Positions 1-64,000 of a DNA stretch of 64,000 bases are shown here, one piece after another. Each line of letters opens with the position of its first letter. The stretch's first letter is position 1. The translations under genes and the position numbers were made by a program. The notes beneath the pieces were generated by a model. That model made no database searches and was not told the DNA's origin. It saw only the letters and a program-made list of their open reading frames with translations. The DNA comes from Chloroflexota bacterium (GTDB lineage Bacteria; Chloroflexota; Anaerolineae; Anaerolineales; Villigracilaceae). The stretch spans positions 1 to 64,000 of the forward strand of contig JACRBL010000054.1 in the NCBI GenBank assembly GCA_016234485.1, in the 5' to 3' direction.

Positions 1-1200
1 CTACTCGATGATCTTGGTGATGACACCCGCGCCGACGGTCAGACCGCCTTCGCGAATGGCGAACTTGGAGCCCGTTTCGAGCGCCACCGGCACGATCAAT
101 TCCACCGTCAGGTTCACGTTGTCTCCGGGCATCACCATCTCCACGCCTTCCGGCAGCGTGATGTTGCCCGTCACATCCATCGTGCGGATGTAGAACTGCG
201 GACGATAGCCAGAGAAGAACGCCTTGTGACGCCCGCCCTCTTCCTTCTTCAGCACGTACACTTCCGCCAGGAACTTCTTGTGCGGCGTGATCGAACCCGG
301 CTTCGCCAACACCTGCCCGCGCTCCACGTCCACGCGCTCGATGCCGCGCAACAACAAACCGAGGTTATCGCCCGCCAAACCTTCGTCCAGCGACTTGTGG
401 AACATTTCCACGCCCGTGCAGACTGTCGCACGCGTCTCGCGCAGACCGATGATTTCAATCGGGTCGCCCACTTTCACATGGCCGCGATCCACGCGTCCCG
501 TCACCACCGTGCCGCGTCCCTTGATCGAGAACACGTCTTCCACCGCCATCATGAACGGCTTCTCGGTCTCGCGCTTGGGTTCGGGGATGTATTCATCCAC
601 CACGCGCAACAATTCCTTGATGCAGGCGTATTCGGGCGCGTTCGGGTCGGTCGAAGCGCTGTCCAACGCATTCTTGGCCGAGCCGCGCACGATCGGGGTC
701 GTGTCGCCGGGGAAGCCGTAACTGCTGAGCAGTTCGCGCAGTTCCAGTTCCACCAACTCCAAGAGTTCGGGGTCATCCATCATGTCCACTTTGTTCAGGA
801 AGACGACGATGGAGGGTACTTCCACCTGGCGAGCCAGGAGGACGTGTTCGCGCGTCTGCGGCATCGGGCCATCGGGCGCGGCCACCACCAGGATCGCGCC
901 GTCCACCTGCGCAGCGCCGGTAATCATGTTCTTGATGTAGTCGCGGTGTCCCGGCATGTCCACATGGGCATAGTGACGTTTTTCCGTCTGGTATTCCACG
1001 TGCGCAATGTTGATCGTAATGCCGCGCGCTTTTTCTTCGGGGGCATTGTCAATCTGGTCGTAGGCTTTGAATTCCGCATTGCCCATGAATCCAGATACTT
1101 TCGTGATCGCCGCCGTCAGCGTCGTTTTGCCGTGGTCGATGTGTCCCATCGTACCTACGTTCAGGTGCGGTTTGTTCCGCTCAAATTTCTGCTTCGCCAT
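1..1200 (-). CDS. tuf: Elongation factor Tu
   Basis: GTPase that delivers aminoacyl-tRNA to the ribosome. The 399-residue protein is complete, ending with a stop at the very edge of the window. G1 is GHIDHGKT (19-26), T62 is the switch I threonine, G3 is DMPGH (81-85) and G4 is NKVD; domains 2 and 3 follow. A ribosome binding site AAGGAG lies just before the ATG. It is the last gene of the rpsL-rpsG-fusA-tuf series, 34 nt after fusA. Odd points: the switch II run reads DMPGHRDY where most bacteria have DCPGHADY, and the C-terminal GGRTVGAG is GGLTVGAG. The rest matches my memory of Chloroflexota EF-Tu closely. Confidence 0.98.
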
Positions 1201-1234
1201 GATGGATCTCCTTTTTGCAAAAAGAAAGACTAAA

Positions 1235-3304
1235 TTATTTTATGATCTCTTTTGCCACGGCATCAGAAACCGGGGCATAGTGGTCAAATTCCATTGAGAA
1301 AACGCCGCGCCCTTGCGTGCCAGAGCGCAACACAGTTGCATAACCAAACATCTCGCCCAGCGGAACCATGGACTTAACCGCCTGCGCGTTGCCGGGGCGA
1401 ATTTCCATGCCCTGGATCATGCCGCGACGGCTGTTCAACTGGCCGATCACGTCGCCAAGATATTCCTCGGGGATGACAACTTCCACTTTCATGATCGGTT
1501 CGAGTAGAACCGGGCCGCCCTTGTGAACGCCTTCCTTGAAGGCCATGGAGGATGCCATTTTGAAGGACATTTCGTTCGAGTCAACTTCGTGGAAGGAACC
1601 GTCAATGAGCGTCACCTTCAAGTCCACCACGGGATAGCCCGCCAGAACGCCGCTTTCCGATGTTTCCTTCACGCCTTTTTCAATGGCGGGGATGAACTCT
1701 TTGGGGATCGAACCGCCAACGATCTTGTTCTCGAAGACCACGCCACTGCCCCGTTCGCCTGGTTCCATCATAAAGACGACGTGACCATATTGGCCGCGGC
1801 CACCAGACTGCTTCGCGTATTTCATTTCAGCCTTGGCAACCTTGCGTGTGATCGACTCGCGATATGCAACGCGTGGGGCGCCGATGTTAGCCTGCACGCG
1901 GAACTCACGCAACATGCGATCCACCAGAACATCGAGGTGAAGCTCGCCCATGCCGGCGATGATCGTTTGGCCGGTGGTCTCGTCACTGCGGACGCGGAAA
2001 GTGGGATCTTCCTCGGAAAGTTTCTTCAAGGCCTCGCCCATTTTCTCCTGGTCGGCGCTGGACTTCGGTTCGATCGCGACCGAGATGACGGGTTCGGGGA
2101 AGGAAATGGTTTCTAGCACGACGCGTTTGTTTTCACACAGCGTTTCACCGGTGAAGGTTTCCTTGAAACCCAACGCGGCGGCAATGTCACCGGAGCGGAC
2201 TTCGGTGATGTCCTCGCGTCGGTCGGCGTACATGCGGATGAGGCGTCCGACGCGCTCGCGCTTGCCCTTGGTGGAATTTGTCACCATGGTGCCCTGGCTC
2301 AAGGTCCCGGAGTAGACGCGGAAGTAGGCCAGTCGTCCCACGTAAGGATCGGTCACGATCTTGAAGACCAAAGCGCTCAAGGGAGCGTCGTCCTCGGCGG
2401 GAAGTTGGATCGGTTCCTCGGGGTTGTCGGGGTCTGTGCCAGTCACGGCGGGGATGTCCGCGGGCGAGGGCAGGTAGTCAATTACCGCATCCAACAAAAC
2501 CTGAATGCCTTTATTGCGCATGGCCGAACCACAAAATGCGGGGGTTGCGCGATTTGTCAAAACTGCCTTGCGGAGAGCGTCTTTAAGTTCCTGTACGCTG
2601 ATCTCGACCCCCTCCAGATATTTAACAGTAAGAGCATCGTCCAATTCAGCGATTTTTTCCACCATGTAGTGGCGGGCTTCCTCGGCCTGCGTTTTCATAT
2701 CATCGGGAATGTCAGCCACTCTGATTTCGCGACCCATTTCATCTTCCCAATACATGGCCTTCATATCAAGCAGGTTCACCACGCCGCGAAAGGTGGACTC
2801 AAAGCCGATCGGCATTTGCATCGGAATCGGGTCGGCGCCGAGGCGGTCTTTGATGGTTTGGATGGTGCGCTCGTAGGAAGCGCCGACGCGGTCCATTTTA
2901 TTGACAAAGCAGATGCGCGGCACGCCATAACGGTCAGCCTGGCGCCAGACGGTCTCGGACTGGGGCTCCACGCCTTGCACCGCGTCGAAGAGAACGACGC
3001 CGCCGTCCAAGACGCGCAGCGAGCGTTGCACTTCGGCGGTGAAGTCAATGTGTCCTGGCGTGTCAATCAGGTTGATCTGATAGCCATTCCACTCCGCGGA
3101 AACAGCCGCAGAGACGATGGTAATACCGCGCTCACGTTCCTGTTCCATCCAGTCGGTGACGGTCGTGCCGTCATCCACCGAACCGATGCGATGGGTCTTG
3201 CCGGTGTAAAACAGGATACGTTCTGTCGTGGTTGTTTTACCAGCGTCAATGTGGGCAATGATGCCAATATTTCGATACTTTTCCAGCGGATACTGACGAG
3301 CCAT
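1235..3304 (-). CDS. fusA: Elongation factor G
   Basis: Translocation GTPase of 689 residues, the normal length for EF-G. Visible motifs are [15 protein letters not shown] (P-loop, about 17-31), RERGITI (switch I), DTPGHIDF and NKMD, followed by the domain II to V sequence including the GRGQYGHV segment of domain IV. It lies between rpsG (39 nt upstream) and tuf (34 nt downstream) on the same strand and is very probably cotranscribed with them. No truncation or frameshift is seen, and this is the only EF-G in the window. Confidence 0.98.
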
Positions 3305-3343
3305 TACAAACTGCCTGCCTTCTACTTATTAATATTCAAGGAA

Positions 3344-3811
3344 CTAAAGTCGGTAATGGGAGAAGGCACGGTTGGCCTCTGCCATTTTGTGGGTTTCATC
3401 GCGTTTGCGGATCGCGTTGCCCGTGTCATTGGCGGCATCAATCAACTCGCCTGCCAACTTCTCCGGGAAGGATTTGCCCGAGCGGTCGCGCGCCGAATCG
3501 AGAATCCAGCGCAGCGCGAGCGTGACGCGGCGATCAGCCGCGACTTCCATCGGGACTTGATAGGTGGCGCCACCCACGCGGCGCGGGCGGACTTCCATCG
3601 CCGGGCCGACGTTCTTGAGCGCGGTATCGAACACCTCGATGGGGTTCTTCTGGGTCTTTTCCTTCACCATATCGAGGGTCTGATAGACGAGACGAGTCGC
3701 GAGGCTCTTTTTCCCGCGCTGCATGATGTGCAGAATCATCGTCTGCAAATTGACATTGTTATAGCGCAGGTCTGGTTGGACGGTGCGCAGTTCAGGAGAT
3801 CCACGTCGCAT
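3344..3811 (-). CDS. rpsG: 30S ribosomal protein uS7
   Basis: Primary 16S rRNA binding protein that nucleates assembly of the 30S head. The 155-residue product starts with MRRGSPELR and has the family pattern LRYNNVNLQTMILHIMQRGKKS, the PAMEVRPRRVGGATYQVP segment near residues 71-90 and a short SHYRL C-terminus. Normal length is about 156. It follows rpsL by 19 nt and precedes fusA in the str-type operon. A shorter start is not needed, because the N-terminus aligns with the usual R-R-G start of uS7. Confidence 0.97.
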   Translation of the reverse strand: MRRGSPELRTVQPDLRYNNVNLQTMILHIMQRGKKSLATRLVYQTLDMVKEKTQKNPIEVFDTALKNVGPAMEVRPRRVGGATYQVPMEVAADRRVTLALRWILDSARDRSGKSFPEKLAGELIDAANDTGNAIRKRDETHKMAEANRAFSHYRL

Positions 3812-3830
3812 GTTTTCTCTTCCTTATAGA

Positions 3831-4247
3831 TTACTTCGGACGCTTCGCGCCGTACTTGGAGCGGGACTGCTTGCGATTGGCAACGCCGGTCGTGTCGAGC
3901 GAGCCGCGCACGATGTGATAGCGCACGCCAGGCAGGTCTTTCACACGGCCGCCGCGCACCAGCACCACGGAGTGCTCCTGCAACTGGTGGCCTTCGCCGG
4001 GGATGTACGCCGTGACTTCGATGCCGTTGGTGAGACGCACGCGGGCGATCTTGCGAAGCGCGGAGTTCGGCTTCTTGGGCGTCATCGTGCGGACAACGGT
4101 ACATACGCCGCGTTTCTGCGGCGCTCCCCCAGCCTGACGCACGCGGCGCTGTTTGTAGGAGTTGAGCGTATACTGCAAAGCGGGGGCCTTGCTTTTAACT
4201 TTCTTGGTCTTGCGACCTTTGCGAACCATTTGGTTGATAGTAGGCAC
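3831..4247 (-). CDS. rpsL: 30S ribosomal protein uS12
   Basis: Decoding-centre protein. I place the start at a GTG (4247), not at the upstream ATG (4301), because a GGAGG box sits five bases before the GTG and the family begins (M)[11 protein letters not shown]. This gives 138 residues, against about 124-140 in the family. The [11 protein letters not shown] loop and the VKDLPGVRY segment are intact. Both lysines that mutate to streptomycin resistance (K43 and K88 in E. coli numbering) are wild type. It is first in rpsL-rpsG-fusA-tuf; rpoB lies 148 nt upstream, with a hairpin between them and no rpoC. Confidence 0.96.
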
Positions 4248-4290
4248 TTTGCCTCCGAGCAAAATTATGGCTGATTTTTTTCCAGAAAAC

Positions 4291-4319
4291 GAGGCCATCA
4301 CAACGAGCCTGATGGCCTC
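4291..4319 (-). terminator. Hairpin between rpoB and rpsL
   Basis: A perfect 9-bp stem (gaggccatc / gatggcctc) with an 11-nt loop. Read on the minus strand it is followed by GTTTTC, a weak U tract. A second small hairpin (AGACGG/CCGTCT) lies at 4339-4358. It may partly terminate or attenuate transcription leaving rpoB. The hairpin is certain; its function is inferred. Confidence 0.45.
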
Positions 4320-4395
4320 ACTGATTTAGATGCCAGCGCAGACGGGATAAAAGCCGTCTAATCGGCAACGGCGGAACATTCTAACATGCGCTTAA

Positions 4396-7300
4396 CTATG
4401 CGTCAAGAATTTTTCCCGATTTCTTTGCATGAATATTCTCGCCGAGGCCGAGCAAACCGGTGTCCATCTTGGGCGGATGCGTCTTCTCTTCATCCTTGCC
4501 AAACTTCACCATGTCGCCGCCATCACCCACGGCCTCCACAGCCAGGCCGAGACTCTGCAATTCTTTGACGAGCACGCGGAACGAAGCGGGGATGCTCGGT
4601 TCTTCGATTGGCTCGCCCTTGACGATGGCCTCATAGGTGTTGACGCGTCCCTGCACGTCGTCCGATTTGACCGTCAACATTTCCTGCAAGGTGTAGGCCG
4701 CGCCGTAGGCTTCCAGCGCCCACACTTCCATTTCACCGAAGCGCTGACCGCCGAATTGGGCCTTACCGCCCAAAGGCTGTTGGGTCACGAGGCTGTATGG
4801 GCCTGTCGAGCGGGCATGGACCTTGTCTTCCACGAGGTGGTGCAATTTGAGGATGGTCATCACACCCACGGTGACGGGCTGGTCGTACGGCAGGCCTGTT
4901 TTTCCATCGCGCAGGGTTTGCTTGCCAAGAATGGGCATCGGGACGCCCGTCTCGCGCATGGTTTCTTCCGCGGCTTCGCGGATTTTTTCGTCGGCCAATT
5001 TCTTGCCGCGCCCCAGCGCATCCATCCATAAGCGCAGGCAGACTTTGATGGTGTGTTCGTCCTTTTCAGGATGGCGATGGTGAATGGCTTCAGTCTCTTC
5101 GCCAAAGATTTCTTCGGGATCGTAGTCATGGTCGCGCAGCCATTCGCGCGCGGCGGAGAGGCGGGCGTAATCCACTTCGTTAAGTCGACGCGTCTTGTAA
5201 CCGCGCCCGCCCAACCAGTCCTCGAGATAGATGCGGCGGACTTCGTCGTCGTCCTGGATGGAGTTGGCGTCGTATTCCTGATCCTTCAACCATTCCCAGG
5301 CCGCGGCCGCGGATTCTTTCCAGGCTTCGTCCATGATCCAGGCGCGGGCGAGTTCGGCTTCGATCTCCGATTCGGACGCGCCATCGAAAACGGGCGTCAC
5401 CGCGCGATAGCCGAGACGCTTCGCCGCCCAGCCGAGGTGGACTTCCAACACCTGGCCGATGTTCATACGCCCAGGCACGCCCAACGGGTTCAGGATGATG
5501 TCAACGGGGGTGCCGTCTTCAAGGAAGGGCATGTCTTCGACAGGGACGACTTTGGAGACGACGCCCTTGTTACCGTGACGTCCGGCCATTTTGTCGCCCG
5601 CGGTGATCTTGCGACGCTGGGCGACTGAGACGCGCACCATCATGTCCACGCCTGCGGAGAGGTCGGAATTTTCTTCGCGGGTGAAGACTTTGACGTCCAC
5701 AACTTTGCCGCGTTCGCCGTGAGGCATCCGCAGGGAGGTGTCTTTCACGTCGCGCGATTTTTCGCCGAAGATGGCGCGCAGGAGGCGCTCTTCTGGCGTG
5801 AGTTCTTTTTCGCCTTTGGGCGTAATCTTGCCGACGAGGATGTCATTCGGCCCGACTTCCGCGCCGATGCGGATGATGCCGTTTTCGTCGAGGTCTTTGA
5901 TCGCGTCCTCGCCAACGTTCGGGATATCGCGCGTGATCTCTTCGGGGCCGAGCTTGGTGTCGCGCGCTTCGACTTCATATTTCTCAATGTGAACGGAGGT
6001 GAAGCGGTCTTCCTGGACGAGGCGTTCGGAGAGCAGGATGGCGTCTTCGAAGTTGCCGCCTTCCCAGGAGATGAAGGCCACGGTCACGTTCTGGCCGAGG
6101 GCGAGCTCGCCACTTTCGGTTGAGGAGGAATCGGCGATGATGTCGCCGCGTTTGACGAGTTGTCCCTTCACGACCGCGGGACGCTGGTCAATGCAGGTAG
6201 ATTGATTGGAGCGTTGATACTTGCGCAGTTGGTAGACGCGCGCCATCTTCTTCTCTTTGATGGTGATCGTGCTTCCCGTAACGGAAACCACCTCCCCATC
6301 TTCCACCGCGACGATGACCTGACCCGAATCCAACGCGGCGTTATATTCCATGCCTGTGGAAACCATCGGGATCTCAGGGCGCACCAAAGGAACGGCCTGG
6401 GCCATCATGTTCGAACCCATCAGGGCGCGGTTGGCATCATCATGTTCAAGGAAGGGGATTAACGCGGCGCTGATGCCGACGACCTGATGCGGCGCGACGT
6501 CCATGTAATCCACGGTTTCAGGATGCTGGAAAACAAAGCCAGAGTGGTAGCGGCAAGAGATGCGCTCGCGCACGAATTCGTTATCGTCGGTGAGCGGCGC
6601 GTTAGCCTGCGCGATGACGTATTTATCTTCGGCGTCGGCGGAGAGATAATCCACCTGCGCGGAAATGAACGGGACGACGGGAATATCCTTGCCGGCCTTC
6701 GCCAGCGCTTTCGCCATCTTGGCAGTGATGCGCTCGCCATCTTTGGCGATGATGTTGCCTTTGGCATCCGCGAAATCGCCGCGGAGGGCGCGTCCTTCCA
6801 GACGTTCGTCATCGTACGCCATGGTTTTGACGACTTTGCGATACGGCGTCTCGATGAAGCCATATTCATTGACACGTGCGAACGAAGCGAGACGACCGAT
6901 CAAGCCGATGTTCGGGCCTTCAGGAGTCTCGATCGGGCAGATGCGCCCGTAGTGAGAGTGGTGCACGTCGCGGACATCGAAGCCCGCGCGCTCGCGGCGC
7001 AGACCGCCAGGGCCGAGCGCGGAGAGCGTACGTTTGTGGCGGAGTTCTGCCAGCGGGTTGGTCTGGTCCATGAACTGGCTCAACTGGCTGGAGCCGAAGA
7101 ACTCGCGCAGGGATGCGACCACAGGGCGGATGTTGACAAGGATATCGGGCGTGAGTTTTTCCTGATCGCGGATGGACATGCGCTCTTTGATGACGCGCTC
7201 CATGCGGCGCAGGCCAATGCGAAGTTTGTTCTGAATCAACTCGCCCACCGTCTTCACTCGGCGGTTGCCAAGGTGGTCAATGTCATCGGGACGCTCGACG

Positions 7301-8313
7301 CTGTTATTAATGAGGATCATGCGACGAATGAGACGGATCACATCCTTTTTCGTCACGGTGCGATGCGGGATCGGGATTTGCAGATCCAGCTTCTGGTTCA
7401 GTTTATAGCGGCCGACGCGCTCCAAGTCATAATGGCGCTGATCGAAGAGTTGCTCCTCGAGGAAGGCCTTGGCGTTATCCAATGTGGCGGGGTCGCCTGG
7501 GCGCATCTTCTTGAAGAACTCGATCAACGCGGCTTCGGCCAGAGTCTTGCCGCCGCTCAAATCCCATTCGGGTTCCTGGCGAAAGGTGGACGGGATGAAC
7601 ATGCGATCGGGGTTGTTATCCACATCCTGGAAGAGCGACATGATCTCTTCGTCCGAACCAGTCTTCAAAGGCGAATCGGCTGTGCCATCGCCGACAGCAG
7701 CCAGGGCGCGCAGGAAGACCGTGATCGGCACGGTGCGTTTGCGATTGAACTTGAGGATGATGTAATCGGACTTGCGGGTTTCAAATTCCATCCACGCGCC
7801 GCGATCGGGGATAAGTTTCGCCATCGCAAGCGGGCGACCCGTCGCGCGGTCGGTGGGGGCTTCGAAGTAGACGCCCGGGGAGCGAATCAACTGCGAGACG
7901 ACGACGCGCTCCGTTCCGTTGATAATGAACGTGCCCTTGTCGGTCATCTCGGGGAAGTCGCCGAGGAAGATGTCCGACACCACAGGTTCGGGAATGTCGG
8001 GGCCGGCCAGGAGCACGTTCACGTGCAGAGGGCTGGCGTAGGTAAGGTCGCGCTCCACGCATTCCTCGATGGAATACTTGGGTTCCTTAAACCAATACTT
8101 CAATCCCCACTGCTTGGATTCGGGACTGCGGCTGGGGAAGAAAAGTTTCATCCCCTTGTTGTAGGATTCGATGGGTGAAATTTCGTGGAAGAGATCCCCC
8201 AACCCTTCCTTTTTTAGGCGTTCAAAAGAATCGAGTTGTACTTCAATTAGATTGGGGAGCCCAAGATTTACCGGGATGCGCGCATAATTTTTATGGGGCA
8301 AAGAGGATGCCAT
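4396..8313 (-). CDS. rpoB: DNA-directed RNA polymerase subunit beta
   Basis: Catalytic beta subunit, 1305 residues from the ATG at 8313. That start is chosen because AGGAG lies six bases upstream and [15 protein letters not shown] resembles other RpoB N-termini; an in-frame ATG 14 codons earlier lacks such a site. The rifampicin pocket ([14 protein letters not shown] then [13 protein letters not shown]) is wild type at the common resistance positions. The C-terminus ([35 protein letters not shown]) is canonical. An insert of about 145 residues (roughly 980-1124) separates TPVFDGA from the [11 protein letters not shown] block. No rpoC follows and no rplJ/rplL precedes, which is unusual. Confidence 0.98.
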
Positions 8314-8391
8314 TCGTCTCTCCTGACCATTGACTGACGGCTTAAAAAGATTCAACCTGTCCCAAGGGTTCCCTTAGGACAGCGACAGAAC

Positions 8392-8420
8392 ATTATATAG
8401 GAATGAGTTGGATTGGTCAA
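8392..8420 (-). promoter_or_regulatory. Sigma-70 type promoter of rpoB
   Basis: On the minus strand TTGACC (8420-8415) and TATAAT (8397-8392) are separated by exactly 17 nt. The predicted start is near 8385, giving a leader of about 70 nt before the rpoB ATG. The leader contains a small palindrome (8361-8379). This supports rpoB as the first gene of its transcript. Confidence 0.75.
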
Positions 8421-8581
8421 GCGATTTTTCGCTCAAATTCCGATCTCTGGCCTTTTTACAACAACCTCATCCCCATTGGAACGCCCGCATTGTATCACAC
8501 AGGCTAGCCGTTTCGGAACTCTTATTCCCGCGCAGGGTTTACAATTGCATAATCTAACCCAATCAGGCTCGGAGGCATTTC

Positions 8582-9964
8582 ATGGCGACAGCAACTGCCA
8601 AACCACAACCAAACGATCGCAGGGAAATTTTCGGCTGGGGGATGTATGACTGGGCCAACTCGGCCTTTAGCACCACGGTGGGAACGGTCTTTCTTGGACC
8701 TTATGTGGCCGCGCTGGCGGCGACAGCGGCCCAGGCCTACCCCGACGGTAACGCGCGCTTCCTGGGTCTTCCCGTCGCGCCTGATTCCTTCCTCCCCTAC
8801 TGTATTTCTTTCTCCGTGCTATTGCAAGTTTTGTTCCTCCCCATCCTCGGCGCCATTGCGGACTATTCACACCTCCGCAAACGCATGATGCAAATCTTCG
8901 CCACCATCGGCGCAGTGGGGACGATCCTGCTTTTCTTCGTGACGGGAAATCTGTGGTGGCTGGGCGGCGTACTTTACATCGTCGCGAACCTCGCGTTCGG
9001 CGCGGCCCTCGTCTTCTACAATGCCTACCTGCCTGATATCGCCAGCGAAGACGAACGCGACCGCGTCTCCTCCTACGGCTGGGCGATGGGCTACCTCGGC
9101 GGCGGCCTGTTGCTGGCGCTGAACCTCGCGTTCTACATTTTCAGCGAAGACCTCGGCGTACCAGGCGACTTAGCCGTCCGCATCAACCTCGCCTCGGCCG
9201 GCATCTGGTGGATCGGCTTTTCCATGCTGACATGGAATCGCCTCCGCCCTCGACACGCGGCGCGCTCCCTGCCCGCCAACGAGACTTACATCAGCATTGG
9301 CTTCAAGCAACTCGCGCAGACCTTCCGCGAGATCAAACACTTCCCCGAAACGCTGAAATTCCTGCTGGCCTACTTCCTCTACAACGACGGCATCCAGACC
9401 GTGATCGCGGTCTCGGCCACCTTCGCGGCCGCGCCCATCGCCCGCGGCGGCATCGAACTCGAAACGCAGACGCTCACCGCCGTGATCCTGATGATTCAAT
9501 TCATGGCGTTCTTCGGGGCGTTGTTCTGGGGCAAACTCGCCTCGTGGATCGGATCGAAGCAATCCATCATCGTCAGCCTCGTGATCTGGCTGGGCGTGGT
9601 TTTGTTCGCGTATGGCGGTTTGAAAGGCGACACCCGTGTCCTGCAATTCTTCATTCTCGGCGCGTTCATCGCCCTCGTGATGGGCGGATCGCAGGCCATC
9701 AGCCGCAGTCTCTACGCGCAGGTCATCCCCATCGGCAAGGAAGCGGAGTTCTACTCCTTCTATGAAGTCTCCGAGCGCGGCACCTCATGGACAGGCCCGC
9801 TGATCTTCGGCCTTGTCAACCAAATGTTTGGCGACCTGCGTCTGGGCATTTTGGCGCTCATCTTCTATTTCATCGCAGGTCTCGCGGTACTGCCATTCGT
9901 CAATATCCAAAAAGCAATGGCGGACGTAAAGAAATACGACGCCGAAAGAAACAACACCCAATAA
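8582..9964 (+). CDS. MFS transporter, UMF1 / Atg22-like
   Basis: Integral membrane transporter of 460 residues with about 12 hydrophobic segments. The N-terminal GMYDWANSAFSTTV is the hallmark of the UMF1 (Atg22-like) branch of the major facilitator superfamily, and the loop YLPDIASEDERDRVSSYGWAMGYLGGG is also typical. Family members are poorly characterised effluxers, amino-acid export having been shown for fungal Atg22, so the substrate here is unknown. A GGAGG box lies seven bases before the ATG. It is a single gene facing away from rpoB and ending in a strong terminator shared with the convergent aminotransferase. Confidence 0.9.
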   Translation: MATATAKPQPNDRREIFGWGMYDWANSAFSTTVGTVFLGPYVAALAATAAQAYPDGNARFLGLPVAPDSFLPYCISFSVLLQVLFLPILGAIADYSHLRKRMMQIFATIGAVGTILLFFVTGNLWWLGGVLYIVANLAFGAALVFYNAYLPDIASEDERDRVSSYGWAMGYLGGGLLLALNLAFYIFSEDLGVPGDLAVRINLASAGIWWIGFSMLTWNRLRPRHAARSLPANETYISIGFKQLAQTFREIKHFPETLKFLLAYFLYNDGIQTVIAVSATFAAAPIARGGIELETQTLTAVILMIQFMAFFGALFWGKLASWIGSKQSIIVSLVIWLGVVLFAYGGLKGDTRVLQFFILGAFIALVMGGSQAISRSLYAQVIPIGKEAEFYSFYEVSERGTSWTGPLIFGLVNQMFGDLRLGILALIFYFIAGLAVLPFVNIQKAMADVKKYDAERNNTQ

Positions 9965-10002
9965 AAAATCAGGCCGAGGCAAATGCCTCGGCCTGATTTT
10001 TT
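9963..10002. terminator. Bidirectional Rho-independent terminator
   Basis: A 14-bp perfect stem (tcaggccgaggc paired with gcctcggcctga and flanking bases), tetraloop aaat, with A6 on one side and T6 on the other. It sits between the stops of two convergent genes and can serve both. Confidence 0.93.
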
Positions 10003-10003
10003 A

Positions 10004-11176
10004 TTACAATCTCTCAAAGAACCGATGGATCTTTTCCATCGCCCGCTCGATGACTTCCATCGAAGTGGCGTAACACAGACGGATATACCCGTCCCCCGCG
10101 GGACCGAAGTCCGTGCCAGCCAAAACGGCCACTCCCTCCTCCTCGAGCAGGCGCGCTTGAATTTCCTTCGACGAGAGTCCAAACGCCTTGACATTCGGAA
10201 AAACATAGAACGCGCCCTGCGGTTTCTGCGCGTGGACACGCGGAATCGCGTTCACCAAATCCACCAGGCGGTCACGTCGCCTCTGATATTCAGCCACCAT
10301 CTCGCGGACGAAATCCTGCGGCCCGGTGATGGCCTCCATCCCCGCGTATTGCGTGAACATGGCCGTGCTTCCCGTGGAATGAGTCACCAACAGCTCAAGC
10401 CGCTCCGCCAGCGCGGACGGCGCGACCATGTAGCCGAGACGCCAGCCCGTCATCGCGTAGGCTTTGGAGAAACCGTCCGCGATGATGGTGCGCTCCAGCA
10501 TCCCGTCAATGGAGGCGATGCTCGGCGCGGACTCCATCCCATCGTAGACGAGACGCGAGTAGATTTCGTCGGCAAGAATCCAGGCGTTGTATTTCTGCGC
10601 CTGCGCGGCAATATGTTTCAAGTCATCGAGCGGAATGACTCCACCCGTTGGGTTGGAGGGCGAATTGAGGATGATGAGTTTGGTCTTGTCAGAAATCTTC
10701 GAGTCGAAGACATCCAGATCGAACGAGAATTGATTCTCCTCGCGCAAGGTGACGGGGATAGGAACGCCGCCCGCCACGCGGATCATGGCATGGTAGGTGG
10801 GGAAGCCAGGATCGGGGTAGATGACCTCGTCGCCAGGCGCGACCAACGCGAGGGTCGGGAAGAAGAGGCCAGGCTTCGAGCCGGGTCCGACCACCACCAT
10901 GTCGGGGGTGATCGTCACGCCGCGGCGCGCGCCTGCGTCCGCGGCGATAAGTTCGCGGAATTTCATCAAACCCGCGGGAGGGGTATAGCGCGTGAGACCC
11001 TCCGCGATGGCGTCCATGCCCGCGCGGGCAACGTGTTCGGGCGTGCAAAAATCGGGCTGGCCGAGTTCGAGATGCAAAATCTCGCGGCCTGACCGTTCCA
11101 TTTCCAATGCGCGCGCCAGGACGGCATACGCGCCTTCGGCTTCGAGATGGGTGACACGATCGGTGAACATTTTCAT
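10004..11176 (-). CDS. Pyridoxal-phosphate aminotransferase, class I/II
   Basis: Fold-type I aminotransferase of 390 residues resembling aspartate/aromatic aminotransferases. Visible motifs are LELGQPDFCTPEHV near 38, the YTPPAGLMKFRE substrate segment, NSPSNPTGG (the PLP-contacting Asn-Pro), ADEIYSRLVY (Asp-Glu-x-Tyr) and DGFSKAYAMTGWRLGY with the Schiff-base lysine. The C-terminus has YIRLCYATS with the carboxylate-binding Arg. The exact substrate cannot be told from sequence. It is convergent with the MFS gene and about 17 nt downstream of the lipoprotein gene on the opposite side of its start. Confidence 0.92.
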   Translation of the reverse strand: MKMFTDRVTHLEAEGAYAVLARALEMERSGREILHLELGQPDFCTPEHVARAGMDAIAEGLTRYTPPAGLMKFRELIAADAGARRGVTITPDMVVVGPGSKPGLFFPTLALVAPGDEVIYPDPGFPTYHAMIRVAGGVPIPVTLREENQFSFDLDVFDSKISDKTKLIILNSPSNPTGGVIPLDDLKHIAAQAQKYNAWILADEIYSRLVYDGMESAPSIASIDGMLERTIIADGFSKAYAMTGWRLGYMVAPSALAERLELLVTHSTGSTAMFTQYAGMEAITGPQDFVREMVAEYQRRRDRLVDLVNAIPRVHAQKPQGAFYVFPNVKAFGLSSKEIQARLLEEEGVAVLAGTDFGPAGDGYIRLCYATSMEVIERAMEKIHRFFERL

Positions 11177-11193
11177 GAATCCTTTACAAAGGG

Positions 11194-13548
11194 TTAAGGC
11201 TGAACTGGCTCCAACTTCTTACTTGCGATTATCCCAAATAGGTTTTGGGGATATTTCTGCCAGAGTTGATAGTAGGCATCTCTGGCATCGTTGACCAATC
11301 CCATCTGCTCAAAGGAAAGAGCGCGCATATAGAGGAAGTAGGCGGCGTATTCTTCGGGGAAATCAACGCAAAAGTCATCAGCCACGCTGATGCCACATAG
11401 CGTAGCAACGTCCGATTCAAAGTTTGAATTCGCCAGAAGGGTATCAACGCGATTAATCACGGAGAGATAATCTTGATCTACGTAAAGAACTTTTTCGATC
11501 TGGGACACAACATAATCTATTGAGTTTTGTTCAACAAAACTTTGACTTATATCATTCCAGGAAAAAATTAAGGTTTTTCGCTCGTATCGATTCATAACAT
11601 CTGCCATAATTTGCACTGGCTGCGTCTGACTAATCACCTTATTTGATTGGACGGAGGGTTGATAAAAATATGCATCAGTGTCAACATGAAAATCTGGTTT
11701 TAGGACGGCAATGGAAAAAGAATCATCCGACGGAAACATAAACGCCTTTATCTCATCACTTATTTCGAGCGGAATAATCGTATTTTCCGAACCATTATCT
11801 TGAGTTACAGAATAGTCAAAGTATTTCGCGACATAACCATCATCGGTCATAAAAAACGCCCAACCATCAAGGTCTCCCTGATCGCTTGTTTCCAAATAGA
11901 CCAGACGGTCTTCTACTCCATCTATGTTCAAATCAATGGCAGTATTTTGGTAGATCGGATACGATAACGTCTTGAGCCAGTCGTTAAACGTAACTGCCGA
12001 TGTAAGATGGTGATTCTTCGCCTCGGCTTGCAACATAAAAAGACTATGACACAAACCAGTGATATCCATCGGGACGAATCCCCAAGCATTCTTCATTGCT
12101 TTCAAGGATTTACTGGCATTGGATGGAGAATTTAATGTAAGCGGCGAAGAAATGACTTTAAACAGTTCCTGATATAACGCTTGGTCTACGACATCACAAG
12201 CCCGTACTTTGCCTTCGGTCTTTCGTTCCTGCAAATATAGTATTGCCAGGCGAGAAGCATAATCGAATTCTGAGTTATGAGGGCGGGTTGCCGCTTGCTT
12301 AATTAAGGAAATGGCTTGATCTTGTTCGCCTCGCAGTTCACGCCAAATACCCAATTTGAGTCTGAAATAGTCGCGGCTGGCGCTTCCCCACCATTCATCC
12401 GCCTTCGAAGGCCAATCTTCCAAACTTTGTTCGATAATTGAAATTGCCTGGTCATTTTCCCATCCAGGTTGTTGAAGATTCTGCTCAGCCCATTCAGCCA
12501 AGGAGATGGCCGTATCTGCCCATGCAAGTTGGCATTCGGATGTTAAATTGCCGTCAGGGGGAAGAATTTCTGCCTTCCCAAGTATATACCGCTCGCCGTC
12601 CCACACAGATGCGCGTTGAACCGTCAGATCAGGGCAACCAAATTGGGTATACCAAACGCTATAGCTTATCAGGCTATTTTGCGAACCATTATTGATAAAT
12701 TTCCAATCATAGGAACATGGCCCAATGTTTGATTTGGGTTTTGCGCCTATTTCATCCAGCAACATACATTGCTGTGAAATTAACGGGAATCTGGTTCGTT
12801 GAAACATTCCGTCAACGCCAGACCATTCAAAATGATCCAGAAAGTCATCTAACGCTACATACATTGATCCTCCACTTTTTTCACTCCTTAACACCGTTAG
12901 TTCCGAAAATCCATTCCCGTTAGTATCCCCCACATCAAATACTTGATAGTCTATTTGAGGCCAGTTTGAATAACCCCAATCGCGCATCTTCTCAACCCGA
13001 TAGTTTTCGCCATCCCGAAAAACCACCCAAATCCCCATCTTGCATTCCCCCTTACAAGTATTTATTCTAAGAATCAGATCATCCTCGCCACTCCCCATCA
13101 AATTCTTCATAGATAAAGACTCGTACAAACCTAACTCAGATTTTTCAATTTCAATCTCTAAATCTTCAAGTGGAACGCCGCTTTCCAACATACGAGTGAT
13201 CATCCAACTCATTACATCTTCCTGGGCGTTTATCCCAGGGACGTGGCGTGTCTCTGGGGCATAAGCGAGGATATTGCCAAGAAGCTTGAATTTATATTCC
13301 GACTCTGGGAATTTAAGAAGCGCCTCTTTAAAGAGCGCGGAGCGTAATTCTTCTTCAACAACATAGGTGTTTATTAAGCTAATAAATCCAGATTCACTCA
13401 TTTCCCGCAAACGAAATGAGGATGCGGTAACTGGGACAGGCGTGGGCGCCTGGAAAGGCGTCTCAGTTACCGACGGAACCGCCGTCACAGGCCCGCAGGA
13501 CGTCAATACCACCATCAGCGCCAACAAGAGCAACGTTACTTTACGCAT
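11194..13548 (-). CDS. Large predicted lipoprotein with FG-GAP-like and TPR-like parts
   Basis: I do not recognise the family. The 784-residue protein begins with a lipoprotein signal peptide ending in lipobox LTSC (Cys18), then a Thr/Pro-rich linker typical of surface lipoproteins. Two stretches resemble calcium-binding FG-GAP/VCBS loops: DTNGNGFSELTVL (near 210) and DLNIDGVEDRLVYL (near 540). Helical segments around 370-440 and the last 60 residues resemble TPR repeats. A good ribosome binding site (GAGGTGG) precedes the ATG. The coding region is more AT-rich than its neighbours. Probably exported and membrane-anchored; function unknown. Confidence 0.75.
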   Translation of the reverse strand: MRKVTLLLLALMVVLTSCGPVTAVPSVTETPFQAPTPVPVTASSFRLREMSESGFISLINTYVVEEELRSALFKEALLKFPESEYKFKLLGNILAYAPETRHVPGINAQEDVMSWMITRMLESGVPLEDLEIEIEKSELGLYESLSMKNLMGSGEDDLILRINTCKGECKMGIWVVFRDGENYRVEKMRDWGYSNWPQIDYQVFDVGDTNGNGFSELTVLRSEKSGGSMYVALDDFLDHFEWSGVDGMFQRTRFPLISQQCMLLDEIGAKPKSNIGPCSYDWKFINNGSQNSLISYSVWYTQFGCPDLTVQRASVWDGERYILGKAEILPPDGNLTSECQLAWADTAISLAEWAEQNLQQPGWENDQAISIIEQSLEDWPSKADEWWGSASRDYFRLKLGIWRELRGEQDQAISLIKQAATRPHNSEFDYASRLAILYLQERKTEGKVRACDVVDQALYQELFKVISSPLTLNSPSNASKSLKAMKNAWGFVPMDITGLCHSLFMLQAEAKNHHLTSAVTFNDWLKTLSYPIYQNTAIDLNIDGVEDRLVYLETSDQGDLDGWAFFMTDDGYVAKYFDYSVTQDNGSENTIIPLEISDEIKAFMFPSDDSFSIAVLKPDFHVDTDAYFYQPSVQSNKVISQTQPVQIMADVMNRYERKTLIFSWNDISQSFVEQNSIDYVVSQIEKVLYVDQDYLSVINRVDTLLANSNFESDVATLCGISVADDFCVDFPEEYAAYFLYMRALSFEQMGLVNDARDAYYQLWQKYPQNLFGIIASKKLEPVQP

Positions 13549-13643
13549 ATTCCACCTCGTTCAAGAAATTTGAGATTCCAACTTGCACGAGAGAAACCCT
13601 CGCGCGACGCTTCGACGGCACGACGATCTTTTTCCTCAAGAGT

Positions 13644-14288
13644 TTACTCCACTTTGAACAACCCATCCATGTTGACGCCCACAAAGGCGGATTTCAGGAT
13701 GCGGTCATCCGCGGGGTCGAGGAGGGGTAGCATTTCATCGGTGACGACGCGATAGGTTTTGTAGCGAGCCATATCATCGCCGATGAAGTCGAGGTTCTCG
13801 TCGCTGGTCATCCAGTCGAGTTTGTCATAAACAGCGAAGTTGATCGGGGTGCGGTAGCCGAGCATGGTCATTTCCCCTGTCGCGTTGAAGTAGTAGGAAA
13901 AGTACGACATGACCAGTTCGCGCAGGGTGCGATAGACGGGATGGCGATAACGCAGGTTGGCAAAATTGGATTGTGCCACCGCTCCCCAATGTCCACGGTA
14001 TTTAAAGACCGCCAGCAAATGATCGTCATCGTTTGCGTTGGGAATGATCTCGAGGATGAGAGGCGGATATCCGATGCGGCGCAGGGCTACCGCCGCGAAG
14101 AGCGCGCCGTCGAAGCAGTGACCGGTGCGCTCCTGCATCACGCGCAAGGGACAGCGATAGAAATGGTCAATGCTGTAAGAAACCGTGTTCAGAAAATTCT
14201 GGATTTTGATGGGGCTATCCAGTGTATCGAGCAGATCAAGTTCAGCGGACGTAAGTTTAGATTCGAAACGTTTCAGGGCGTTTTTCAT
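13644..14288 (-). CDS. Transglutaminase-like cysteine protein
   Basis: Protein of 214 residues with a Cys-His arrangement of the transglutaminase-like fold. [18 protein letters not shown] carries the candidate nucleophilic Cys at the start of a helix, followed by PPLILEI and a His in [10 protein letters not shown]. This looks like the bacterial transglutaminase-like/peptidase group, not true transglutaminases; activity is inferred from motif layout only. Its start overlaps the dcd stop by four bases (ATGA), so the two are translationally coupled. No signal peptide is seen. Confidence 0.65.
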
Positions 14289-14839
14289 AGCTTCGGCAAC
14301 ACAATGGATTTCTGATTCTGATACTTGCCCTTCTTATCCGCATACGAGACTTCGCACACCTCGTCGGCTTCAAAGAAAAGCACTTGCGCGATGCCCTCGT
14401 TGGCATAGATCTTGGCGGGGAGCGGGGTGGTGTTGCTGATTTCGAGCGTCACGTAGCCTCGCCATTCTGGCTCGAAAGGCGTTACGTTCACGATGAGTCC
14501 GCAACGCGCATACGTTGATTTTCCGAGACAAACGGTCAGCACGCTTCGGGGAATGCGAAAATATTCCACCGTGCGCGCCAGCGCGAACGAGTTGGGCGGG
14601 ATGATACACACATCCCCCTTGAACTCAAACATGGATTTTGGATCGAAATTCTTCGGGTCCACAATGGCAGAGTGGACGTTGGTGAAGATCATAAACTCAT
14701 TCGCCACGCGAATGTCATATCCATAGGAAGACACGCCATACGAGATGACGCGATCACGCACCTGGCCTTCCACGAACGGCTCGATCATTTTATGTTCCAA
14801 GGCCATCTTGCGAATCCAGTGGTCGGGCTTGAGTCCCAT
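14285..14839 (-). CDS. dcd: dCTP deaminase
   Basis: Converts dCTP to dUTP (or, in bifunctional forms, to dUMP) in thymidylate supply. The 184-residue length and motifs fit Dcd: [11 protein letters not shown] near 38, [40 protein letters not shown] with the catalytic region, [12 protein letters not shown] and the C-terminal GKYQNQ. GGAG precedes the ATG. It is upstream of and overlaps the transglutaminase-like gene by 4 nt. Whether it is monofunctional or bifunctional cannot be decided here. Confidence 0.95.
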
Positions 14840-14892
14840 GTCTTTTCTCCAATTTTGGTTTTTGGTATTTTACACGATAACCCCCGCCAATT

Positions 14893-14925
14893 AAAAAACG
14901 AGGCACAGCCAAAGACTGTGCCTCG
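14893..14925 (-). terminator. Terminator of first S74 gene
   Basis: A 10-bp stem (cgaggcacag / ctgtgcctcg) followed on the minus strand by T6. A near copy of the same hairpin follows the second paralogue at 16721-16751, so the duplication included the 3' end of the gene. Confidence 0.9.
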
Positions 14926-14950
14926 TGGGAAACTACGAAATCGAACGTGA

Positions 14951-16606
14951 TTACTTGCGCGTCGCGCTCTTCACGGCAACGGCTCGGCGGGTGGACAGAA
15001 CCACCCACACGATCAAGGCCAGATTGGACGCGACCAGCGCCCAGATCAGGATGGGCGCGGCGGGGACTCCGCCCGCTTCCAGCGACGTGACGCGGGCCGC
15101 CAGGTCCTTCACCTGTCCGCGCAGGGACGCGTTCTCCGAGGCCAGCGCTTCGTTGCGGAGGTTGAGTTCCTGAATGGCCGCGAAGGCCACGCCGTCGGCA
15201 TCCACGGTGCTGATGTGCTTGTCATCCGTGCCGAGACCGAATGCGGCGTAGAAGTCCTGCGCCATCGGGCCCATGTGAACCGTGCCATTCTCGCCGATGA
15301 AATTCCAGGTGGAGATCGGGATGCGGGCGAGGCGATCCAACACGCTGGAGCGATTCACCTTACCGAAGTTTTCCTTGATGTGGCGGTCGGACGAGGGATT
15401 GAACGCGGTGGCAGTGACGGAGCCGGTAACCGTCAAATTTCCGTTGGTCGCGAGCGTCATTCTCGTGACGCTGTTGGTGAAAAACAGAATGGGGAAATTA
15501 TTGATGGTGCCAACGCTTGATGAGGCCGGTCCGCTACCCAATTGCAGGTTCGCCCCGTCGGTGCGGTTGACGGCCATTGTTGGATTGGAGCCGGTTCTCT
15601 CAACATCCACAGATGTATCCGGGCTGGCTGTGCCAAAGCCGACATTGCCAGAAGCGGCAATGTCAATGGAGCTGGTCGGCGCGCCGGGGCGGATGCGTAA
15701 AGACAGGCGACTGCCGCCCGTCACATCGCGGACGAAGAAGTTAGCTTCGTTGGCGCCAATATCCCACGTTTGAGGCGTGAACCCGCCCGATCCGTTCTGC
15801 TCGAGACGGATGCCCGGAGTATCGGATGTGTTTGCATGGAAATCAAGAACAGGAGTAGATGTTTTAACCCCAACATCGCCCGAACTGCTAACGAAAAGTG
15901 AATTGGTTGGCGCGCCAGCCGTCACTTTGAAGGGGGTTTTGGAACCCGTAATATCATCGAAAGCCAGAAAACTTGCGCCGCCGGAGGCGCTGTCATTGGC
16001 CGTGATCTGCCAATCGTTGGTGGGGAACCCTGCCGACACGCTGGTATCTTCAAATTTGATGCGAAGGTTATTCTCTTTCAAGCGGATGGTATCAAACCCA
16101 AAATTCTCATTGTTGACGCAATCGAACCCAACGCACAGGCTTCCTTGCACAATGACATCATCTGGATTTACAACATCGGCCACTGCCTCCGACCCGCCCG
16201 AAACAAAGGCTCCGCCCAAAACTGTGAACGCACCCGATTGGATGCGCGCCTGAGCGACAGCCCCTAAACCGCGATTGGCCTCATCGGGAGCCCCATCTCC
16301 GCCGCCGGAGGAGGGGACGATTTCATAGTTGTAGACGCCGTCTGCCAATCCCCTGCTGGAGATCGCCGCGCGGCCATTGAAATTCTTGCGGAAATAAAAT
16401 CCATCCGGCCCGGTCACGGTCAACGTGAGGGGGCCGGCGTTGCCACCCAGCGGAACCCAGGTGATGGACGCCCCGCCTACATTCATGGCGTAATATTCAC
16501 TCGGCCCGCCCCCCTGCGCGGCAACCAATGAAGGAACGATCAACAACGCCAAGCCTAAAACAATGGCGGCGGTTAGCGTAGCGTTTATGAGATTCTTTCG
16601 ATTCAT
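14951..16606 (-). CDS. Surface protein with peptidase S74 self-cleaving domain and C-terminal membrane anchor (copy 1)
   Basis: 551 residues. Order: Sec signal peptide (about 1-30, ending VAA), beta-rich body with tail-fibre-like GVGIGT-type repeats, peptidase S74 chaperone domain (about 400-470), a coiled coil with LRGQVKDLAARVTSLEAG, then a hydrophobic helix (about 518-540) and a basic tail. The S74 dyad is present as S406-D-R-H-I-K411, the same S-x4-K spacing as in endosialidase autocleavage. If it cleaves after S406 the body would be freed from the anchor. 51% or more of residues match the neighbour at 16779-18434, with near identity across the S74 block. Strong promoter upstream; function unknown. 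Confidence 0.85.
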   Translation of the reverse strand: MNRKNLINATLTAAIVLGLALLIVPSLVAAQGGGPSEYYAMNVGGASITWVPLGGNAGPLTLTVTGPDGFYFRKNFNGRAAISSRGLADGVYNYEIVPSSGGGDGAPDEANRGLGAVAQARIQSGAFTVLGGAFVSGGSEAVADVVNPDDVIVQGSLCVGFDCVNNENFGFDTIRLKENNLRIKFEDTSVSAGFPTNDWQITANDSASGGASFLAFDDITGSKTPFKVTAGAPTNSLFVSSSGDVGVKTSTPVLDFHANTSDTPGIRLEQNGSGGFTPQTWDIGANEANFFVRDVTGGSRLSLRIRPGAPTSSIDIAASGNVGFGTASPDTSVDVERTGSNPTMAVNRTDGANLQLGSGPASSSVGTINNFPILFFTNSVTRMTLATNGNLTVTGSVTATAFNPSSDRHIKENFGKVNRSSVLDRLARIPISTWNFIGENGTVHMGPMAQDFYAAFGLGTDDKHISTVDADGVAFAAIQELNLRNEALASENASLRGQVKDLAARVTSLEAGGVPAAPILIWALVASNLALIVWVVLSTRRAVAVKSATRK

Positions 16607-16648
16607 GGCATTCTCCTTTGAAATTCAGACAAATCAGGGCTGATATGG

Positions 16649-16677
16649 ATTGTATTGCCTTGAAGTGTGCTTGTCAA
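16649..16677 (-). promoter_or_regulatory. Sigma-70 type promoter of S74 copy 1
   Basis: TTGACA and TACAAT on the minus strand with a 17-nt spacer, about 45 nt before the ATG. AAAGGAG then precedes the start codon. Near consensus, so expression is probably strong. Confidence 0.8.
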
Positions 16678-16720
16678 GCAACTTGGAGGCGCAACCACAT
16701 TTTAGCGCTTCATATAAGAC

Positions 16721-16751
16721 AAAACGAGGCACAGTCAAAGACCATGCCTCG
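16721..16751 (-). terminator. Terminator of second S74 gene
   Basis: Stem cgaggca/tgcctcg with one mismatch above it, followed by GTTTTG on the minus strand. It is homologous to the hairpin at 14893-14925. Confidence 0.8.
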
Positions 16752-16778
16752 TGGAAAACTACAGAAATTTGAACGCGA

Positions 16779-18434
16779 TTATTTGCGCGCTACGCTGGCT
16801 CGACGGGTGGAAAGAAGCATCCACACGATAAAGGCCAGATTGGACGCGGCCAGCGCCCACGTCAGGAATGAGGCGGAGGGGGCGTCGCCCGCTTCCAGCG
16901 ACGTGACGCGGGCCGCGAGCTCCTGCATTTGTTCGCGCAGGGACGTCACTTCGCCGCGCAGGGACGCGTTCTCCGACGCGAGGGCCTCGTTGCGGAGGTT
17001 GAGTTCCTGAATGGCCGCGAAGGCTACGCCGTCGGCATCCACGGTGCTGATGTGCTTGTCATCCGTGCCGAGACCGAATGCGGCGTAGAAATCCTGCGCC
17101 ATCGGGCCCATGTGAACCGTGCCATTATCGCCGATAAAATTCCAGGTGGAGATCGGGATGCGGGCGAGGCGATCCAACACGCTGGAGCGATTCACCTTAC
17201 CGAAGTTTTCCTTGATGTGGCGGTCGGACGAGGGATTGAACGCGGTGGCAGTGACGGAGCCGGTAACCGTCATATCTCCATTGGTCGCCAGAGTCATTCT
17301 CGTGACGCCGTTGGTGAAGAAAAGAATGGGGTGATTAGTGGTGGTGCCAACGCTCGATGAGCCCGGTCCGCTGGCCAATTGCAGTTTTGCGCCATCGGTG
17401 CGGGTGACGGCCATTGTTGGATTGGAGCCGGTTCGCTTAACATCCAGGTTAGCTTCCGGGCTGGCTGTGCCAATCCCCACATCGCCATCCGCGGAAATAT
17501 CAATGGAGCTGGTCGGCGCGCCGGGGCGGATGCGGAAGGACAGGCGACTGCCGCTCGTCACATCGCGGACGAAGAAGTTGGCTTCGTTGGCGCCAATATC
17601 CCACGTTTGAGCCGAGTACCCACCCGACCCGTTCTGCTCGAGGCGCATGGCGGGTGTGTTGCCTGTCGTCACATGGAGATCGAGGACAGGCGTACCCGTT
17701 CGGAAACCGACGCGTCCGGTACTATCCACAAAAATGGAATTGGTCGCCGCACCTGCTGTGACCTTGAAAGGCGTTTTTGAACCCGTGACATCATTAAAGG
17801 CAAGGAAACTGGCTCCGCCATTGGCGGTGTCGTTCACCAGGATTCTCCAGTCGTTAGCCGGAAAGGTTCCCGTGGAAGTATCATCAAAGTGAATACGCAG
17901 GTTGTTTTCTTTTAATCGAATCGTATCGGAACCATATGATTCGGTGGTGAGGCAGTCAAACCCAACGCAAATGCTGTTGTGAAACGAAGTGGTGTTTTGA
18001 ACAATATCGGCGGCATCCGTCGCTTCGACGGCTTGGGTCACAAAGGCTCCGCCCGAAACCGTGAACGCACCCGACTGGAGGCGTGCCTCGCCAGATTGCC
18101 CCAGCCCGCGCTCGTTCTCGTTTGCCGCGCCATCTCCCCTTCCAGAAGACAGGACGAGTTCATAATGATACAGACCGTCTGCCAGTCTTCTGCTGGAGAT
18201 CGCCGCGCGGCCGTTGAAATCCTTGCGGAAATAATATCCATCTGGCCCGGTAATGGTCAACGTCATCGGGCCTTCGCTGCCCGCCAGCGGAACCCAGGTG
18301 ACGGATGCGCCGCTGATATTCATGGCGTAATATTCGCCTGGCCCACTTCCCTGGGCCGTAACCAATGAAGGAACAACCAGCGCCAATGCAACAATGGCGA
18401 TCAGGGTTCCTTTTATAACCTTTTCTCGTAACAT
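16779..18434 (-). CDS. Surface protein with peptidase S74 self-cleaving domain and C-terminal membrane anchor (copy 2)
   Basis: Paralogue of the downstream gene with the same length (551) and order: signal peptide ending VTA, beta-rich body, S74 domain with S403-D-R-H-I-K408, a longer coiled coil (LRGEVTSLREQMQELAARV), a transmembrane helix near 520-541 and a basic tail. The N-terminal two thirds has diverged, while the S74 block is almost unchanged even at DNA level. It has its own promoter, ribosome binding site and terminator, so each copy is an independent transcription unit. Phage tail fibre origin is possible, but no phage genes adjoin. Confidence 0.85.
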   Translation of the reverse strand: MLREKVIKGTLIAIVALALVVPSLVTAQGSGPGEYYAMNISGASVTWVPLAGSEGPMTLTITGPDGYYFRKDFNGRAAISSRRLADGLYHYELVLSSGRGDGAANENERGLGQSGEARLQSGAFTVSGGAFVTQAVEATDAADIVQNTTSFHNSICVGFDCLTTESYGSDTIRLKENNLRIHFDDTSTGTFPANDWRILVNDTANGGASFLAFNDVTGSKTPFKVTAGAATNSIFVDSTGRVGFRTGTPVLDLHVTTGNTPAMRLEQNGSGGYSAQTWDIGANEANFFVRDVTSGSRLSFRIRPGAPTSSIDISADGDVGIGTASPEANLDVKRTGSNPTMAVTRTDGAKLQLASGPGSSSVGTTTNHPILFFTNGVTRMTLATNGDMTVTGSVTATAFNPSSDRHIKENFGKVNRSSVLDRLARIPISTWNFIGDNGTVHMGPMAQDFYAAFGLGTDDKHISTVDADGVAFAAIQELNLRNEALASENASLRGEVTSLREQMQELAARVTSLEAGDAPSASFLTWALAASNLAFIVWMLLSTRRASVARK

Positions 18435-18475
18435 GGCATTCTCCTTTTTTATTTGGACAACTCAGGGGCTAGGTC

Positions 18476-18504
18476 ATTGTATATTGGCGCTGGACACGCG
18501 TCAA
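18476..18504 (-). promoter_or_regulatory. Sigma-70 type promoter of S74 copy 2
   Basis: TTGACG and TACAAT on the minus strand with a 17-nt spacer, about 42 nt before the ATG. It has the same architecture as the promoter of copy 1. Confidence 0.78.
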
Positions 18505-18527
18505 GAAAAAACACAAATTCTCGCTCG

Positions 18528-19442
18528 TCACTTCACAACGAAAATAACCTGCGTCAACCTGCCAGCCGCCACGTCCACCCAGCGTTCATAAAATGACCCG
18601 CCAAAATAAAAGGTGATTCGATACCGGCCCTGCCGCGCCTCTCCCAGCGCGGCGTTCTCTTCCATTGATTTAAACCCTTCCTCATAAGTCTTAATATAAT
18701 AAAAGCGCCCGGCGGTTTGAATCGTCAACTCCGCGTTCTGAAACACCCTCTGCGCGTTCAGGATCGAAATGGACAGCGCCCCCTCGTCCGCGCGCGGCGC
18801 GAGCCACAGCTCAGGATTCACTGTCGAGAAATAATCTTCCCCGTCGCCGCGGCGCGCTTCAAAATGCAAATGACTGCCGATGGCCGCGCCCGTCCAACCC
18901 ACCTCGCCGATTTTCTCTCCCGTCTTCACGGCCTGCCTGGTCTCCACGTCAATTTTCGACAAATGCGCGTAAAGCGTGTAAAGGTCATTCCCATGTTGGA
19001 TGACGACCACGTTGCCGTAAAATTTTTTCCACGGACTGAAAACCGCCTTGTCGTCCATACCTGCGAAGATGACCTGACCATCCCCCGCGGCGTGGACGGA
19101 CGTCCCCGACGCGTTGATGAACTCCACCCCATGATGCGCCTCCCGCGTCCCCGCGGCGGTGGAGGCGAATGGATACGTCCTCTCCACCGAATCGTTGGCT
19201 GGCGGCAAAATGGGACGTTGCAAAACAAAATGCCCGTCGGTGATGCAAAACTCCGCCGCGAACGGGTCGCACGGGATGGGCGTCTCGGTCGGCGATGATA
19301 TGGCGGTGGCAGGAATCTCCGTCGCGGTCTGAACCGTCGCGGTCAACGTCTCGGTTTGAGTAGCCTTAACTGGTGGAGTTAAAATCTGCTCAGGCGTGCA
19401 AGACATGAGAAAAAGAAGAATTAGGAAAGAGATACGTTTCAT
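18528..19442 (-). CDS. M23 family metallopeptidase, lipoprotein
   Basis: LytM-type endopeptidase acting on cell-wall peptides or proteins. I place the start at 19442, where a lipoprotein signal begins (MKRISFLILLFLMSC); the longer frame upstream runs through a repeat. Length is 304. After a Thr-rich linker the M23 domain has HHGVEF (first zinc site, with Glu where most have Asp), GDGQVIFAG, YAHLS and GSHLHFEAR (HxH zinc motif). A C-terminal region of about 80 residues follows the domain and is unassigned. Tandem palindromic repeats lie directly upstream of the start codon. Confidence 0.88.
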   Translation of the reverse strand: MKRISFLILLFLMSCTPEQILTPPVKATQTETLTATVQTATEIPATAISSPTETPIPCDPFAAEFCITDGHFVLQRPILPPANDSVERTYPFASTAAGTREAHHGVEFINASGTSVHAAGDGQVIFAGMDDKAVFSPWKKFYGNVVVIQHGNDLYTLYAHLSKIDVETRQAVKTGEKIGEVGWTGAAIGSHLHFEARRGDGEDYFSTVNPELWLAPRADEGALSISILNAQRVFQNAELTIQTAGRFYYIKTYEEGFKSMEENAALGEARQGRYRITFYFGGSFYERWVDVAAGRLTQVIFVVK

Positions 19443-19448
19443 GTAGTA

Positions 19449-19592
19449 AATCCCGAAGGGATGACAGGATTGTAACGAAATACAATCACGAGAAGAAAAT
19501 CCCGAAGGGATGATATCGTTCAAGAATGCCACCCCTTCGGGGTTTATGGAATACGATCTTCAAGCAATAATCATATTACCCCTTCGGGGTTG
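19449..19592. repeat. Four copies of a cccgaaggg palindromic unit
   Basis: aatcccgaagggatga occurs at 19449-19464 and 19498-19513, and the opposite orientation (accccttcggggtt) at 19530-19545 and 19577-19592. The cluster fills the 156-nt gap between the M23 lipoprotein gene and ftcD. It may form cruciforms or transcript hairpins; no T tract makes it a standard terminator. Confidence 0.8.
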
Positions 19593-19598
19593 GATACA

Positions 19599-21131
19599 TT
19601 AAATCCCGCCGCGATCCTTCATCACCTTGCGAATCTCTTCTTCGAGTGTATCGGCCTTCTTCTCCAACTCGGCCAGCTCGGTGAGCATCTTCTCCCCCGC
19701 CGACTTGTCTTCGAGCGAGTGGATGTTGATGCGCACGTTGTAGCCCGCGGCCGTCAACGAAGCGCGCGCCATCGCAAAGCCCGACATCGAGTCGCTAATG
19801 GCGTTGATGTTGCCGTTGCGCGCGCATTTCAACGCGAGTTCCATCACCTTGACGGCCATCTCTGAAACGTGGAGTGGAATGTGCGCGGCGTTGAGCGTGG
19901 CATTGACAATCGCCGCGTCGCGCGTCTGCTTTTGCTCCTCGGTCTCCTTGGGCAATTTGAACGTCGCCATCAACACTTCAAACGACGCCGCGTCATCGCC
20001 TACGGCCTGACCAAGTTCCTTGCGCAAACTTTCCGACATCACGCGGATGGCCTGCATCTCGGCTTCCACTTCGGCATATTTCTTCTTGCCGATCGTGAGT
20101 CCCGCGACCATGGCCGTCAGCGCCGCGCCCATGGCGCCTGCGAACGCTCCAGCCGAGCCGCCGCCCGGGGTCGGGGTGGGCGCGGCCAGTTCCTCGGTGA
20201 ACGAGGACGGGCGTCCGTTCGGCGTGGACGAGGCGCTTTGTGCGGAAAAGAGTCGCGATTCGAGTATCTGCGATTTGTCGAATCCATCTAACTGCGTGTA
20301 CCAGACCGCCGCGTCCACCAGAGCTTCCTGCGGGATCAATCCCACCAGCTCGCTGTGATGGATGCCGACGCCATAACGCTGCGCCTCGCGTCGGATGAAC
20401 TCCACCACGCGGGCGATGGGCGTCTCGTGAAAGTTGGTGAGATTCATCGAGACCTGCGCGCGGCCGTCCACGAGGAAGCCGTTGCCTTTCACGTAGCGCA
20501 GTCCGCCCGAAGAGTGGCGGATGGCCTTGGCGATCTTCTTGGCGATGTCCTGATCGTCGGTGGTGAGATAGACGTTGAACGCCACCAGCGGATTGCGCGC
20601 CCCGATGACGGTCGCGCCTGCCTTGCCGACCTTGCTCGGACCGAAGTCGGGCTCGCGCTCGGGTTTGACGCCCATCTCCTCCTTGAGCGCTTCATACTGA
20701 CCGCGGCGGATATTTTCGAGATTCGTCCGTTCGGGACGCGTCGCCGCGGCTTCATACAAATAGACGGGGATCTGGAGTTCGCTCCCCACGCGTTGACCCA
20801 GCCGTTTGGCGATGGCGATGCAATCGTCCATCGTCGCGCCGCTGAGAGGCACGAAGGGAACCACGTCCGTCGCGCCCATGCGTGGATGTTCGCCCGTGTG
20901 CGCGTCGAGATCAATGAGTTCCGCCGCCTTTTGGATGGCACGGAAGGCGGCCTCTTCCACGCCCGCGACAGTGCCAGCAAAGGTCAACACCGTGCGGTTG
21001 TGGTCGAGATCGGAAGAACGGTCGAGGAGTTTCACATCTGGGACCGATTGGATGGCGGCCACGATCTGGTCAACGACCTCAGGTCGCCGCGCTTCGGAGA
21101 AGTTGGGGATGCATTCGATGAGGGTGGTCAT
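19599..21131 (-). CDS. ftcD: Glutamate formimidoyltransferase / formimidoyl-THF cyclodeaminase
   Basis: Bifunctional folate enzyme that moves a formimino group from formimidoyl-glutamate to tetrahydrofolate and then releases ammonia to give methenyl-THF. The start is set at MTTLIECIPNFSEAR (21131), the usual N-terminus. Residues 1-180 are the transferase N-domain (LDHNRTVLTFAG, DAHTGEHPRMGATDVVPFVP), about 181-305 the C-domain (GLRYVKGNGFLVDGRAQVSMNL), and after a linker about 325-510 the cyclodeaminase (TPTPGGGSAGAFAGAMGAAL). Length is 510. No hut genes are nearby, so the source of formimino groups (histidine or purine breakdown) is unknown. Confidence 0.95.
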   Translation of the reverse strand: MTTLIECIPNFSEARRPEVVDQIVAAIQSVPDVKLLDRSSDLDHNRTVLTFAGTVAGVEEAAFRAIQKAAELIDLDAHTGEHPRMGATDVVPFVPLSGATMDDCIAIAKRLGQRVGSELQIPVYLYEAAATRPERTNLENIRRGQYEALKEEMGVKPEREPDFGPSKVGKAGATVIGARNPLVAFNVYLTTDDQDIAKKIAKAIRHSSGGLRYVKGNGFLVDGRAQVSMNLTNFHETPIARVVEFIRREAQRYGVGIHHSELVGLIPQEALVDAAVWYTQLDGFDKSQILESRLFSAQSASSTPNGRPSSFTEELAAPTPTPGGGSAGAFAGAMGAALTAMVAGLTIGKKKYAEVEAEMQAIRVMSESLRKELGQAVGDDAASFEVLMATFKLPKETEEQKQTRDAAIVNATLNAAHIPLHVSEMAVKVMELALKCARNGNINAISDSMSGFAMARASLTAAGYNVRINIHSLEDKSAGEKMLTELAELEKKADTLEEEIRKVMKDRGGI

Positions 21132-21247
21132 ATCAACTCGGAATATGTTAGTTGGATGGTTTGGGGAAGGGCTTACGAGCAACAAAAGTAATTATAAAGG
21201 ATGAACCCTTGCAATACATCATAATCCTCCCAAGGAATCTACATAGC

Positions 21248-21319
21248 GAGAAAAACTGACACGCATCCTCCGCTCCATTAGCCACTATAACGTTCGCGGA
21301 GACATGTCAGGTTTTCGTG
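21248..21319 (-). terminator. Long hairpin after the tyrosine phosphatase gene
   Basis: Inverted arms gaaaaactgaca and tgtcaggttttcg, with a further ccgc/gcgg pairing inside, lie directly after the phosphatase stop. Read on the minus strand the 3' arm ends in TTTTTC. A terminator is likely; it may also be a member of a dispersed repeat family. Confidence 0.6.
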
Positions 21320-21322
21320 TTT

Positions 21323-22147
21323 CTACTCCAAATACACCGCCCGCAAATGCTCGATCTCATGCTCGCTCAACCCCAGCGCGTTTTGTAGATAGCCTTCAAA
21401 GGAACCATGCTCGCGCTCCATCGTATCGAACGCGGCTTGCAGATAGGCGGGTTGCACTTCCATGAAGCCGCGCACCACGTCCGCGTAGAGGCCGCCTTTG
21501 AGCAGGCGCAGGCGGAGCAGTTCCCAGGTTTTGGAGGGCAGGTAATATTGATTGGTGAGCAGGTAATCTTCCAAAATTGTTTTCATCGGAACGCCCAAAA
21601 TTCGCAGGAGCAGGGCCGCCGCGAAACCCGTCCGATCTTTGCCCGCGGCGCAGTGGAATAGAACGGGGTTGCCATGCGCCGCGAAAACTTCGCGCACGAA
21701 GCGTTGGACTTCGGGCGTAAAGCGCGTGACGAGTTCCACGTTCGTTTGCGTGAGATAGCGCCCTGGGTTCACATTTTGGATGTTCTTCAAAAACTCATCA
21801 TGCTCCTCATACCAGATGACCGTGCTGGGGTCATTGATCGGGATATGCACGGCCCGCGTCGCGCCAGACGCGGGGAGGCGGTCTGGCTCCTCGGCGAGTT
21901 CGCGCGCCGTGCGGAAGTCAATGACGCGGTCCAGCCCGAGGGCCGAGAGACGCGCCAGGTCGGCGTCGGTCAGGTTGTGCAATTTGTCGGAGCGATACAA
22001 CATCCCCCAGCGCACCGAGCGGCCATCCGCGGCTTGGTATCCGCCCAGGTCGCGAAAATTTTTCGCGCCCAAAAAAGACAACCGCCGCGCGTGATTTGGT
22101 TTTTGCGTTTGCGCGAAATCTCTCCCGATGGAAATTTCATCGTACAT
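21323..22147 (-). CDS. Protein tyrosine/serine phosphatase (Y_phosphatase3 type)
   Basis: 274 residues from the ATG at 22147, chosen because CAGGAG lies eight bases upstream; the frame extends 26 codons further but reaches into a repeat. The P-loop HCAAGKDRTGFAAALLL holds the catalytic Cys and Arg. The N-terminal NFRDLGGYQAADGRSVRWGMLYRSD is typical of the bacterial tyrosine-phosphatase family that includes Listeria LipA and Mycobacterium PtpB. Possible substrates are phosphoproteins or phosphoinositides; none is indicated here. No signal peptide. Confidence 0.9.
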   Translation of the reverse strand: MYDEISIGRDFAQTQKPNHARRLSFLGAKNFRDLGGYQAADGRSVRWGMLYRSDKLHNLTDADLARLSALGLDRVIDFRTARELAEEPDRLPASGATRAVHIPINDPSTVIWYEEHDEFLKNIQNVNPGRYLTQTNVELVTRFTPEVQRFVREVFAAHGNPVLFHCAAGKDRTGFAAALLLRILGVPMKTILEDYLLTNQYYLPSKTWELLRLRLLKGGLYADVVRGFMEVQPAYLQAAFDTMEREHGSFEGYLQNALGLSEHEIEHLRAVYLE

Positions 22148-22220
22148 GGTTTGGACTCCTGGCAGGGTAAAATCGCAGACGAGCCTGCCCGTTTGAAATT
22201 GGATTTCTCTACTGACATCC

Positions 22221-22306
22221 GTCATTGCGAGGGTGATCTTCCCGAAGCAATCCCCTCCATGTCTCGGGGACTGCTTCGTCGGGAAGAGCGCCCTCCTCGC
22301 AGTGAC
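22221..22306. repeat. GCAATGAC palindromic repeat, copy 1
   Basis: Begins gtcattgcgag and ends ctcgcagtgac, with inner arms cccgaagcaatc and ctgcttcgtcggg. It lies in the divergent gap between the phosphatase and cyclase genes. Related copies are at 25313, 59677, 60069 and 62640. Confidence 0.9.
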
Positions 22307-22443
22307 GAAATCTACTCGTATTGGTACGATAGAGAAAGTTGGATTGGAAAATTTTGATCGTGTGATTTCGGTGGCGATGTCCCACCAATTTTGGAACGAC
22401 AGGCCGCAAGTATACTATCACTTCAAAGATCGGTAGGAAAATC

Positions 22444-23139
22444 ATGGCCGAGATCATTGACCTCTCGCAGGAAATTTACGCAGGCATGCCCGTGTTTTCT
22501 GGCTTGCCCGAAGTGAACATCAACGTCCACGTGACGCACGAAGAGTGGGACAAGATCGCCGAAGACGGCGTCCGCTCGCCTGCGGTGAATCGACTCGAGC
22601 TGGGCGAACACACTGGCACGCACGTGGACGCGTTCAATCACATGGCGCGTCAGTTTCGCGGACAATCCATCGAGACGATGCCGCTCACGATGTTTTACAC
22701 CGAGGGGATTTGTTTGGATTGTTCGCGCAAAAAGGTTCGCGAGTTGATCGAAGTGGATGACCTGGAGCGCGCGCTTTCCGCTTCGGGGCTGGACGTTCGG
22801 GCGGGCGACACCGTCCTCATCCACACCGACCACTTCCGCCGCGCCTTCGGGACCGAGGACTGGGATCGCGGCCCCGGCCTGAGCGTGGACGCGGCCCGCT
22901 GGCTTGGTCAGAAAAGAATCGCCGCCTTCGGCGTGGAGACGATGTCGCCGGGCGTGCGGCATGTGTCCAACAAGCAAGTCCATCTCGTTTGCGGCGAAAT
23001 GGGATTCACGCATTACGAAAATCTCATAAACCTGCACCTGCTCATCGGCCGCGGACGATTCCGATTCATCGGCCTGCCATTGAAGATTCGCGGCGGCACG
23101 GGCTCGCCTGTGCGGGCAATAGCAGTCTTCGAAGATTGA
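22444..23139 (+). CDS. Cyclase family protein (kynurenine formamidase-like)
   Basis: Metal-dependent amidohydrolase of 231 residues in the cyclase/KynB family. The signature HTGTHVDAFNHM (near 58-69) supplies the metal ligands, and the N-terminal IIDLSQEIYAGMPVFSG and the central VLIHTDHF are typical. Family members hydrolyse N-formylkynurenine or close cyclic compounds; without tryptophan-breakdown neighbours the substrate is open. Start chosen at the ATG preceded by TAGGAAAATC. A TATACT at 22411-22416 is a candidate -10 box. The HAD-fusion gene follows 24 nt later but has its own -10 box. Confidence 0.88.
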   Translation: MAEIIDLSQEIYAGMPVFSGLPEVNINVHVTHEEWDKIAEDGVRSPAVNRLELGEHTGTHVDAFNHMARQFRGQSIETMPLTMFYTEGICLDCSRKKVRELIEVDDLERALSASGLDVRAGDTVLIHTDHFRRAFGTEDWDRGPGLSVDAARWLGQKRIAAFGVETMSPGVRHVSNKQVHLVCGEMGFTHYENLINLHLLIGRGRFRFIGLPLKIRGGTGSPVRAIAVFED

Positions 23140-23150
23140 TGCCTTTCGTA

Positions 23151-23156
23151 TACAAT
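23151..23156 (+). promoter_or_regulatory. -10 box TACAAT of a probably leaderless gene
   Basis: TACAAT ends seven bases before the ATG at 23164 with no Shine-Dalgarno sequence between, so transcription should begin at or next to the start codon. Confidence 0.6.
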
Positions 23157-23163
23157 ACCCATC

Positions 23164-24051
23164 ATGCCCCTGATCCTCTTCGATTTTGATGGCGTTCTCG
23201 CAGACACGCTCAGCGATATGCTCCTCTTCGCCCAACAGGTCTGTGACAGATTGGGAGTCAATCACATTGTCACTCAAAACGACTTGAACTCGCTCGAGAC
23301 CATGTCCTTCGCGGAATATGGACGGCAGTGTGAAGTCCCCGAACCGCTGGTGGAGGAGTTTGTCCGCCGTTGCCTGGAGAGATTCAGCGAGAAAGAATCG
23401 CCGCCGGCAATTTTCAGCGGATTAGCGCAGGCTATCCACGAGTTATGCCAGGATAATACGCTTGCCATTGTCTCTGGTAACACAGGCAAAAATGTGAAGA
23501 CATTTCTCATCCAGCACGGGCTGGACAGATGCTTCCAGGCGATCTTTGGCGTGGACTCGCCGGGAGGCAAATCCGAAAAAATCGAGCAGGCGCGCCGCCA
23601 ATTTGGGAAGCGCGGCGAACCTGTCTTGATGGTAGGCGACTCATTGAGCGACATCCGCGCCGCCAGGGATGCCTCCGTCAAAAGCATTGCCGTGAGTTGG
23701 GGACACCAAAGCATAGAAAGGTTGCTGTCCGCGAGTCCCGATTACGCGATCCACAAGCCGATGGAATTGCTGGATATAATCCGCCGCATGAACATCCCCG
23801 ACCGAATCATCACCCTCGCCGAACTTCGCCGCAACGACGGCGGACGCTATTCCCGCAAGTGGATCGCCTACAACGGCATCGTCTACGACGTGACCGATTG
23901 CCCAAAGTGGCGCGGCGATCTGCACGAGAATCTCCACTTCCCCGCGCAAGACCTGACCAGTGAGCTCCCCGACGCCCCGCACAAGGAGGAAGTGTTTTTG
24001 CACGAGTGCGTGAAGATCGTTGGGAGGCTCGAAGAAACCGTTGAACGTTAA
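23164..24051 (+). CDS. HAD-family phosphatase fused to a cytochrome b5-like domain
   Basis: 295 residues. Residues 1-208 form a phosphoglycolate-phosphatase-like HAD domain: DFDGVLADT (nucleophile Asp near 7), VSGNTG (motif II), the lysine of PGGKSEK and GDSLSDIRAARDA (motif IV). Residues 209-295 match small stand-alone cytochrome b5-like/steroid-binding proteins: ITLAELRRNDGG, YNGIVYDVTDCPKW, HENLHFPAQDLTSELPDAPH. At the junction is an in-frame ATG (23788) with TATAAT seven bases upstream, so the second part may also be made alone. The fusion may stem from loss of a stop codon. The stop lies in a palindrome (24045-24066). Confidence 0.82.
   Translation: MPLILFDFDGVLADTLSDMLLFAQQVCDRLGVNHIVTQNDLNSLETMSFAEYGRQCEVPEPLVEEFVRRCLERFSEKESPPAIFSGLAQAIHELCQDNTLAIVSGNTGKNVKTFLIQHGLDRCFQAIFGVDSPGGKSEKIEQARRQFGKRGEPVLMVGDSLSDIRAARDASVKSIAVSWGHQSIERLLSASPDYAIHKPMELLDIIRRMNIPDRIITLAELRRNDGGRYSRKWIAYNGIVYDVTDCPKWRGDLHENLHFPAQDLTSELPDAPHKEEVFLHECVKIVGRLEETVER
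23775..23780 (+). promoter_or_regulatory. Internal -10 box TATAAT before the cytochrome b5-like part
   Basis: TATAAT lies inside the HAD reading frame and ends seven bases before the in-frame ATG 23788, the same spacing as the leaderless starts at 23164 and 24089. It could drive an 87-residue cytochrome b5-like protein alone. Confidence 0.5.
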
Positions 24052-24066
24052 ACGTTCAACGTTCAC
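24045..24066. repeat. gttgaacgtt palindrome over the end of the HAD-fusion gene
   Basis: gttgaacgttaaacgttcaac is an almost perfect palindrome that contains the TAA stop of the HAD-fusion gene. It looks like one more short dispersed palindrome type in this genome. Confidence 0.6.
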
Positions 24067-24088
24067 GAAACCGATTAGAATCCAAGCC

Positions 24089-24310
24089 ATGTCTGATGAA
24101 GAAACCGCCAAAGTGGAAGAGAAGAAACCCGCGTCTTTCGTGACGATCTGCGGGCGCGTCTTCCACGCGGACCCCGATTATTTTCCGCAAGCCGAATATC
24201 GCGGCCGACGAATTTATCTCTGCACCGATTCCTGTCTCGGCGCGTTCCTGTCCGATCCCGATCGTTTCGTCGCCGCGCACAAGAAGAGTTACAAGAAAGA
24301 TGGCGAGTAA
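24089..24310 (+). CDS. Small YHS-domain protein
   Basis: 73 residues. The core TICGRVFHADPDYFPQAEY, then RGRRIYLCTDSCLGAF and DPDRFVAAH match the YHS domain, a small metal-binding fold (Cys plus Cys-x3-Cys) found in metal transport and oxygenase proteins. The N-terminus is charged and without signal. The start is taken at 24089; TAGAAT (24076-24081) ends seven bases before it, so the mRNA may be leaderless. It lies between the cytochrome b5-like fusion and fdhD; a role in metal handling is possible but unproven. Confidence 0.78.
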   Translation: MSDEETAKVEEKKPASFVTICGRVFHADPDYFPQAEYRGRRIYLCTDSCLGAFLSDPDRFVAAHKKSYKKDGE

Positions 24311-24311
24311 G

Positions 24312-24393
24312 AATTTTCACCGCAAAGAGCGCAAAGCTCGCAAAGTTTTTAAAGGTTTCTTTGCGCTCTTCGTGTGCTTCGCGGTTAAATTTA
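24312..24393. repeat. Inverted repeat accgcaaagagcgcaaag type
   Basis: caccgcaaagagcgcaaag is mirrored by ctttgcgctcttcgtgtgcttcgcggt around a tttttaaaggtt centre. This word type is a common dispersed repeat in many environmental bacteria. It lies directly before fdhD, so it sits in its 5' region. Confidence 0.8.
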
Positions 24394-24404
24394 ATAGGTG
24401 AACC

Positions 24405-25196
24405 ATGCTTGAGCCCCGCAAACCCATTCAATATTTCCAACTCGATTCGGAAGAAAGCAAATCCATCGCGGCCAGCGTCATCGTCGAGACGCCCGTCTCG
24501 CTCACCGTCAACGGCGAAGTGTGGGTCTCGATGATGTGCACGCCCATCCTGCTCGAAGAGATGGCGATCGGCTTCCTCTTCAATGAAGGCATCATAGATG
24601 CGATGGATGAAATCTCCGACGTCCGCCTCTGCGAACACGGGGACAACGTGGACATCTGGCTGACGCACGCGGCCGACAAACCATCCAAGTGGACGCGCAC
24701 CTCGGGCTGTTCGGGCGGGATGACCGCCGTCGACTCCATCACTCGACCTCGCGCGGTCTCGGCCCCGAACGGTTACGTCCTGCCCGCGAGCGGAATCGGC
24801 CACCTGGTCGAGATGTTGTTCGAGTCGCAAGATTTGTACCGCGAGACGGGCGGAGTCCACACCTCCGCGTTGACCGACGGCGAGCGTATCCTGCTCTCCG
24901 CCGAAGACATCGGCCGCCACAACACCCTCGACAAACTCGCGGGGATGTGCCTGCGGCAAAACGTCTGGCCGAGCCGCCGCATCCTGATGACGACGGGACG
25001 CATCAGCTCGGAGATGCTCCAAAAAGCGGTGCGACTGGGCGCGGGCATCCTGATCTCGCGCACCTCGCCCTCGTCCCTTTCGATTGAGTTGGCTGAGAAA
25101 TGGGGAATTACGCTGATTGGATACGCGAGGAGGAATCGGTTTAATTTGTACGCGCATCCTGAGAGGATAATGACTTCCGTTGAACAGACTTCATGA
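24405..25196 (+). CDS. fdhD: Formate dehydrogenase accessory sulfurtransferase FdhD
   Basis: Transfers sulfur from a cysteine desulfurase to the molybdenum/tungsten cofactor before insertion into FdhA. 263 residues, normal length. Visible are the N-terminal ETPVSLTVNGEVWVSMMCTP, GFLFNEGII, the sulfur-carrying loop TSGCSGG (one Cys where E. coli has CxxC) and the C-terminal ALTDGERILLSAEDIGRHNTLDKL and TTGRISSEM segments. It opens the formate dehydrogenase locus, 229 nt before the NuoE-NuoF gene, separated by a repeat-filled gap. Confidence 0.94.
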   Translation: MLEPRKPIQYFQLDSEESKSIAASVIVETPVSLTVNGEVWVSMMCTPILLEEMAIGFLFNEGIIDAMDEISDVRLCEHGDNVDIWLTHAADKPSKWTRTSGCSGGMTAVDSITRPRAVSAPNGYVLPASGIGHLVEMLFESQDLYRETGGVHTSALTDGERILLSAEDIGRHNTLDKLAGMCLRQNVWPSRRILMTTGRISSEMLQKAVRLGAGILISRTSPSSLSIELAEKWGITLIGYARRNRFNLYAHPERIMTSVEQTS

Positions 25197-25312
25197 GAAA
25201 GGAATTGATTAGACGACGCACTCTCAAGATAGGACGAAAATCACTAACGGGGAATTTCCAGTCAAGAGATAATAGAAGAAACCTTTATTGGTACACGAAA
25301 TCACACTCGTTC

Positions 25313-25404
25313 CGTCGTTGCGACGAAGCAATCCCACCCGTGGAGGAGATTGCTCCCTGGCACTGCCCGCCAGGGCAAGTGTCGCAACTTGCGCTCGCAA
25401 TGAC
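25313..25404. repeat. GCAATGAC palindromic repeat, copy 2 (degenerate)
   Basis: Contains cgacgaagcaatcc, ggaggagattgct and the end gctcgcaatgac, with an inserted gcccgccagggc hairpin. Its 5' end is altered compared with copies 3-5. It occupies the gap between fdhD and the NuoE-NuoF fusion gene. Confidence 0.8.
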
Positions 25405-25425
25405 GGGATGAAAACATGAGGTACC

Positions 25426-27141
25426 ATGACTAACAAAAAGATCAAATACCAACCCATCCAACCCGAAGTGTTGGAACTGGCCGCCGAGCACGGGAACAGT
25501 CCCGAGGCCGTTCTGGAAGTGTTGAAAGACATCCAGGCGGAGCACGGCGGTCTTTCGCGCCAGTCCATCACCGACACGGCCCGCGCGCTGGGCATCCCCG
25601 CGCACCAGGCCTACGGGATGGCAACCTTCTATTCCATGCTCTCGCTCGAGGAGCACCGCGAAGTTCTGCGCGTTTGTGATGGACCCGTCTGCTGGCTCAA
25701 GCGCGCCTCGGTGGACGCGTGGAAAAAGAAAATGCCCGCCGACGACTTCACAGTCGAGCGGACATCCTGCCTCGGACTCTGCGACCGCGCGCCCGCCGTC
25801 CTTGTGAATGACGAGCAGGCGGGTCCCGTTTTGCCGCGGAACGCCGCCAAAGTCTGCGAGGGGTGGCGCGGAGTGGAAACCGACTATGCAAAGCCGCGAA
25901 AAGGCGAACTGCGCGTGATGACCGAACTGATCGGCAAGATTGATCCCGATTCGATTGACGACGCGTTATCGCATGGCGTGTATGGCGGACTGAAGTCCGC
26001 GCTCCAAAAATCACCCGAGGAAGTGATCGCCATCGTCGAGGCGAGCGGCTTGCAGGGACGCGGCGGCGCGGGATTCCCCGTGGGTCGAAAATGGAAATTC
26101 GTCGCGGCGGAAAAACGGACGCCGCGTTACATCGTCTGCAATGCGGACGAGAGCGAGCCTTTGATTTTCAAAGACCGCGTGTTGATTGAGACCAATCCGC
26201 ATCAGTTGCTGGAAGGCCTGCTGATCGCGGGATACGCGTGCGGCGCGTCGGAGGCGTGGATTTACATCCGGGGAGAATACGAAGCGCAGGCGCGGCGGCT
26301 GGAAAATGCAATCAAGCAAGCCGAAGAAAAAAATCTGTTGGGCGAAAATATTTTGGGGAGCGGGTTCAGTTTTAAGATTCACGTGCATCGCGGCGCGGGC
26401 GCGTACATTTGCGGGGAGGAGACCGCGCTGATCGAGTCGCTCGAAGGCAAGCGCGGCGAACCGAGACTGAGGCCGCCGTTCCCGCCCGCGTACGGATTCC
26501 GCGGCCAGCCGACCGCGGTCAACAACGTGGAGTCGTTCTGTGCCGTGCCGCACATTTTGAAAAACGGCGCTGACTGGTGGAAGTCGCTAACGGGTTACGC
26601 GGTGGGCGGCACGAAGCTTTACATGGTTCTCGGCCACGTCAAAAACCCTGGCTTATTCGAAGCGCCATTCGGGTTGACTCTGCGCGACGTGATTAAGATG
26701 GGCGGCGGGATGGCCGAGGGGGCGAAGTTCCAGTTTGCGCTCTGCGGCGGCGCGGCGGGGACAATCGTGGACAAGTCGCTGATGGATGTGCCGCTGGATT
26801 ACGCCTCGTCACAAAAGGGAATTTCCCTTGGCGCGGGCGCGTTCTTGATCTGCGATCAAACTGTTTCGCCTGTCGCGTTCTTGCGCGAATTGCTTCACTT
26901 CTTCGCGGCGGAGAGTTGCGGAAAATGTACGCCCTGCCGCGTCGGGACGTGGCGCTCGCTGGAGATTCTCAATCGTCTGGCGGCCGGTCAAGGTCACGCG
27001 GGAGACGTGGAAGAGTTGAAGGCGCTGTCCGCCGTCATGCTCGATTCGTCGTTCTGCGGGCTGGGACAGTCCGTGCCGATCCCGATGAATTCGGCGATGG
27101 CGCATTTTGGAAAGAAGTTTGCGGAGGCGGAGACACGATAA
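25426..27141 (+). CDS. NAD-linked formate dehydrogenase, NuoE-NuoF fusion subunit
   Basis: Diaphorase subunit (FdsB/FdhB type), 571 residues. Residues 1-150 are a NuoE-like thioredoxin fold with the 2Fe-2S ligands C-DGPV-C and C-LGL-C. Residues about 165-571 are NuoF-like: GRGGAGFPVGRKW and CNADESEP (FMN/NADH), GAGAYICGEETALIESLEGK, and the 4Fe-4S motif ESCGKCTPCRVGT with the fourth Cys in SSFCGLG. It takes electrons from FdhA and reduces NAD. NuoE and NuoF are separate genes in many FDHs; here they are fused. It lacks the extra C-terminal ferredoxin domains of bifurcating hydrogenase HydB. The stop codon lies in the first base triplets of repeat B1. Confidence 0.94.
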   Translation: MTNKKIKYQPIQPEVLELAAEHGNSPEAVLEVLKDIQAEHGGLSRQSITDTARALGIPAHQAYGMATFYSMLSLEEHREVLRVCDGPVCWLKRASVDAWKKKMPADDFTVERTSCLGLCDRAPAVLVNDEQAGPVLPRNAAKVCEGWRGVETDYAKPRKGELRVMTELIGKIDPDSIDDALSHGVYGGLKSALQKSPEEVIAIVEASGLQGRGGAGFPVGRKWKFVAAEKRTPRYIVCNADESEPLIFKDRVLIETNPHQLLEGLLIAGYACGASEAWIYIRGEYEAQARRLENAIKQAEEKNLLGENILGSGFSFKIHVHRGAGAYICGEETALIESLEGKRGEPRLRPPFPPAYGFRGQPTAVNNVESFCAVPHILKNGADWWKSLTGYAVGGTKLYMVLGHVKNPGLFEAPFGLTLRDVIKMGGGMAEGAKFQFALCGGAAGTIVDKSLMDVPLDYASSQKGISLGAGAFLICDQTVSPVAFLRELLHFFAAESCGKCTPCRVGTWRSLEILNRLAAGQGHAGDVEELKALSAVMLDSSFCGLGQSVPIPMNSAMAHFGKKFAEAETR

Positions 27142-27195
27142 TTCGAAATACGATACTCGATACTCGAAAATCGAATAACGAATTATCGAATATCG
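27136..27195. repeat. cgatattcga palindromic repeat, copy B1
   Basis: About 60 nt made of alternating cgata, actcga, attcga and tatcg words, ending aacgaattatcgaatatcg. It fills the gap between the NuoE-NuoF gene and fdhA and includes the TAA stop of the former. Copies B2 (inside fdhA) and B3 (after fdhA) follow. Confidence 0.88.
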
Positions 27196-27210
27196 TCCCA
27201 AAGGTGAAAT

Positions 27211-30054
27211 ATGGTTAACATCACAATCAACGGACAAAAAATCGAAGCCCAAAACGGGCAAACCATCCTCGACGTGGCGCGCTCGCATGGACTCGACATC
27301 CCCACCCTCTGCTATCACAAAGACCTGTCCCCCACTGGCAACTGCCGCATGTGCGTGGTCGAGGTCAAGGGCGGACGATTCCTGTCCGCGGCGTGCGTGA
27401 CTTCAGTGTGGGAGGGGATGGAGATCGAGACCCACAGCGAGAAGGTAGTGAAGGATCGCAAACTGACGCTGGAACTCATGCTCGCGAATCACCCGCAGGA
27501 TTGCATCACCTGTGACGTGAGCGGCGAGTGCGAGTTGCAGGACTTGGCGTACGAATATCAGGCGTCCGCGCCGAGTTGGGGAAGCAAGGGGACGCTCTAT
27601 CCCGTGGACAGCGACCCGAATCCCTTCATCCGCGTGGACATGAACCGCTGTATCCTGTGCCGCCGCTGTGTGCTGGCTTGCGGTGAAATCCAAGTCCGTG
27701 ACGTGTGGGGTGTGGCGAAACGCGGCTTCGAGGAAGTGATTGTCGCGGGCGCGGGGACTTCCATGCTGGAAGCGCGGTGCGAGTCGTGCGGTCAATGCGT
27801 AGCGTATTGCCCGACGGGCGCGCTCTCCAACAAGATGAATTACGGGATGGCGCGCGCGCATCAGGTCAAGAAAGTGACGACGACCTGCTCCTATTGCGGA
27901 GTCGGCTGTCAGTTTGATTTGCTAGTGAAAAATAATAAAGTAATCGGCGTCCAGTCGAATCCAGACGCGCCCGTCAACGGGATGGCGTTGTGCGTGAAGG
28001 GACGATATGGTTACGATTACATCCATCATCCCGATCGGTTGGTGAAGCCGAGAGTTAGAAGGTATTTGCTGGAGGGAAAGAACAAAAGCGATATTCGAGA
28101 AGCGATATTCGATAATCGAAAATCGAATAACGAATCATCGAATATCGGCTCTCCGTGGGATTGGGTGGAAACCGATTGGGATACCGCGTTGAACATCACC
28201 GCCAGGAAATTGGACGGAACACGCAACACGTTTGGCGCGGACAGCATTGGCGTGCTCACTTCGGCCAAGTGCTTGAACGAAGAAAACTATCTGATGAATA
28301 AACTGGCGCGGCAGGTCTTGGGGACGAACAACATAGACCACTGCGCCCGTCTCTGACACTCCAGCACGGTGGCCGGTCTGGCCGCCTCCTTCGGTTCGGG
28401 CGCGATGTCCAACAGCATGGACGATGTCGCTCAGCAAGCCAAAGCCTTCTTCATCATCGGTTCCAACACCACCGAGCAACATCCCGTCTTCGGGACGATG
28501 CTCCGCCGCGCGGTCAAATTCCGAGGCGCAAAACTGGTGGTTGCCGACCCGCGTCGCATTGACATCACCGAGTTCGCGACGCTTCATCTTCAGCAGAAAC
28601 CTGGCACGGACATCGCCCTGCTCAACGGGTTGATGTACATCATCCTTGAAAAAGGCTGGGAAGACAAAGCCTTCATCGAGGAGCGTTGCGAGAACTTCGA
28701 CGAGTTCAAAGCCACGGTGATGAATTATCCGCCCGAGAAAGCCAGCGAGATCACGGGCGTGCCTGTGGAGCGCCTCTACGAGGCCGCGGAGATCATCGCA
28801 CAGAACAAGCCCACCGCCGTGATGTGGGCGATGGGAATCACGCAACATATTTCGGGTGTCCGCAACGTGATGGACCTCGCCAACTTCCAGATGCTACTCG
28901 GCAACATGGGCAAACCTGGCGGCGGCGTCAACCCCTTGCGTGGCCAAAATAACGTGCAAGGCGCCTGCGATATGGGCGGCCTGCCGAACGTCTACCCTGC
29001 GTACCAGCCCGTCACCAACGAGGAAGTGCGCGAGAAATTTGTCAAAGCCTGGGGTGCGGCCAGCCCCACCAAGGTCGGCGCGGTCGTCACCGAAATGATG
29101 CCTGGCATCCTCGAAGGCCGCACCCACGCGCTCTACATCCTCGGCGAAGACCCTGTCATGTCTGACCCCGACACGCATCACATCCGCAAGGCGCTCGAAG
29201 TCATTGACTTCCTCGTCTTGCAGGAGATCTTCCCCTCCGAAACCGCGGCCTATGCGGACGTCCTGCTCCCAGGCGTTTCCTTCGCCGAGAAGACGGGAAC
29301 GTTCACCAACACCGAACGCCGCGTCCAGATGGTACGGAAAGCCATCCCCACGCAAGGCGACGCGCGTGACGATTGGTGGATCACGGCGGAGATCGCGAAG
29401 AGAGTGATCAGTGAGCAGTTATCAGTTATCAGTGAGCAGTCGCGGAAGATTGATATGGACGCGCCGTGGGCGAAGTGGGATTACAAGGATACGTCCGCGA
29501 TCATGGACGAGATCAACGCGCTGACGCCCTCGTATTCTGGCATCACACACGCACGGCTTGAAAAGGGTGAACGGTTGCAGTGGCCTTGCCCCACGAAAGA
29601 TCATCCTGGCACGCCCATTTTGCACACCAAGGCCTTCTCGCGCGGCAAGGGCAGGTTCATGCCGATTGACCACGTCCCGCCCGCCGAGGAGCCGACCGAA
29701 GATTACCCAATGGTGCTTTCCACGGGACGCGTGCTCTACCACTGGCACGGCGGACAGATGACGCGCCGCGCCGCGGGACTGATGGCAGTCTACGGCGAGG
29801 CGCTGGTGGAGTTGAATCCCGAAGACGCCGCGAGGCTCGGTTTGAATGGAAACAAGCGCGTCCGCGTCACCTCCCGCCGCGGACACATCGAGGCCGAGGC
29901 GTGGGTCACCGACCGCGTCCCGCCTGGGATGGTGTACGCCAACTTCCACTTCCCCGAGGCTTCCGCCAACGAGCTGACCCTCGCCGCGCTCGATCCCGTC
30001 TCGAAGATCCCCGAGTACAAGGTGGCGGCGGTGAAAGTAGAATTAACGAAGTAA
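27211..30054 (+). CDS. fdhA: Formate dehydrogenase alpha subunit, selenocysteine-containing
   Basis: Catalytic subunit oxidising formate to CO2; 947 residues with TGA at 28354-28356 read as selenocysteine 382. N-terminus: 2Fe-2S (C in LCYHKDL, CRMC, AAC), NuoG-like HPQDC-ITC-ECELQ cluster, two 4Fe-4S motifs (CILCRRCVLAC, CESCGQCVAYC), then CSYCGVGC and the Mo/W-bis-MGD domain. The context HCARLU-HSSTVAGLA matches FDHs with Cys or Sec. A SECIS-like hairpin follows the TGA. Two insertions derived from dispersed repeats lie in frame: residues about 293-313 and 732-743. RBS AAGGTG. The two half-frames are in the same phase with no indel, so it is not a pseudogene. Confidence 0.95.
28089..28147. 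repeat. cgatattcga palindromic repeat, copy B2, inside fdhA
   Basis: Shares gataatcgaaaatcgaataacgaat and atcgaatatcg words with B1 and B3. It is translated in frame as a hydrophilic run starting SDIREAIFDNRKSNNE, in the linker between the FeS domain and the molybdopterin domain. No stop arises in the used frame. Confidence 0.88.
28354..28386 (+). promoter_or_regulatory. Selenocysteine UGA and SECIS-like hairpin
   Basis: After the TGA (28354-28356) a 7-bp stem GGTGGCC/GGCCGCC (28368-28374 with 28380-28386, one G-T pair) closes the loop GGTCT at 28375-28379. The loop begins 18 nt after the TGA. Both the loop sequence and this distance equal those I recall for the E. coli fdhF SECIS. No selA, selB, selD or selC is in the window. 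Confidence 0.88.
29404..29440. repeat. atcagtgagcagt repeat inside fdhA
   Basis: gtgatcagtgagcagttatcagttatcagtgagcagt, made of tandem words, is translated as VISEQLSVISEQ at residues about 732-743. The related word tgatcactgatcactgatcac is at 33042-33067. This is a different family from B2 in the same gene. Confidence 0.82.
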
Positions 30055-30106
30055 CGATAACTCGATATTCGATACTCGAACATCGAGTATCGAGTATCGA
30101 ATATCG
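30055..30106. repeat. cgatattcga palindromic repeat, copy B3
   Basis: cgataactcgatattcgatactcgaacatcgagtatcgag and onward to aatatcg, filling the gap between fdhA and the ferritin-like gene. It starts at the last bases of fdhA, directly after its stop. Confidence 0.87.
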
Positions 30107-30121
30107 CCAAATGGAGAACAT

Positions 30122-30601
30122 ATGAACATCAAAAAAGTCCTCGAATATGCCCTGCAACGCGAGTACGAAGGCAAGCGCTTCTTCGAGCAGAACGCGGCGC
30201 GACTGCAAAATGCCGCGGCCGTCGGCGCCTTCAAAGCCATCGCCGAGGAGGAACAGCGTCACATCGAATTCATCCAGGCGCAATTGGACGCGCTCTCAGG
30301 GACAAACTCCCCCGCGCCCGAACTCCCGTCCGCGGGTTTCTTCGCGGACCGCGCTGACAGCGAATCCATCGCGGACACCGTCGCCGAGTCCATGGTCGCG
30401 GATCTACCCGTCCTGCGGATGGCTTACCTCATCGAGCGCGATTTCGCCGAGTTCTACGCGCAAGCCGCGTCCAAGGCGGAGGGCACAGCAAAACAGACCC
30501 TGAACATGCTCGCCAACTGGGAAACGGGACATGAGCGTCTATTCAAGCACATGCACGATAAGGCCTTCGAGAATTATTCAGGGATGCCGTGGGGAGGGTG
30601 A
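30122..30601 (+). CDS. Ferritin-like (rubrerythrin-type) diiron protein
   Basis: 159 residues, four-helix ferritin-like fold. Metal-ligand candidates are the Glu in ALQREYEGKRFFE (helix 1), EEEQRHIEFI (ExxH, helix 2), LIERDFAEFY (helix 3) and WETGHERLF (ExxH, helix 4). There is no C-terminal rubredoxin domain, so it is not a full rubrerythrin. Probable peroxide or oxygen protection for the oxygen-sensitive FDH next door; this role is inferred from position only. GGAG lies before the ATG, 67 nt after fdhA with repeat B3 between, probably in the same transcript. Confidence 0.8.
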   Translation: MNIKKVLEYALQREYEGKRFFEQNAARLQNAAAVGAFKAIAEEEQRHIEFIQAQLDALSGTNSPAPELPSAGFFADRADSESIADTVAESMVADLPVLRMAYLIERDFAEFYAQAASKAEGTAKQTLNMLANWETGHERLFKHMHDKAFENYSGMPWGG

Positions 30602-30611
30602 CGGACAGTAG

Positions 30612-30640
30612 TAGACTCGCGTCCTGAATTTTGCTATACT
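30612..30640 (+). promoter_or_regulatory. Promoter of the CBS-domain gene
   Basis: TAGACT (30612-30617), 17-nt spacer, TATACT (30635-30640), followed by AGGAG at 30664-30668 and the ATG at 30676. The CBS gene thus has a start separate from the formate dehydrogenase genes. Confidence 0.65.
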
Positions 30641-30675
30641 CTTTTTAGAAACCATGCCAAATGAGGAGAGCGAAA

Positions 30676-31122
30676 ATGACCACCGTTCGTAAACTGCTGG
30701 AAGACAAGAAACGCACAGGATATATTTCCCTATCCGCCACCGACACAGTTCTCCAAGCCCTGAAAGTGATGACCGACTCACGCATCGGCGCGGTGTTGGT
30801 GACGGATGGTGACAAGATCGTCGGCATCTACACCGAACGCGATTATCTGCGCAAGGGCGAGATCGAAGGCCGAGCCGCGAAGGATACGCTCATCAAGGAC
30901 GTGATGACGCCGAAAATGGTCACCGTCAAAAATGAAACGTCCGTGGATGAATGCGTGGCGCTAATGAAGCAGTATCAGATCCGTCACCTGCCTGTGGTGA
31001 AAAACGGCCAGATCATCGGGATGGTCTCGATGCGCGATGTGATGGTGGCCGCCATCGAAAACCGCGAGAGCGAGATCCGCGGTCTGGAGAATTACATTCT
31101 GGGATCGGGCTTCCAGTCGTAG
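30676..31122 (+). CDS. CBS-pair protein
   Basis: 148 residues, two CBS repeats (about 8-60 and 72-128) with DTVLQALKVMTDSRIGAVLVTD and SVDECVALMKQYQIRHLPVVKN. Stand-alone CBS pairs bind adenine nucleotides and often act as energy sensors; the partner here is unknown. The start at 30676 is set by AGGAG seven bases before; an in-frame ATG five codons earlier overlaps this site. Own promoter and strong terminator, so a single-gene unit. Confidence 0.88.
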   Translation: MTTVRKLLEDKKRTGYISLSATDTVLQALKVMTDSRIGAVLVTDGDKIVGIYTERDYLRKGEIEGRAAKDTLIKDVMTPKMVTVKNETSVDECVALMKQYQIRHLPVVKNGQIIGMVSMRDVMVAAIENRESEIRGLENYILGSGFQS

Positions 31123-31142
31123 CGCTGAAAGCCAAAAGAGGA

Positions 31143-31181
31143 AAGAACATCCCCGAGGCGGCGCTTCGGGGATGTTCTTTT
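31143..31181 (+). terminator. Terminator of the CBS-domain gene
   Basis: Stem aagaacatccccgaag-like arms (gaacatcccc / ggggatgttc) with loop gaggcggcgctt, followed by TTTT. Confidence 0.9.
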
Positions 31182-31238
31182 AACCGAAATGATATACTGC
31201 GATCAATCTAAAAAGTTGACCTGCTACAAGGAGCGACG

Positions 31239-31403
31239 ATGGACAAAACGCCAACCCAAGCCGAGAACGAGGAAGTTTTGCAAAAACACGTCTACATCTG
31301 CGACCGATGCGGAAGCGAGATGTACGAGAAGAACTGTAAGATCACCTGTCCCAATTGCGGTAATCGCTTCGATTGCTCCGACCTTAATATCTATTTCGAT
31401 TAA
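31239..31403 (+). CDS. Small zinc-ribbon protein
   Basis: A 54-residue frame starting MDKTPTQAENEEVLQ. It has a good ribosome binding site (AAGGAG, five bases before the ATG) and a TATACT at 31193-31198. Cysteines occur as CDRCG, a single Cys in EKNCK, CPNCG and a last Cys in FDCSD, so a zinc ribbon or rubredoxin-like metal site is likely. Ends LNIYFD. Similar short zinc-ribbon proteins exist in Chloroflexota as far as I recall; no function is known. It lies between the CBS gene and the FabL-like gene. Confidence 0.7.
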   Translation: MDKTPTQAENEEVLQKHVYICDRCGSEMYEKNCKITCPNCGNRFDCSDLNIYFD

Positions 31404-31445
31404 CCCAATCAAAAATTACGTTTTACGTTTTTTTCACATATCCCC

Positions 31446-32225
31446 ATGACCAACATCCCCTTCTCCAACAAAACCGCCCTCATCACTGGCTCGGGACGCG
31501 GCATTGGCCGCGCCATCGCGCTGTATTTCGCCCGCCACGGCGCGGACGTGGTCGTCAACTTCTTCCGCAACCGCGCCCCTGCCGAAGAGACCGCCCGCGA
31601 GATCGAAGCGCTGGGTCGCAGCGCGCTCGTCGTCAAAGCGGACGTGGGCGAGATCGAGGGCATTGGCAAATTGTTCGACGAAACGGAAAAAGAATTCGGC
31701 GGGCTGGATATCTTCGTCCACAACGCCGCGTCGGGCTACAACCGACCTGCGCTGGAGCAAAAACCCAAAGGCTGGGACTGGACGATGAACATCAACGCGC
31801 GTTCGCTGTTGTTTGCCGCCCAACTCGCCGTCCCGCTGATGGAAAAACGCAGAGGCGGGAGCATCGTCAGCATCACCAGTTCGGGATCGAGCCGCGTCCT
31901 GCCCGACTACGTGGCGGTCGGCGCTTCGAAGGCCGCGCTCGAGTCGTTGACGCGTTATCTCGCCGTGGAGCTCGCGCCGAAGAACATCGTTGTCAACGCG
32001 GTTTCGCCAGGCCTCGTGCTGACAGACGCCATCACTCACTTCGACGCCATCCACACCGAAGCAGGCATCATCGAAAAAGCCATCGCGGACACGCCCGCGG
32101 GACGGCTCGTCACGCCCGAAGACGTGGCAGACGTGGTCGGATTCCTATGCTCGCCCGCCGCGTCCATGATCCGCGGGCAGGTGATTGTTGTGGATGGGGG
32201 GTATTTGTTAGCGGGGAAACAATGA
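31446..32225 (+). CDS. Short-chain dehydrogenase, FabL-like enoyl-ACP reductase
   Basis: 259 residues, Rossmann SDR. TGSGRGIGRAIA (12-25) binds NADP. The body resembles Bacillus FabL (enoyl-ACP reductase III) well beyond general SDR similarity: NAASGYNRPALE, WDWTMNINARSLLFAAQ, then YVAVGASKAALESLTRYLAVELAPK with the Tyr/Lys pair, and C-terminal MIRGQVIVVDGGYLL. Would catalyse the last step of fatty-acid elongation. No other fab genes are nearby, and another SDR role cannot be excluded. No clear ribosome binding site before the ATG. Confidence 0.82.
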   Translation: MTNIPFSNKTALITGSGRGIGRAIALYFARHGADVVVNFFRNRAPAEETAREIEALGRSALVVKADVGEIEGIGKLFDETEKEFGGLDIFVHNAASGYNRPALEQKPKGWDWTMNINARSLLFAAQLAVPLMEKRRGGSIVSITSSGSSRVLPDYVAVGASKAALESLTRYLAVELAPKNIVVNAVSPGLVLTDAITHFDAIHTEAGIIEKAIADTPAGRLVTPEDVADVVGFLCSPAASMIRGQVIVVDGGYLLAGKQ

Positions 32226-32234
32226 ATTAGGCAA

Positions 32235-32972
32235 CTATCCATCAAGATTAACAATTTCATACTTGGAACCAACCTTCTTTAACCTAGGCCATTCGCTAAA
32301 AGTAAGCAAAATTACCTCATAAAAATTGATCACAACAACTGGAAGAACACATAGAAAAATAAGAATTGAACAAAACAAAATAAGATAAAGTGGCATATCC
32401 ACAGTATTGGAATGAGGCAACAAGTTATATGCCAAAATTCCTAAACCAGGCGCAATACCAGAAATAGCTATCGCCAATGGAAGATACTTATTGCCATATT
32501 CAGGTCTATCTATTGATCTGTAATTCAACACTTTAGGCGAAATCAATACCAACAAAACCGTGTAAACAACAAGAGCCAACAAAGAGAACATCGCAACTGT
32601 CGTCGGTTGGAATATTTTGAACAATATCTGGATTGCAGTCACAAAAAATGATGCGAACACCATAAAAAGAAGAGCGAGTTCATAAATACTTTTGAGAAGT
32701 AAAGTTTTGTTAATAGTAAATTTGCTACGAGTTTTTCCACCTTTTAGGCGCTTTAGATTATGGAGGATGATAAGGATTGCGGTTAAATAAATAAGATAAC
32801 CGAGAATCGAATAATAAATGATCGCTTTCTCAAATTCGGAAATGGAAATTGGGCCAATCAGCAATAACAGTGAAGGAATAAGAATAGCGCTCCAAACTCC
32901 CAGTTTTTTACTGTTGTAAACAGAGGCCCTTAATATCCATAATTCTTGGATCTTTTCTTTAGATAATTTCAT
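32235..32972 (-). CDS. Unknown six-helix membrane protein, AT-rich
   Basis: 245 residues. About six hydrophobic helices (near 26-46, 50-72, 92-116, 118-138, 155-180, 190-220) with short charged termini. No family recognised and no transport motif seen. The coding region is clearly AT-richer than its neighbours, with many aat, tta and ata codons, suggesting recent transfer. It is convergent with the SDR gene, ten bases apart. Confidence 0.65.
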   Translation of the reverse strand: MKLSKEKIQELWILRASVYNSKKLGVWSAILIPSLLLLIGPISISEFEKAIIYYSILGYLIYLTAILIILHNLKRLKGGKTRSKFTINKTLLLKSIYELALLFMVFASFFVTAIQILFKIFQPTTVAMFSLLALVVYTVLLVLISPKVLNYRSIDRPEYGNKYLPLAIAISGIAPGLGILAYNLLPHSNTVDMPLYLILFCSILIFLCVLPVVVINFYEVILLTFSEWPRLKKVGSKYEIVNLDG

Positions 32973-33041
32973 CTTGTCTTCAATGAAGCTCCTTATTCAT
33001 CTGATGAAGCATTCTCTCAAAATTCAAGCCGCTCGAACTGA

Positions 33042-33067
33042 AAACTGATCACTGATCACTGATCACT
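33042..33067. repeat. tgatcact tandem repeat at the end of the class V aminotransferase gene
   Basis: aactgatcactgatcactgatcact. The last codons of the aminotransferase (VISDQ, stop) are made from this repeat, which is the same word type as the in-frame insertion in fdhA at 29404-29440. Confidence 0.8.
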
Positions 33068-34218
33068 TCGGGCATCAACTTCCCCAACGCCCGAATCAAC
33101 ACATCCAACTCCTCGCGCGTGTTGTATCCCTGCACTGAGATGCGGACGAACTGCCTATCCTGCCATTGGATGAGCGGGACTTCGATCTTGTACTCGTCGT
33201 ACAGACGCGTCTTTAACAGAGGCAGGTTGCAGTTGGGGAGCGGCGCGATACCCATCTGCGAGTAGAAATCCGAGTCGATCGGATACAACGCGGGCATCTC
33301 GAACATTTCGCAGATCTGTTGGATGGTGGACTGCAAAAGGGCGTGACAGCGCTTTCGGACGGTGTCCCAATCATGGTCGAGCATGAAGCGGATGGCGGCT
33401 GGGATGGCGAGATAGGCCGAAGCGTCGCGCGTCCCCGTCCACTGCAACAGGTCAATGAAGCGCGAGCCAGTCGTGTTCTGCTCGGTGGCGTGATAGCCCC
33501 AACTCACCACCAGCGGCTCCACAATGGATTGCATCTCCTTGCGGACGTGGAGAAAGCCCGCGCCCTTCGGGGCGAGCATCCACTTATGACAGTTGCCGAA
33601 GAGGGCGTCCGCGCCGAGGCGTTGCAAATCCATGGGAATCTGGCCTGGCGAGTGCGCCGCGTCCACCACCGTCAAAATCCCCTGCTGACGCGCCTTCGCG
33701 CAGATGCGTTCCACGGGCAGGCGTAGCGCCGTCGGCGAGGTGATGTGGCTGAGATAGATGACCTTCGTGCGCGGGGTGACGCCGCTCCAGAGTCGGTCTA
33801 CGATCTCGTCTTCAGAATGGGCAGGCAGGGGGATCTGCTGGCGGATGTATCGAAAGCCCGCCCTGCCGCTGGTGAATTCCCAGGCGTAATCGCACGCGCC
33901 GTATTCGTGATCGGTGGACAAAACTTCGTCGCCCGCAGAGAGATTTAAACTGCGGGCAACGATATTCGCGCCATGCGTGGCATTGGGGATGAACACCAGG
34001 TCAGTCGCGTCGGCGTGGAGATACTCGCCTAAAGCGGCGCGCGCCTCCAGCAGAAGGTCGTCCAATTCCCGCGCGAGAAAAAGCACAGGCTGGCGCTCCA
34101 TGCGCGTTTGCCAGGCGCGGTACGATTCCATCACGGGTATGGGCGTGGCGCCAAACGAGCCGTGATTGAGGAAGATCACTTCGGGGTCGAGCAGAAAGAG
34201 GTCGCGGAGATCCGTCAT
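33049..34218 (-). CDS. Class V aminotransferase, isopenicillin-N epimerase-like
   Basis: PLP enzyme of fold type I, 389 residues. FLNHGSFGATPIPVM near 16-30, NATHGANIV (cofactor phosphate), SHITSPTALRLPV, DAAHSPGQIP (Asp binding the pyridine N) and GNCHKWMLAPKGAGFL with the Schiff-base Lys are all present. This group includes IPN epimerase and many uncharacterised racemase/desulfurase-like enzymes, so the substrate is unknown. It is four bases downstream of the HhH membrane protein gene on the same strand. Its last residues derive from a dispersed repeat. Confidence 0.88.
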   Translation of the reverse strand: MTDLRDLFLLDPEVIFLNHGSFGATPIPVMESYRAWQTRMERQPVLFLARELDDLLLEARAALGEYLHADATDLVFIPNATHGANIVARSLNLSAGDEVLSTDHEYGACDYAWEFTSGRAGFRYIRQQIPLPAHSEDEIVDRLWSGVTPRTKVIYLSHITSPTALRLPVERICAKARQQGILTVVDAAHSPGQIPMDLQRLGADALFGNCHKWMLAPKGAGFLHVRKEMQSIVEPLVVSWGYHATEQNTTGSRFIDLLQWTGTRDASAYLAIPAAIRFMLDHDWDTVRKRCHALLQSTIQQICEMFEMPALYPIDSDFYSQMGIAPLPNCNLPLLKTRLYDEYKIEVPLIQWQDRQFVRISVQGYNTREELDVLIRALGKLMPEVISDQ

Positions 34219-34222
34219 AAGG

Positions 34223-34639
34223 TCACGCGCGACGCCCGCCCTTCATTTCCTCCTGCATCTTCTTCAAGCCGGCCATGTCGCCTTTGGCGGCCAGCGCGGC
34301 CTGATCAATCCAACCCGCGGCGTCCATCATGTTCAATTTGGCCGCATGGAGAAGCTCATTCACTTTTTCGGGAGTGGCGTGCGCCAAGTCCGCGAACGAA
34401 TGGATGCCGCCCTCTTTCAAAACTTTCGCCACTTTTGGGCCAATGCCTTCGATGATCTCCAGGTCGTCATCATGCTTTTCTTGTGTGTGTGAATGGGCAG
34501 GCGCTTCAGTCGGCTTTTTATTGAGGCTCGCAAGCCAGCCGATCACAACAATGAGGGCGAAAAAAACCAACAGCGCCCACAACAGCCAAACCAACTCGGT
34601 ATTCGGTCCCTCTTCCGACAACAATTTCATAAACAACAT
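34223..34639 (-). CDS. Membrane-anchored helix-hairpin-helix protein
   Basis: 138 residues from the ATG at 34639, set by AAGGAG upstream. One transmembrane helix (about 18-40, WLLWALLVFFALIVVIGWL), a charged linker, then a domain beginning LEIIEGIGPKVAKVLKEGGI that ends GLKKMQEEMKGG. This is a HhH-type fold like those in nucleic-acid binding proteins. It aligns almost residue for residue with the extra C-terminal domain of the bL21 protein at 48406-49086. Located on the cytoplasmic face if N-out. Possible tether of nucleic acid or ribosomes to the membrane; that is inference. Confidence 0.78.
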   Translation of the reverse strand: MLFMKLLSEEGPNTELVWLLWALLVFFALIVVIGWLASLNKKPTEAPAHSHTQEKHDDDLEIIEGIGPKVAKVLKEGGIHSFADLAHATPEKVNELLHAAKLNMMDAAGWIDQAALAAKGDMAGLKKMQEEMKGGRRA

Positions 34640-34711
34640 GGCAATCTCCTTGAGAAGTGATATGTGTCTTTTATACGCGGGAAGAAAAGAATTGTCAATA
34701 AAGAACAAAAG

Positions 34712-34827
34712 CCGCCCTCACCCCCGGCCCCTCTCCCAAAATTGGGAGAGGAGAGTAGTTCCTGTTGCTCCCCCTTCTCCCTACCATACTTTTGGGAGGG
34801 AGAAGGGGGCAGGGGGGATGAGGAAGG
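34712..34827. repeat. cccctctccc inverted repeat
   Basis: ccctcacccccggcccctctcccaaa and the arms attgggagagg, ccccttctccct, agggagaaggggg form two nested hairpins. It fills the gap between two divergently placed genes. A related but distinct unit is at 47473-47540. Confidence 0.85.
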
Positions 34828-34890
34828 GCCTGAGCCAGATTTGCGCGCACATCTGCCTTGATAACCCTAGCCCAAAAAAATATTTTGTTG

Positions 34891-34896
34891 TATAGT
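34891..34896 (+). promoter_or_regulatory. -10 box TATAGT of a probably leaderless gene
   Basis: Ends seven bases before the ATG at 34904; no ribosome binding site between. Confidence 0.55.
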
Positions 34897-34903
34897 TGCC
34901 CGC

Positions 34904-35734
34904 ATGACGCAAACCTACGAAGAGAAAATCATTGCATCTCGCGCTGAGCGCGAGACCCGCCTCAGAGAAAACGAGCGCAGTTGGCTGGCGCTCACGGGAC
35001 TGTACTGGCTGGAGGAGGGCAACAACACCTTCGGACGCGACGCATCCAACGACATTCAATTGGACTCGCCCTCCGTCCCTCCGCAGGCGGGCGTGTTCCA
35101 GTACAAGAATGACCTCGTCACGCTCAAGGTCAACGAAAGCGTGGAGATGACCTGCAACGGCTCGCCCGTGAAAGCCAAAATTCTTCACAACGACCGGGCC
35201 GAGCATCCCGATTTTCTCGAACTGGGAAGTTTAATCATCCTCGTCATCCAGCGCGGCAAAAACTGCCTCATCCGCGTGTGGGACAAGAACACTCCCAATC
35301 GAAAAAATTTCACGGGGCTAAAACATTTCCCCATCAATCCAGACTATCGCATCACCGCCCGCTTCGTGCCATACGACCCGCCGCGCCTACTCAAAATCCG
35401 CGACGTGATCGGCGAAGAATACGACGCGGAATTTCCCGGCTTCGTGGTCTTCACCCTGGGCGGCAAGGAATGTCGCCTCGAGGCCGAAACGACCGAGGGA
35501 GGCTTGTTCTTCAATTACTACGATCCGACCAACGGCAACGGCTCCTACCCTGGCGGGCGCTTCCTCGTCACCGATCCGCCCACAGATCGTGAGGTGGTCA
35601 TTGACTTCAACATGGCCTACAACCCGCCCTGCGCCTACACCGACTACGCCACCTGTCCCCTGCCTCCCTCGCAGAACAGGCTCCCCGTCCGCATCCCCGT
35701 GGGCGAGATGATCTACCGTCATCACCACGAATGA
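34904..35734 (+). CDS. DUF1684 family protein
   Basis: 276 residues of the DUF1684 family, a widespread family without assigned function. Conserved parts are LRENERSWLALTGLYWLEEG near the N-terminus, RYVPYDPP-like ARFVPYDPPRLL, and the C-terminal FNMAYNPPCAYTDYATCPLPP followed by NRLPVRIPVGE, the strongest family signature. FHA-like beta content at residues 40-100 is my impression only. No signal peptide. It is a single gene with a -10 box next to the ATG and a hairpin terminator after the stop. Confidence 0.85.
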   Translation: MTQTYEEKIIASRAERETRLRENERSWLALTGLYWLEEGNNTFGRDASNDIQLDSPSVPPQAGVFQYKNDLVTLKVNESVEMTCNGSPVKAKILHNDRAEHPDFLELGSLIILVIQRGKNCLIRVWDKNTPNRKNFTGLKHFPINPDYRITARFVPYDPPRLLKIRDVIGEEYDAEFPGFVVFTLGGKECRLEAETTEGGLFFNYYDPTNGNGSYPGGRFLVTDPPTDREVVIDFNMAYNPPCAYTDYATCPLPPSQNRLPVRIPVGEMIYRHHHE

Positions 35735-35735
35735 A

Positions 35736-35776
35736 AAACAAATTCGGAATTCTGAATTTAGAATTCCGAATTTTAT
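35736..35776. terminator. Bidirectional hairpin between DUF1684 and nitroreductase genes
   Basis: aattcggaattc pairs with gaattccgaatt around tgaattta, with A and T runs on the two sides. It lies between two convergent stops. Confidence 0.82.
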
Positions 35777-36331
35777 TTAAAGCCAGGTTACGCGATCCTC
35801 CGCAGGCGGGCGTTCATTTATCTTCGGCTCCCCATCGGGAATCCCCACATAAATAAACGCGATCAAATCCAATTCGGGCGCAAGGCCAAAGAACTCCTTC
35901 ACCTTCGCATCGCGCGCCCAAACTCCCGTGCGCCAGATGGCGCCAAGGCCGAGTTCGTGCGCGGCCAGCAAAATGTTCTGACAGGCCGCGGCCGCCGCGC
36001 AGACGTTCTCAATGGCGACGATGCGCTCCTCCGTGGGCGCGTCCACGCTGACGGCGATGATGACGGGCGCGCGCAGGGGCAACGCGCGGGTCTTGTCTAA
36101 CTGCTCAGGCGTCGCGGTCGGCTCACGGTCCAGCAACGAAGCGGCCATCGCGTCGCCGAGGCGGGCGCGCGCCTCCCCCGTCAAAACGAAGAATCGCCAC
36201 GGTCGCACACGATGATGGTTCGGCGCCTGGTTGCCGGCGTCCAGCAGTTTTTCGATCATCTCGCGCGGCAAGGCATCGAGCTTCACTTTCGCGATCGAAT
36301 GGCGCGAGCGAATTGCGTCAAATGTTTCCAT
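35777..36331 (-). CDS. Nitroreductase family protein
   Basis: FMN-dependent oxidoreductase, 184 residues, close in size to the YdjA-type short nitroreductases. IRSRHSIAKVK near 7 and APNHHRVRPWRFFVL near 36 are the FMN-binding N-terminus, and LLAAHELGLGAIWRTG the second FMN segment. Natural substrate unknown. GGAGA before the ATG. Divergent from the acetylpolyamine amidohydrolase gene, 23 nt apart, so the two share a very compact promoter region. Confidence 0.9.
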   Translation of the reverse strand: METFDAIRSRHSIAKVKLDALPREMIEKLLDAGNQAPNHHRVRPWRFFVLTGEARARLGDAMAASLLDREPTATPEQLDKTRALPLRAPVIIAVSVDAPTEERIVAIENVCAAAAACQNILLAAHELGLGAIWRTGVWARDAKVKEFFGLAPELDLIAFIYVGIPDGEPKINERPPAEDRVTWL

Positions 36332-36342
36332 TCTGTCTCCTG

Positions 36343-36348
36343 TATAAT
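36343..36348 (+). promoter_or_regulatory. -10 box TATAAT of a probably leaderless gene
   Basis: A perfect TATAAT ends six bases before the ATG at 36355. There is no room for a leader or Shine-Dalgarno sequence. Confidence 0.65.
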
Positions 36349-36354
36349 TGTTGC

Positions 36355-37440
36355 ATGAAAATATTTTACTCCGAAACCCATCGCCAGCACGATCCCGCTT
36401 TTGAAGTGTTCGACGGCGGACAACGCGTGCCCTATCTCGAATCGCCCGAACGCATGGATCGAATTTTGAACGCGCTCCGCAAAACGGACTGGGCTGACTT
36501 CGAAGAGCCGCGCGACTTTGGACTCGACCCGATCCGCGCGGTGCATTCGGACGCGTATCTGACCTTCCTCGCCTCTGCCTGGACCGAGTGGCTGGGCGCG
36601 TCGCCTGAGACGTCCGCGGCGTCCGACAAGACCGCCCTGCTCCCCGCCACCTTCGCGGCCAAGCGCGACCAAATGCCCGAAAGCATTTTGGGCAAGGCTG
36701 GATTCTTTTTGCTCGATCTCAGCGTCCCCGTCGTGGAAGGAACCTACGCCGCCGCGCTCGCCTCCGCCAACTGCGCCCTCTCCGCCGCGCAAGCCATCGC
36801 ACCTATCGCTCAATCGCCTAACTCGCATCCCCTATCTCCTATCCCGAATCTCCGCCTTCCGCCTTCTGCCTTCGCCCTCTGCCGCCCCCCCGGCCATCAC
36901 GCGGGACGCGAAATCGCGGGCGGGTACTGCTTCCTCAACAACGCCGCCATCGCCGCGCAGTGGTTGACTCAATTCGGCAAGATCGCTCTCCTCGATGTGG
37001 ACTATCACGCGGGCAACGGCACACAAGACATTTTCTACTCGCGTTCCGATGTGCTGACGATTTCCATTCACGCCGATCCATCCTTCGAGTATCCCTACTA
37101 TGCTGGCTACGCGACAGAGACAGGCGAGGGCGCTGGACTTGGATTCCATCACAACTATCCCCTCCCCACAGGCATAGACGATGCCGCCTACCTGCAAACC
37201 CTCGCGCACGCGCTGGGCGTGATCGCGGACTACCGCCCATCGTCCCTAGTCATCTCCCTCGGCGTGGACGCTTACGAACACGACCCGCTGGGAACATTCA
37301 AGATCACGCGCAACGGCTTCACGGGGATTGGTCAGCGCATCGCCGCGCTAGGTTTGCCAACCGCCATCATCATGGAAGGCGGCTACAACACCGACGCGCT
37401 GGGCGAGAATGTGGCCGCGTTTTTACAGAATTTCCGTTGA
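36355..37440 (+). CDS. Histone deacetylase family / acetylpolyamine amidohydrolase
   Basis: Zinc-dependent deacetylase of 361 residues. Start at MKIFYSETHRQHDP, the normal N-terminus of acetylpolyamine amidohydrolases. Key motifs: SPERMDRIL, CRPPGHHAGRE (His pair), GGYCFLNNAAIAA, LLDVDYHAGNGTQDIF (zinc Asp and His), SLGVDAYEHDP (second zinc Asp region) and MEGGYNT. Residues about 150-172, just before the RPPGHH motif, are a Pro/Ser-rich run not usual in the family and encoded by low-complexity ctatc/cttccgcc DNA. Probably acts on acetylated polyamines or other small amides in the cytoplasm. Confidence 0.9.
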   Translation: MKIFYSETHRQHDPAFEVFDGGQRVPYLESPERMDRILNALRKTDWADFEEPRDFGLDPIRAVHSDAYLTFLASAWTEWLGASPETSAASDKTALLPATFAAKRDQMPESILGKAGFFLLDLSVPVVEGTYAAALASANCALSAAQAIAPIAQSPNSHPLSPIPNLRLPPSAFALCRPPGHHAGREIAGGYCFLNNAAIAAQWLTQFGKIALLDVDYHAGNGTQDIFYSRSDVLTISIHADPSFEYPYYAGYATETGEGAGLGFHHNYPLPTGIDDAAYLQTLAHALGVIADYRPSSLVISLGVDAYEHDPLGTFKITRNGFTGIGQRIAALGLPTAIIMEGGYNTDALGENVAAFLQNFR

Positions 37441-37475
37441 CGAAAGCGTTGCATTCGACGTTAAAAGTTTGGGAG

Positions 37476-37481
37476 TATACT
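37476..37481 (+). promoter_or_regulatory. -10 box TATACT of a probably leaderless HEPN gene
   Basis: Ends six bases before the ATG at 37488. Confidence 0.58.
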
Positions 37482-37487
37482 TAACGC

Positions 37488-37886
37488 ATGGACGACCCAA
37501 AAGATAATTACCGCGTTTACATGCAATACGCGCAGGAGATGCTGGATACCGCAGATGAAAATTTCAGCAATCAGCGTTATCGTAGCGCCTGCAATCGCGC
37601 GTATTATGGAATGTTTTATGCCGCAAGCGCGTTGTTGTTTTCAAAGGGACAATCTTATGGCAAGCACAGCGCGGTTCTCGCCGCTTTTCGTAAGGACTTT
37701 ATCAAGACTGGAGAATTTGACAAGAAGTGGAGCGACGATTACAGGCTTGTCATGGAAAGTCGGCACGCTGCCGATTATGTGTTGTACGAATACCTGGAAA
37801 TGGATGACGCTGTTGAAATGATCGCAAAGGCGAAAGAGTTTGTTGAGGAAGTGAAGAAATGGCTACAGAAACGAGAACTGCTCTAA
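37488..37886 (+). CDS. HEPN-domain protein (toxin-like partner of MNT)
   Basis: 132 residues, all-helical HEPN domain with YRSACNRAYYGMFYAASALL near 35-54 and the C-terminal SRHAADYVLYEY, in which the Arg and Asp-Tyr correspond to the conserved HEPN positions. Such proteins pair with a minimal nucleotidyltransferase as HEPN/MNT toxin-antitoxin modules, where the HEPN part can be an RNase. The RX4HXY motif of the HepT group is not present. It overlaps the downstream MNT gene by 28 nt. Confidence 0.85.
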   Translation: MDDPKDNYRVYMQYAQEMLDTADENFSNQRYRSACNRAYYGMFYAASALLFSKGQSYGKHSAVLAAFRKDFIKTGEFDKKWSDDYRLVMESRHAADYVLYEYLEMDDAVEMIAKAKEFVEEVKKWLQKRELL

Positions 37887-38242
37887 ATTTATCGCCGCGA
37901 GAAAAAAAGGCCGTCCGTGATTTCATCAAGGCAGTCCGCATGGCTTATGGGGATAAAATTCAACGCGCCGCCCTGTTTGGTTCCAAAGTCCGAGGAGATT
38001 GGACAAAATATTCCGACATTGACATCCTCCTCATCACAGACGATGATAGTTGGACGTTTCGACGGGACATCATCGGGATCAATTCCGATATTGAATTGAA
38101 GTATGATGTCATGCTCGACATCCGCGTAATCAGCGAAACCCGCTGGGAATACATGAAACGCATCCAGGCGGGGCTTTATCAAAACATCACGCGCGACGCG
38201 GTTCCAATCCCATTTCGTAAACTCGCGCCTGTCGGCGCATGA
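37859..38242 (+). CDS. Minimal nucleotidyltransferase (MNT, antitoxin-like)
   Basis: 127 residues. The nucleotidyltransferase motif is intact: LFGSKVRGDWTKYSDIDILLI, i.e. G-S followed by D-x-D. In studied HEPN/MNT pairs the MNT protein adenylylates and neutralises the HEPN partner. The start codon lies inside the HEPN gene (28-nt overlap), so the pair is translationally coupled. Followed by a terminator. Confidence 0.87.
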   Translation: MATETRTALNLSPREKKAVRDFIKAVRMAYGDKIQRAALFGSKVRGDWTKYSDIDILLITDDDSWTFRRDIIGINSDIELKYDVMLDIRVISETRWEYMKRIQAGLYQNITRDAVPIPFRKLAPVGA

Positions 38243-38245
38243 TTG

Positions 38246-38279
38246 TCAACGGCCTCGGCATCCAATCCGAGGCCGTTGA
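38246..38279 (+). terminator. Hairpin after HEPN/MNT pair
   Basis: tcaacggcctcgg pairs with ccgaggccgttga, 13 bp, loop catccaat. The T tract is weak (TTATC), so termination may be partial. Confidence 0.7.
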
Positions 38280-38325
38280 TTATCAAAACTAGTCGCTCAC
38301 CCTCTCGCCAAAGGAGATTTGTCCC

Positions 38326-39201
38326 ATGAAAAAATGGATTATTCGCGTTCTACTCGTTATCGTCGCTTTCGTCTTTATTGGAATGCTCGTGATGCCCAAA
38401 GCGCCGCAAGTCGCGTATTACCAAAACGCGCCGCAGACAATGGTTATTGCCCACCAGGGCGGAGACGGACTCTGGCCGAGCAACACGCTCTTCGCGTTTG
38501 AGCATGCCGCCGAACTCGGCGTGGACGTGCTGGAGATGGACATCCACATGACGAAGGACGGCGCGCTCGTCGTCAGCCACGATGAGACCGTGGATCGTCT
38601 GACCGACGGCGAAGGGCTCATTAAGGAGAAGTCCCTCGCGGAGGTCCAGAGTTATGACGCGGCGTACGACTGGAGTCCGCTCGACGATGGCGCGGAATAT
38701 CCCTATCGCGGACAGGGCATCGTCATCCCGACATTGGAATCAGTCTTCGAGCGTTTCCCCGATTATCGGATGAATATTGAGATCAAGCAGGCCGAACCTT
38801 CGATCTCGCAACCGTTCTGCGAGTTGATCCGCAAGCATGGCATGGAAGATAGAGTTCTGGTCGCATCGTTCAACGATGAAGCGCTGGTTGAGTTCCGCGA
38901 GACTTGCCCCGAAGTGGCAACGTCGGGCAGTCGCGGACAGATCAAGCCTTTCGTTTATCTGCACCTGGCGTTTCTGGGCAGACTCTACCCGCCGAATTTT
39001 TCCGCGGTACAAGTCCCCATCGAGAACAGCGGCATCACCATTCTGAAGAGCCGCTTCGTGAAGGTCGCGCACGCCCGCGGACTATGGGTGGACGCGTGGA
39101 CGATTGACGATCCCGCCGAGATGCGGATGTTGATCGAGATCGGCGTGGATGGGATCATCACGGATCGTCCCGATCTGTTGATGGAAGTGTTGGGAAGATA
39201 G
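38326..39201 (+). CDS. Glycerophosphodiester phosphodiesterase, membrane-anchored
   Basis: 291 residues. An N-terminal hydrophobic helix (about 5-24) acts as anchor or uncleaved signal. The GDPD domain has AHQGGDGLWPSNTLFAFEHA (catalytic His; His-Arg-Gly is His-Gln-Gly here), GVDVLEMDIHMTKDGALVVSHDE (Glu/Asp metal ligands and the second His), NIEIKQ, and C-terminal WTIDDPAEMRML and GVDGIITDRPD. Hydrolyses glycerophosphodiesters to glycerol 3-phosphate and an alcohol. Start with a good AAGGAG site. The Arg-to-Gln change in the first motif is worth noting. Confidence 0.92.
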   Translation: MKKWIIRVLLVIVAFVFIGMLVMPKAPQVAYYQNAPQTMVIAHQGGDGLWPSNTLFAFEHAAELGVDVLEMDIHMTKDGALVVSHDETVDRLTDGEGLIKEKSLAEVQSYDAAYDWSPLDDGAEYPYRGQGIVIPTLESVFERFPDYRMNIEIKQAEPSISQPFCELIRKHGMEDRVLVASFNDEALVEFRETCPEVATSGSRGQIKPFVYLHLAFLGRLYPPNFSAVQVPIENSGITILKSRFVKVAHARGLWVDAWTIDDPAEMRMLIEIGVDGIITDRPDLLMEVLGR

Positions 39202-39210
39202 AAAACGAAA

Positions 39211-39247
39211 ACAGCCTCGTGGACATTTTGTCCCGAGGCCGTTTTGT
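39211..39247. terminator. Hairpin after GDPD gene
   Basis: agcctcgtggaca / tgtcccgaggc arms followed by GTTTTG on the plus strand. It also gives a T run on the minus strand and may serve ppdK. Confidence 0.7.
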
Positions 39248-39254
39248 TCATTGC

Positions 39255-39283
39255 AGAAGCGCCCGCCTCCCTCGGGCGCTTCT
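39255..39283. terminator. Hairpin after ppdK
   Basis: agaagcgcccg pairs with cgggcgcttct, 11 bp, loop cctccct. It lies 16 nt beyond the ppdK stop. Confidence 0.65.
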
Positions 39284-39298
39284 GTTATTTCATCAATC

Positions 39299-42067
39299 TT
39301 ACTTCTTGCTCTTCGCCTTGACCGTCTTCTTGGCGGCAGGCTTCTTGGCGGCAACCTTCTTCTTGGGGGCGGCCTTCTTCTCCACCTTCGCGGGACGATG
39401 CTTGATCGCCACATGCGCCGCGGCGAGACGTGCAATCGGCACGCGGAACGGCGAACAGGAAACGTAGTTATTCCCAATCAAGTGACACCATTCAATGGAC
39501 TCGGGATCACCGCCATGCTCGCCGCAGATGCCCACTTCGAGATTCGGGCGCGTCTTGCGGCCTTCGTCCACCGCCCATTTCATCAACATGCCCACGCCTT
39601 CGCGGTCGAGCGTCTGGAAGGGATTCTTCGGCAGGATGCCTTGTTCCACGTACGTGACGAGGAAGTTTCGCTCGGCGTCGTCACGCGAATAGCCGAAGGT
39701 CATCTGTGTCAGATCGTTGGTACCGAACGAGAAGAACTGCGCCAGCTTGGCAACTTCAGCGGCGGTGACCGCGGCGCGCGGGATTTCGATCATCGTCCCG
39801 AACTTGTACGCGAACTTGACCTTCTTCTCACCCATCACCGCCGAGGCGATGCGTTCAAGTCGCGGCTGGATCCACTCCAGTTCTTTGACCGTCCCCGTCA
39901 GCGGGATCATCACTTCGGGATGAACCTTGATGCCGCGCAGGGTGCAGTCCGCCGCGGCCTCGAAGATGGCGCGCACCTGCATCTCCACGATCTCAGGCAT
40001 GGCAATGCTCAAACGCACGCCACGCAAGCCCATCATCGGATTCGACTCGTGCATGGACTTGATGGAGGCCAGCAGTTTTTCTTTGGCGGGCAATCCATCC
40101 GTGATGCCGCGCACGCGCATCTCGATCACTTCTTCGAGCAGTTTTTCTTCGTCGGGCATGAACTCGTGAAGCGGCGGGTCAATCAGGCGGATGATGACGG
40201 GGTAGCCATCCATCGCCTCGAACAACCCATCGAAGTCCTTGCGCTGGTACGGGAGCAATTTATCGAGCGCGGCGGTGCGGCCTTCGCTCGTCTCCGAAAG
40301 GATCATGTCCTGCACGATGGGCAGGCGCTCGGGTTCAAAGAACATGTGCTCGGTGCGGCACAGACCGATGCCCACCGCGCCATACGAACGGGCACGGCGC
40401 GCGTCTTTCGGATAATCCGCGTTCGCCCAAACTTGCATGCGGGCGATTTTGTCCGCCCAGGTCAGCAGGGTTAGCAGGTCGGTCTGCTCTTCGAGCGAGG
40501 GCGCGGTCATCGGGATTTTGCCCATGTAAACTTCGCCCGTCGCGCCGTCCACCGACATCCACTCGCCCTCTTTGATGACGCGCTCGCCGATGTGCATCAC
40601 GCGATTTTCCATGTCAATCTTCAGCGCCGACGCGCCGACCACCGCGGGGATGCCAAACTGACGCGCCACCACCGCCGCGTGCGACGTCGCGCCGCCCTCG
40701 CTGGTCAGGATGCCCTTCGAGGCGATCATCCCATGCACGTCATCGGGCTTGGTGAACGGACGCACCATGATGACATCCTGCTTGGATTCCTTGGCCATTT
40801 TCTCGGCGGTATCCGCGTCGAAATAGATCTGACCGACGGCCGCGCCAGGCGACGCGTTCACGCCCTTTGCGATCACCTCGGACGTTTTGCGGGCCGCGTC
40901 GTCGAACTGCGGATGTAGCAACGTATCCACGTCGTTCGGCGTGACGCGCTTGACGGCTTCTTCCTTCGAGATCAGTCCCTCGTTCGCCATCGCCACCGCA
41001 ATCGAGACCGCGGCTTTGGCGGTTCGTTTCGCGTTGCGCGTCTGGAGCATCCACAACTTGCCGCGCTCCACGGTGAACTCCACGTCCTGCACGTCCTTGT
41101 AATGTTTCTCAAGGCGGCTGGTAATTTTCATAAATTCATCATAGGCCTTGGGCAGGTGGTCGTACATGTTGGCGATCGGGTCGGCAGTGCGGATGCCCGC
41201 CACCACGTCCTCGCCCTGCGCGTTGAGCAGGTACTCGCCCATCATCACCTTGTCGCCCGTAGACGGGTTGCGCGTGAAAGCCACGCCCGTGCCAGAGTCG
41301 AAGCCCATGTTGCCAAACACCATGGTCTGAATGTTGACCGCGGTGCCGAGCGTGTCGGGGATGTTGGTGGCCTTGCGGTAGTCAATGGCGCGCTTGCCCA
41401 TCCAAGATTCAAAGACGGCCTTCGTCGCCAGTTCAAGTTGCTTGTAAACTTCCTGCGGGAAATCGTCGCCAATGGCCTTCTTGTAAACTTCCTTAAAGAT
41501 GCCAACCAGCGCCTTCCAATCCCCCGCGGTCATTTCGGTATCGAGTTTGTAACCGCGCTCTTCCTTGTAATGCTCCATCGGATGCTCGAACACCTCGTCA
41601 TCGAGACCGAACACGGTAGTGCCGAACATTTCGATCACGCGGCGGTACGAGTCCCATGCGAAGCGGGGATTGTCCGTCAGTTTCGAAAGGCCTTCCACCA
41701 CCTCATCGTTCAAACCGATGTTCAGGATCGTGTTCATCATGCCAGGCATCGAGAACTTCGCGCCCGAACGGCACGAAACCAGCAGGGGGTTCGACGGGTC
41801 GCCAAACTTCTTGCCCGTCTTCTTCTCCACCTTCTTCATCGCGTCCTGCATCTGCTTCCACTGACCAGATGGGAACTTGCCCGCCTTGCGGAACTCGTTA
41901 CAGGCTTCGGTTGTCACAGTAAAGCCTGGCGGAACGGGAACGCCCGCACGCGTCATATCAAAGAGGCCAGCGCCTTTACCGCCCAGCAGGGCGCGTACGG
42001 CCTCCCATGAGCCACCCACGGCTTTTTCCGCCGCGGCAACTTCGTCAAAAAGATAAACCCATTTCAT
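39299..42067 (-). CDS. ppdK: Pyruvate, phosphate dikinase
   Basis: Interconverts pyruvate + ATP + Pi and PEP + AMP + PPi; 922 residues. The N-terminal nucleotide-binding domain starts VYLFDEVAAAEKAV and LLGGKGAGLFDMTRAGVPVPPGF. The phosphohistidine is H463 in GGATSHAAVVARQFG. The C-terminal PEP domain contains GLCRTEHMFFE, RGVRLSIAMPEI, FSFGTNDLTQMTFGYSRDDAE and GICGEHGGDP. Typical length is about 875; the excess is mostly a Lys/Ala/Pro tail (about 888-922) resembling histone H1 or the bL21 tail in this genome. GGAGG precedes the ATG. Confidence 0.97.
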   Translation of the reverse strand: MKWVYLFDEVAAAEKAVGGSWEAVRALLGGKGAGLFDMTRAGVPVPPGFTVTTEACNEFRKAGKFPSGQWKQMQDAMKKVEKKTGKKFGDPSNPLLVSCRSGAKFSMPGMMNTILNIGLNDEVVEGLSKLTDNPRFAWDSYRRVIEMFGTTVFGLDDEVFEHPMEHYKEERGYKLDTEMTAGDWKALVGIFKEVYKKAIGDDFPQEVYKQLELATKAVFESWMGKRAIDYRKATNIPDTLGTAVNIQTMVFGNMGFDSGTGVAFTRNPSTGDKVMMGEYLLNAQGEDVVAGIRTADPIANMYDHLPKAYDEFMKITSRLEKHYKDVQDVEFTVERGKLWMLQTRNAKRTAKAAVSIAVAMANEGLISKEEAVKRVTPNDVDTLLHPQFDDAARKTSEVIAKGVNASPGAAVGQIYFDADTAEKMAKESKQDVIMVRPFTKPDDVHGMIASKGILTSEGGATSHAAVVARQFGIPAVVGASALKIDMENRVMHIGERVIKEGEWMSVDGATGEVYMGKIPMTAPSLEEQTDLLTLLTWADKIARMQVWANADYPKDARRARSYGAVGIGLCRTEHMFFEPERLPIVQDMILSETSEGRTAALDKLLPYQRKDFDGLFEAMDGYPVIIRLIDPPLHEFMPDEEKLLEEVIEMRVRGITDGLPAKEKLLASIKSMHESNPMMGLRGVRLSIAMPEIVEMQVRAIFEAAADCTLRGIKVHPEVMIPLTGTVKELEWIQPRLERIASAVMGEKKVKFAYKFGTMIEIPRAAVTAAEVAKLAQFFSFGTNDLTQMTFGYSRDDAERNFLVTYVEQGILPKNPFQTLDREGVGMLMKWAVDEGRKTRPNLEVGICGEHGGDPESIEWCHLIGNNYVSCSPFRVPIARLAAAHVAIKHRPAKVEKKAAPKKKVAAKKPAAKKTVKAKSKK

Positions 42068-42294
42068 TTGTGCCTCCGAGATTAGGGGTTTTATTTGTGA
42101 AAATAACTACATAAAATTAAGTTTACCACAAGCGTTCAAGAGAAAAAGCGCTCCCCCATTTCCAAATGTACTTTTCATACCATAACAAAAATCACGGAAT
42201 CAGAAAAAATGTTGGTGTTTAAAATCCACAATTCTGTAATTTCAATTCTTTCATCTGTAAACAGGTTGCAAAGTTTATTCGCCGCGGAATCAAT

Positions 42295-42300
42295 GATAAT
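42295..42300 (+). promoter_or_regulatory. -10 box GATAAT of a probably leaderless response regulator gene
   Basis: Ends six bases before the ATG at 42307. The 239-nt gap upstream is AT-rich and must also hold the ppdK promoter, which I could not define. Confidence 0.55.
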
Positions 42301-42306
42301 AGCCGC

Positions 42307-42759
42307 ATGAAAGTTATCACCATAGACGATGATGTTGCCATGACCGAACTGACCGCCATGTTGTTACGTACACATGGCTTTGATGTCATTACCTCCAACC
42401 ATCCACGCGAAGCGATTCAAGTCGTGCGCGAAAAACAACCGCAGGCTGTGATCCTCGATTTGATGATGCCCGAAATGGACGGACGCCAGGTTTGCCGCGC
42501 CATCCGCGAATTTAGCAACGTGCCGATCATCATCCTCTCCGCGCTCAACGATCCCGACACCGTCGCCTCCTCCCTCGACAGTGGGGCGGACGACTACCTC
42601 GTGAAGCCCGTGCCATCCGACGTGTTGGCCGCCCACCTCAATCGCCTCGTCAAGCGCACCGGGCGCCTCTTCATGAACCCCGCCAAACTTGCCAACTCGT
42701 GGCTCCCTGCCACTTCCGCCACATCCGCAATCCCCACCACCCCATTCAAAAGCGCCTAA
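42307..42759 (+). CDS. Stand-alone response regulator receiver protein
   Basis: 150 residues. A single CheY-like receiver domain (1-120): acidic D7-D8-D9, phosphoacceptor D51 in ILDLMMPEMDG, S78 and K100 in YLVKPV. The last 30 residues are a Ser/Thr/Pro/Ala-rich tail, with no DNA-binding or enzymatic output domain. No histidine kinase is nearby, so it is an orphan regulator. Ends in a terminator shared with the convergent hydrolase gene. Confidence 0.9.
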   Translation: MKVITIDDDVAMTELTAMLLRTHGFDVITSNHPREAIQVVREKQPQAVILDLMMPEMDGRQVCRAIREFSNVPIIILSALNDPDTVASSLDSGADDYLVKPVPSDVLAAHLNRLVKRTGRLFMNPAKLANSWLPATSATSAIPTTPFKSA

Positions 42760-42768
42760 AAAAAAAAA

Positions 42769-42795
42769 GACCGCCGAAAGGCGGTCAATTTTTTT
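42769..42795. terminator. Bidirectional terminator
   Basis: gaccgcc/ggcggtc stem, GAAA loop, T7 on the plus side and a run of A (T on the minus strand) on the other. Confidence 0.9.
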
Positions 42796-42799
42796 CTAT

Positions 42800-43558
42800 C
42801 TATTTCAGACTTTTCAACGCGTCCGCCACCTCACGCGCGGACTCCATCATCGGCATGTGACCGACTCCCGCCAACTCCACCACCCGCGTCCGCGTGACGT
42901 TGAGTGGAATCTCCCTCGGGAGCGGAATCAGCCCGTCCGCCCCTCCGTGGACAATTAACACGGGGAACGACGTCCTCTCCAGCATGGACAATTTTTCCGT
43001 GCGTTCAGCCATTGCCTTCAACGTGCCAATATAACCAGCGGGCTTTTGCTTCCTCATCAAATCGTGGACGATTTTTTGCACGCGCTCATCCGCCGTCAAT
43101 TTGACGGTCATCGCCGCGACTGTTTCGCCGATCCCCTCTTCCGCGATCTTGTGCGCCTGCGCGTACCGACCTGCCTTGCGGTCGGGCGCGTCCGCCGCGG
43201 CCTGCGATGAGACCAGCGCCAGTCCGCGTGTGCGCTGCGGATACGCGTCTGCGAAGGCCAGCGCCACGTAACCGCCCATCGAATGTCCCGCGAGCGACGC
43301 GGCCTCCAGTCCGAGATGATCGAGCAGGGACGCGAGATCGGCCGCCAAGTCGTCCATCGTGTAGGGCGTGTCCACCGCGTCGCTCTCACCAAACCCGCGC
43401 AGATCAGGCAGGATCAGATCAAAGTCATCCTGCAACAGAGGGACAACTTCATCCCAGATCGTGTGATCGAGCGGGAAGCCGTGAATCAAAACCAGCGGCT
43501 CTCCATGTCCGTGGCGTTCATAGGCCAGAATGTGTTGATTAACAGTAAACTTTTTCAT
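42800..43558 (-). CDS. Alpha/beta hydrolase
   Basis: 252 residues. LVLIHGFPLDHTIWDEV (oxyanion region), DLRGFGESD, the nucleophile elbow GHSMGGYVALAFADAYP, LIVHGGADGLIP (acid) and GVGHMPMME (catalytic His) form a complete catalytic triad layout. No substrate can be assigned; esterase or peroxidase-like activity is possible. AAAGGAG lies before the ATG. Upstream is a three-hairpin repeat. Confidence 0.9.
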   Translation of the reverse strand: MKKFTVNQHILAYERHGHGEPLVLIHGFPLDHTIWDEVVPLLQDDFDLILPDLRGFGESDAVDTPYTMDDLAADLASLLDHLGLEAASLAGHSMGGYVALAFADAYPQRTRGLALVSSQAAADAPDRKAGRYAQAHKIAEEGIGETVAAMTVKLTADERVQKIVHDLMRKQKPAGYIGTLKAMAERTEKLSMLERTSFPVLIVHGGADGLIPLPREIPLNVTRTRVVELAGVGHMPMMESAREVADALKSLK

Positions 43559-43594
43559 GGTGTTCTCCTTTGTTTATAAACCTGAATGCTTCAT

Positions 43595-43692
43595 CGTTGT
43601 GCCAGCAGTAGCGCTGCTGACTTGCGGCAGTACAACTGCCGCACAACGTCCATTTGTCTTGTTGCGCCAGCAGTTACACTTCTGGCGTGCGA
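43595..43692. repeat. Array of three adjacent hairpins
   Basis: Three palindromes in a row: agcag...ctgct (about 43603-43620), tgcggcagtacaactgccgca (43623-43643) and gcgccag...ctggcgtgc (43664-43690), sharing the words gttg and caacgtc between. It fills the gap upstream of the hydrolase gene and downstream of the exonuclease gene. Confidence 0.75.
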
Positions 43693-43707
43693 CGGTAGAG
43701 CGTCAAA

Positions 43708-44244
43708 TTATTTCCAATTCACCGCCACCTTCAACTTGCTTCCCAACTTCGAATAATAATGGACAAATCCATTATCGCGCCCAAACTCGTAAACGCGGCG
43801 CGTGATGTCCACATCGGCTTTGCAATATTCGGCCACTTTATCGAGTTCGCCCGCGCGGAACCATGCCACGCTTTGCAAGCCATCGGCAGTTTTCATCGCG
43901 CCGAGACAAGCCTTCGCCAGCGAATCCAAACTGAGGCGAAAATTCAGCACTCGGAAAATATCGGCCAGCATGTCGGTCGTGCGAAAAGCGCGAAAGTTCT
44001 CCGTCGGCGCGTAGGGCTTGAGGACTTCATAATCGAAGTTGACGATATTGAAGCCGATGACGCGGTCGGCGGCCTTGAGTTCCGCCACGAGCGCGGCCGC
44101 GTCTTTCTCCCAGTATACAGTGAAATCATTCCGCTCCGTAGACCAGGTGACGCCGCACGCCAACTTCAGCGCGGCCATGTTTCGCTGTCCGCCAACTTCA
44201 TCAAATGTCTTTTGCGTTTCGAGATCGAAGTAAACGATGTTCAT
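43708..44244 (-). CDS. DEDD-type 3'-5' exonuclease domain protein
   Basis: 178 residues, RNase H-like exonuclease fold. ExoI is YFDLET (Asp7, Glu9), ExoII GFNIVNFDYEVL, ExoIII EYCKADVDITRRVYEFG with Asp. The middle contains LADIFRVLNFRLSLDSLAKACL as in predicted exonucleases near helicases and uncharacterised RNase H-like proteins. It is single-domain and lacks polymerase or helicase parts. AGGAG before the ATG. Role in DNA or RNA trimming unproven. Confidence 0.8.
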   Translation of the reverse strand: MNIVYFDLETQKTFDEVGGQRNMAALKLACGVTWSTERNDFTVYWEKDAAALVAELKAADRVIGFNIVNFDYEVLKPYAPTENFRAFRTTDMLADIFRVLNFRLSLDSLAKACLGAMKTADGLQSVAWFRAGELDKVAEYCKADVDITRRVYEFGRDNGFVHYYSKLGSKLKVAVNWK

Positions 44245-44272
44245 TAAGGCTCCTGCTGTTGAGAGACTTTAT

Positions 44273-44342
44273 TGCTTACTGCGTATTGCGTGTTTCGTAT
44301 TCCGTTGTGCGTTACGCAATACGCAGTACGTAACACGCAGCA
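44273..44342. repeat. tactgcgtattgcgt inverted repeat
   Basis: tactgcgtattgcgtgtttcgtattccg is mirrored by gttacgcaatacgcagtacgtaacacgc. A distinct palindrome family with one copy here, between the CCA enzyme stop and the exonuclease start. Confidence 0.8.
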
Positions 44343-44346
44343 CATC

Positions 44347-46023
44347 CTACCTCACCCCATTCCCCTTCACCGACTGATTCTCCTCCAGCCACTTCCTCCC
44401 AAACTCCACCGCATCCTCCCGCGTGGACACCTTCCCTGTGGCCTGCGCTTCGCGAATTGCTTCGAGGACTTCTCCCACGCGTCGGCTCGGTGTGAGATTG
44501 AGTTCCCGCATCACGTCGTCGCCGTCCAGCAGTTTTGGCGGCGAGACGATCTCTTCGGGGCGCTCCCAATAATTTTCAAGGAAGATGCGGCAGACATCCA
44601 GCGCGGCTGTCCATGTCTCCTGTTTGAGATTGTTGCCATGCGTGGCGCGCAGATCGGCCAGCGCCAGCAAAATAAGATCCAGCCCCGCTTCGCCGCTCTC
44701 TTTGAAGAAGCGATAAATAGCGCGGCGCGACGGGTCTTTACCTTCGCCGTCCTTGCGGCTGGTGTGGAAATGAATCCGCATGTGGTGTTTGATGATGGCG
44801 GTCATGCGTTCGATCTCGTCCTTGCTGAACGACAAGGCGCGCCCGCGCTCGGCGGCCATCTCGGCGCCTTTTTCGTCGTGCCCCCAAAAACGGATGCGGC
44901 CATTCTCGTCCACAGTTTTGGTGTGGGGCTTGGCAACATCGTGATACAGCGCGGTGAAAAACAGCAGACTGCGGACGGAGCGATCGGCATTGAGCAGTTT
45001 CGAGAAATGCTCCGCGTATTGCTCTCGGTATCGCCCCAGCCGCATCACAAGCAGACCCGTGAACAGGTCTCCCGTGGACTCGGGGTCGTAGCCAGGCGCC
45101 AGCGCGGCCAGAACCTCGTCCAACGCGGCGAGGACTTGCAGAGTGTGCTCCCACACATCGTGGATGTGCGGCTCGGGTTGCGCCACGCCTTTCAGCGCTT
45201 TCATCTCGGGCAGGACAACATCCAGAACGCCGAGCATCTCCAGCGCGCGGACGGACGCCGAGGCCTGTTTCCCTTCCAAAATTTTGAACAACTCATCGCG
45301 AACGCGTTCGCTCGAAACCTGACCCAAGCCGGGCGCGGCCAACTTCATCATTTTCCGCGTCTCTGGCTCGATCTGGAACCCATACGCGGCGGCCTGACGA
45401 ATCCCGCGCAGGACGCGAATGGGGTCATCGCTCATGGACGTTTCTTTGCAGGCGCGCAGTTTCTTGGCGCGCAGGTCAGCCGCGCCCGAGAGCGGATCGT
45501 GCAGAGACATCGTCCGCAAGTCCACGGCCATGGCGTTGAGGGTGAAGTCGCGGTTGCGGAGGTCGTCATCGAGCGAGTCGCCGCGGGAGGTGGCGAAATC
45601 CAATTTCTCGCGTGAACCGTCCGCGAGTGTCACGATGACGCGACCCGTGTCGCGTTCATCGTCGAGGGGGAAGACGTCCGCGCCGAGGGCGTTGGCGAAG
45701 CGTCGGGCGAGGAGAATGCCATCGGAGGGCGCGACCAGATCGAGGTCCAGGGAGGCGCGGCCGAGCATGGCATCCCGCACCGTGCCGCCGACGAGGTAAA
45801 GTTCCACGTCGGGCAGAGTCTCGCGGAGTCTGTCCAATAGAGGAGAAAAAGTAAAAGGAGTGGTTGACATGTAGAGAATTTCTGGCGCTTCTTTGGGGCG
45901 GCTGGCTTGCGCCGCGCGTTTGGCCTGCTCGGGCGTGCCGCCTTGCGCGACGATCTGGCCGCGGACTCGGGCAACCCAGCGTCCCGCATAGTTTTGATTG
46001 GAGGTTCCTCCCTGATCGGTCAT
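44347..46023 (-). CDS. CCA-adding enzyme / poly(A) polymerase family with HD domain
   Basis: 558 residues. The head domain has LVGGTVRDAMLGR and LDLDLVAPSD (GG and DxD catalytic signature), RDFTLNAMAVDL, and RVLRGIRQAAAYGF for RNA binding. An HD domain follows (ALYHDVAKPHTKT, FWGHDEKGAEMA), typical of bacterial CCA-adding enzymes. The first about 50 residues (YAGRWVARVRGQIVAQGGTP) resemble a DUF5678-type add-on and are not part of the normal enzyme. An internal Met (52) could start the core but has no ribosome binding site. It follows hpt by five bases, so it is cotranscribed. Confidence 0.9.
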   Translation of the reverse strand: MTDQGGTSNQNYAGRWVARVRGQIVAQGGTPEQAKRAAQASRPKEAPEILYMSTTPFTFSPLLDRLRETLPDVELYLVGGTVRDAMLGRASLDLDLVAPSDGILLARRFANALGADVFPLDDERDTGRVIVTLADGSREKLDFATSRGDSLDDDLRNRDFTLNAMAVDLRTMSLHDPLSGAADLRAKKLRACKETSMSDDPIRVLRGIRQAAAYGFQIEPETRKMMKLAAPGLGQVSSERVRDELFKILEGKQASASVRALEMLGVLDVVLPEMKALKGVAQPEPHIHDVWEHTLQVLAALDEVLAALAPGYDPESTGDLFTGLLVMRLGRYREQYAEHFSKLLNADRSVRSLLFFTALYHDVAKPHTKTVDENGRIRFWGHDEKGAEMAAERGRALSFSKDEIERMTAIIKHHMRIHFHTSRKDGEGKDPSRRAIYRFFKESGEAGLDLILLALADLRATHGNNLKQETWTAALDVCRIFLENYWERPEEIVSPPKLLDGDDVMRELNLTPSRRVGEVLEAIREAQATGKVSTREDAVEFGRKWLEENQSVKGNGVR

Positions 46024-46028
46024 TGCGT

Positions 46029-46589
46029 TTACTCGGGTTTGTATTTTTCCAAATCAACGACGCCGATGAACGGCAGGTTGCGATAGAACTCGTCGAGGTC
46101 GAGGCCGTAACCGAAGACGAATTTATTGGGGATGGTGAACCCACAGTAGTGCAGGGGAACAACGGCTTCGCGGCGTTCGGCCTTATCGAGCAACGCGCAG
46201 ACTTTGAGGCTGGCGGGTTGACGCGTCTCAAGCAGTTCCAGCACGGAGGCGATGGTGTGACCGCTGTCTATGATGTCTTCCACGAGCAGGACGTGTTTGT
46301 CGTGGATGTTGGTCATCAAGTCCATCGTCACGCGGACGTTGCCCGTGCTTTCGCGCGCGCCCGCGCCATAGGACGAGATCGCCATGAAATCGAGCATGTG
46401 TGGGATAGAGATGTGGCGCATCAAATCCACGAGGAATGGCACGCCGCCCCGAAGAATACAAATGAGGAGCAGGTTGCCATTGGAATCCGCGTAGTCGCGG
46501 CTGATCTCCTCTCCAAGTTCGCGCACGCGGTTTTGGAGGGCGACGGGATCAATGAGGGTTTCGGCAAGGAAGTCTTGGTAGTTTTGCAT
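46029..46589 (-). CDS. hpt: Hypoxanthine phosphoribosyltransferase
   Basis: Purine salvage enzyme, 186 residues. The PRPP motif VLLVEDIIDSGHT near 98-110, ILRGGVPFLVDLMR (PPi loop), SSYGAGARESTG flexible loop and FGYGLDLDEFYRNLPFIG C-terminus are all normal. It is the first of two tightly spaced genes with the CCA enzyme (five bases). Together with tdk and the small zinc protein it forms a nucleotide-salvage group on the minus strand. Confidence 0.95.
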   Translation of the reverse strand: MQNYQDFLAETLIDPVALQNRVRELGEEISRDYADSNGNLLLICILRGGVPFLVDLMRHISIPHMLDFMAISSYGAGARESTGNVRVTMDLMTNIHDKHVLLVEDIIDSGHTIASVLELLETRQPASLKVCALLDKAERREAVVPLHYCGFTIPNKFVFGYGLDLDEFYRNLPFIGVVDLEKYKPE

Positions 46590-46631
46590 GAGGTTATTTT
46601 GGTAGTTGGGTAGTTTTTTGGTTTGGGTAGT

Positions 46632-46877
46632 TTATTTTGATTTTTTTGAAGGGTTTTCAGAATCGGCATAGAATTTCATAAGGCCACAATTTTCGCAGCG
46701 ATAAGCAGCAATAAGATATTCTTTTGTTCTCTTTACTCTCCATCCATCCCAAAAACTCCATTCGGGTTTGCCTTCCAGCCAATAAGGCCTTGTTCTGACA
46801 CTGTAATGCCCATGATCAAACACAATCCCTTCCTGAAGCTTTCCGCCGCAATCACTACAAACTAGATTTCTTGCCAT
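46632..46877 (-). CDS. Small two-CxxC zinc protein of unknown function
   Basis: 81 residues from the ATG at 46877 (GGGAGG upstream). CSDCGGKLQEG near 7 and CENCGLMKFYAD near the C-terminus form a zinc-binding pair around a Trp/Tyr-rich middle (RPYWLEGKPEWSFWDGW). This resembles small conserved hypothetical proteins with a PF20097-like zinc ribbon, though I cannot name the family with certainty. It sits 14 nt after tdk and 42 nt before hpt. Confidence 0.72.
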   Translation of the reverse strand: MARNLVCSDCGGKLQEGIVFDHGHYSVRTRPYWLEGKPEWSFWDGWRVKRTKEYLIAAYRCENCGLMKFYADSENPSKKSK

Positions 46878-46891
46878 AGAACCTCCCAAAA

Positions 46892-47461
46892 CTAACGCGG
46901 CACTTCATGGTGACGCCGACACCGCGCCTCATACATCTCCGACGCGCCGACGATGACCACGGGATCGTCATAGCGCGCGGGCTTGCCGTTGACCAGCCTC
47001 TGCGTGCGCGAGGCCTCGTCGCCGCAGACCATGCAAATGGCGTGGAGTTTATCCACGCGCTCCGCGAGCGACATGAGCGCGGGCATCGGCCCAAACGGCT
47101 CACCGCGGAAATCCTGGTCAAGTCCCGCCACGAGGACGCGGATGCCCTTGTCCGCCAGTTCGCGCGCGATGACGACAACATCCGCGTCCATGAATTGCGC
47201 TTCGTCAATGCCGACGACGGTCGAGTCCGCATCCAGTTTCGCGCGGATGTCCGCGGCCTTCTTGACGGGAATCGCGTCGAAATCCGACCCCGCGTGCGAA
47301 GTCACCTTTTCGACGGCGTAACGCACGTCAATGGCGGGCTTGAAAACTTGCACCTTCTGTTTGGCAATATTCGCGCGCACCAGACGGCGGATCAATTCAT
47401 CCGTCTTGCCGCTGAACATCGAACCGCAGATCACTTCCACCGAGCCGTGCGTATGGCGCAT
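46892..47461 (-). CDS. tdk: Thymidine kinase (type II)
   Basis: Phosphorylates thymidine in salvage; 189 residues. P-loop [14 protein letters not shown] (13-26), [24 protein letters not shown], the zinc site CMVC with C/H in ARCRRHHE, and lasso-loop segment are all present. A strong ribosome binding site (GAGGAG) is seen. It begins the tdk - zinc protein - hpt - CCA enzyme series. Confidence 0.95.
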
Positions 47462-47472
47462 TGATTCTCCTC

Positions 47473-47540
47473 AAACCCCTCCCTGCCTCCCCCATTTTCT
47501 CCGAAAATGGGGGAGGTGTCACGAAGTGACGGTGGGGGTG
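47473..47540. repeat. ccccattttctccgaaaatggggg inverted repeat
   Basis: Arms cccccattttc and gaaaatggggg, then tgtcacgaagtgacggtggggg. It lies upstream of tdk. A member of the common gggagg dispersed repeat type. Confidence 0.82.
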
Positions 47541-47550
47541 CAAATAATTA

Positions 47551-47576
47551 CGGGCAGACGCTTCCGCATCTGCCCG
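47551..47576 (-). terminator. Hairpin after rpmE
   Basis: cgggcaga pairs with tctgcccg (loop cgcttccgca), followed on the minus strand by TAATTATTT. A further hairpin (aacgactctg...cagtcgtt, 47623-47658) overlaps the rpmE stop. Together they probably end the ribosomal operon. Confidence 0.55.
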
Positions 47577-47657
47577 CAAGTTTACACGAGATTACACTAC
47601 TAGTGTAGGTTTACCATGTAGTAACGACTCTGTGAAACGCCCTGTAAGGGTCAGTCG

Positions 47658-48131
47658 TTAAGCGACCTCAGTCGTTGCCGTCTCAGGAACATCAAGCCCC
47701 AACGTCTTGAGTTTCTTCTTCGCGTCGATCAGCGGCTTGCGGCCAAATCCTTCAATCGCCAGCATCGCTTCCTCGCCCTCGGCCAGTTTCGCCAAAAATT
47801 GCGGGATGTTCTTAATGCCGATCTTAATCAACGCGTTCGTGGCGCGGTCGCTCAACTCCAACTCGGAGATGGGACGCTCCAGCTTCGCGGATTCGCGCGC
47901 CTTCTTGGCTTCCACGTGAGTCTGGGCGGCCTTCACCTTCTTATAGAAGCGATCCACCTGACCTTCAATGTCCAGGATGCGCGCCGCCTCGCCCGTGAAA
48001 TACGGATGGCAGTTCGAGCAGATGTCCACGCGCAATTCCTTGCGGGTCGAGCCTGTCGTCCAGGTCGTGCCGCAGGAAGCGCAGGACACCTTCGCGTCGG
48101 TATAGTAAGTGGGGTGAATTTTCTCTCTCAT
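47658..48131 (-). CDS. rpmE: 50S ribosomal protein bL31 fused to an RpoA-CTD-like domain
   Basis: 157 residues against about 70 for normal bL31. Residues 1-72 are a zinc-type bL31: [14 protein letters not shown] and [10 protein letters not shown] zinc ligands, and the VDRFYKK end. After a charged linker (73-88) comes a domain of about 65 residues reading [20 protein letters not shown], then [21 protein letters not shown]. This follows the pattern of the RNA polymerase alpha C-terminal domain (helix-hairpin-helix). Encoded last in the rplU-rpmA-rpmE operon, two bases after rpmA. Confidence 0.9.
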
Positions 48132-48133
48132 GT

Positions 48134-48394
48134 CTACTCCGCCGCCTGTGGGACGATATTCACGCGCTTGCGTCCCTGCACAATATCATACATCACCACG
48201 CCGTCGGAGGTGGCGAACAAAGTATCGTCCTTGCCAACCATCACATTCAAGCCTGGCTTAATGCGGGTGCCGCGCTGTCGAACCAAAATATTGCCCGAAA
48301 GCACAAACTGACCCGCGTAGCGCTTCACGCCCAAACGCTGGGAATTGCTATCTCGTCCGTTGCGGCTGGAACCGCCGCCTTTTTTATGTGCCAT
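48134..48394 (-). CDS. rpmA: 50S ribosomal protein bL27
   Basis: 86 residues, normal length. [19 protein letters not shown] start without the cleavable extension seen in Firmicutes, [10 protein letters not shown], and [13 protein letters not shown], which reach the peptidyl-transferase centre. It lies between rplU (11 nt) and rpmE (2 nt). GAGG precedes the ATG. Confidence 0.97.
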
Positions 48395-48405
48395 TTCTAC
48401 CTCAC

Positions 48406-49086
48406 TTAACTCTTCTTCGCAGGCTTGGCTGTGGATTTCTTAGCGGCAGGCTTGGCAACGCGTCCACCCACCAACTTCTTCTTCAACGCCTCGAAAGCAT
48501 CCCAATCGCCCGCGGCCGCCAACTTGGCCTGTTCGATCCAGCCTTCGGGATTCATCATCCGCAAGCCATCCGCCGTCAAAATCTTCTGGATATCATCCGC
48601 CTGGGACTCGGCCAACTGCGCGAACGTGACGATGCCCGCCGCCTTCAAGACTTTCGCGACCCTCAAGCCAATCCCCTCGATCTTGACGAGGTCATCCGCT
48701 TCATTCTGGACCTCGGCCGTGCGCGTCGCCTTGGATGTTTTCTCCGCCTTCGACATTCTCGCCGTCTCGCCCACCTTGCCAATCGATTCGATCAGCAAAC
48801 GGGTGTACTCCTGACGATGTCCGCGATGGACGCGAATGCGCTTCTTCGGGCTATAGCGAAAAGCCAGTACCTTGTCGCCGCGGAAATGTTCCGCGACAGA
48901 AGCCAGGGCCTCGAACCCGCCCACAAGCGGAGTCCCGACCGAAATCTGGTCGCCGTCCGCCAAAAGCAGGACGCGCTCCAGCGTCAACAATTCGCCAGCG
49001 TCAACTGGCAGGCGATCCACAATAATGGTCTCGCCTTCGACGGCTTTATATTGCTTGCCGCCACTTTCTACAATTGCGTATTTCAT
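48406..49086 (-). CDS. rplU: 50S ribosomal protein bL21 with C-terminal helix-hairpin-helix domain
   Basis: 226 residues, about twice the normal 103. Residues 1-102 are bL21: [57 protein letters not shown] linker leads to a domain (about 132-205) starting [19 protein letters not shown], HhH-like, ending [11 protein letters not shown], then a Lys/Ala tail ([14 protein letters not shown]). The extra domain is a close homologue of the membrane protein at 34223-34639. First gene of the rplU-rpmA-rpmE operon with a strong promoter. Confidence 0.93.
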
Positions 49087-49214
49087 CTTTTCTCCACGGA
49101 TTCACTTCGCCTCAGTCCCTGCGGGCAGACTTTCATCCTGCGCCGGGCCGAGGGGAAGCCGGTATAGACACGCATCCGCCCCGGCAAAGCGCCAGCCAGG
49201 GCAGAGCGGACGGT

Positions 49215-49244
49215 ATTATAACGGCAGGTCTTTGGAATTGTCAA
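49215..49244 (-). promoter_or_regulatory. Promoter of the rplU-rpmA-rpmE operon
   Basis: TTGACA (49244-49239) and TATAAT (49220-49215) on the minus strand, 18-nt spacer. Both boxes match consensus. The leader of about 120 nt before rplU is long enough for regulation, but I see no clear hairpin that resembles an L21 leader. Confidence 0.82.
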
Positions 49245-49344
49245 TCAAAGTTGTCGTGAATTCACGTTTCACCTTCCAGCCGCGCCGAGGAGCTGCCATC
49301 ATTCCCCAATGCCGCGTAACCGACTCGAATATCATCGCTTTTTA

Positions 49345-49373
49345 TTGCAAGCGCCAAAAAGCGGCGTTATACT
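49345..49373 (+). promoter_or_regulatory. Promoter of the SNF2 helicase gene
   Basis: TTGCAA (49345-49350), 17-nt spacer, TATACT (49368-49373). The ATG at 49384 is ten bases after the -10 box, so the leader would be only a few bases. Confidence 0.65.
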
Positions 49374-49383
49374 TTGCGCCGCC

Positions 49384-52300
49384 ATGACCGCCCTCACCCC
49401 CCAACTCCTCGATAACTATCCCTTCTCCCATTTTTCCGACTCACAATCCATCGCCCGCGGACGTGAATATCACAAAAACGGCAATGTCTGGCACGTGGAA
49501 CTCATCGGCGCCAATAAAGCCGTTTGCTCGGTGGAAGGCAACTCAGGCGAATATGAAGTTATCATCCAATTAAACAACAATGGACAACTGCGTTTCTCCT
49601 GCGATTGTCCCTATGCCGACGATGGTCACTTTTGTAAGCACATGGTCGCCTCCGCGCTCCAAACCAGCCAATATCTCAAAAATGGAAAACAAGCGGAGAA
49701 TGACAAGGAAGATTGGGACGATGACGAAGAGGATTGGGATGAAGACTACGAAGATGATGATGATGACGAAGAAAATGTGATAGGGAAAGAAGTTCAAAGA
49801 ATCCACGAATCCATTGCGTCACCCGCTGGAAAGTCACCACAGTCCTGGCAACGTAAATTAGAAGAGACACTTTCACTTGCTCCACAGCGCCCTTCCTCTT
49901 CAAACTTGACCCGTTACGTCGCGGCCGTCTTGCTGACTCGCTCGCAAATGGGCTACTCTGGCTATGGAAGCGCCTATCGTCCCAATTATTATTATTCGCT
50001 CGAGCCGCTCATTATCACTTCGGCGGAATGGAATCGCATTTCGGGTGGTGAGAAAAAATCGCCCGAAGAGATCAATCACTTCCTTGAAACAAGCAAGACT
50101 TGGCTCAAAGCCAGCGAAAGGATGTTCCGTCAAGTCAATCCCGCAGGTTGCCTGAACATGGACGCAGACTCGGCTTCCTTCATGAACATCCTGTCCGATA
50201 CCATGCGTTACGGAATGGGCACAAGCAACCTGCCAATGTTCCTGTCCATCCTTGCCAAGCTCAATGCGCCCATCTTCCTCGGCAGTCGCTATCCAGACAA
50301 AATCGAACGCCGTGTGTATCTCCTGTCTCAACCCATTGAAGCAAAAAACGACATCCAACGCGACGAGACCAAACTCACTTTACGCGCAGGCTATGAGTTG
50401 GATGGGCAATTCCATCACATCAACCAACAGGTGGAGATCATCTCTCTCGTTCACCCCGGTTGGATTCTCATGGATAACCGTCTCGCCCAACTCCGCAACA
50501 CGCAGGCGCTCTCCATTCTTCCTTCGTTTCCCATCGAAATTCCCAATCAACAAGCAGACGATTTTCGCGAGCGATACTTCGCCAAGATCGCCCAGACGCT
50601 CCCCATCAAAAGCGACATCATCCGCTGGAACGATGTACAGGCCGCGCCCGTCCCGCGCCTCTACCTGCACGACGACAACAAAGACAAAACCCTGCGCGCC
50701 GACCTGCGCTTTGGCTACGGCGAACATGAAGTAATCGCGTCCAAAGCGGGCGAGGCGCAATCCGTCGAGACCGTCCCCGACTCGTGGGAACTCATCCGCA
50801 TCCAGCGCCAGCCTGAGCGCGAGGGATATTTCCATCAACTGCTCACCGATCCAAGTTTCCGCCTCAAGCGCGCTGCTTCCACTTTTCCCTTCGGCACACT
50901 CGAACTGCGCGCCCGCGCCCATCCCTTCGATTTTCTGCTCCACTCGATTCCGCTCCTCACGCAGGCGGGATTTGAAATTTACGGCGAAGAGAATCTCAAA
51001 CTCGGCAAGATCAATCGCGCCACGCCCAGCCTGCACGTCAGCATCACATCGGGCATTGACTGGTTCGACCTGAAAACCCTCGTTGAATTTGGCGATCAGC
51101 AAATCGCTTTTCACGACGTTCGCAAAGCCCTCAAGCGCGGCGAGCGCTACGTCAAACTCGCCGACGGCTCGGTGGGACAAATCCCCGACGCGTGGCTGGA
51201 GAAGTACAAGCACCTCTGGAATTTGGCGGAAGAAACTACGGATGGATTCCGCGTCGCGGACGTTCACCTGTCCCTTTTGGATTCCCTGCTCGAAGACGAC
51301 GCCTCGATTCAGACTCCCGCGGAGTTGCGCGAACGTCGCGAGCGTTTCCGCGCCTTCGAGCGCATCGAGCCACGCGCCCTCCCCAGCGGATTCGTCGGCG
51401 AACTGCGTCCCTACCAGAAACACGGCTTCGACTGGTTGTATTTCCTGCGCGATTACAAATTCGGCGGCATCCTCGCCGACGACATGGGACTGGGCAAAAC
51501 CGTCCAGGTGTTGACCTATCTCCAGTCATTACAAGAAGCCTGCGCTGAGCGGAGCGACCCGACAGGGGAGCGAAGTCGCATCGTCCCCGAAGGGGGAAGC
51601 GCGAGTCTGCTCGTCGTCCCAAAGAGTCTAATTGCCAATTGGCAGAGAGAGTCCGAAAAGTTCACGCCCAGTCTGCGCTTCCTCGAATACATGGGAAACT
51701 TCCGCAACAAAGACACGGCTATCTTCAACGACTACGACGTGATTCTCACCACCTACGGCACGATGTTGCGCGACGTGGAATTGTTGCGCGAATACAAATT
51801 CAACTACATCATCCTCGATGAATCGCAAGCCATCAAAAATCCGCTGGCAAAGAGCGCCAAAGCCGCGCGCCTGCTCCACGCCGAGCATCGCCTGGTGATG
51901 ACAGGCACGCCCGTGGAAAACAACACCTTCGAGTTGTGGTCGCAGTTCGCGTTTTTGAATCCTGGCCTGCTCGGCAACATGGACTACTTCAAGAGCGCCT
52001 TCGCTAATCCCATCGAAGCGCGCGGCGACGAAGACGCGGCCAAGACCCTCCGCAAACTGGTCTATCCCTTCATCCTGCGCCGCACGAAAGACCAGGTCGC
52101 GCCCGAACTGCCGCCGCGCACAGAACGCATCGTCTACACCGACATGGATGCCGCGCAGAAAAAGTTGTATGCGCAGACCCGCGAGAAATACCGCGCCGAA
52201 CTGCTCGGCCTGATCGAAAGCGAAGGCATGAACGACGCGCGCTTCAAGATTCTCGAAGGCCTCTTGCGCCTGCGCCAGATCGCCATCCATCCCGCGTTGG

Positions 52301-52830
52301 TGGAGAAAAATTATCGGGGCGACGCGCCCAAGTTTGAAATCCTGCTTGAAACGCTGGAGACCTTGCAAGCCGAAAATCACAAAGCCTTGATCTTCTCGCA
52401 ATTCGTCGAGACGCTCAAACTGCTCAAACGCGAATTGGATGCACGCAAGATCAAGTACGTCTATCTCGATGGGCAGACTCCCAATCGCCAATCGCGCGTC
52501 GACCAATTCCAAAACGACACGTCCTTCCCGTTCTTCCTCATCAGTCTGAAAGCGGGCGGCGTGGGCTTGAACCTAACCGCGGCCGATTACGTCATCCACC
52601 TCGACCCGTGGTGGAATCCTGCCGTGGAAATGCAAGCCAGTGACCGCGCTCACCGCATCGGCCAGGACAAACCCGTCTTCGTCTACAAGATCATCGCGCG
52701 CGACACGGTGGAAGAAAAGATTCTGCAATTGCAGGAAAAGAAACGCGCGCTCGTGAAAAGTCTCATCTCCACCGAAGCCAGCTTCTTTAAGTCGCTGACA
52801 CGGGATGATGTAAAAGATCTGTTCAGTTAG
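49384..52830 (+). CDS. SWIM-domain SNF2/RapA-type helicase
   Basis: 1148 residues. Start set at 49384, next to the -10 box. A SWIM zinc finger lies at C73-x-C75, C84-x-H86, followed by a very acidic stretch (about 107-135, mostly Asp/Glu). The helicase part has DDMGLGKTVQV (Walker A, about 699-709), TYGTMLRDVELLRE, ILDESQAIKNP (DESQ box), TGTPVENN, and the C-terminal SLKAGGVGLNLTAADYVIHLDPWWNPAVE and AHRIGQDKPV. Such SWIM-SNF2 proteins are ATP-driven DNA translocases of unclear role. An insert of about 22 residues (near 718-740) after motif I seems repeat-derived. Confidence 0.93.
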   Translation: MTALTPQLLDNYPFSHFSDSQSIARGREYHKNGNVWHVELIGANKAVCSVEGNSGEYEVIIQLNNNGQLRFSCDCPYADDGHFCKHMVASALQTSQYLKNGKQAENDKEDWDDDEEDWDEDYEDDDDDEENVIGKEVQRIHESIASPAGKSPQSWQRKLEETLSLAPQRPSSSNLTRYVAAVLLTRSQMGYSGYGSAYRPNYYYSLEPLIITSAEWNRISGGEKKSPEEINHFLETSKTWLKASERMFRQVNPAGCLNMDADSASFMNILSDTMRYGMGTSNLPMFLSILAKLNAPIFLGSRYPDKIERRVYLLSQPIEAKNDIQRDETKLTLRAGYELDGQFHHINQQVEIISLVHPGWILMDNRLAQLRNTQALSILPSFPIEIPNQQADDFRERYFAKIAQTLPIKSDIIRWNDVQAAPVPRLYLHDDNKDKTLRADLRFGYGEHEVIASKAGEAQSVETVPDSWELIRIQRQPEREGYFHQLLTDPSFRLKRAASTFPFGTLELRARAHPFDFLLHSIPLLTQAGFEIYGEENLKLGKINRATPSLHVSITSGIDWFDLKTLVEFGDQQIAFHDVRKALKRGERYVKLADGSVGQIPDAWLEKYKHLWNLAEETTDGFRVADVHLSLLDSLLEDDASIQTPAELRERRERFRAFERIEPRALPSGFVGELRPYQKHGFDWLYFLRDYKFGGILADDMGLGKTVQVLTYLQSLQEACAERSDPTGERSRIVPEGGSASLLVVPKSLIANWQRESEKFTPSLRFLEYMGNFRNKDTAIFNDYDVILTTYGTMLRDVELLREYKFNYIILDESQAIKNPLAKSAKAARLLHAEHRLVMTGTPVENNTFELWSQFAFLNPGLLGNMDYFKSAFANPIEARGDEDAAKTLRKLVYPFILRRTKDQVAPELPPRTERIVYTDMDAAQKKLYAQTREKYRAELLGLIESEGMNDARFKILEGLLRLRQIAIHPALVEKNYRGDAPKFEILLETLETLQAENHKALIFSQFVETLKLLKRELDARKIKYVYLDGQTPNRQSRVDQFQNDTSFPFFLISLKAGGVGLNLTAADYVIHLDPWWNPAVEMQASDRAHRIGQDKPVFVYKIIARDTVEEKILQLQEKKRALVKSLISTEASFFKSLTRDDVKDLFS
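51537..51600. repeat. Probable dispersed repeat inside the SNF2 gene
   Basis: gcgctgagcggagcgacccgacaggggagcgaag and following bases, with gtccccgaaggggg. The words are unlike flanking codons and the translated run (CAERSDPTGERSRIVPEGGS) interrupts the usual link between motif I and the LLVVPKSL segment. Confidence 0.5.
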
Positions 52831-52911
52831 GAGGAGCATGCTCGATCGGACTGTGTAAGAACACAACCGTTCATAAAATTAAATTCGGTAGTTAAAGGTG
52901 GGTTGAACGCA

Positions 52912-54243
52912 TCACCACCCAAACCCAAATATCAAATCGTTCACATTCGTCCCGCTCGCGCCAGGTTTTAACAAATCACCCAGCGCGTGGAAGTAGGAAT
53001 ACGAATCGTTCTCGTCTAAAAAAGATTCGGGGGGGAGTCCCAGGTCGAGGCCGCGCTGCAGCGTATCTCCCGTCGCAACCGCGCCCGCCGCGTCGGTGGA
53101 GCCGTCTTCGCCGTCGGTGGCGAGGGAGATGATCATGAGGTCGCGCGCGCCCGCCAGTTCACGCACCGAAGCGAGCGCCAGTTCCTGGTTGCGTCCGCCA
53201 CGGCCGTGCCCGCGTAACGTCACGGTGGTTTCGCCGCCCGCGATCAGGCAAAATGGACGCGGCGCCGCGCACGTCTTCAGGATGCGACTCAGCTCGCGCC
53301 CGACCTCACGCGCCTCGCCCAGCCAATCGTCTCCCAACATCACCACATGAATTCCCTCGCTTCGCGCCTGACGTTGAGCGGACTCAGCCGCCCGCGCGTT
53401 ATTCCCCACGATGACGTTTTGAACGCGCTCGAAGAGAGGGTCATCGGGCTTCGGCGTTTCGGGGATCGTTTTCAGCGCATGCACAATCGAAGCGGGGACT
53501 TTTTTCAGCAGGTCATATTTTTCCAACACGGATAACGCATCTCCGCGCGTGGACGGGTCGGGGGCAGTGATTCCCGACGCGATGGCTTCGAGCGGGTTGC
53601 CCACCACGTCCGAGAGAATCAAACTGACGACGCGCGCAGGCCAAGCGAACCGCGCCAACCCTCCGCCCTTGAGTTGATCGAGATGACGGCGCAGGGTGTT
53701 GATCTCGTCCACGCGCGCGCCGCAAGCAAGGAGGGCGGAAGTGAGCGCGCGCAGATCGCCGAGGGAGATGCCCGCGTGCGGGAGGGTCATCAGCGCGGAG
53801 CCGCCGCCAGAGATGAGACAGAGGAGCAGGTCGTCTGCGCGCAGATCGCTCGCGAGGGCGAAAGCCTTTTCTCCCGCGTGCAGGCTGTTCTCGTCGGGGA
53901 CGGGATGCCCGCCAGGCTGGAGGTCGAATCCGCTCGGGGGTTGGACGGGAGTCGCTTTTGGAATGAGCAGGCCACTGGTCGCGTGAAACGGGAGAAGGCC
54001 GCCCAAAGGTTGAGACATCGCCGCGCACGCCTTCCCCAGCCCGAGGACGCGGATCCGTTCGATGTCCCCCAAAAAATATTCGCGTTGATTGACCATGATG
54101 GAATTTTTTTCGCGGCGAATAAATTGACTCACCGCCGCGCCTGGCTCCACAGCCTGAATCGCGGCGGCCAGAATGCGTCGAACGGATTCGCCGCGCGGGT
54201 GATGAGAGAGGGTATGGGTGGAAAACGATTCGGGGCGGGGCAT
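52912..54243 (-). CDS. Glycerate kinase (MOFRL family)
   Basis: ATP-dependent glycerate 2-kinase of 443 residues from the ATG at 54243; the reading frame continues upstream into the recQ gene on the other strand and is not coding there. Motifs: LGLGKACAAMSQ near 65, GGHPVPDENSLHAGEKA, LISGGGSALMTLP, LRRHLDQLKGGGLA, LSDVVGNPLEAIASGITAPD, and the MOFRL part GGETTVTLRGHGRGGRNQELAL and ATDGEDGSTDAAGAVA. Produces 2-phosphoglycerate. Divergent from recQ, sharing a 72-nt region. Confidence 0.93.
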   Translation of the reverse strand: MPRPESFSTHTLSHHPRGESVRRILAAAIQAVEPGAAVSQFIRREKNSIMVNQREYFLGDIERIRVLGLGKACAAMSQPLGGLLPFHATSGLLIPKATPVQPPSGFDLQPGGHPVPDENSLHAGEKAFALASDLRADDLLLCLISGGGSALMTLPHAGISLGDLRALTSALLACGARVDEINTLRRHLDQLKGGGLARFAWPARVVSLILSDVVGNPLEAIASGITAPDPSTRGDALSVLEKYDLLKKVPASIVHALKTIPETPKPDDPLFERVQNVIVGNNARAAESAQRQARSEGIHVVMLGDDWLGEAREVGRELSRILKTCAAPRPFCLIAGGETTVTLRGHGRGGRNQELALASVRELAGARDLMIISLATDGEDGSTDAAGAVATGDTLQRGLDLGLPPESFLDENDSYSYFHALGDLLKPGASGTNVNDLIFGFGW

Positions 54244-54280
54244 GGCGATGGAATAATACTGCATAATAAATTTTGCAGTA

Positions 54281-54286
54281 TATAAT
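54281..54286 (+). promoter_or_regulatory. -10 box TATAAT of recQ
   Basis: TATAAT lies 29 nt before the recQ ATG. The palindrome actgcataataaattttgcagt (54258-54279) just upstream straddles the divergent promoters of recQ and glycerate kinase and may be an operator. Confidence 0.5.
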
Positions 54287-54315
54287 GTGGCCACCCTTGC
54301 CCATCGGGAAAACAC

Positions 54316-56478
<2,163 letters not shown>

Positions 56479-56536
56479 ACTCCACGCACGCTACAAAACC
56501 AAAGGCCTACGGTAAAATCCAGCCAAGGAGTCCCCC

Positions 56537-57160
56537 ATGCCCCCATCCGACTTATTCAGCGCCCAACCATCCAGCCATGCCACGCTCGAAGACCTGTTCG
56601 CCGAGATGCGGCAGATGAAGGACGATCCCCTCGCCAACGCGGGGACGAACGTCGTCATCAGCCGCGGCAATCCGCAGGCCAAGTTGCTCATCGTCGGCGA
56701 AGCGCCAGGGCCAGAGGAAAACGTCAAGGGCAAGCCGTTCGTTGGCCGCGCGGGACAACTGCTCGATAAGATTCTCGAAGCCGCGGAGTTCAACCCCGAA
56801 ACGGATGTGTTCATCACCAACTCGGTCTTCCGCCTGCCGCCAGGAGATGACGGCAAATCGTTCCGCAAGCCGACCGACAAGGAGATCGAATATTACCGTC
56901 CGTACGTGCTGGAGATCATCCGCCTGGTGGACCCACGCATCATATTGCTGACGGGCAACGTGGCTTGCCAATCCATCCTCGGCAAAACGGGCATCACCTC
57001 CCTGCATGGACAGTGGTCGCAGATGCAGGGACGCTGGGTGATGCCGATCTATCATCCATCCTACCTGTTGCGGAATCCATCTCGCGAGCCTGGCTCGCCC
57101 AAAGCGCAGATGTGGGATGACATCCGCGAAGTGCGGAAGAAATTTGACGAGTTGAGTTAA
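56537..57160 (+). CDS. Uracil-DNA glycosylase, family 4-like, without FeS cysteines
   Basis: 207 residues. Motif A GEAPGPEENVKGKPFVGRAGQLLDKIL and the motif B segment HPSYLLRNPS match family 4 (UdgA-type) glycosylases that remove uracil from DNA. NSVFRLPPGDDGKSFRKPT is also in place. The family holds a 4Fe-4S cluster on four Cys, but this protein has one Cys only (in GNVACQSIL), so the cluster must be missing. AAGGAG before the ATG; 58 nt after recQ, possibly cotranscribed as a repair pair. Confidence 0.88.
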   Translation: MPPSDLFSAQPSSHATLEDLFAEMRQMKDDPLANAGTNVVISRGNPQAKLLIVGEAPGPEENVKGKPFVGRAGQLLDKILEAAEFNPETDVFITNSVFRLPPGDDGKSFRKPTDKEIEYYRPYVLEIIRLVDPRIILLTGNVACQSILGKTGITSLHGQWSQMQGRWVMPIYHPSYLLRNPSREPGSPKAQMWDDIREVRKKFDELS

Positions 57161-57183
57161 ACGTCGGAGACGTTCGACTCCGC

Positions 57184-57231
57184 AAAACCATCCATCGCCG
57201 TTTGAATGGGCGATGGATGGTTTTCATTTTT
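57184..57231. terminator. Bidirectional terminator
   Basis: aaaaccatccatcgcc pairs with ggcgatggatggtttt, 16 bp, loop gtttgaat, then TCATTTTTC. Between convergent genes. Confidence 0.92.
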
Positions 57232-58046
57232 CAGGAAAGTTCGATCACGTGCGCGGGATATTCTTCGACAAGCGTGAGACCAGCCTTGCGCGCCGCCGCA
57301 GATGACGCAACGTTACGCGACCAGCAATCCCAACCTACGCGGGTGTAGCCGCGCCTGTGTGCCTCTGCCAGAAAATGCCACGTGGACAGAGTCGCGACAC
57401 CCTTGCGCTGATGTTTCTCCGCGGTGGCGATGCCGATTTCGCAACGCGTCCCCACGTTGTACTCGGACATGCACCAGCCCGCGACTTCATTCGAGTGAAC
57501 GGGGATTAGACCAAAACTGCGCTCGAGAAATTCATCCACCGAACTGCGCTCGGAACACATCTCTTCGCGAATCTCATCGAGACCTTCCACATCGCTGGAC
57601 ATAAACTCGGGCGTGATGAGTTGCATCGAAAACCCATCGGGCAAATGTAGTTCGGGTTTGGGAGAGAAATCCGTTATTTCGTAATATTGCCGGGCGCCGT
57701 GATATTGCTTGCAATGCGCGAACAACGTGGAAAGCGCGTCGTCCCAGCCCGCGCCAGAAGCGCAGACCAGATACGCATCATTGCCGCGGGCGCGATGCGC
57801 GGGGATTAAATCGTCCGCAAAACAGCGCGCCATCTCGGCCAGAAAATCAGCCAGCGACGCGTCGCCCGCGCACAACACGCGGCTGTTGCAGACGATCACG
57901 CCCGCGCGCGGAGCGGACGCGTTGTCCACGAAAAGGCGCGCGGTGAGATTGTCTTCAAATAGCGCGGACACCAACGCGTGAGAGCGTTCCAGTTCGCGGA
58001 ACAGGGGACGGGCAAATTGAGATTGGGGAGGAAAAATTTCAGGCAT
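57231..58046 (-). CDS. GNAT family acetyltransferase
   Basis: 271 residues. The C-terminal half is a GNAT fold: GWCMSEYNVGTRCEIGIAT, then EKHQRKGVATLSTWHFL with the acetyl-CoA loop (Q/R-x-x-G-x-A), and GWDCWSRNVASSAAARKAGLTL. The N-terminal half resembles the GNAT_acetyltr_2 type. Substrate unknown. It is convergent with the glycosylase gene and 29 nt downstream of the nucleotidyltransferase gene on its own strand's other side. Confidence 0.85.
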   Translation of the reverse strand: MPEIFPPQSQFARPLFRELERSHALVSALFEDNLTARLFVDNASAPRAGVIVCNSRVLCAGDASLADFLAEMARCFADDLIPAHRARGNDAYLVCASGAGWDDALSTLFAHCKQYHGARQYYEITDFSPKPELHLPDGFSMQLITPEFMSSDVEGLDEIREEMCSERSSVDEFLERSFGLIPVHSNEVAGWCMSEYNVGTRCEIGIATAEKHQRKGVATLSTWHFLAEAHRRGYTRVGWDCWSRNVASSAAARKAGLTLVEEYPAHVIELS

Positions 58047-58075
58047 TGTGAAACCCTACCGTTGGGTTTGAAAAT

Positions 58076-58771
58076 TTAACCTTTGCTCCACTCCCTCGGC
58101 GCGGGTTGGAGCAAGCCATACGCGCGGAAGCCATCCTGAATCATCGCGTCCACCGCGGACTGTAATTCGTACTCGCCGCGCGGGGAGGGTTGAATCTGCG
58201 CGAGATACTTCCAAATTTCAGGCGGAAGGATGAACAGGATCGACGCGGCATACGGACTTAAAATCTCCTCTCGCTTCGGTTTTTCGACGATGCGGCGGAT
58301 GCGCCAATCCTGATCCACCTCCACACTGGAGCGGACGGACAATTCCTCGATGGGGCATTCCTTCAAACTCATGGCAATGTCCGCGCCGTGCGTCGCGTAC
58401 GTCTGCGCCAGCTCGACCAGCACGTTCTCGTCCAAAATGTAATCGGTCGCGACCACCATCACAGACTCGTCGCGTCTCCACTCTTTTGGCACAGACATTA
58501 ACGCATCGCCGTTGCCGCGCAGTTCGTTTTGATGCGCGAAGGTCGCGGAGAGATTCCATTTTGAACCATCGCCGACAAAATCAAATATTTGCTCGTCCAG
58601 ATGATTCGTCACGATGCAGACGCGCCTCACCCCCGCCTTCGCGACCGCGCGCAAGACGTAATCCAGCGTGGCGCGTCCATCCACTTCCAACAGCGGCTTG
58701 GGCGTGACGTCGGTGTAGGGCCGCTGACGTTTGCCGCGTCCCGCCGCGAGCAGGATGGCGGAGGAAACCAT
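58076..58771 (-). CDS. Sugar-phosphate nucleotidyltransferase
   Basis: 231 residues. The N-terminal LLAAGRGKRQRPYTDVTPKPLLEV is the activated-sugar (NTP transferase) signature, with VATDYILDENVL and YAASILFILPPEIWKYL later. Likely makes NDP-sugars from a sugar phosphate. It follows the ROK kinase gene by three bases, so kinase and nucleotidyltransferase act in sequence on the same sugar; that is inferred from the context. The bacterial-specific C-terminal beta-helix is missing. Confidence 0.9.
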   Translation of the reverse strand: MVSSAILLAAGRGKRQRPYTDVTPKPLLEVDGRATLDYVLRAVAKAGVRRVCIVTNHLDEQIFDFVGDGSKWNLSATFAHQNELRGNGDALMSVPKEWRRDESVMVVATDYILDENVLVELAQTYATHGADIAMSLKECPIEELSVRSSVEVDQDWRIRRIVEKPKREEILSPYAASILFILPPEIWKYLAQIQPSPRGEYELQSAVDAMIQDGFRAYGLLQPAPREWSKG

Positions 58772-58774
58772 GCC

Positions 58775-59659
58775 CTACCCCATCGCCAGCGCGATCGCGC
58801 CCAACACACCCGCCCGATTTCCCAACGCGGGCGGGACAATGTACTCGTCAATGCGGTTGAGAATCATTTCGTGCGAAATGTAACCGCTCAACAATTCCTG
58901 CGTCTTTTGGCGCACCCACGGAAACATGAACCTTTTTTGCATCACGCCGCCGCCGATGATGATACGCTTCGGCGCAAGCGACAGGATGTAGTTGACCAGC
59001 GCCTGCGCGATGTAGCCCGCTTCCAGATCCCAGTAGGGATGCTCGTCGGGCAGGGTTTCGCCGCGCTGACCGAAACGCGCTTCCAACGCGGGACCCGCGG
59101 CGAGGCCCTCGAAGCAATCTCCGTGGTAGGGACAGGCCCCCCGAAACGGATCCCGCTGCGGGTCACGCGCGAGGCGGATGTGTCCCATCTCGAGGCTGGT
59201 CAGCCCGTGGAGCGGTTTGCCGTCCACGATGTAACCGCCGCCGATGCCCGTCCCGATGGTGAGGTAGAGCGAGTGTGAATCGTTTTTGCTCGCGCCCCAT
59301 TTGGCTTCGCCGAGGCCCGCCACGACCACGTCCATTTCAACCGAGATCGGCAGAGGAAGTTTTGCGCGCAACATGCCGAGCAGGTTGGCGTTGCCCCAAT
59401 GCGGTTTGGGCGTGGTGGTGATGAAACCGTAGGTCGGCGAGGACGGGTCAACATCGAACGGGCCGAACGAGCCGAGGCCGATGGCTTGCAGTTGCTCCGC
59501 GTGTGGCAGGAAAAACTCGATCACCTGCGCGACGGTTTCGGCGGGCGTGGTGGTGGCGAAGCGCGCTTCGGCGATGATGTTTTCGGGGCCATCGCCCACC
59601 GCGCAATTAAATTTCGTCCCGCCGCCTTCGATGCCGCCAAAGAGTTGAGATGAAGACAT
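58775..59659 (-). CDS. ROK family sugar kinase (fructokinase-like)
   Basis: 294 residues. FGGIEGGGTKFNCAVG (ATP loop), GLGSFGPFDVDP, TIGTGIGGGYIVDGK, and the zinc motif in GHIRLARD followed by CPYHGDCFEGLAAGPA, as in ROK fructokinases. Phosphorylates a hexose with ATP. AAGGATC before the ATG. It sits upstream of the nucleotidyltransferase gene with three bases between. The GCAATGAC repeat (copy 3) lies 18 nt upstream. Confidence 0.92.
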   Translation of the reverse strand: MSSSQLFGGIEGGGTKFNCAVGDGPENIIAEARFATTTPAETVAQVIEFFLPHAEQLQAIGLGSFGPFDVDPSSPTYGFITTTPKPHWGNANLLGMLRAKLPLPISVEMDVVVAGLGEAKWGASKNDSHSLYLTIGTGIGGGYIVDGKPLHGLTSLEMGHIRLARDPQRDPFRGACPYHGDCFEGLAAGPALEARFGQRGETLPDEHPYWDLEAGYIAQALVNYILSLAPKRIIIGGGVMQKRFMFPWVRQKTQELLSGYISHEMILNRIDEYIVPPALGNRAGVLGAIALAMG

Positions 59660-59676
59660 AGTGTGATCCTTTGATT

Positions 59677-59754
59677 GTCATTGCGAGGGCGTTAGCCCGA
59701 AGCAATCTCCTCACGCATGGGGGATTGCTTCGTCGCTACGCTCCTCGCAATGAC
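59677..59754. repeat. GCAATGAC palindromic repeat, copy 3
   Basis: 78 nt: GTCATTGCGAG at one end, CTCGCAATGAC at the other (11-bp perfect inverted ends), and inner arms gaagcaatctcc / ggggattgcttcg. It ends three bases before the stop triplet of the GIY-YIG gene. Confidence 0.93.
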
Positions 59755-59757
59755 AGA

Positions 59758-60054
59758 CTATGGGTAGTATGTTTCAAGCAAGTCGTTCCATTTTGGATTC
59801 ATGCTGCTTATCAAATCAATTTTCTTCTGACGCGAGCCACCTTTGATTTGTTTTTCACGTGCAATAGCTGCTCTCACATCTGTTCCTGATCCGAAATAAA
59901 CAAGTTTCGTCACATTATATTTCTTCGTAAACGCTCCACCTTTACCTGACCTGTGCTCCATTACTATCCGATACAAATTATTCGTCACGCCAGTATAAAG
60001 AACCGTATTGTGAGCGTTCGACATGATGTAGATAAAGTATTGGCGCTCTGTCAT
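59758..60054 (-). CDS. GIY-YIG nuclease family protein
   Basis: 98 residues, single-domain GIY-YIG endonuclease of the YhbQ/UPF0213 type. YFIYIMSN is the GIY part and VLYTGVTNNLYRIVMEHR the YIG-Arg part with its Arg and His; the Glu lies in AREKQIKGG, and KKIDLISSMNP follows. A standard length and intact catalytic residues suggest an active enzyme. AAGGTG lies before the ATG. It is bracketed by two GCAATGAC repeats: one ends three bases beyond its stop, the other begins 15 bases upstream of its start. Confidence 0.9.
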   Translation of the reverse strand: MTERQYFIYIMSNAHNTVLYTGVTNNLYRIVMEHRSGKGGAFTKKYNVTKLVYFGSGTDVRAAIAREKQIKGGSRQKKIDLISSMNPKWNDLLETYYP

Positions 60055-60068
60055 ATAACACCTTTTAT

Positions 60069-60156
60069 GTCACTGCGAGGAGCGTTCTTTGTGACGAAGC
60101 AGTCCCCTGTTGCGAGGAGATTGCTTCGTCGGGAAAAGCGCCCGCCTCGCAATGAC
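60069..60156. repeat. GCAATGAC palindromic repeat, copy 4
   Basis: 88 nt: starts gtcactgcgagg, ends cctcgcaatgac, inner arms gacgaagcagtccc / gagattgcttcgtc. Just upstream of the GIY-YIG gene, nine bases before the GH4 stop. Confidence 0.93.
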
Positions 60157-60164
60157 AAGTGAAT

Positions 60165-61559
60165 CTACACCCAAAACTGTGGCAAATACTCCTTGAACGT
60201 GACCAGGTAATCATCGAGAATATTCTTCGCCATTTGAATATCGGCGATCATCGGGTCGAGCAGGAGACATTGCAGGGCTTTCTCGCGCGAGCCTTCCACA
60301 GCCGCGTCAATGCCGAGTTGCGCCACGAAGAGTTCGCGACGACAGAGTTCGGCGATCGGCTCGGGCAACGCACCCACGTGGACGGGGTGGATCCCCGCGC
60401 CATCCACGAAGACGGGCGTCTCGACGGGCGCGCCAATCGGCAAATTGGCAATTTGCCCGACATTAGGGAGGTTGGCGGCCAGGTGATAATGATTGCCATC
60501 CCCCGCCACGTTCTCGATCATCTCCAGCGCGCCTTCCGAGTCTGTGCCGCGCAGGCTTTCGATGGTGAGATTGCCGCTCGCCATTTCGTTCAAACGGTCG
60601 AGGCTGAAATCGCGCAGGCTCGCCATCAAGTCCCAATCGTAGAGGCGGATGTTGTATTTTTCAGACGGCTTCGTAATCGGGTCGCTGACCCACGGCAGGT
60701 ACTCGCACAGGTGCGTGTCGCCAGGTACGGGGAACAAACCAAACGCGTCAAACACGTCGCGAGTCAGAGGTTCAAATTTGCGGTCGAACGATGAGAAGCG
60801 TTCGCGGAAGAGCGGATAAAGATCGGCGCCCGTTCGCTTGTCACGGATGGAGAGGATCCACGAAAAATGATTCGTCCCCGCCGCGCGAATATCCACGAGC
60901 GGCAGGGTTTGATGCACCACCTGTTCCCGCATCGGATGCTCCAACACGTCGGCGTGCATGCCCGTGATACCCTCGGGAATTTCGATGCCGAGGTCACTGC
61001 CGAGGATCATCCCCACGAAACAATAGCCAATGTAAATTTGATGGCACAACCCGACCGCTTTGATCTTCGTATGGCGGTTGATCAAATCGCAGACGCGCAC
61101 CATCGGGTTGGTGAAGTTGATGAACCACGCCTCGGGGCAGGCCTGCTCCATGTCACGCGCGATCTCCAACACGGGCTTCACGTTGCGCGCGGCGTGCGCG
61201 AACCCGCCTGGGCCGCCGTTCTCGCCGTAGGGCTGGCGCAGTCCGTGCTTGATGGTCAGCTCGTAATCCTGCTTCCACAATTCTTCACGCGGACCGACTT
61301 CAATAGCCGAGACGACGAACTGCGCGCCCGCGAGCGCTTCCTTGTGATGCCTGTGCGCGCTGATGGTAAACCCCGCCTCCCACTCGACGTTGAGGCGGGT
61401 TGCCAGTCGCTGGACGATATCCAAACTTTGGGCGTTTCTGTCCACGAGGCGCAAAATGGAGCCGCGCAGTTTCTTGGAATTCATAATAGCCGAGAGCGTG
61501 TTCTCGCCAAACGAGGCGCTTCCCGCGCCGATGACGGTGATGGTGGTGGGGAGGGTCAT
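60165..61559 (-). CDS. GH4 family glycosidase (alpha-glucosidase/galactosidase type)
   Basis: NAD- and metal-dependent glycoside hydrolase, 464 residues. ITVIGAGSASFGENTL near 8-23 is the NAD fold, then FINFTNPMVRVCDL (substrate loop), GLCHQIYIGY (metal-binding Cys-His, usually CHS/CHG), GTNHFSWIL (second metal His) and PVFVDGAGIHPVHVGALPEPI. GH4 enzymes split alpha or beta glycosides by redox chemistry; specificity is not predictable here. A ROK kinase and a nucleotidyltransferase lie downstream beyond the repeat-GIY-YIG block. Confidence 0.92.
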   Translation of the reverse strand: MTLPTTITVIGAGSASFGENTLSAIMNSKKLRGSILRLVDRNAQSLDIVQRLATRLNVEWEAGFTISAHRHHKEALAGAQFVVSAIEVGPREELWKQDYELTIKHGLRQPYGENGGPGGFAHAARNVKPVLEIARDMEQACPEAWFINFTNPMVRVCDLINRHTKIKAVGLCHQIYIGYCFVGMILGSDLGIEIPEGITGMHADVLEHPMREQVVHQTLPLVDIRAAGTNHFSWILSIRDKRTGADLYPLFRERFSSFDRKFEPLTRDVFDAFGLFPVPGDTHLCEYLPWVSDPITKPSEKYNIRLYDWDLMASLRDFSLDRLNEMASGNLTIESLRGTDSEGALEMIENVAGDGNHYHLAANLPNVGQIANLPIGAPVETPVFVDGAGIHPVHVGALPEPIAELCRRELFVAQLGIDAAVEGSREKALQCLLLDPMIADIQMAKNILDDYLVTFKEYLPQFWV

Positions 61560-61654
61560 GTTTTAGGTTCCAAGCTTCAAGTTTCAGATTGCAAGCAACG
61601 TAATCTTACCCCCTCAAACCCGTCAATGCCAATGTTTGATTCAAACAACAATTT

Positions 61655-62587
61655 CTACGCTTCCCCCCTGGCCTTCTTTTCCTGCGGCAACAACGCGGCA
61701 TAAATAAAATCGTGCGTGGGCGTGGCGATGCCCAACGCGCGACCCAAGCGCGTCACGTAACCCGTCTGCGTTTCCAACTCGGAAGGACGTCCGTCCGTCA
61801 TATCTTTCTGCATCGAAGGGATCACGCCAGCCGCGGCCGCGTCAATGTTCGCCAGGATGCGCATCGCCACGTCCGCATCGAGCGGGATACCGCGAGCGCG
61901 GCCAAGCGCGGACGTCTCCTCCAGCGCGGCGGAGAGCATGGCGCGCGATTCGGCGATGGAACGATACCCACCGATCGGCTGGCGCGTCACCGATCCCACC
62001 CCGCTGACAGCCGCGATGAAAATAAACTTCTCCCACATCGTGACGTGGATATTCGCGGGAACTTCGACGCGCAGATCCGCGAACCGCGCGAACGCCGCCC
62101 GCAACGCTTCCACACGTGGACTTTGGGCGGAGTCCAGTTCCCCGAACGCGATACTCGGTGAGACGCCCACGTGACGGATGACTCCCGCCCCGCCAACGAA
62201 CGAGCTGATGCGACACAACCCGCCGATGACACGTTCACGCCCGAAGGCTTCCACGACCATATCCGTGCCTTCGATCCCGTTTCCCAACCACACCACAGAA
62301 GTCCGCGCGCCGACGAGCGGTTTCATTTGCAAAATGGCTTCGGGTAACTGCCAGCCCTTCACGGCCACCAGCACATAATCCACTTCGCCAATGGAGGCGG
62401 GATCGTCCGTGGCCTGCGCGGGATGAACCGTGAAATCGCCGTTGATGCTTTCCACGCGCAAGCCGCGCTCGCAAATCGCTTTCAGATGCTCACCCCGCGC
62501 AATAAACGTGACGTCATCGCCCGCCTGCGCGAGTTTTCCGCCAAAATATCCGCCCACGCCGCCTGTGCCGAAGACAACAAATTTCAT
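61655..62587 (-). CDS. panE: 2-dehydropantoate 2-reductase family
   Basis: 310 residues. FGTGGVGGYFGGKLAQAG (7-24) binds NADP; VKGWQLPEAI supplies the catalytic Lys region, and MWEKFIFIAAVSG with PSELETQTGYVTRLGRALGIATP is the C-terminal catalytic domain. Reduces ketopantoate in pantothenate synthesis, though many paralogues act on other substrates; no panB/panC are nearby. AAGGA before the ATG. GCAATGAC repeat copy 5 is 52 nt upstream. Confidence 0.88.
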   Translation of the reverse strand: MKFVVFGTGGVGGYFGGKLAQAGDDVTFIARGEHLKAICERGLRVESINGDFTVHPAQATDDPASIGEVDYVLVAVKGWQLPEAILQMKPLVGARTSVVWLGNGIEGTDMVVEAFGRERVIGGLCRISSFVGGAGVIRHVGVSPSIAFGELDSAQSPRVEALRAAFARFADLRVEVPANIHVTMWEKFIFIAAVSGVGSVTRQPIGGYRSIAESRAMLSAALEETSALGRARGIPLDADVAMRILANIDAAAAGVIPSMQKDMTDGRPSELETQTGYVTRLGRALGIATPTHDFIYAALLPQEKKARGEA

Positions 62588-62639
62588 TTCATCAATTCCT
62601 TTTTAAATCTTCTCTACCGCACAGATACAAGAGATTTTC

Positions 62640-62726
62640 GTCATTGCGAGGAGGGCGTTCTTCCCGACGAAGCAATCCCCATGACACGAGAGGAGATTGC
62701 TTCGGGAAGAACACCCTCGCAATGAC
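62640..62726. repeat. GCAATGAC palindromic repeat, copy 5
   Basis: 87 nt: gtcattgcgagg start, cctcgcaatgac end, inner arms ttcccgacgaagcaatcccc / ggagattgcttcgggaa. In the gap between panE and the isochorismatase-like gene terminator. Confidence 0.93.
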
Positions 62727-62750
62727 GGATGCACGGTAGCGTTTTTAAAT

Positions 62751-62785
62751 CAAAAAGACACGAAAGCGCTCACTTCGTGTCTTTT
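62751..62785 (-). terminator. Terminator of isochorismatase-like gene
   Basis: aaaagacacgaa pairs with ttcgtgtctttt, 12 bp, loop agcgctcac, with T/A runs on both sides. Confidence 0.88.
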
Positions 62786-62798
62786 ATGGGTTTCCTAT

Positions 62799-63365
62799 TT
62801 ACGAACTTTCCTTCTCCGAAGCCAGCAATGCAATCACCTGCTCCGAAGTCATCACCTGCCCATAGGATTTCAACGCCGCCAAAAACGCCTTGTGGACGTG
62901 TTCCGCGGGGATGACCGTCTCGCCAAATATCAGGTCGCGCGTGGCGCAGGCATCTTCCGCGACGATCACTTTGAAACCCAGGTCGCCCGCCGCGCGGGTC
63001 GTCGCATCCACGCACATGTGGGTCATCATCCCTGTGATGACCACGCGCTCGACGCCCCAACCTTTGAGCATTTCCAACAAATTCGTCTCGCGGAACGAGT
63101 TGGGATAATGCTTGTAGACGATCGGCTCGCCCTCAAAATGCGCCACCGCGTCGTGGATGTCCGATCCGCTATCGCCTTTGACGAAGAACGCCGCGTCGGG
63201 CTTGAGCGAAATATGCTGAATGTGGACGTGATGTCCATGATGCTCGCGGAAGCATTGCAACAGGCTGTAAGCCTTCTTCGCAGCCTCAAGCGGATTCACC
63301 AGCGGAAATTTGCCGTTGGGGAAATAATCGTTTTGAATGTCAATGAGGAGGAGGGCGGTGTTCAT
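62799..63365 (-). CDS. Isochorismatase-like cysteine hydrolase
   Basis: 188 residues from MNTALLLIDIQNDYF (63365), the usual start; the frame extends into the HEPN gene but without reason. Catalytic triad: D9 in LLIDIQNDYF, Lys in IVYKHYPNSF, Cys in GMMTHMCVDATTRAA. Nicotinamidase and related amidases belong here; substrate not determined. It starts five bases after the HEPN stop, so it may be cotranscribed with the HEPN/MNT pair. Confidence 0.9.
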   Translation of the reverse strand: MNTALLLIDIQNDYFPNGKFPLVNPLEAAKKAYSLLQCFREHHGHHVHIQHISLKPDAAFFVKGDSGSDIHDAVAHFEGEPIVYKHYPNSFRETNLLEMLKGWGVERVVITGMMTHMCVDATTRAAGDLGFKVIVAEDACATRDLIFGETVIPAEHVHKAFLAALKSYGQVMTSEQVIALLASEKESS

Positions 63366-63370
63366 AGATT

Positions 63371-63754
63371 TTACAATCCAAAATAGTGTTTCGTTACCTG
63401 CAAAAATTCCTCCGCCCGCCCAAAGGATTCTTTCTCTTGCTCTTCTGTCACCACTTCCCACATTCTGCCGTAATGACCAACTTCACGAACCACCTGAGCG
63501 TCAATAATGTAGCGATGAAATTTTGGGTCAAGGATTTTCGTCTTGGCAAACTCTTTTCCAAACGAGGCGACAACTGCCGAATGGCTGGAATAGGTCAAAC
63601 CCTTCGACAAAAGTAAAGCCTGGGCAAGATAAAAAATCCTGTAATACGATTGCGCCGCCGCAAAACGGACATGCCCGCCATACCGCAATACTTTGGCGAC
63701 TTGATGGCTTTCCTCACCCAATTGGAGCAAATGCTGAATCTCTGGCGGGATCAT
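63371..63754 (-). CDS. HEPN-domain protein (second pair)
   Basis: 127 residues, helical HEPN-like: FAAAQSYYRIFYLAQALLLSKG near 30-51 and VVREVGHYGRMWEVV near 90-104. The gene order is MNT first, HEPN second, opposite to the pair at 37.5 kb. Overlaps the MNT stop by 4 nt. The sequence similarity to the first HEPN (AYYGMFYAASALLFSKGQSYGKHSAV against SYYRIFYLAQ...) is clear. Confidence 0.8.
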   Translation of the reverse strand: MIPPEIQHLLQLGEESHQVAKVLRYGGHVRFAAAQSYYRIFYLAQALLLSKGLTYSSHSAVVASFGKEFAKTKILDPKFHRYIIDAQVVREVGHYGRMWEVVTEEQEKESFGRAEEFLQVTKHYFGL

Positions 63755-64000
63755 ATCGCCACACCTTCTCTCCGCACGTTCACGAAGAGAGGAAACGCGC
63801 TCGCGATGTATTCCTCATCCGAAGAAAACTGGCGCGAAATTACCACGTCATATTTCAAAGAGAGGTCAGCGACAAATTCTGATACGAGTTTGTTCATCGC
63901 CCAATAATCAAACTCCCCTTTCAACACGACCATCACATCAATATCCGAATCAGGCGGATGCGCGTCGCCGCGCGCGTAGGAACCGAAAAGGATCACGGCC
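63751..64000 (-). CDS. Minimal nucleotidyltransferase, 5' end outside the window
   Basis: Partial gene; the frame is open to the window edge at 64000. LFGSYARGDAHPPDSDIDVMVV is the G-S...D-x-D nucleotidyltransferase motif, and SLKYDVVISRQF follows. The predicted partner is the HEPN gene 4 nt overlapping. The true start lies beyond the window. Confidence 0.88.
   Translation of the reverse strand, partial: AVILFGSYARGDAHPPDSDIDVMVVLKGEFDYWAMNKLVSEFVADLSLKYDVVISRQFSSDEEYIASAFPLFVNVRREGVAI

Follow-up and report, generated by a model that had tools for sequence, protein, structure and literature searches.

Self-cleaving S74 domains have so far been met in phage tail spikes, in Bdellovibrio fibres that end in such a domain, and in MYRF, a protein freed from a membrane. 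In the phage proteins endoNF (3GW6), T5 pb1 (4UW8) and GA-1 GP12 (3GUD), the S74 fold with its Ser-Lys dyad is located behind a trimeric beta shaft and constitutes a chaperone that is removed after folding; for T5 pb1, removal occurs once folding is done, and a mutant of the equivalent serine stops cleavage (PMC4690869). The mosaic adhesive trimeric (MAT) S74 fibres of Bdellovibrio bacteriovorus, such as Bd3182, and their NS74 relative Bd2133 have been described as bound to the cell surface via their N-terminal domain, and the processing of Bd3182, a bacterial S74 fibre, is stopped by the S782A mutation (PMC10769870). In MYRF and MrfA, a body is followed by the S74/ICA domain, a helical coil and a single membrane helix, and self-cleavage frees the N-terminal part from the membrane (PMC3742443, PMC8326128). 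The cut in MyRF falls at P586|S587, and either S587A or K592A stops it (PMC8326128). In Caenorhabditis elegans, the juxtamembrane region of MYRF and a partner protein restrain this cleavage (PMC12803276).

The present analysis deals with two S74 proteins, A and B, encoded in tandem in a window of 64,000 nucleotides (the whole stretch of DNA that was analysed) from a Chloroflexota bacterium (Table 1). In both proteins, a signal peptide leads into a beta-rich body, after which come an intact S74 domain, a coiled coil, a single C-terminal hydrophobic helix and a basic tail. With a probability of about 0.62, the two represent trimeric surface fibres which form while tethered to a membrane and come off it by trimer-dependent self-cleavage; this figure, like the likelihoods worded below for other readings, is a judgement, and the readings overlap.

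Table 1. Features of the S74 gene pair and its surroundings (positions in the window; residue numbers refer to the protein named)
Feature	Coordinates	Strand	Basis or remark
Interval holding the S74 pair, ~3.7 kb, possible addition	14840..18527	.	between the M23 peptidase gene (18528-19532) and dcd (14285-14839)
S74 protein copy A, 551 aa	14951..16606	-	ORF + Pfam
S74 protein copy B, 551 aa, upstream of A	16779..18434	-	ORF + Pfam
Sigma-70-like promoter of A, TTGACA-17-TACAAT	16649..16677	-	consensus match only
Sigma-70-like promoter of B, TTGACG-17-TACAAT	18476..18504	-	consensus match only
Terminator-like hairpin after A	14898..14926	-	
Terminator-like hairpin after B	16724..16752	-	
Signal peptide of A, residues 1-30, VAA|Q	16517..16606	-	hydropathy + sequence; cleavage site inferred by eye
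Signal peptide of B, residues 1-27, VTA|Q	18354..18434	-	hydropathy + sequence; cleavage site inferred by eye
N-terminal beta-sandwich domain of B, ~residues 34-132	18039..18335	-	AlphaFold2 + Foldseek; A equivalent ~16202-16498
Shaft of B, residues 150-402, VGxxT-P-x-LxV-type repeats	17229..17987	-	expected trimeric beta-helix; A equivalent 15392-16150
S74 domain of B, predicted cut S402/S403, dyad S403/K408	17010..17228	-	
S74 domain of A, predicted cut S405/S406, dyad S406/K411	15173..15391	-	
Long helix / coiled coil of B, residues 464-515	16890..17045	-	AlphaFold2 pLDDT >90, heptads; A equivalent ~15077-15208
Transmembrane helix of B, residues 522-541	16812..16871	-	hydropathy, AlphaFold2 helix 521-550; basic tail 16782-16811
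Transmembrane helix of A, residues 519-537	14996..15052	-	hydropathy; basic tail 14954-14995

The membership of A and B in the S74/ICA family is firm, owing to a Pfam match and a sequence match to MyRF which stand alongside the structural comparison. Pfam Peptidase_S74 (PF13884) covers residues 406-456 of A (E 2.1e-10) and 403-453 of B (E 9.6e-10), with scores of 41.2 and 39 bits against a cut-off of 22, and no further S74 match occurs in the 4.46-Mb assembly. The family profile also picks up the MyRF ICA by sequence (E 6e-5). The AlphaFold2 model of residues 388-551 (164 residues) has a pLDDT of 88, and the full-length model reaches ~88-95 over the S74 domain and coil (residues 411-510). In the structural comparison, the top four matches are the four solved self-cleaving S74/ICA structures, namely 3gud from GA-1 GP12 (Z 6.6), 7dc3, the MyRF ICA (6.5), 3gw6 from endoNF (6.5) and 4uw8 from T5 pb1 (6.3), followed by an unrelated row at 4.4; Z values of 6.3-6.6 are middling when taken alone and back up the profile match rather than stand independently. 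The dyad lies in the string NPSSDRHIKEN, common to both proteins. Its serine and lysine, together with one glycine and one alanine of the domain, are invariant in 145/145 non-redundant relatives, in which the dyad region was located by a motif search that may favour a match, and in a separate count over five phyla, 222 of 224 proteins proved to have the dyad motif. Since this invariance holds in anchored and unanchored relatives alike, and since the published serine mutants of MyRF, Bd3182 and T5 pb1 abolish cleavage, it is likely by analogy that A and B cleave themselves.

The order of the domains and the intact dyad had been proposed in the first-pass annotation; the dyad is confirmed, and the order is borne out by Pfam, hydropathy, heptads and AlphaFold2. 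Hydrophobic segments are confined to the two ends of the chain, at the N terminus itself and, with a Kyte-Doolittle 19-mer maximum of 2.56 and 1.87, close to the C terminus, membrane helices being called by a hydropathy threshold, and between the signal peptide and residues 519-541 hydropathy reveals no segment above this threshold in either protein. The C-terminal tails contain 4-5 K/R and zero D/E. From the S74 domain to the C-terminal helix, a heptad pattern with L/A at d and I/N/V at a is present, and AlphaFold2 builds helices over residues 464-515 and 521-550. The anchor is located C-terminal of the predicted cut (helix 519-541 against S406/S403), as had equally been claimed, whereas the fragments then expected at 42 and 15 kDa are computed here at ~38.4 kDa, once the signal peptide is removed, and 15.7 kDa.

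Within the body, the N-terminal domain is modelled with a pLDDT of ~80-92 (residues 31-100 of the full-length model). The best Foldseek matches of this model are FN3/Ig-like folds, with DUF3244 3sd2 (TMt 0.73, E 4e-3), and are placed on the N-terminal domain by their length. The shaft of B matches the MAT fibre Bd2133 (8ond) over residues 186-372, with E 2.5e-5 for the single sequence and 2e-8 for the profile, and also matches other MAT fibre tips by sequence. The shaft is probably trimeric, and its low pLDDT (~40-83) in a monomer model therefore says little.

In the order of their parts, A and B correspond to MYRF and MrfA. The body of MYRF, a DNA-binding protein, is cytosolic and goes to the nucleus once freed, whereas that of A and B would be an exported beta-rich fibre, so that the topology appears mirrored; upstream of the S74 domain, A and B show no Pfam match to the Ndt80-like DNA-binding domain found ahead of the ICA, and have a signal peptide and a fibre body there. 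The phage proteins share with A and B the S74 fold, the dyad and the upstream shaft, but are made in the host cytoplasm and are devoid of any signal peptide or membrane anchor. The MAT fibres possess a signal peptide, an N-terminal beta domain and a repeat shaft related in sequence to that of A and B, to which the S74 subgroup adds an S74 domain with SDxxxK, self-cleavage having been shown for Bd3182 (PMC10769870). However, the S74 MAT proteins are described as ending in this domain, whereas A and B extend beyond it into a membrane helix and a basic tail, and the MAT N-terminal domain (~130 aa) is reported to be without a homologue in the PDB (PMC10769870), whereas the beta-rich domain predicted for A and B comes out as FN3/Ig-like in Foldseek. 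Unanchored secreted S74 proteins from Planctomycetota, Bacteroidota, Pseudomonadota, Myxococcota and other groups have the S74 domain and the coil in common with A and B, and several of the closest also exhibit a similar N-terminal region and shaft; they stop at the coil, with a median of 118 residues past the catalytic Ser as compared to 149 in the anchored set. The earlier view that a bacterial surface version is little described holds for the anchored form and fails for bacterial S74 fibres at large, which are known as MAT fibres (PMC10769870). In the open-licence literature, no description of bacterial S74 proteins with a C-terminal membrane helix was found, nor any paper on S74 or tail-fibre proteins of Chloroflexota/Chloroflexi.

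The anchored S74 layout is enriched in one phylum, being common in Chloroflexota and rare outside it in the samples taken. Whole-genome searches found S74 in 62/396 genomes of the class and 20/400 of the phylum. A single Pfam-based search applied to all groups, with up to 30-odd proteins sampled per other phylum, repeated an earlier comparison of relatives found by tblastn. In this search, the S74 coil is followed by a membrane helix in 69 of 114 proteins from Chloroflexota, as opposed to 1 of 110 from the four further phyla covered (Planctomycetota 0/31, Myxococcota 0/18, Pseudomonadota 0/23, Bacteroidota 1/38), where the chain normally ends after the coil. The Fisher value of 9e-26 for this difference ignores relatedness, and the lone Bacteroidota protein does not resemble the layout of A and B. 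The same order of domains can thus be found in other Chloroflexota, as the first-pass annotation had suggested looking for. Outside the phylum, the anchored form was encountered in two proteins of one Deltaproteobacteria/Myxococcota assembly and in one of Dyadobacter. Among the anchored relatives, 74/75 have a net positive C-terminal end, and a signal-peptide-like start occurs in 52 of the 57 with complete N termini. Conversely, 45 of the 114 Chloroflexota proteins lack a clear anchor at the threshold used, ~7 of them being borderline, so that the anchor is not essential to the family. A single origin of the anchored form was rejected: a tree of 120 S74 domains, built from few columns and with poorly resolved forks, needs 27 changes of state, 11 of which are forced by well-supported branches, and these point to repeated gain, loss or module swapping. 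Nor is the anchor a generic trait of secreted proteins in this organism, a C-terminal membrane helix occurring, by a crude criterion, in only 4 of 38 secreted-like genes from 416 kb of the genome, two of which are A and B.

A plausible course of events can be drawn from this organization. The signal peptide would export the chain until the C-terminal membrane helix halts it, and this combination would place the body outside and keep the basic tail cytoplasmic. Three chains so tethered would then join via the coiled coil and the S74 domain, which would aid the folding of the beta-helical shaft, and in the assembled trimer the Ser-Lys dyad would cut immediately ahead of S406 in A and of S403 in B. 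This would disconnect the folded part of 38 kDa, to which an adhesive role may be ascribed, from the membrane and leave behind a 16-kDa stub made of the S74 domain, coil and helix. As regards the claim that cleavage frees the N-terminal body, separation from the C-terminal tether follows from the position of the cut ahead of the anchor and from the known biochemistry of S74; beyond this, the freed fibre could be shed into the medium or stay bound through its N-terminal domain, and an uncleaved signal peptide might also hold the N-terminal fragment at the membrane. Since most other bacteria have the same kind of protein without an anchor, the tether may be there for assembly and not for a release at a set time. 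Given the restraint on cleavage known from C. elegans MYRF, gated release is worth considering in the bacterial proteins as well. A timed device, in which a fibre displayed by its C terminus is freed by self-cleavage gated near the membrane, seems rather unlikely; it would be an outward-facing counterpart of MYRF, and might have ties to the source from which the latter took its S74-coil-membrane-helix order.

Continued attachment of the cut fibre is possible, though doubtful, as a full alternative to shedding: the tether would only keep three nascent chains in register, the N-terminal beta-sandwich would hold the fibre on wall or surface polymers, and cleavage would be a matter of quality control. 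Indeed, S74 fibres from the other phyla sampled are as a rule unanchored, several of those closest to A and B match the N-terminal region, and the related MAT fibres are described as attached to the cell surface by an N-terminal domain (PMC10769870). Against this, Pfam and NCBIfam recognize no wall- or surface-binding domain in A or B, and with an FN3/Ig-like fold, as opposed to a MAT domain said to be without structural homologue in the PDB, the two N-terminal domains need not bind alike. A fibre permanently held by its C terminus, with the S74 domain acting solely as a trimerisation chaperone and cleaving very slowly or not at all, is distinctly unlikely. Cleavage of the anchored bacterial members is a prediction from MyRF, Bd3182 and T5 pb1, and the inhibition exerted by the juxtamembrane region of C. 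elegans MYRF illustrates that a nearby membrane can be a restraint (PMC12803276), yet trimerisation alone would not require a dyad that is invariant with or without an anchor.

In a further reading, the C-terminal helix would be a sorting signal and not an anchor. Its association with a basic tail has the shape of a sorting tail that a sortase-like enzyme would remove, and 21/75 anchored relatives display an L/F/W-P-G/A/S motif just before the helix; this motif is absent, however, from A, B, their closest relative L006 and most other anchored relatives, and no NCBIfam sorting-signal model (LPXTG, PEP-CTERM and similar) matches A or B. Lacking both a sorting model and a common motif, a sorting signal is improbable and was ruled against. 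An origin from phage or prophage tail fibres was rejected as well and is highly improbable, even though the S74 domain and shaft match phage tail-fibre families and similar S74 domains are encoded on phage contigs. The similarity to viral-contig proteins is confined to about the S74 end, and only one of these proteins, of metagenomic origin, combines a signal peptide with a C-terminal helix; A and B have both signal peptides and anchors, their neighbours are housekeeping genes with no phage context, and the occurrence throughout Chloroflexota argues for a cellular role.

The anchored proteins make up a broad bacterial group of predicted surface proteins which joins the fibre role to a MYRF-like order. 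If the cut happens, trimeric fibres would be built on a membrane tether and freed without a separate protease, and A and B would offer a simple expressible system for the effect of the membrane on S74 cleavage and for the exit of surface fibres from the membrane. The phylum bias is also a trait to be considered when thinking about the envelopes of Chloroflexota, the architecture of which is debated (PMC7332563).

With respect to the genomic setting, in two congeners (G006 and G001) the M23 peptidase gene and dcd are direct neighbours at a distance of 19-38 bp; this closed junction implies either that the S74 pair is an addition here or that it was lost in the relatives sampled. The pair shows no target-site duplication, its base composition does not differ from that of the neighbours, and no S74 match was found in other genomes of the genus. 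Among the relatives found, the nearest is encoded by a lone gene of another Anaerolineaceae assembly (L006) and is 51-54% identical along the entire chain, with the helix. Each of A and B has its own sigma-70-like promoter, with 11/12 and 10/12 consensus matches respectively and a 17-nt spacer, as well as an AAGGAG ribosome site and a 13-bp terminator-like hairpin. Two strongly promoted copies had been announced; one sigma-70-like promoter per gene is seen, "strong" referring to the consensus match. The two proteins are 75% identical, and their S74 stretch is ~98% identical in DNA. Synonymous differences affect 3 of 87 shared residues in the S74 stretch and 94 of 271 upstream (p 3e-10), a disparity which suggests that the S74 part of the pair has been homogenised by gene conversion or module exchange.

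Over the stretch encoding the S74 domain, the two copies, genes A and B, share 95-98% DNA identity with synonymous change nearly absent, whereas most of their bodies share 60-90%, and this distribution of sequence divergence makes gene conversion or module exchange within the S74-encoding stretch likely. The pair is flanked by an M23 peptidase gene and dcd, and two congeneric genomes have these flanking genes 19-38 bp apart; no direct repeat was seen at the junctions of the pair.

Coordinates of features in the window
Feature	Positions
784-aa protein	11194-13548
S74 pair locus	14840-18527
S74-encoding stretch, gene A	15101-15400
S74-encoding stretch, gene B	16938-17237

An L/W-P-G/A motif directly precedes the membrane helix in 21 of the 75 anchored relatives, about a quarter, including at the C-terminal ends of L056, L064, L142, L151, L167 and L216, and it is perhaps a sorting motif in some Chloroflexota. 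One protein (L421), with a signal peptide, an S74 domain and a C-terminal membrane helix, is encoded on a contig filed as viral, which may be bacterial DNA.

Among the Bacteroidota sampled, one Dyadobacter genome (G822, locus L083) contains 14 S74 domains, several of them adjoining, and another genome (G1368) contains 17. Elsewhere in the window, the 784-aa protein has a lipoprotein-like N terminus (LTSCG).
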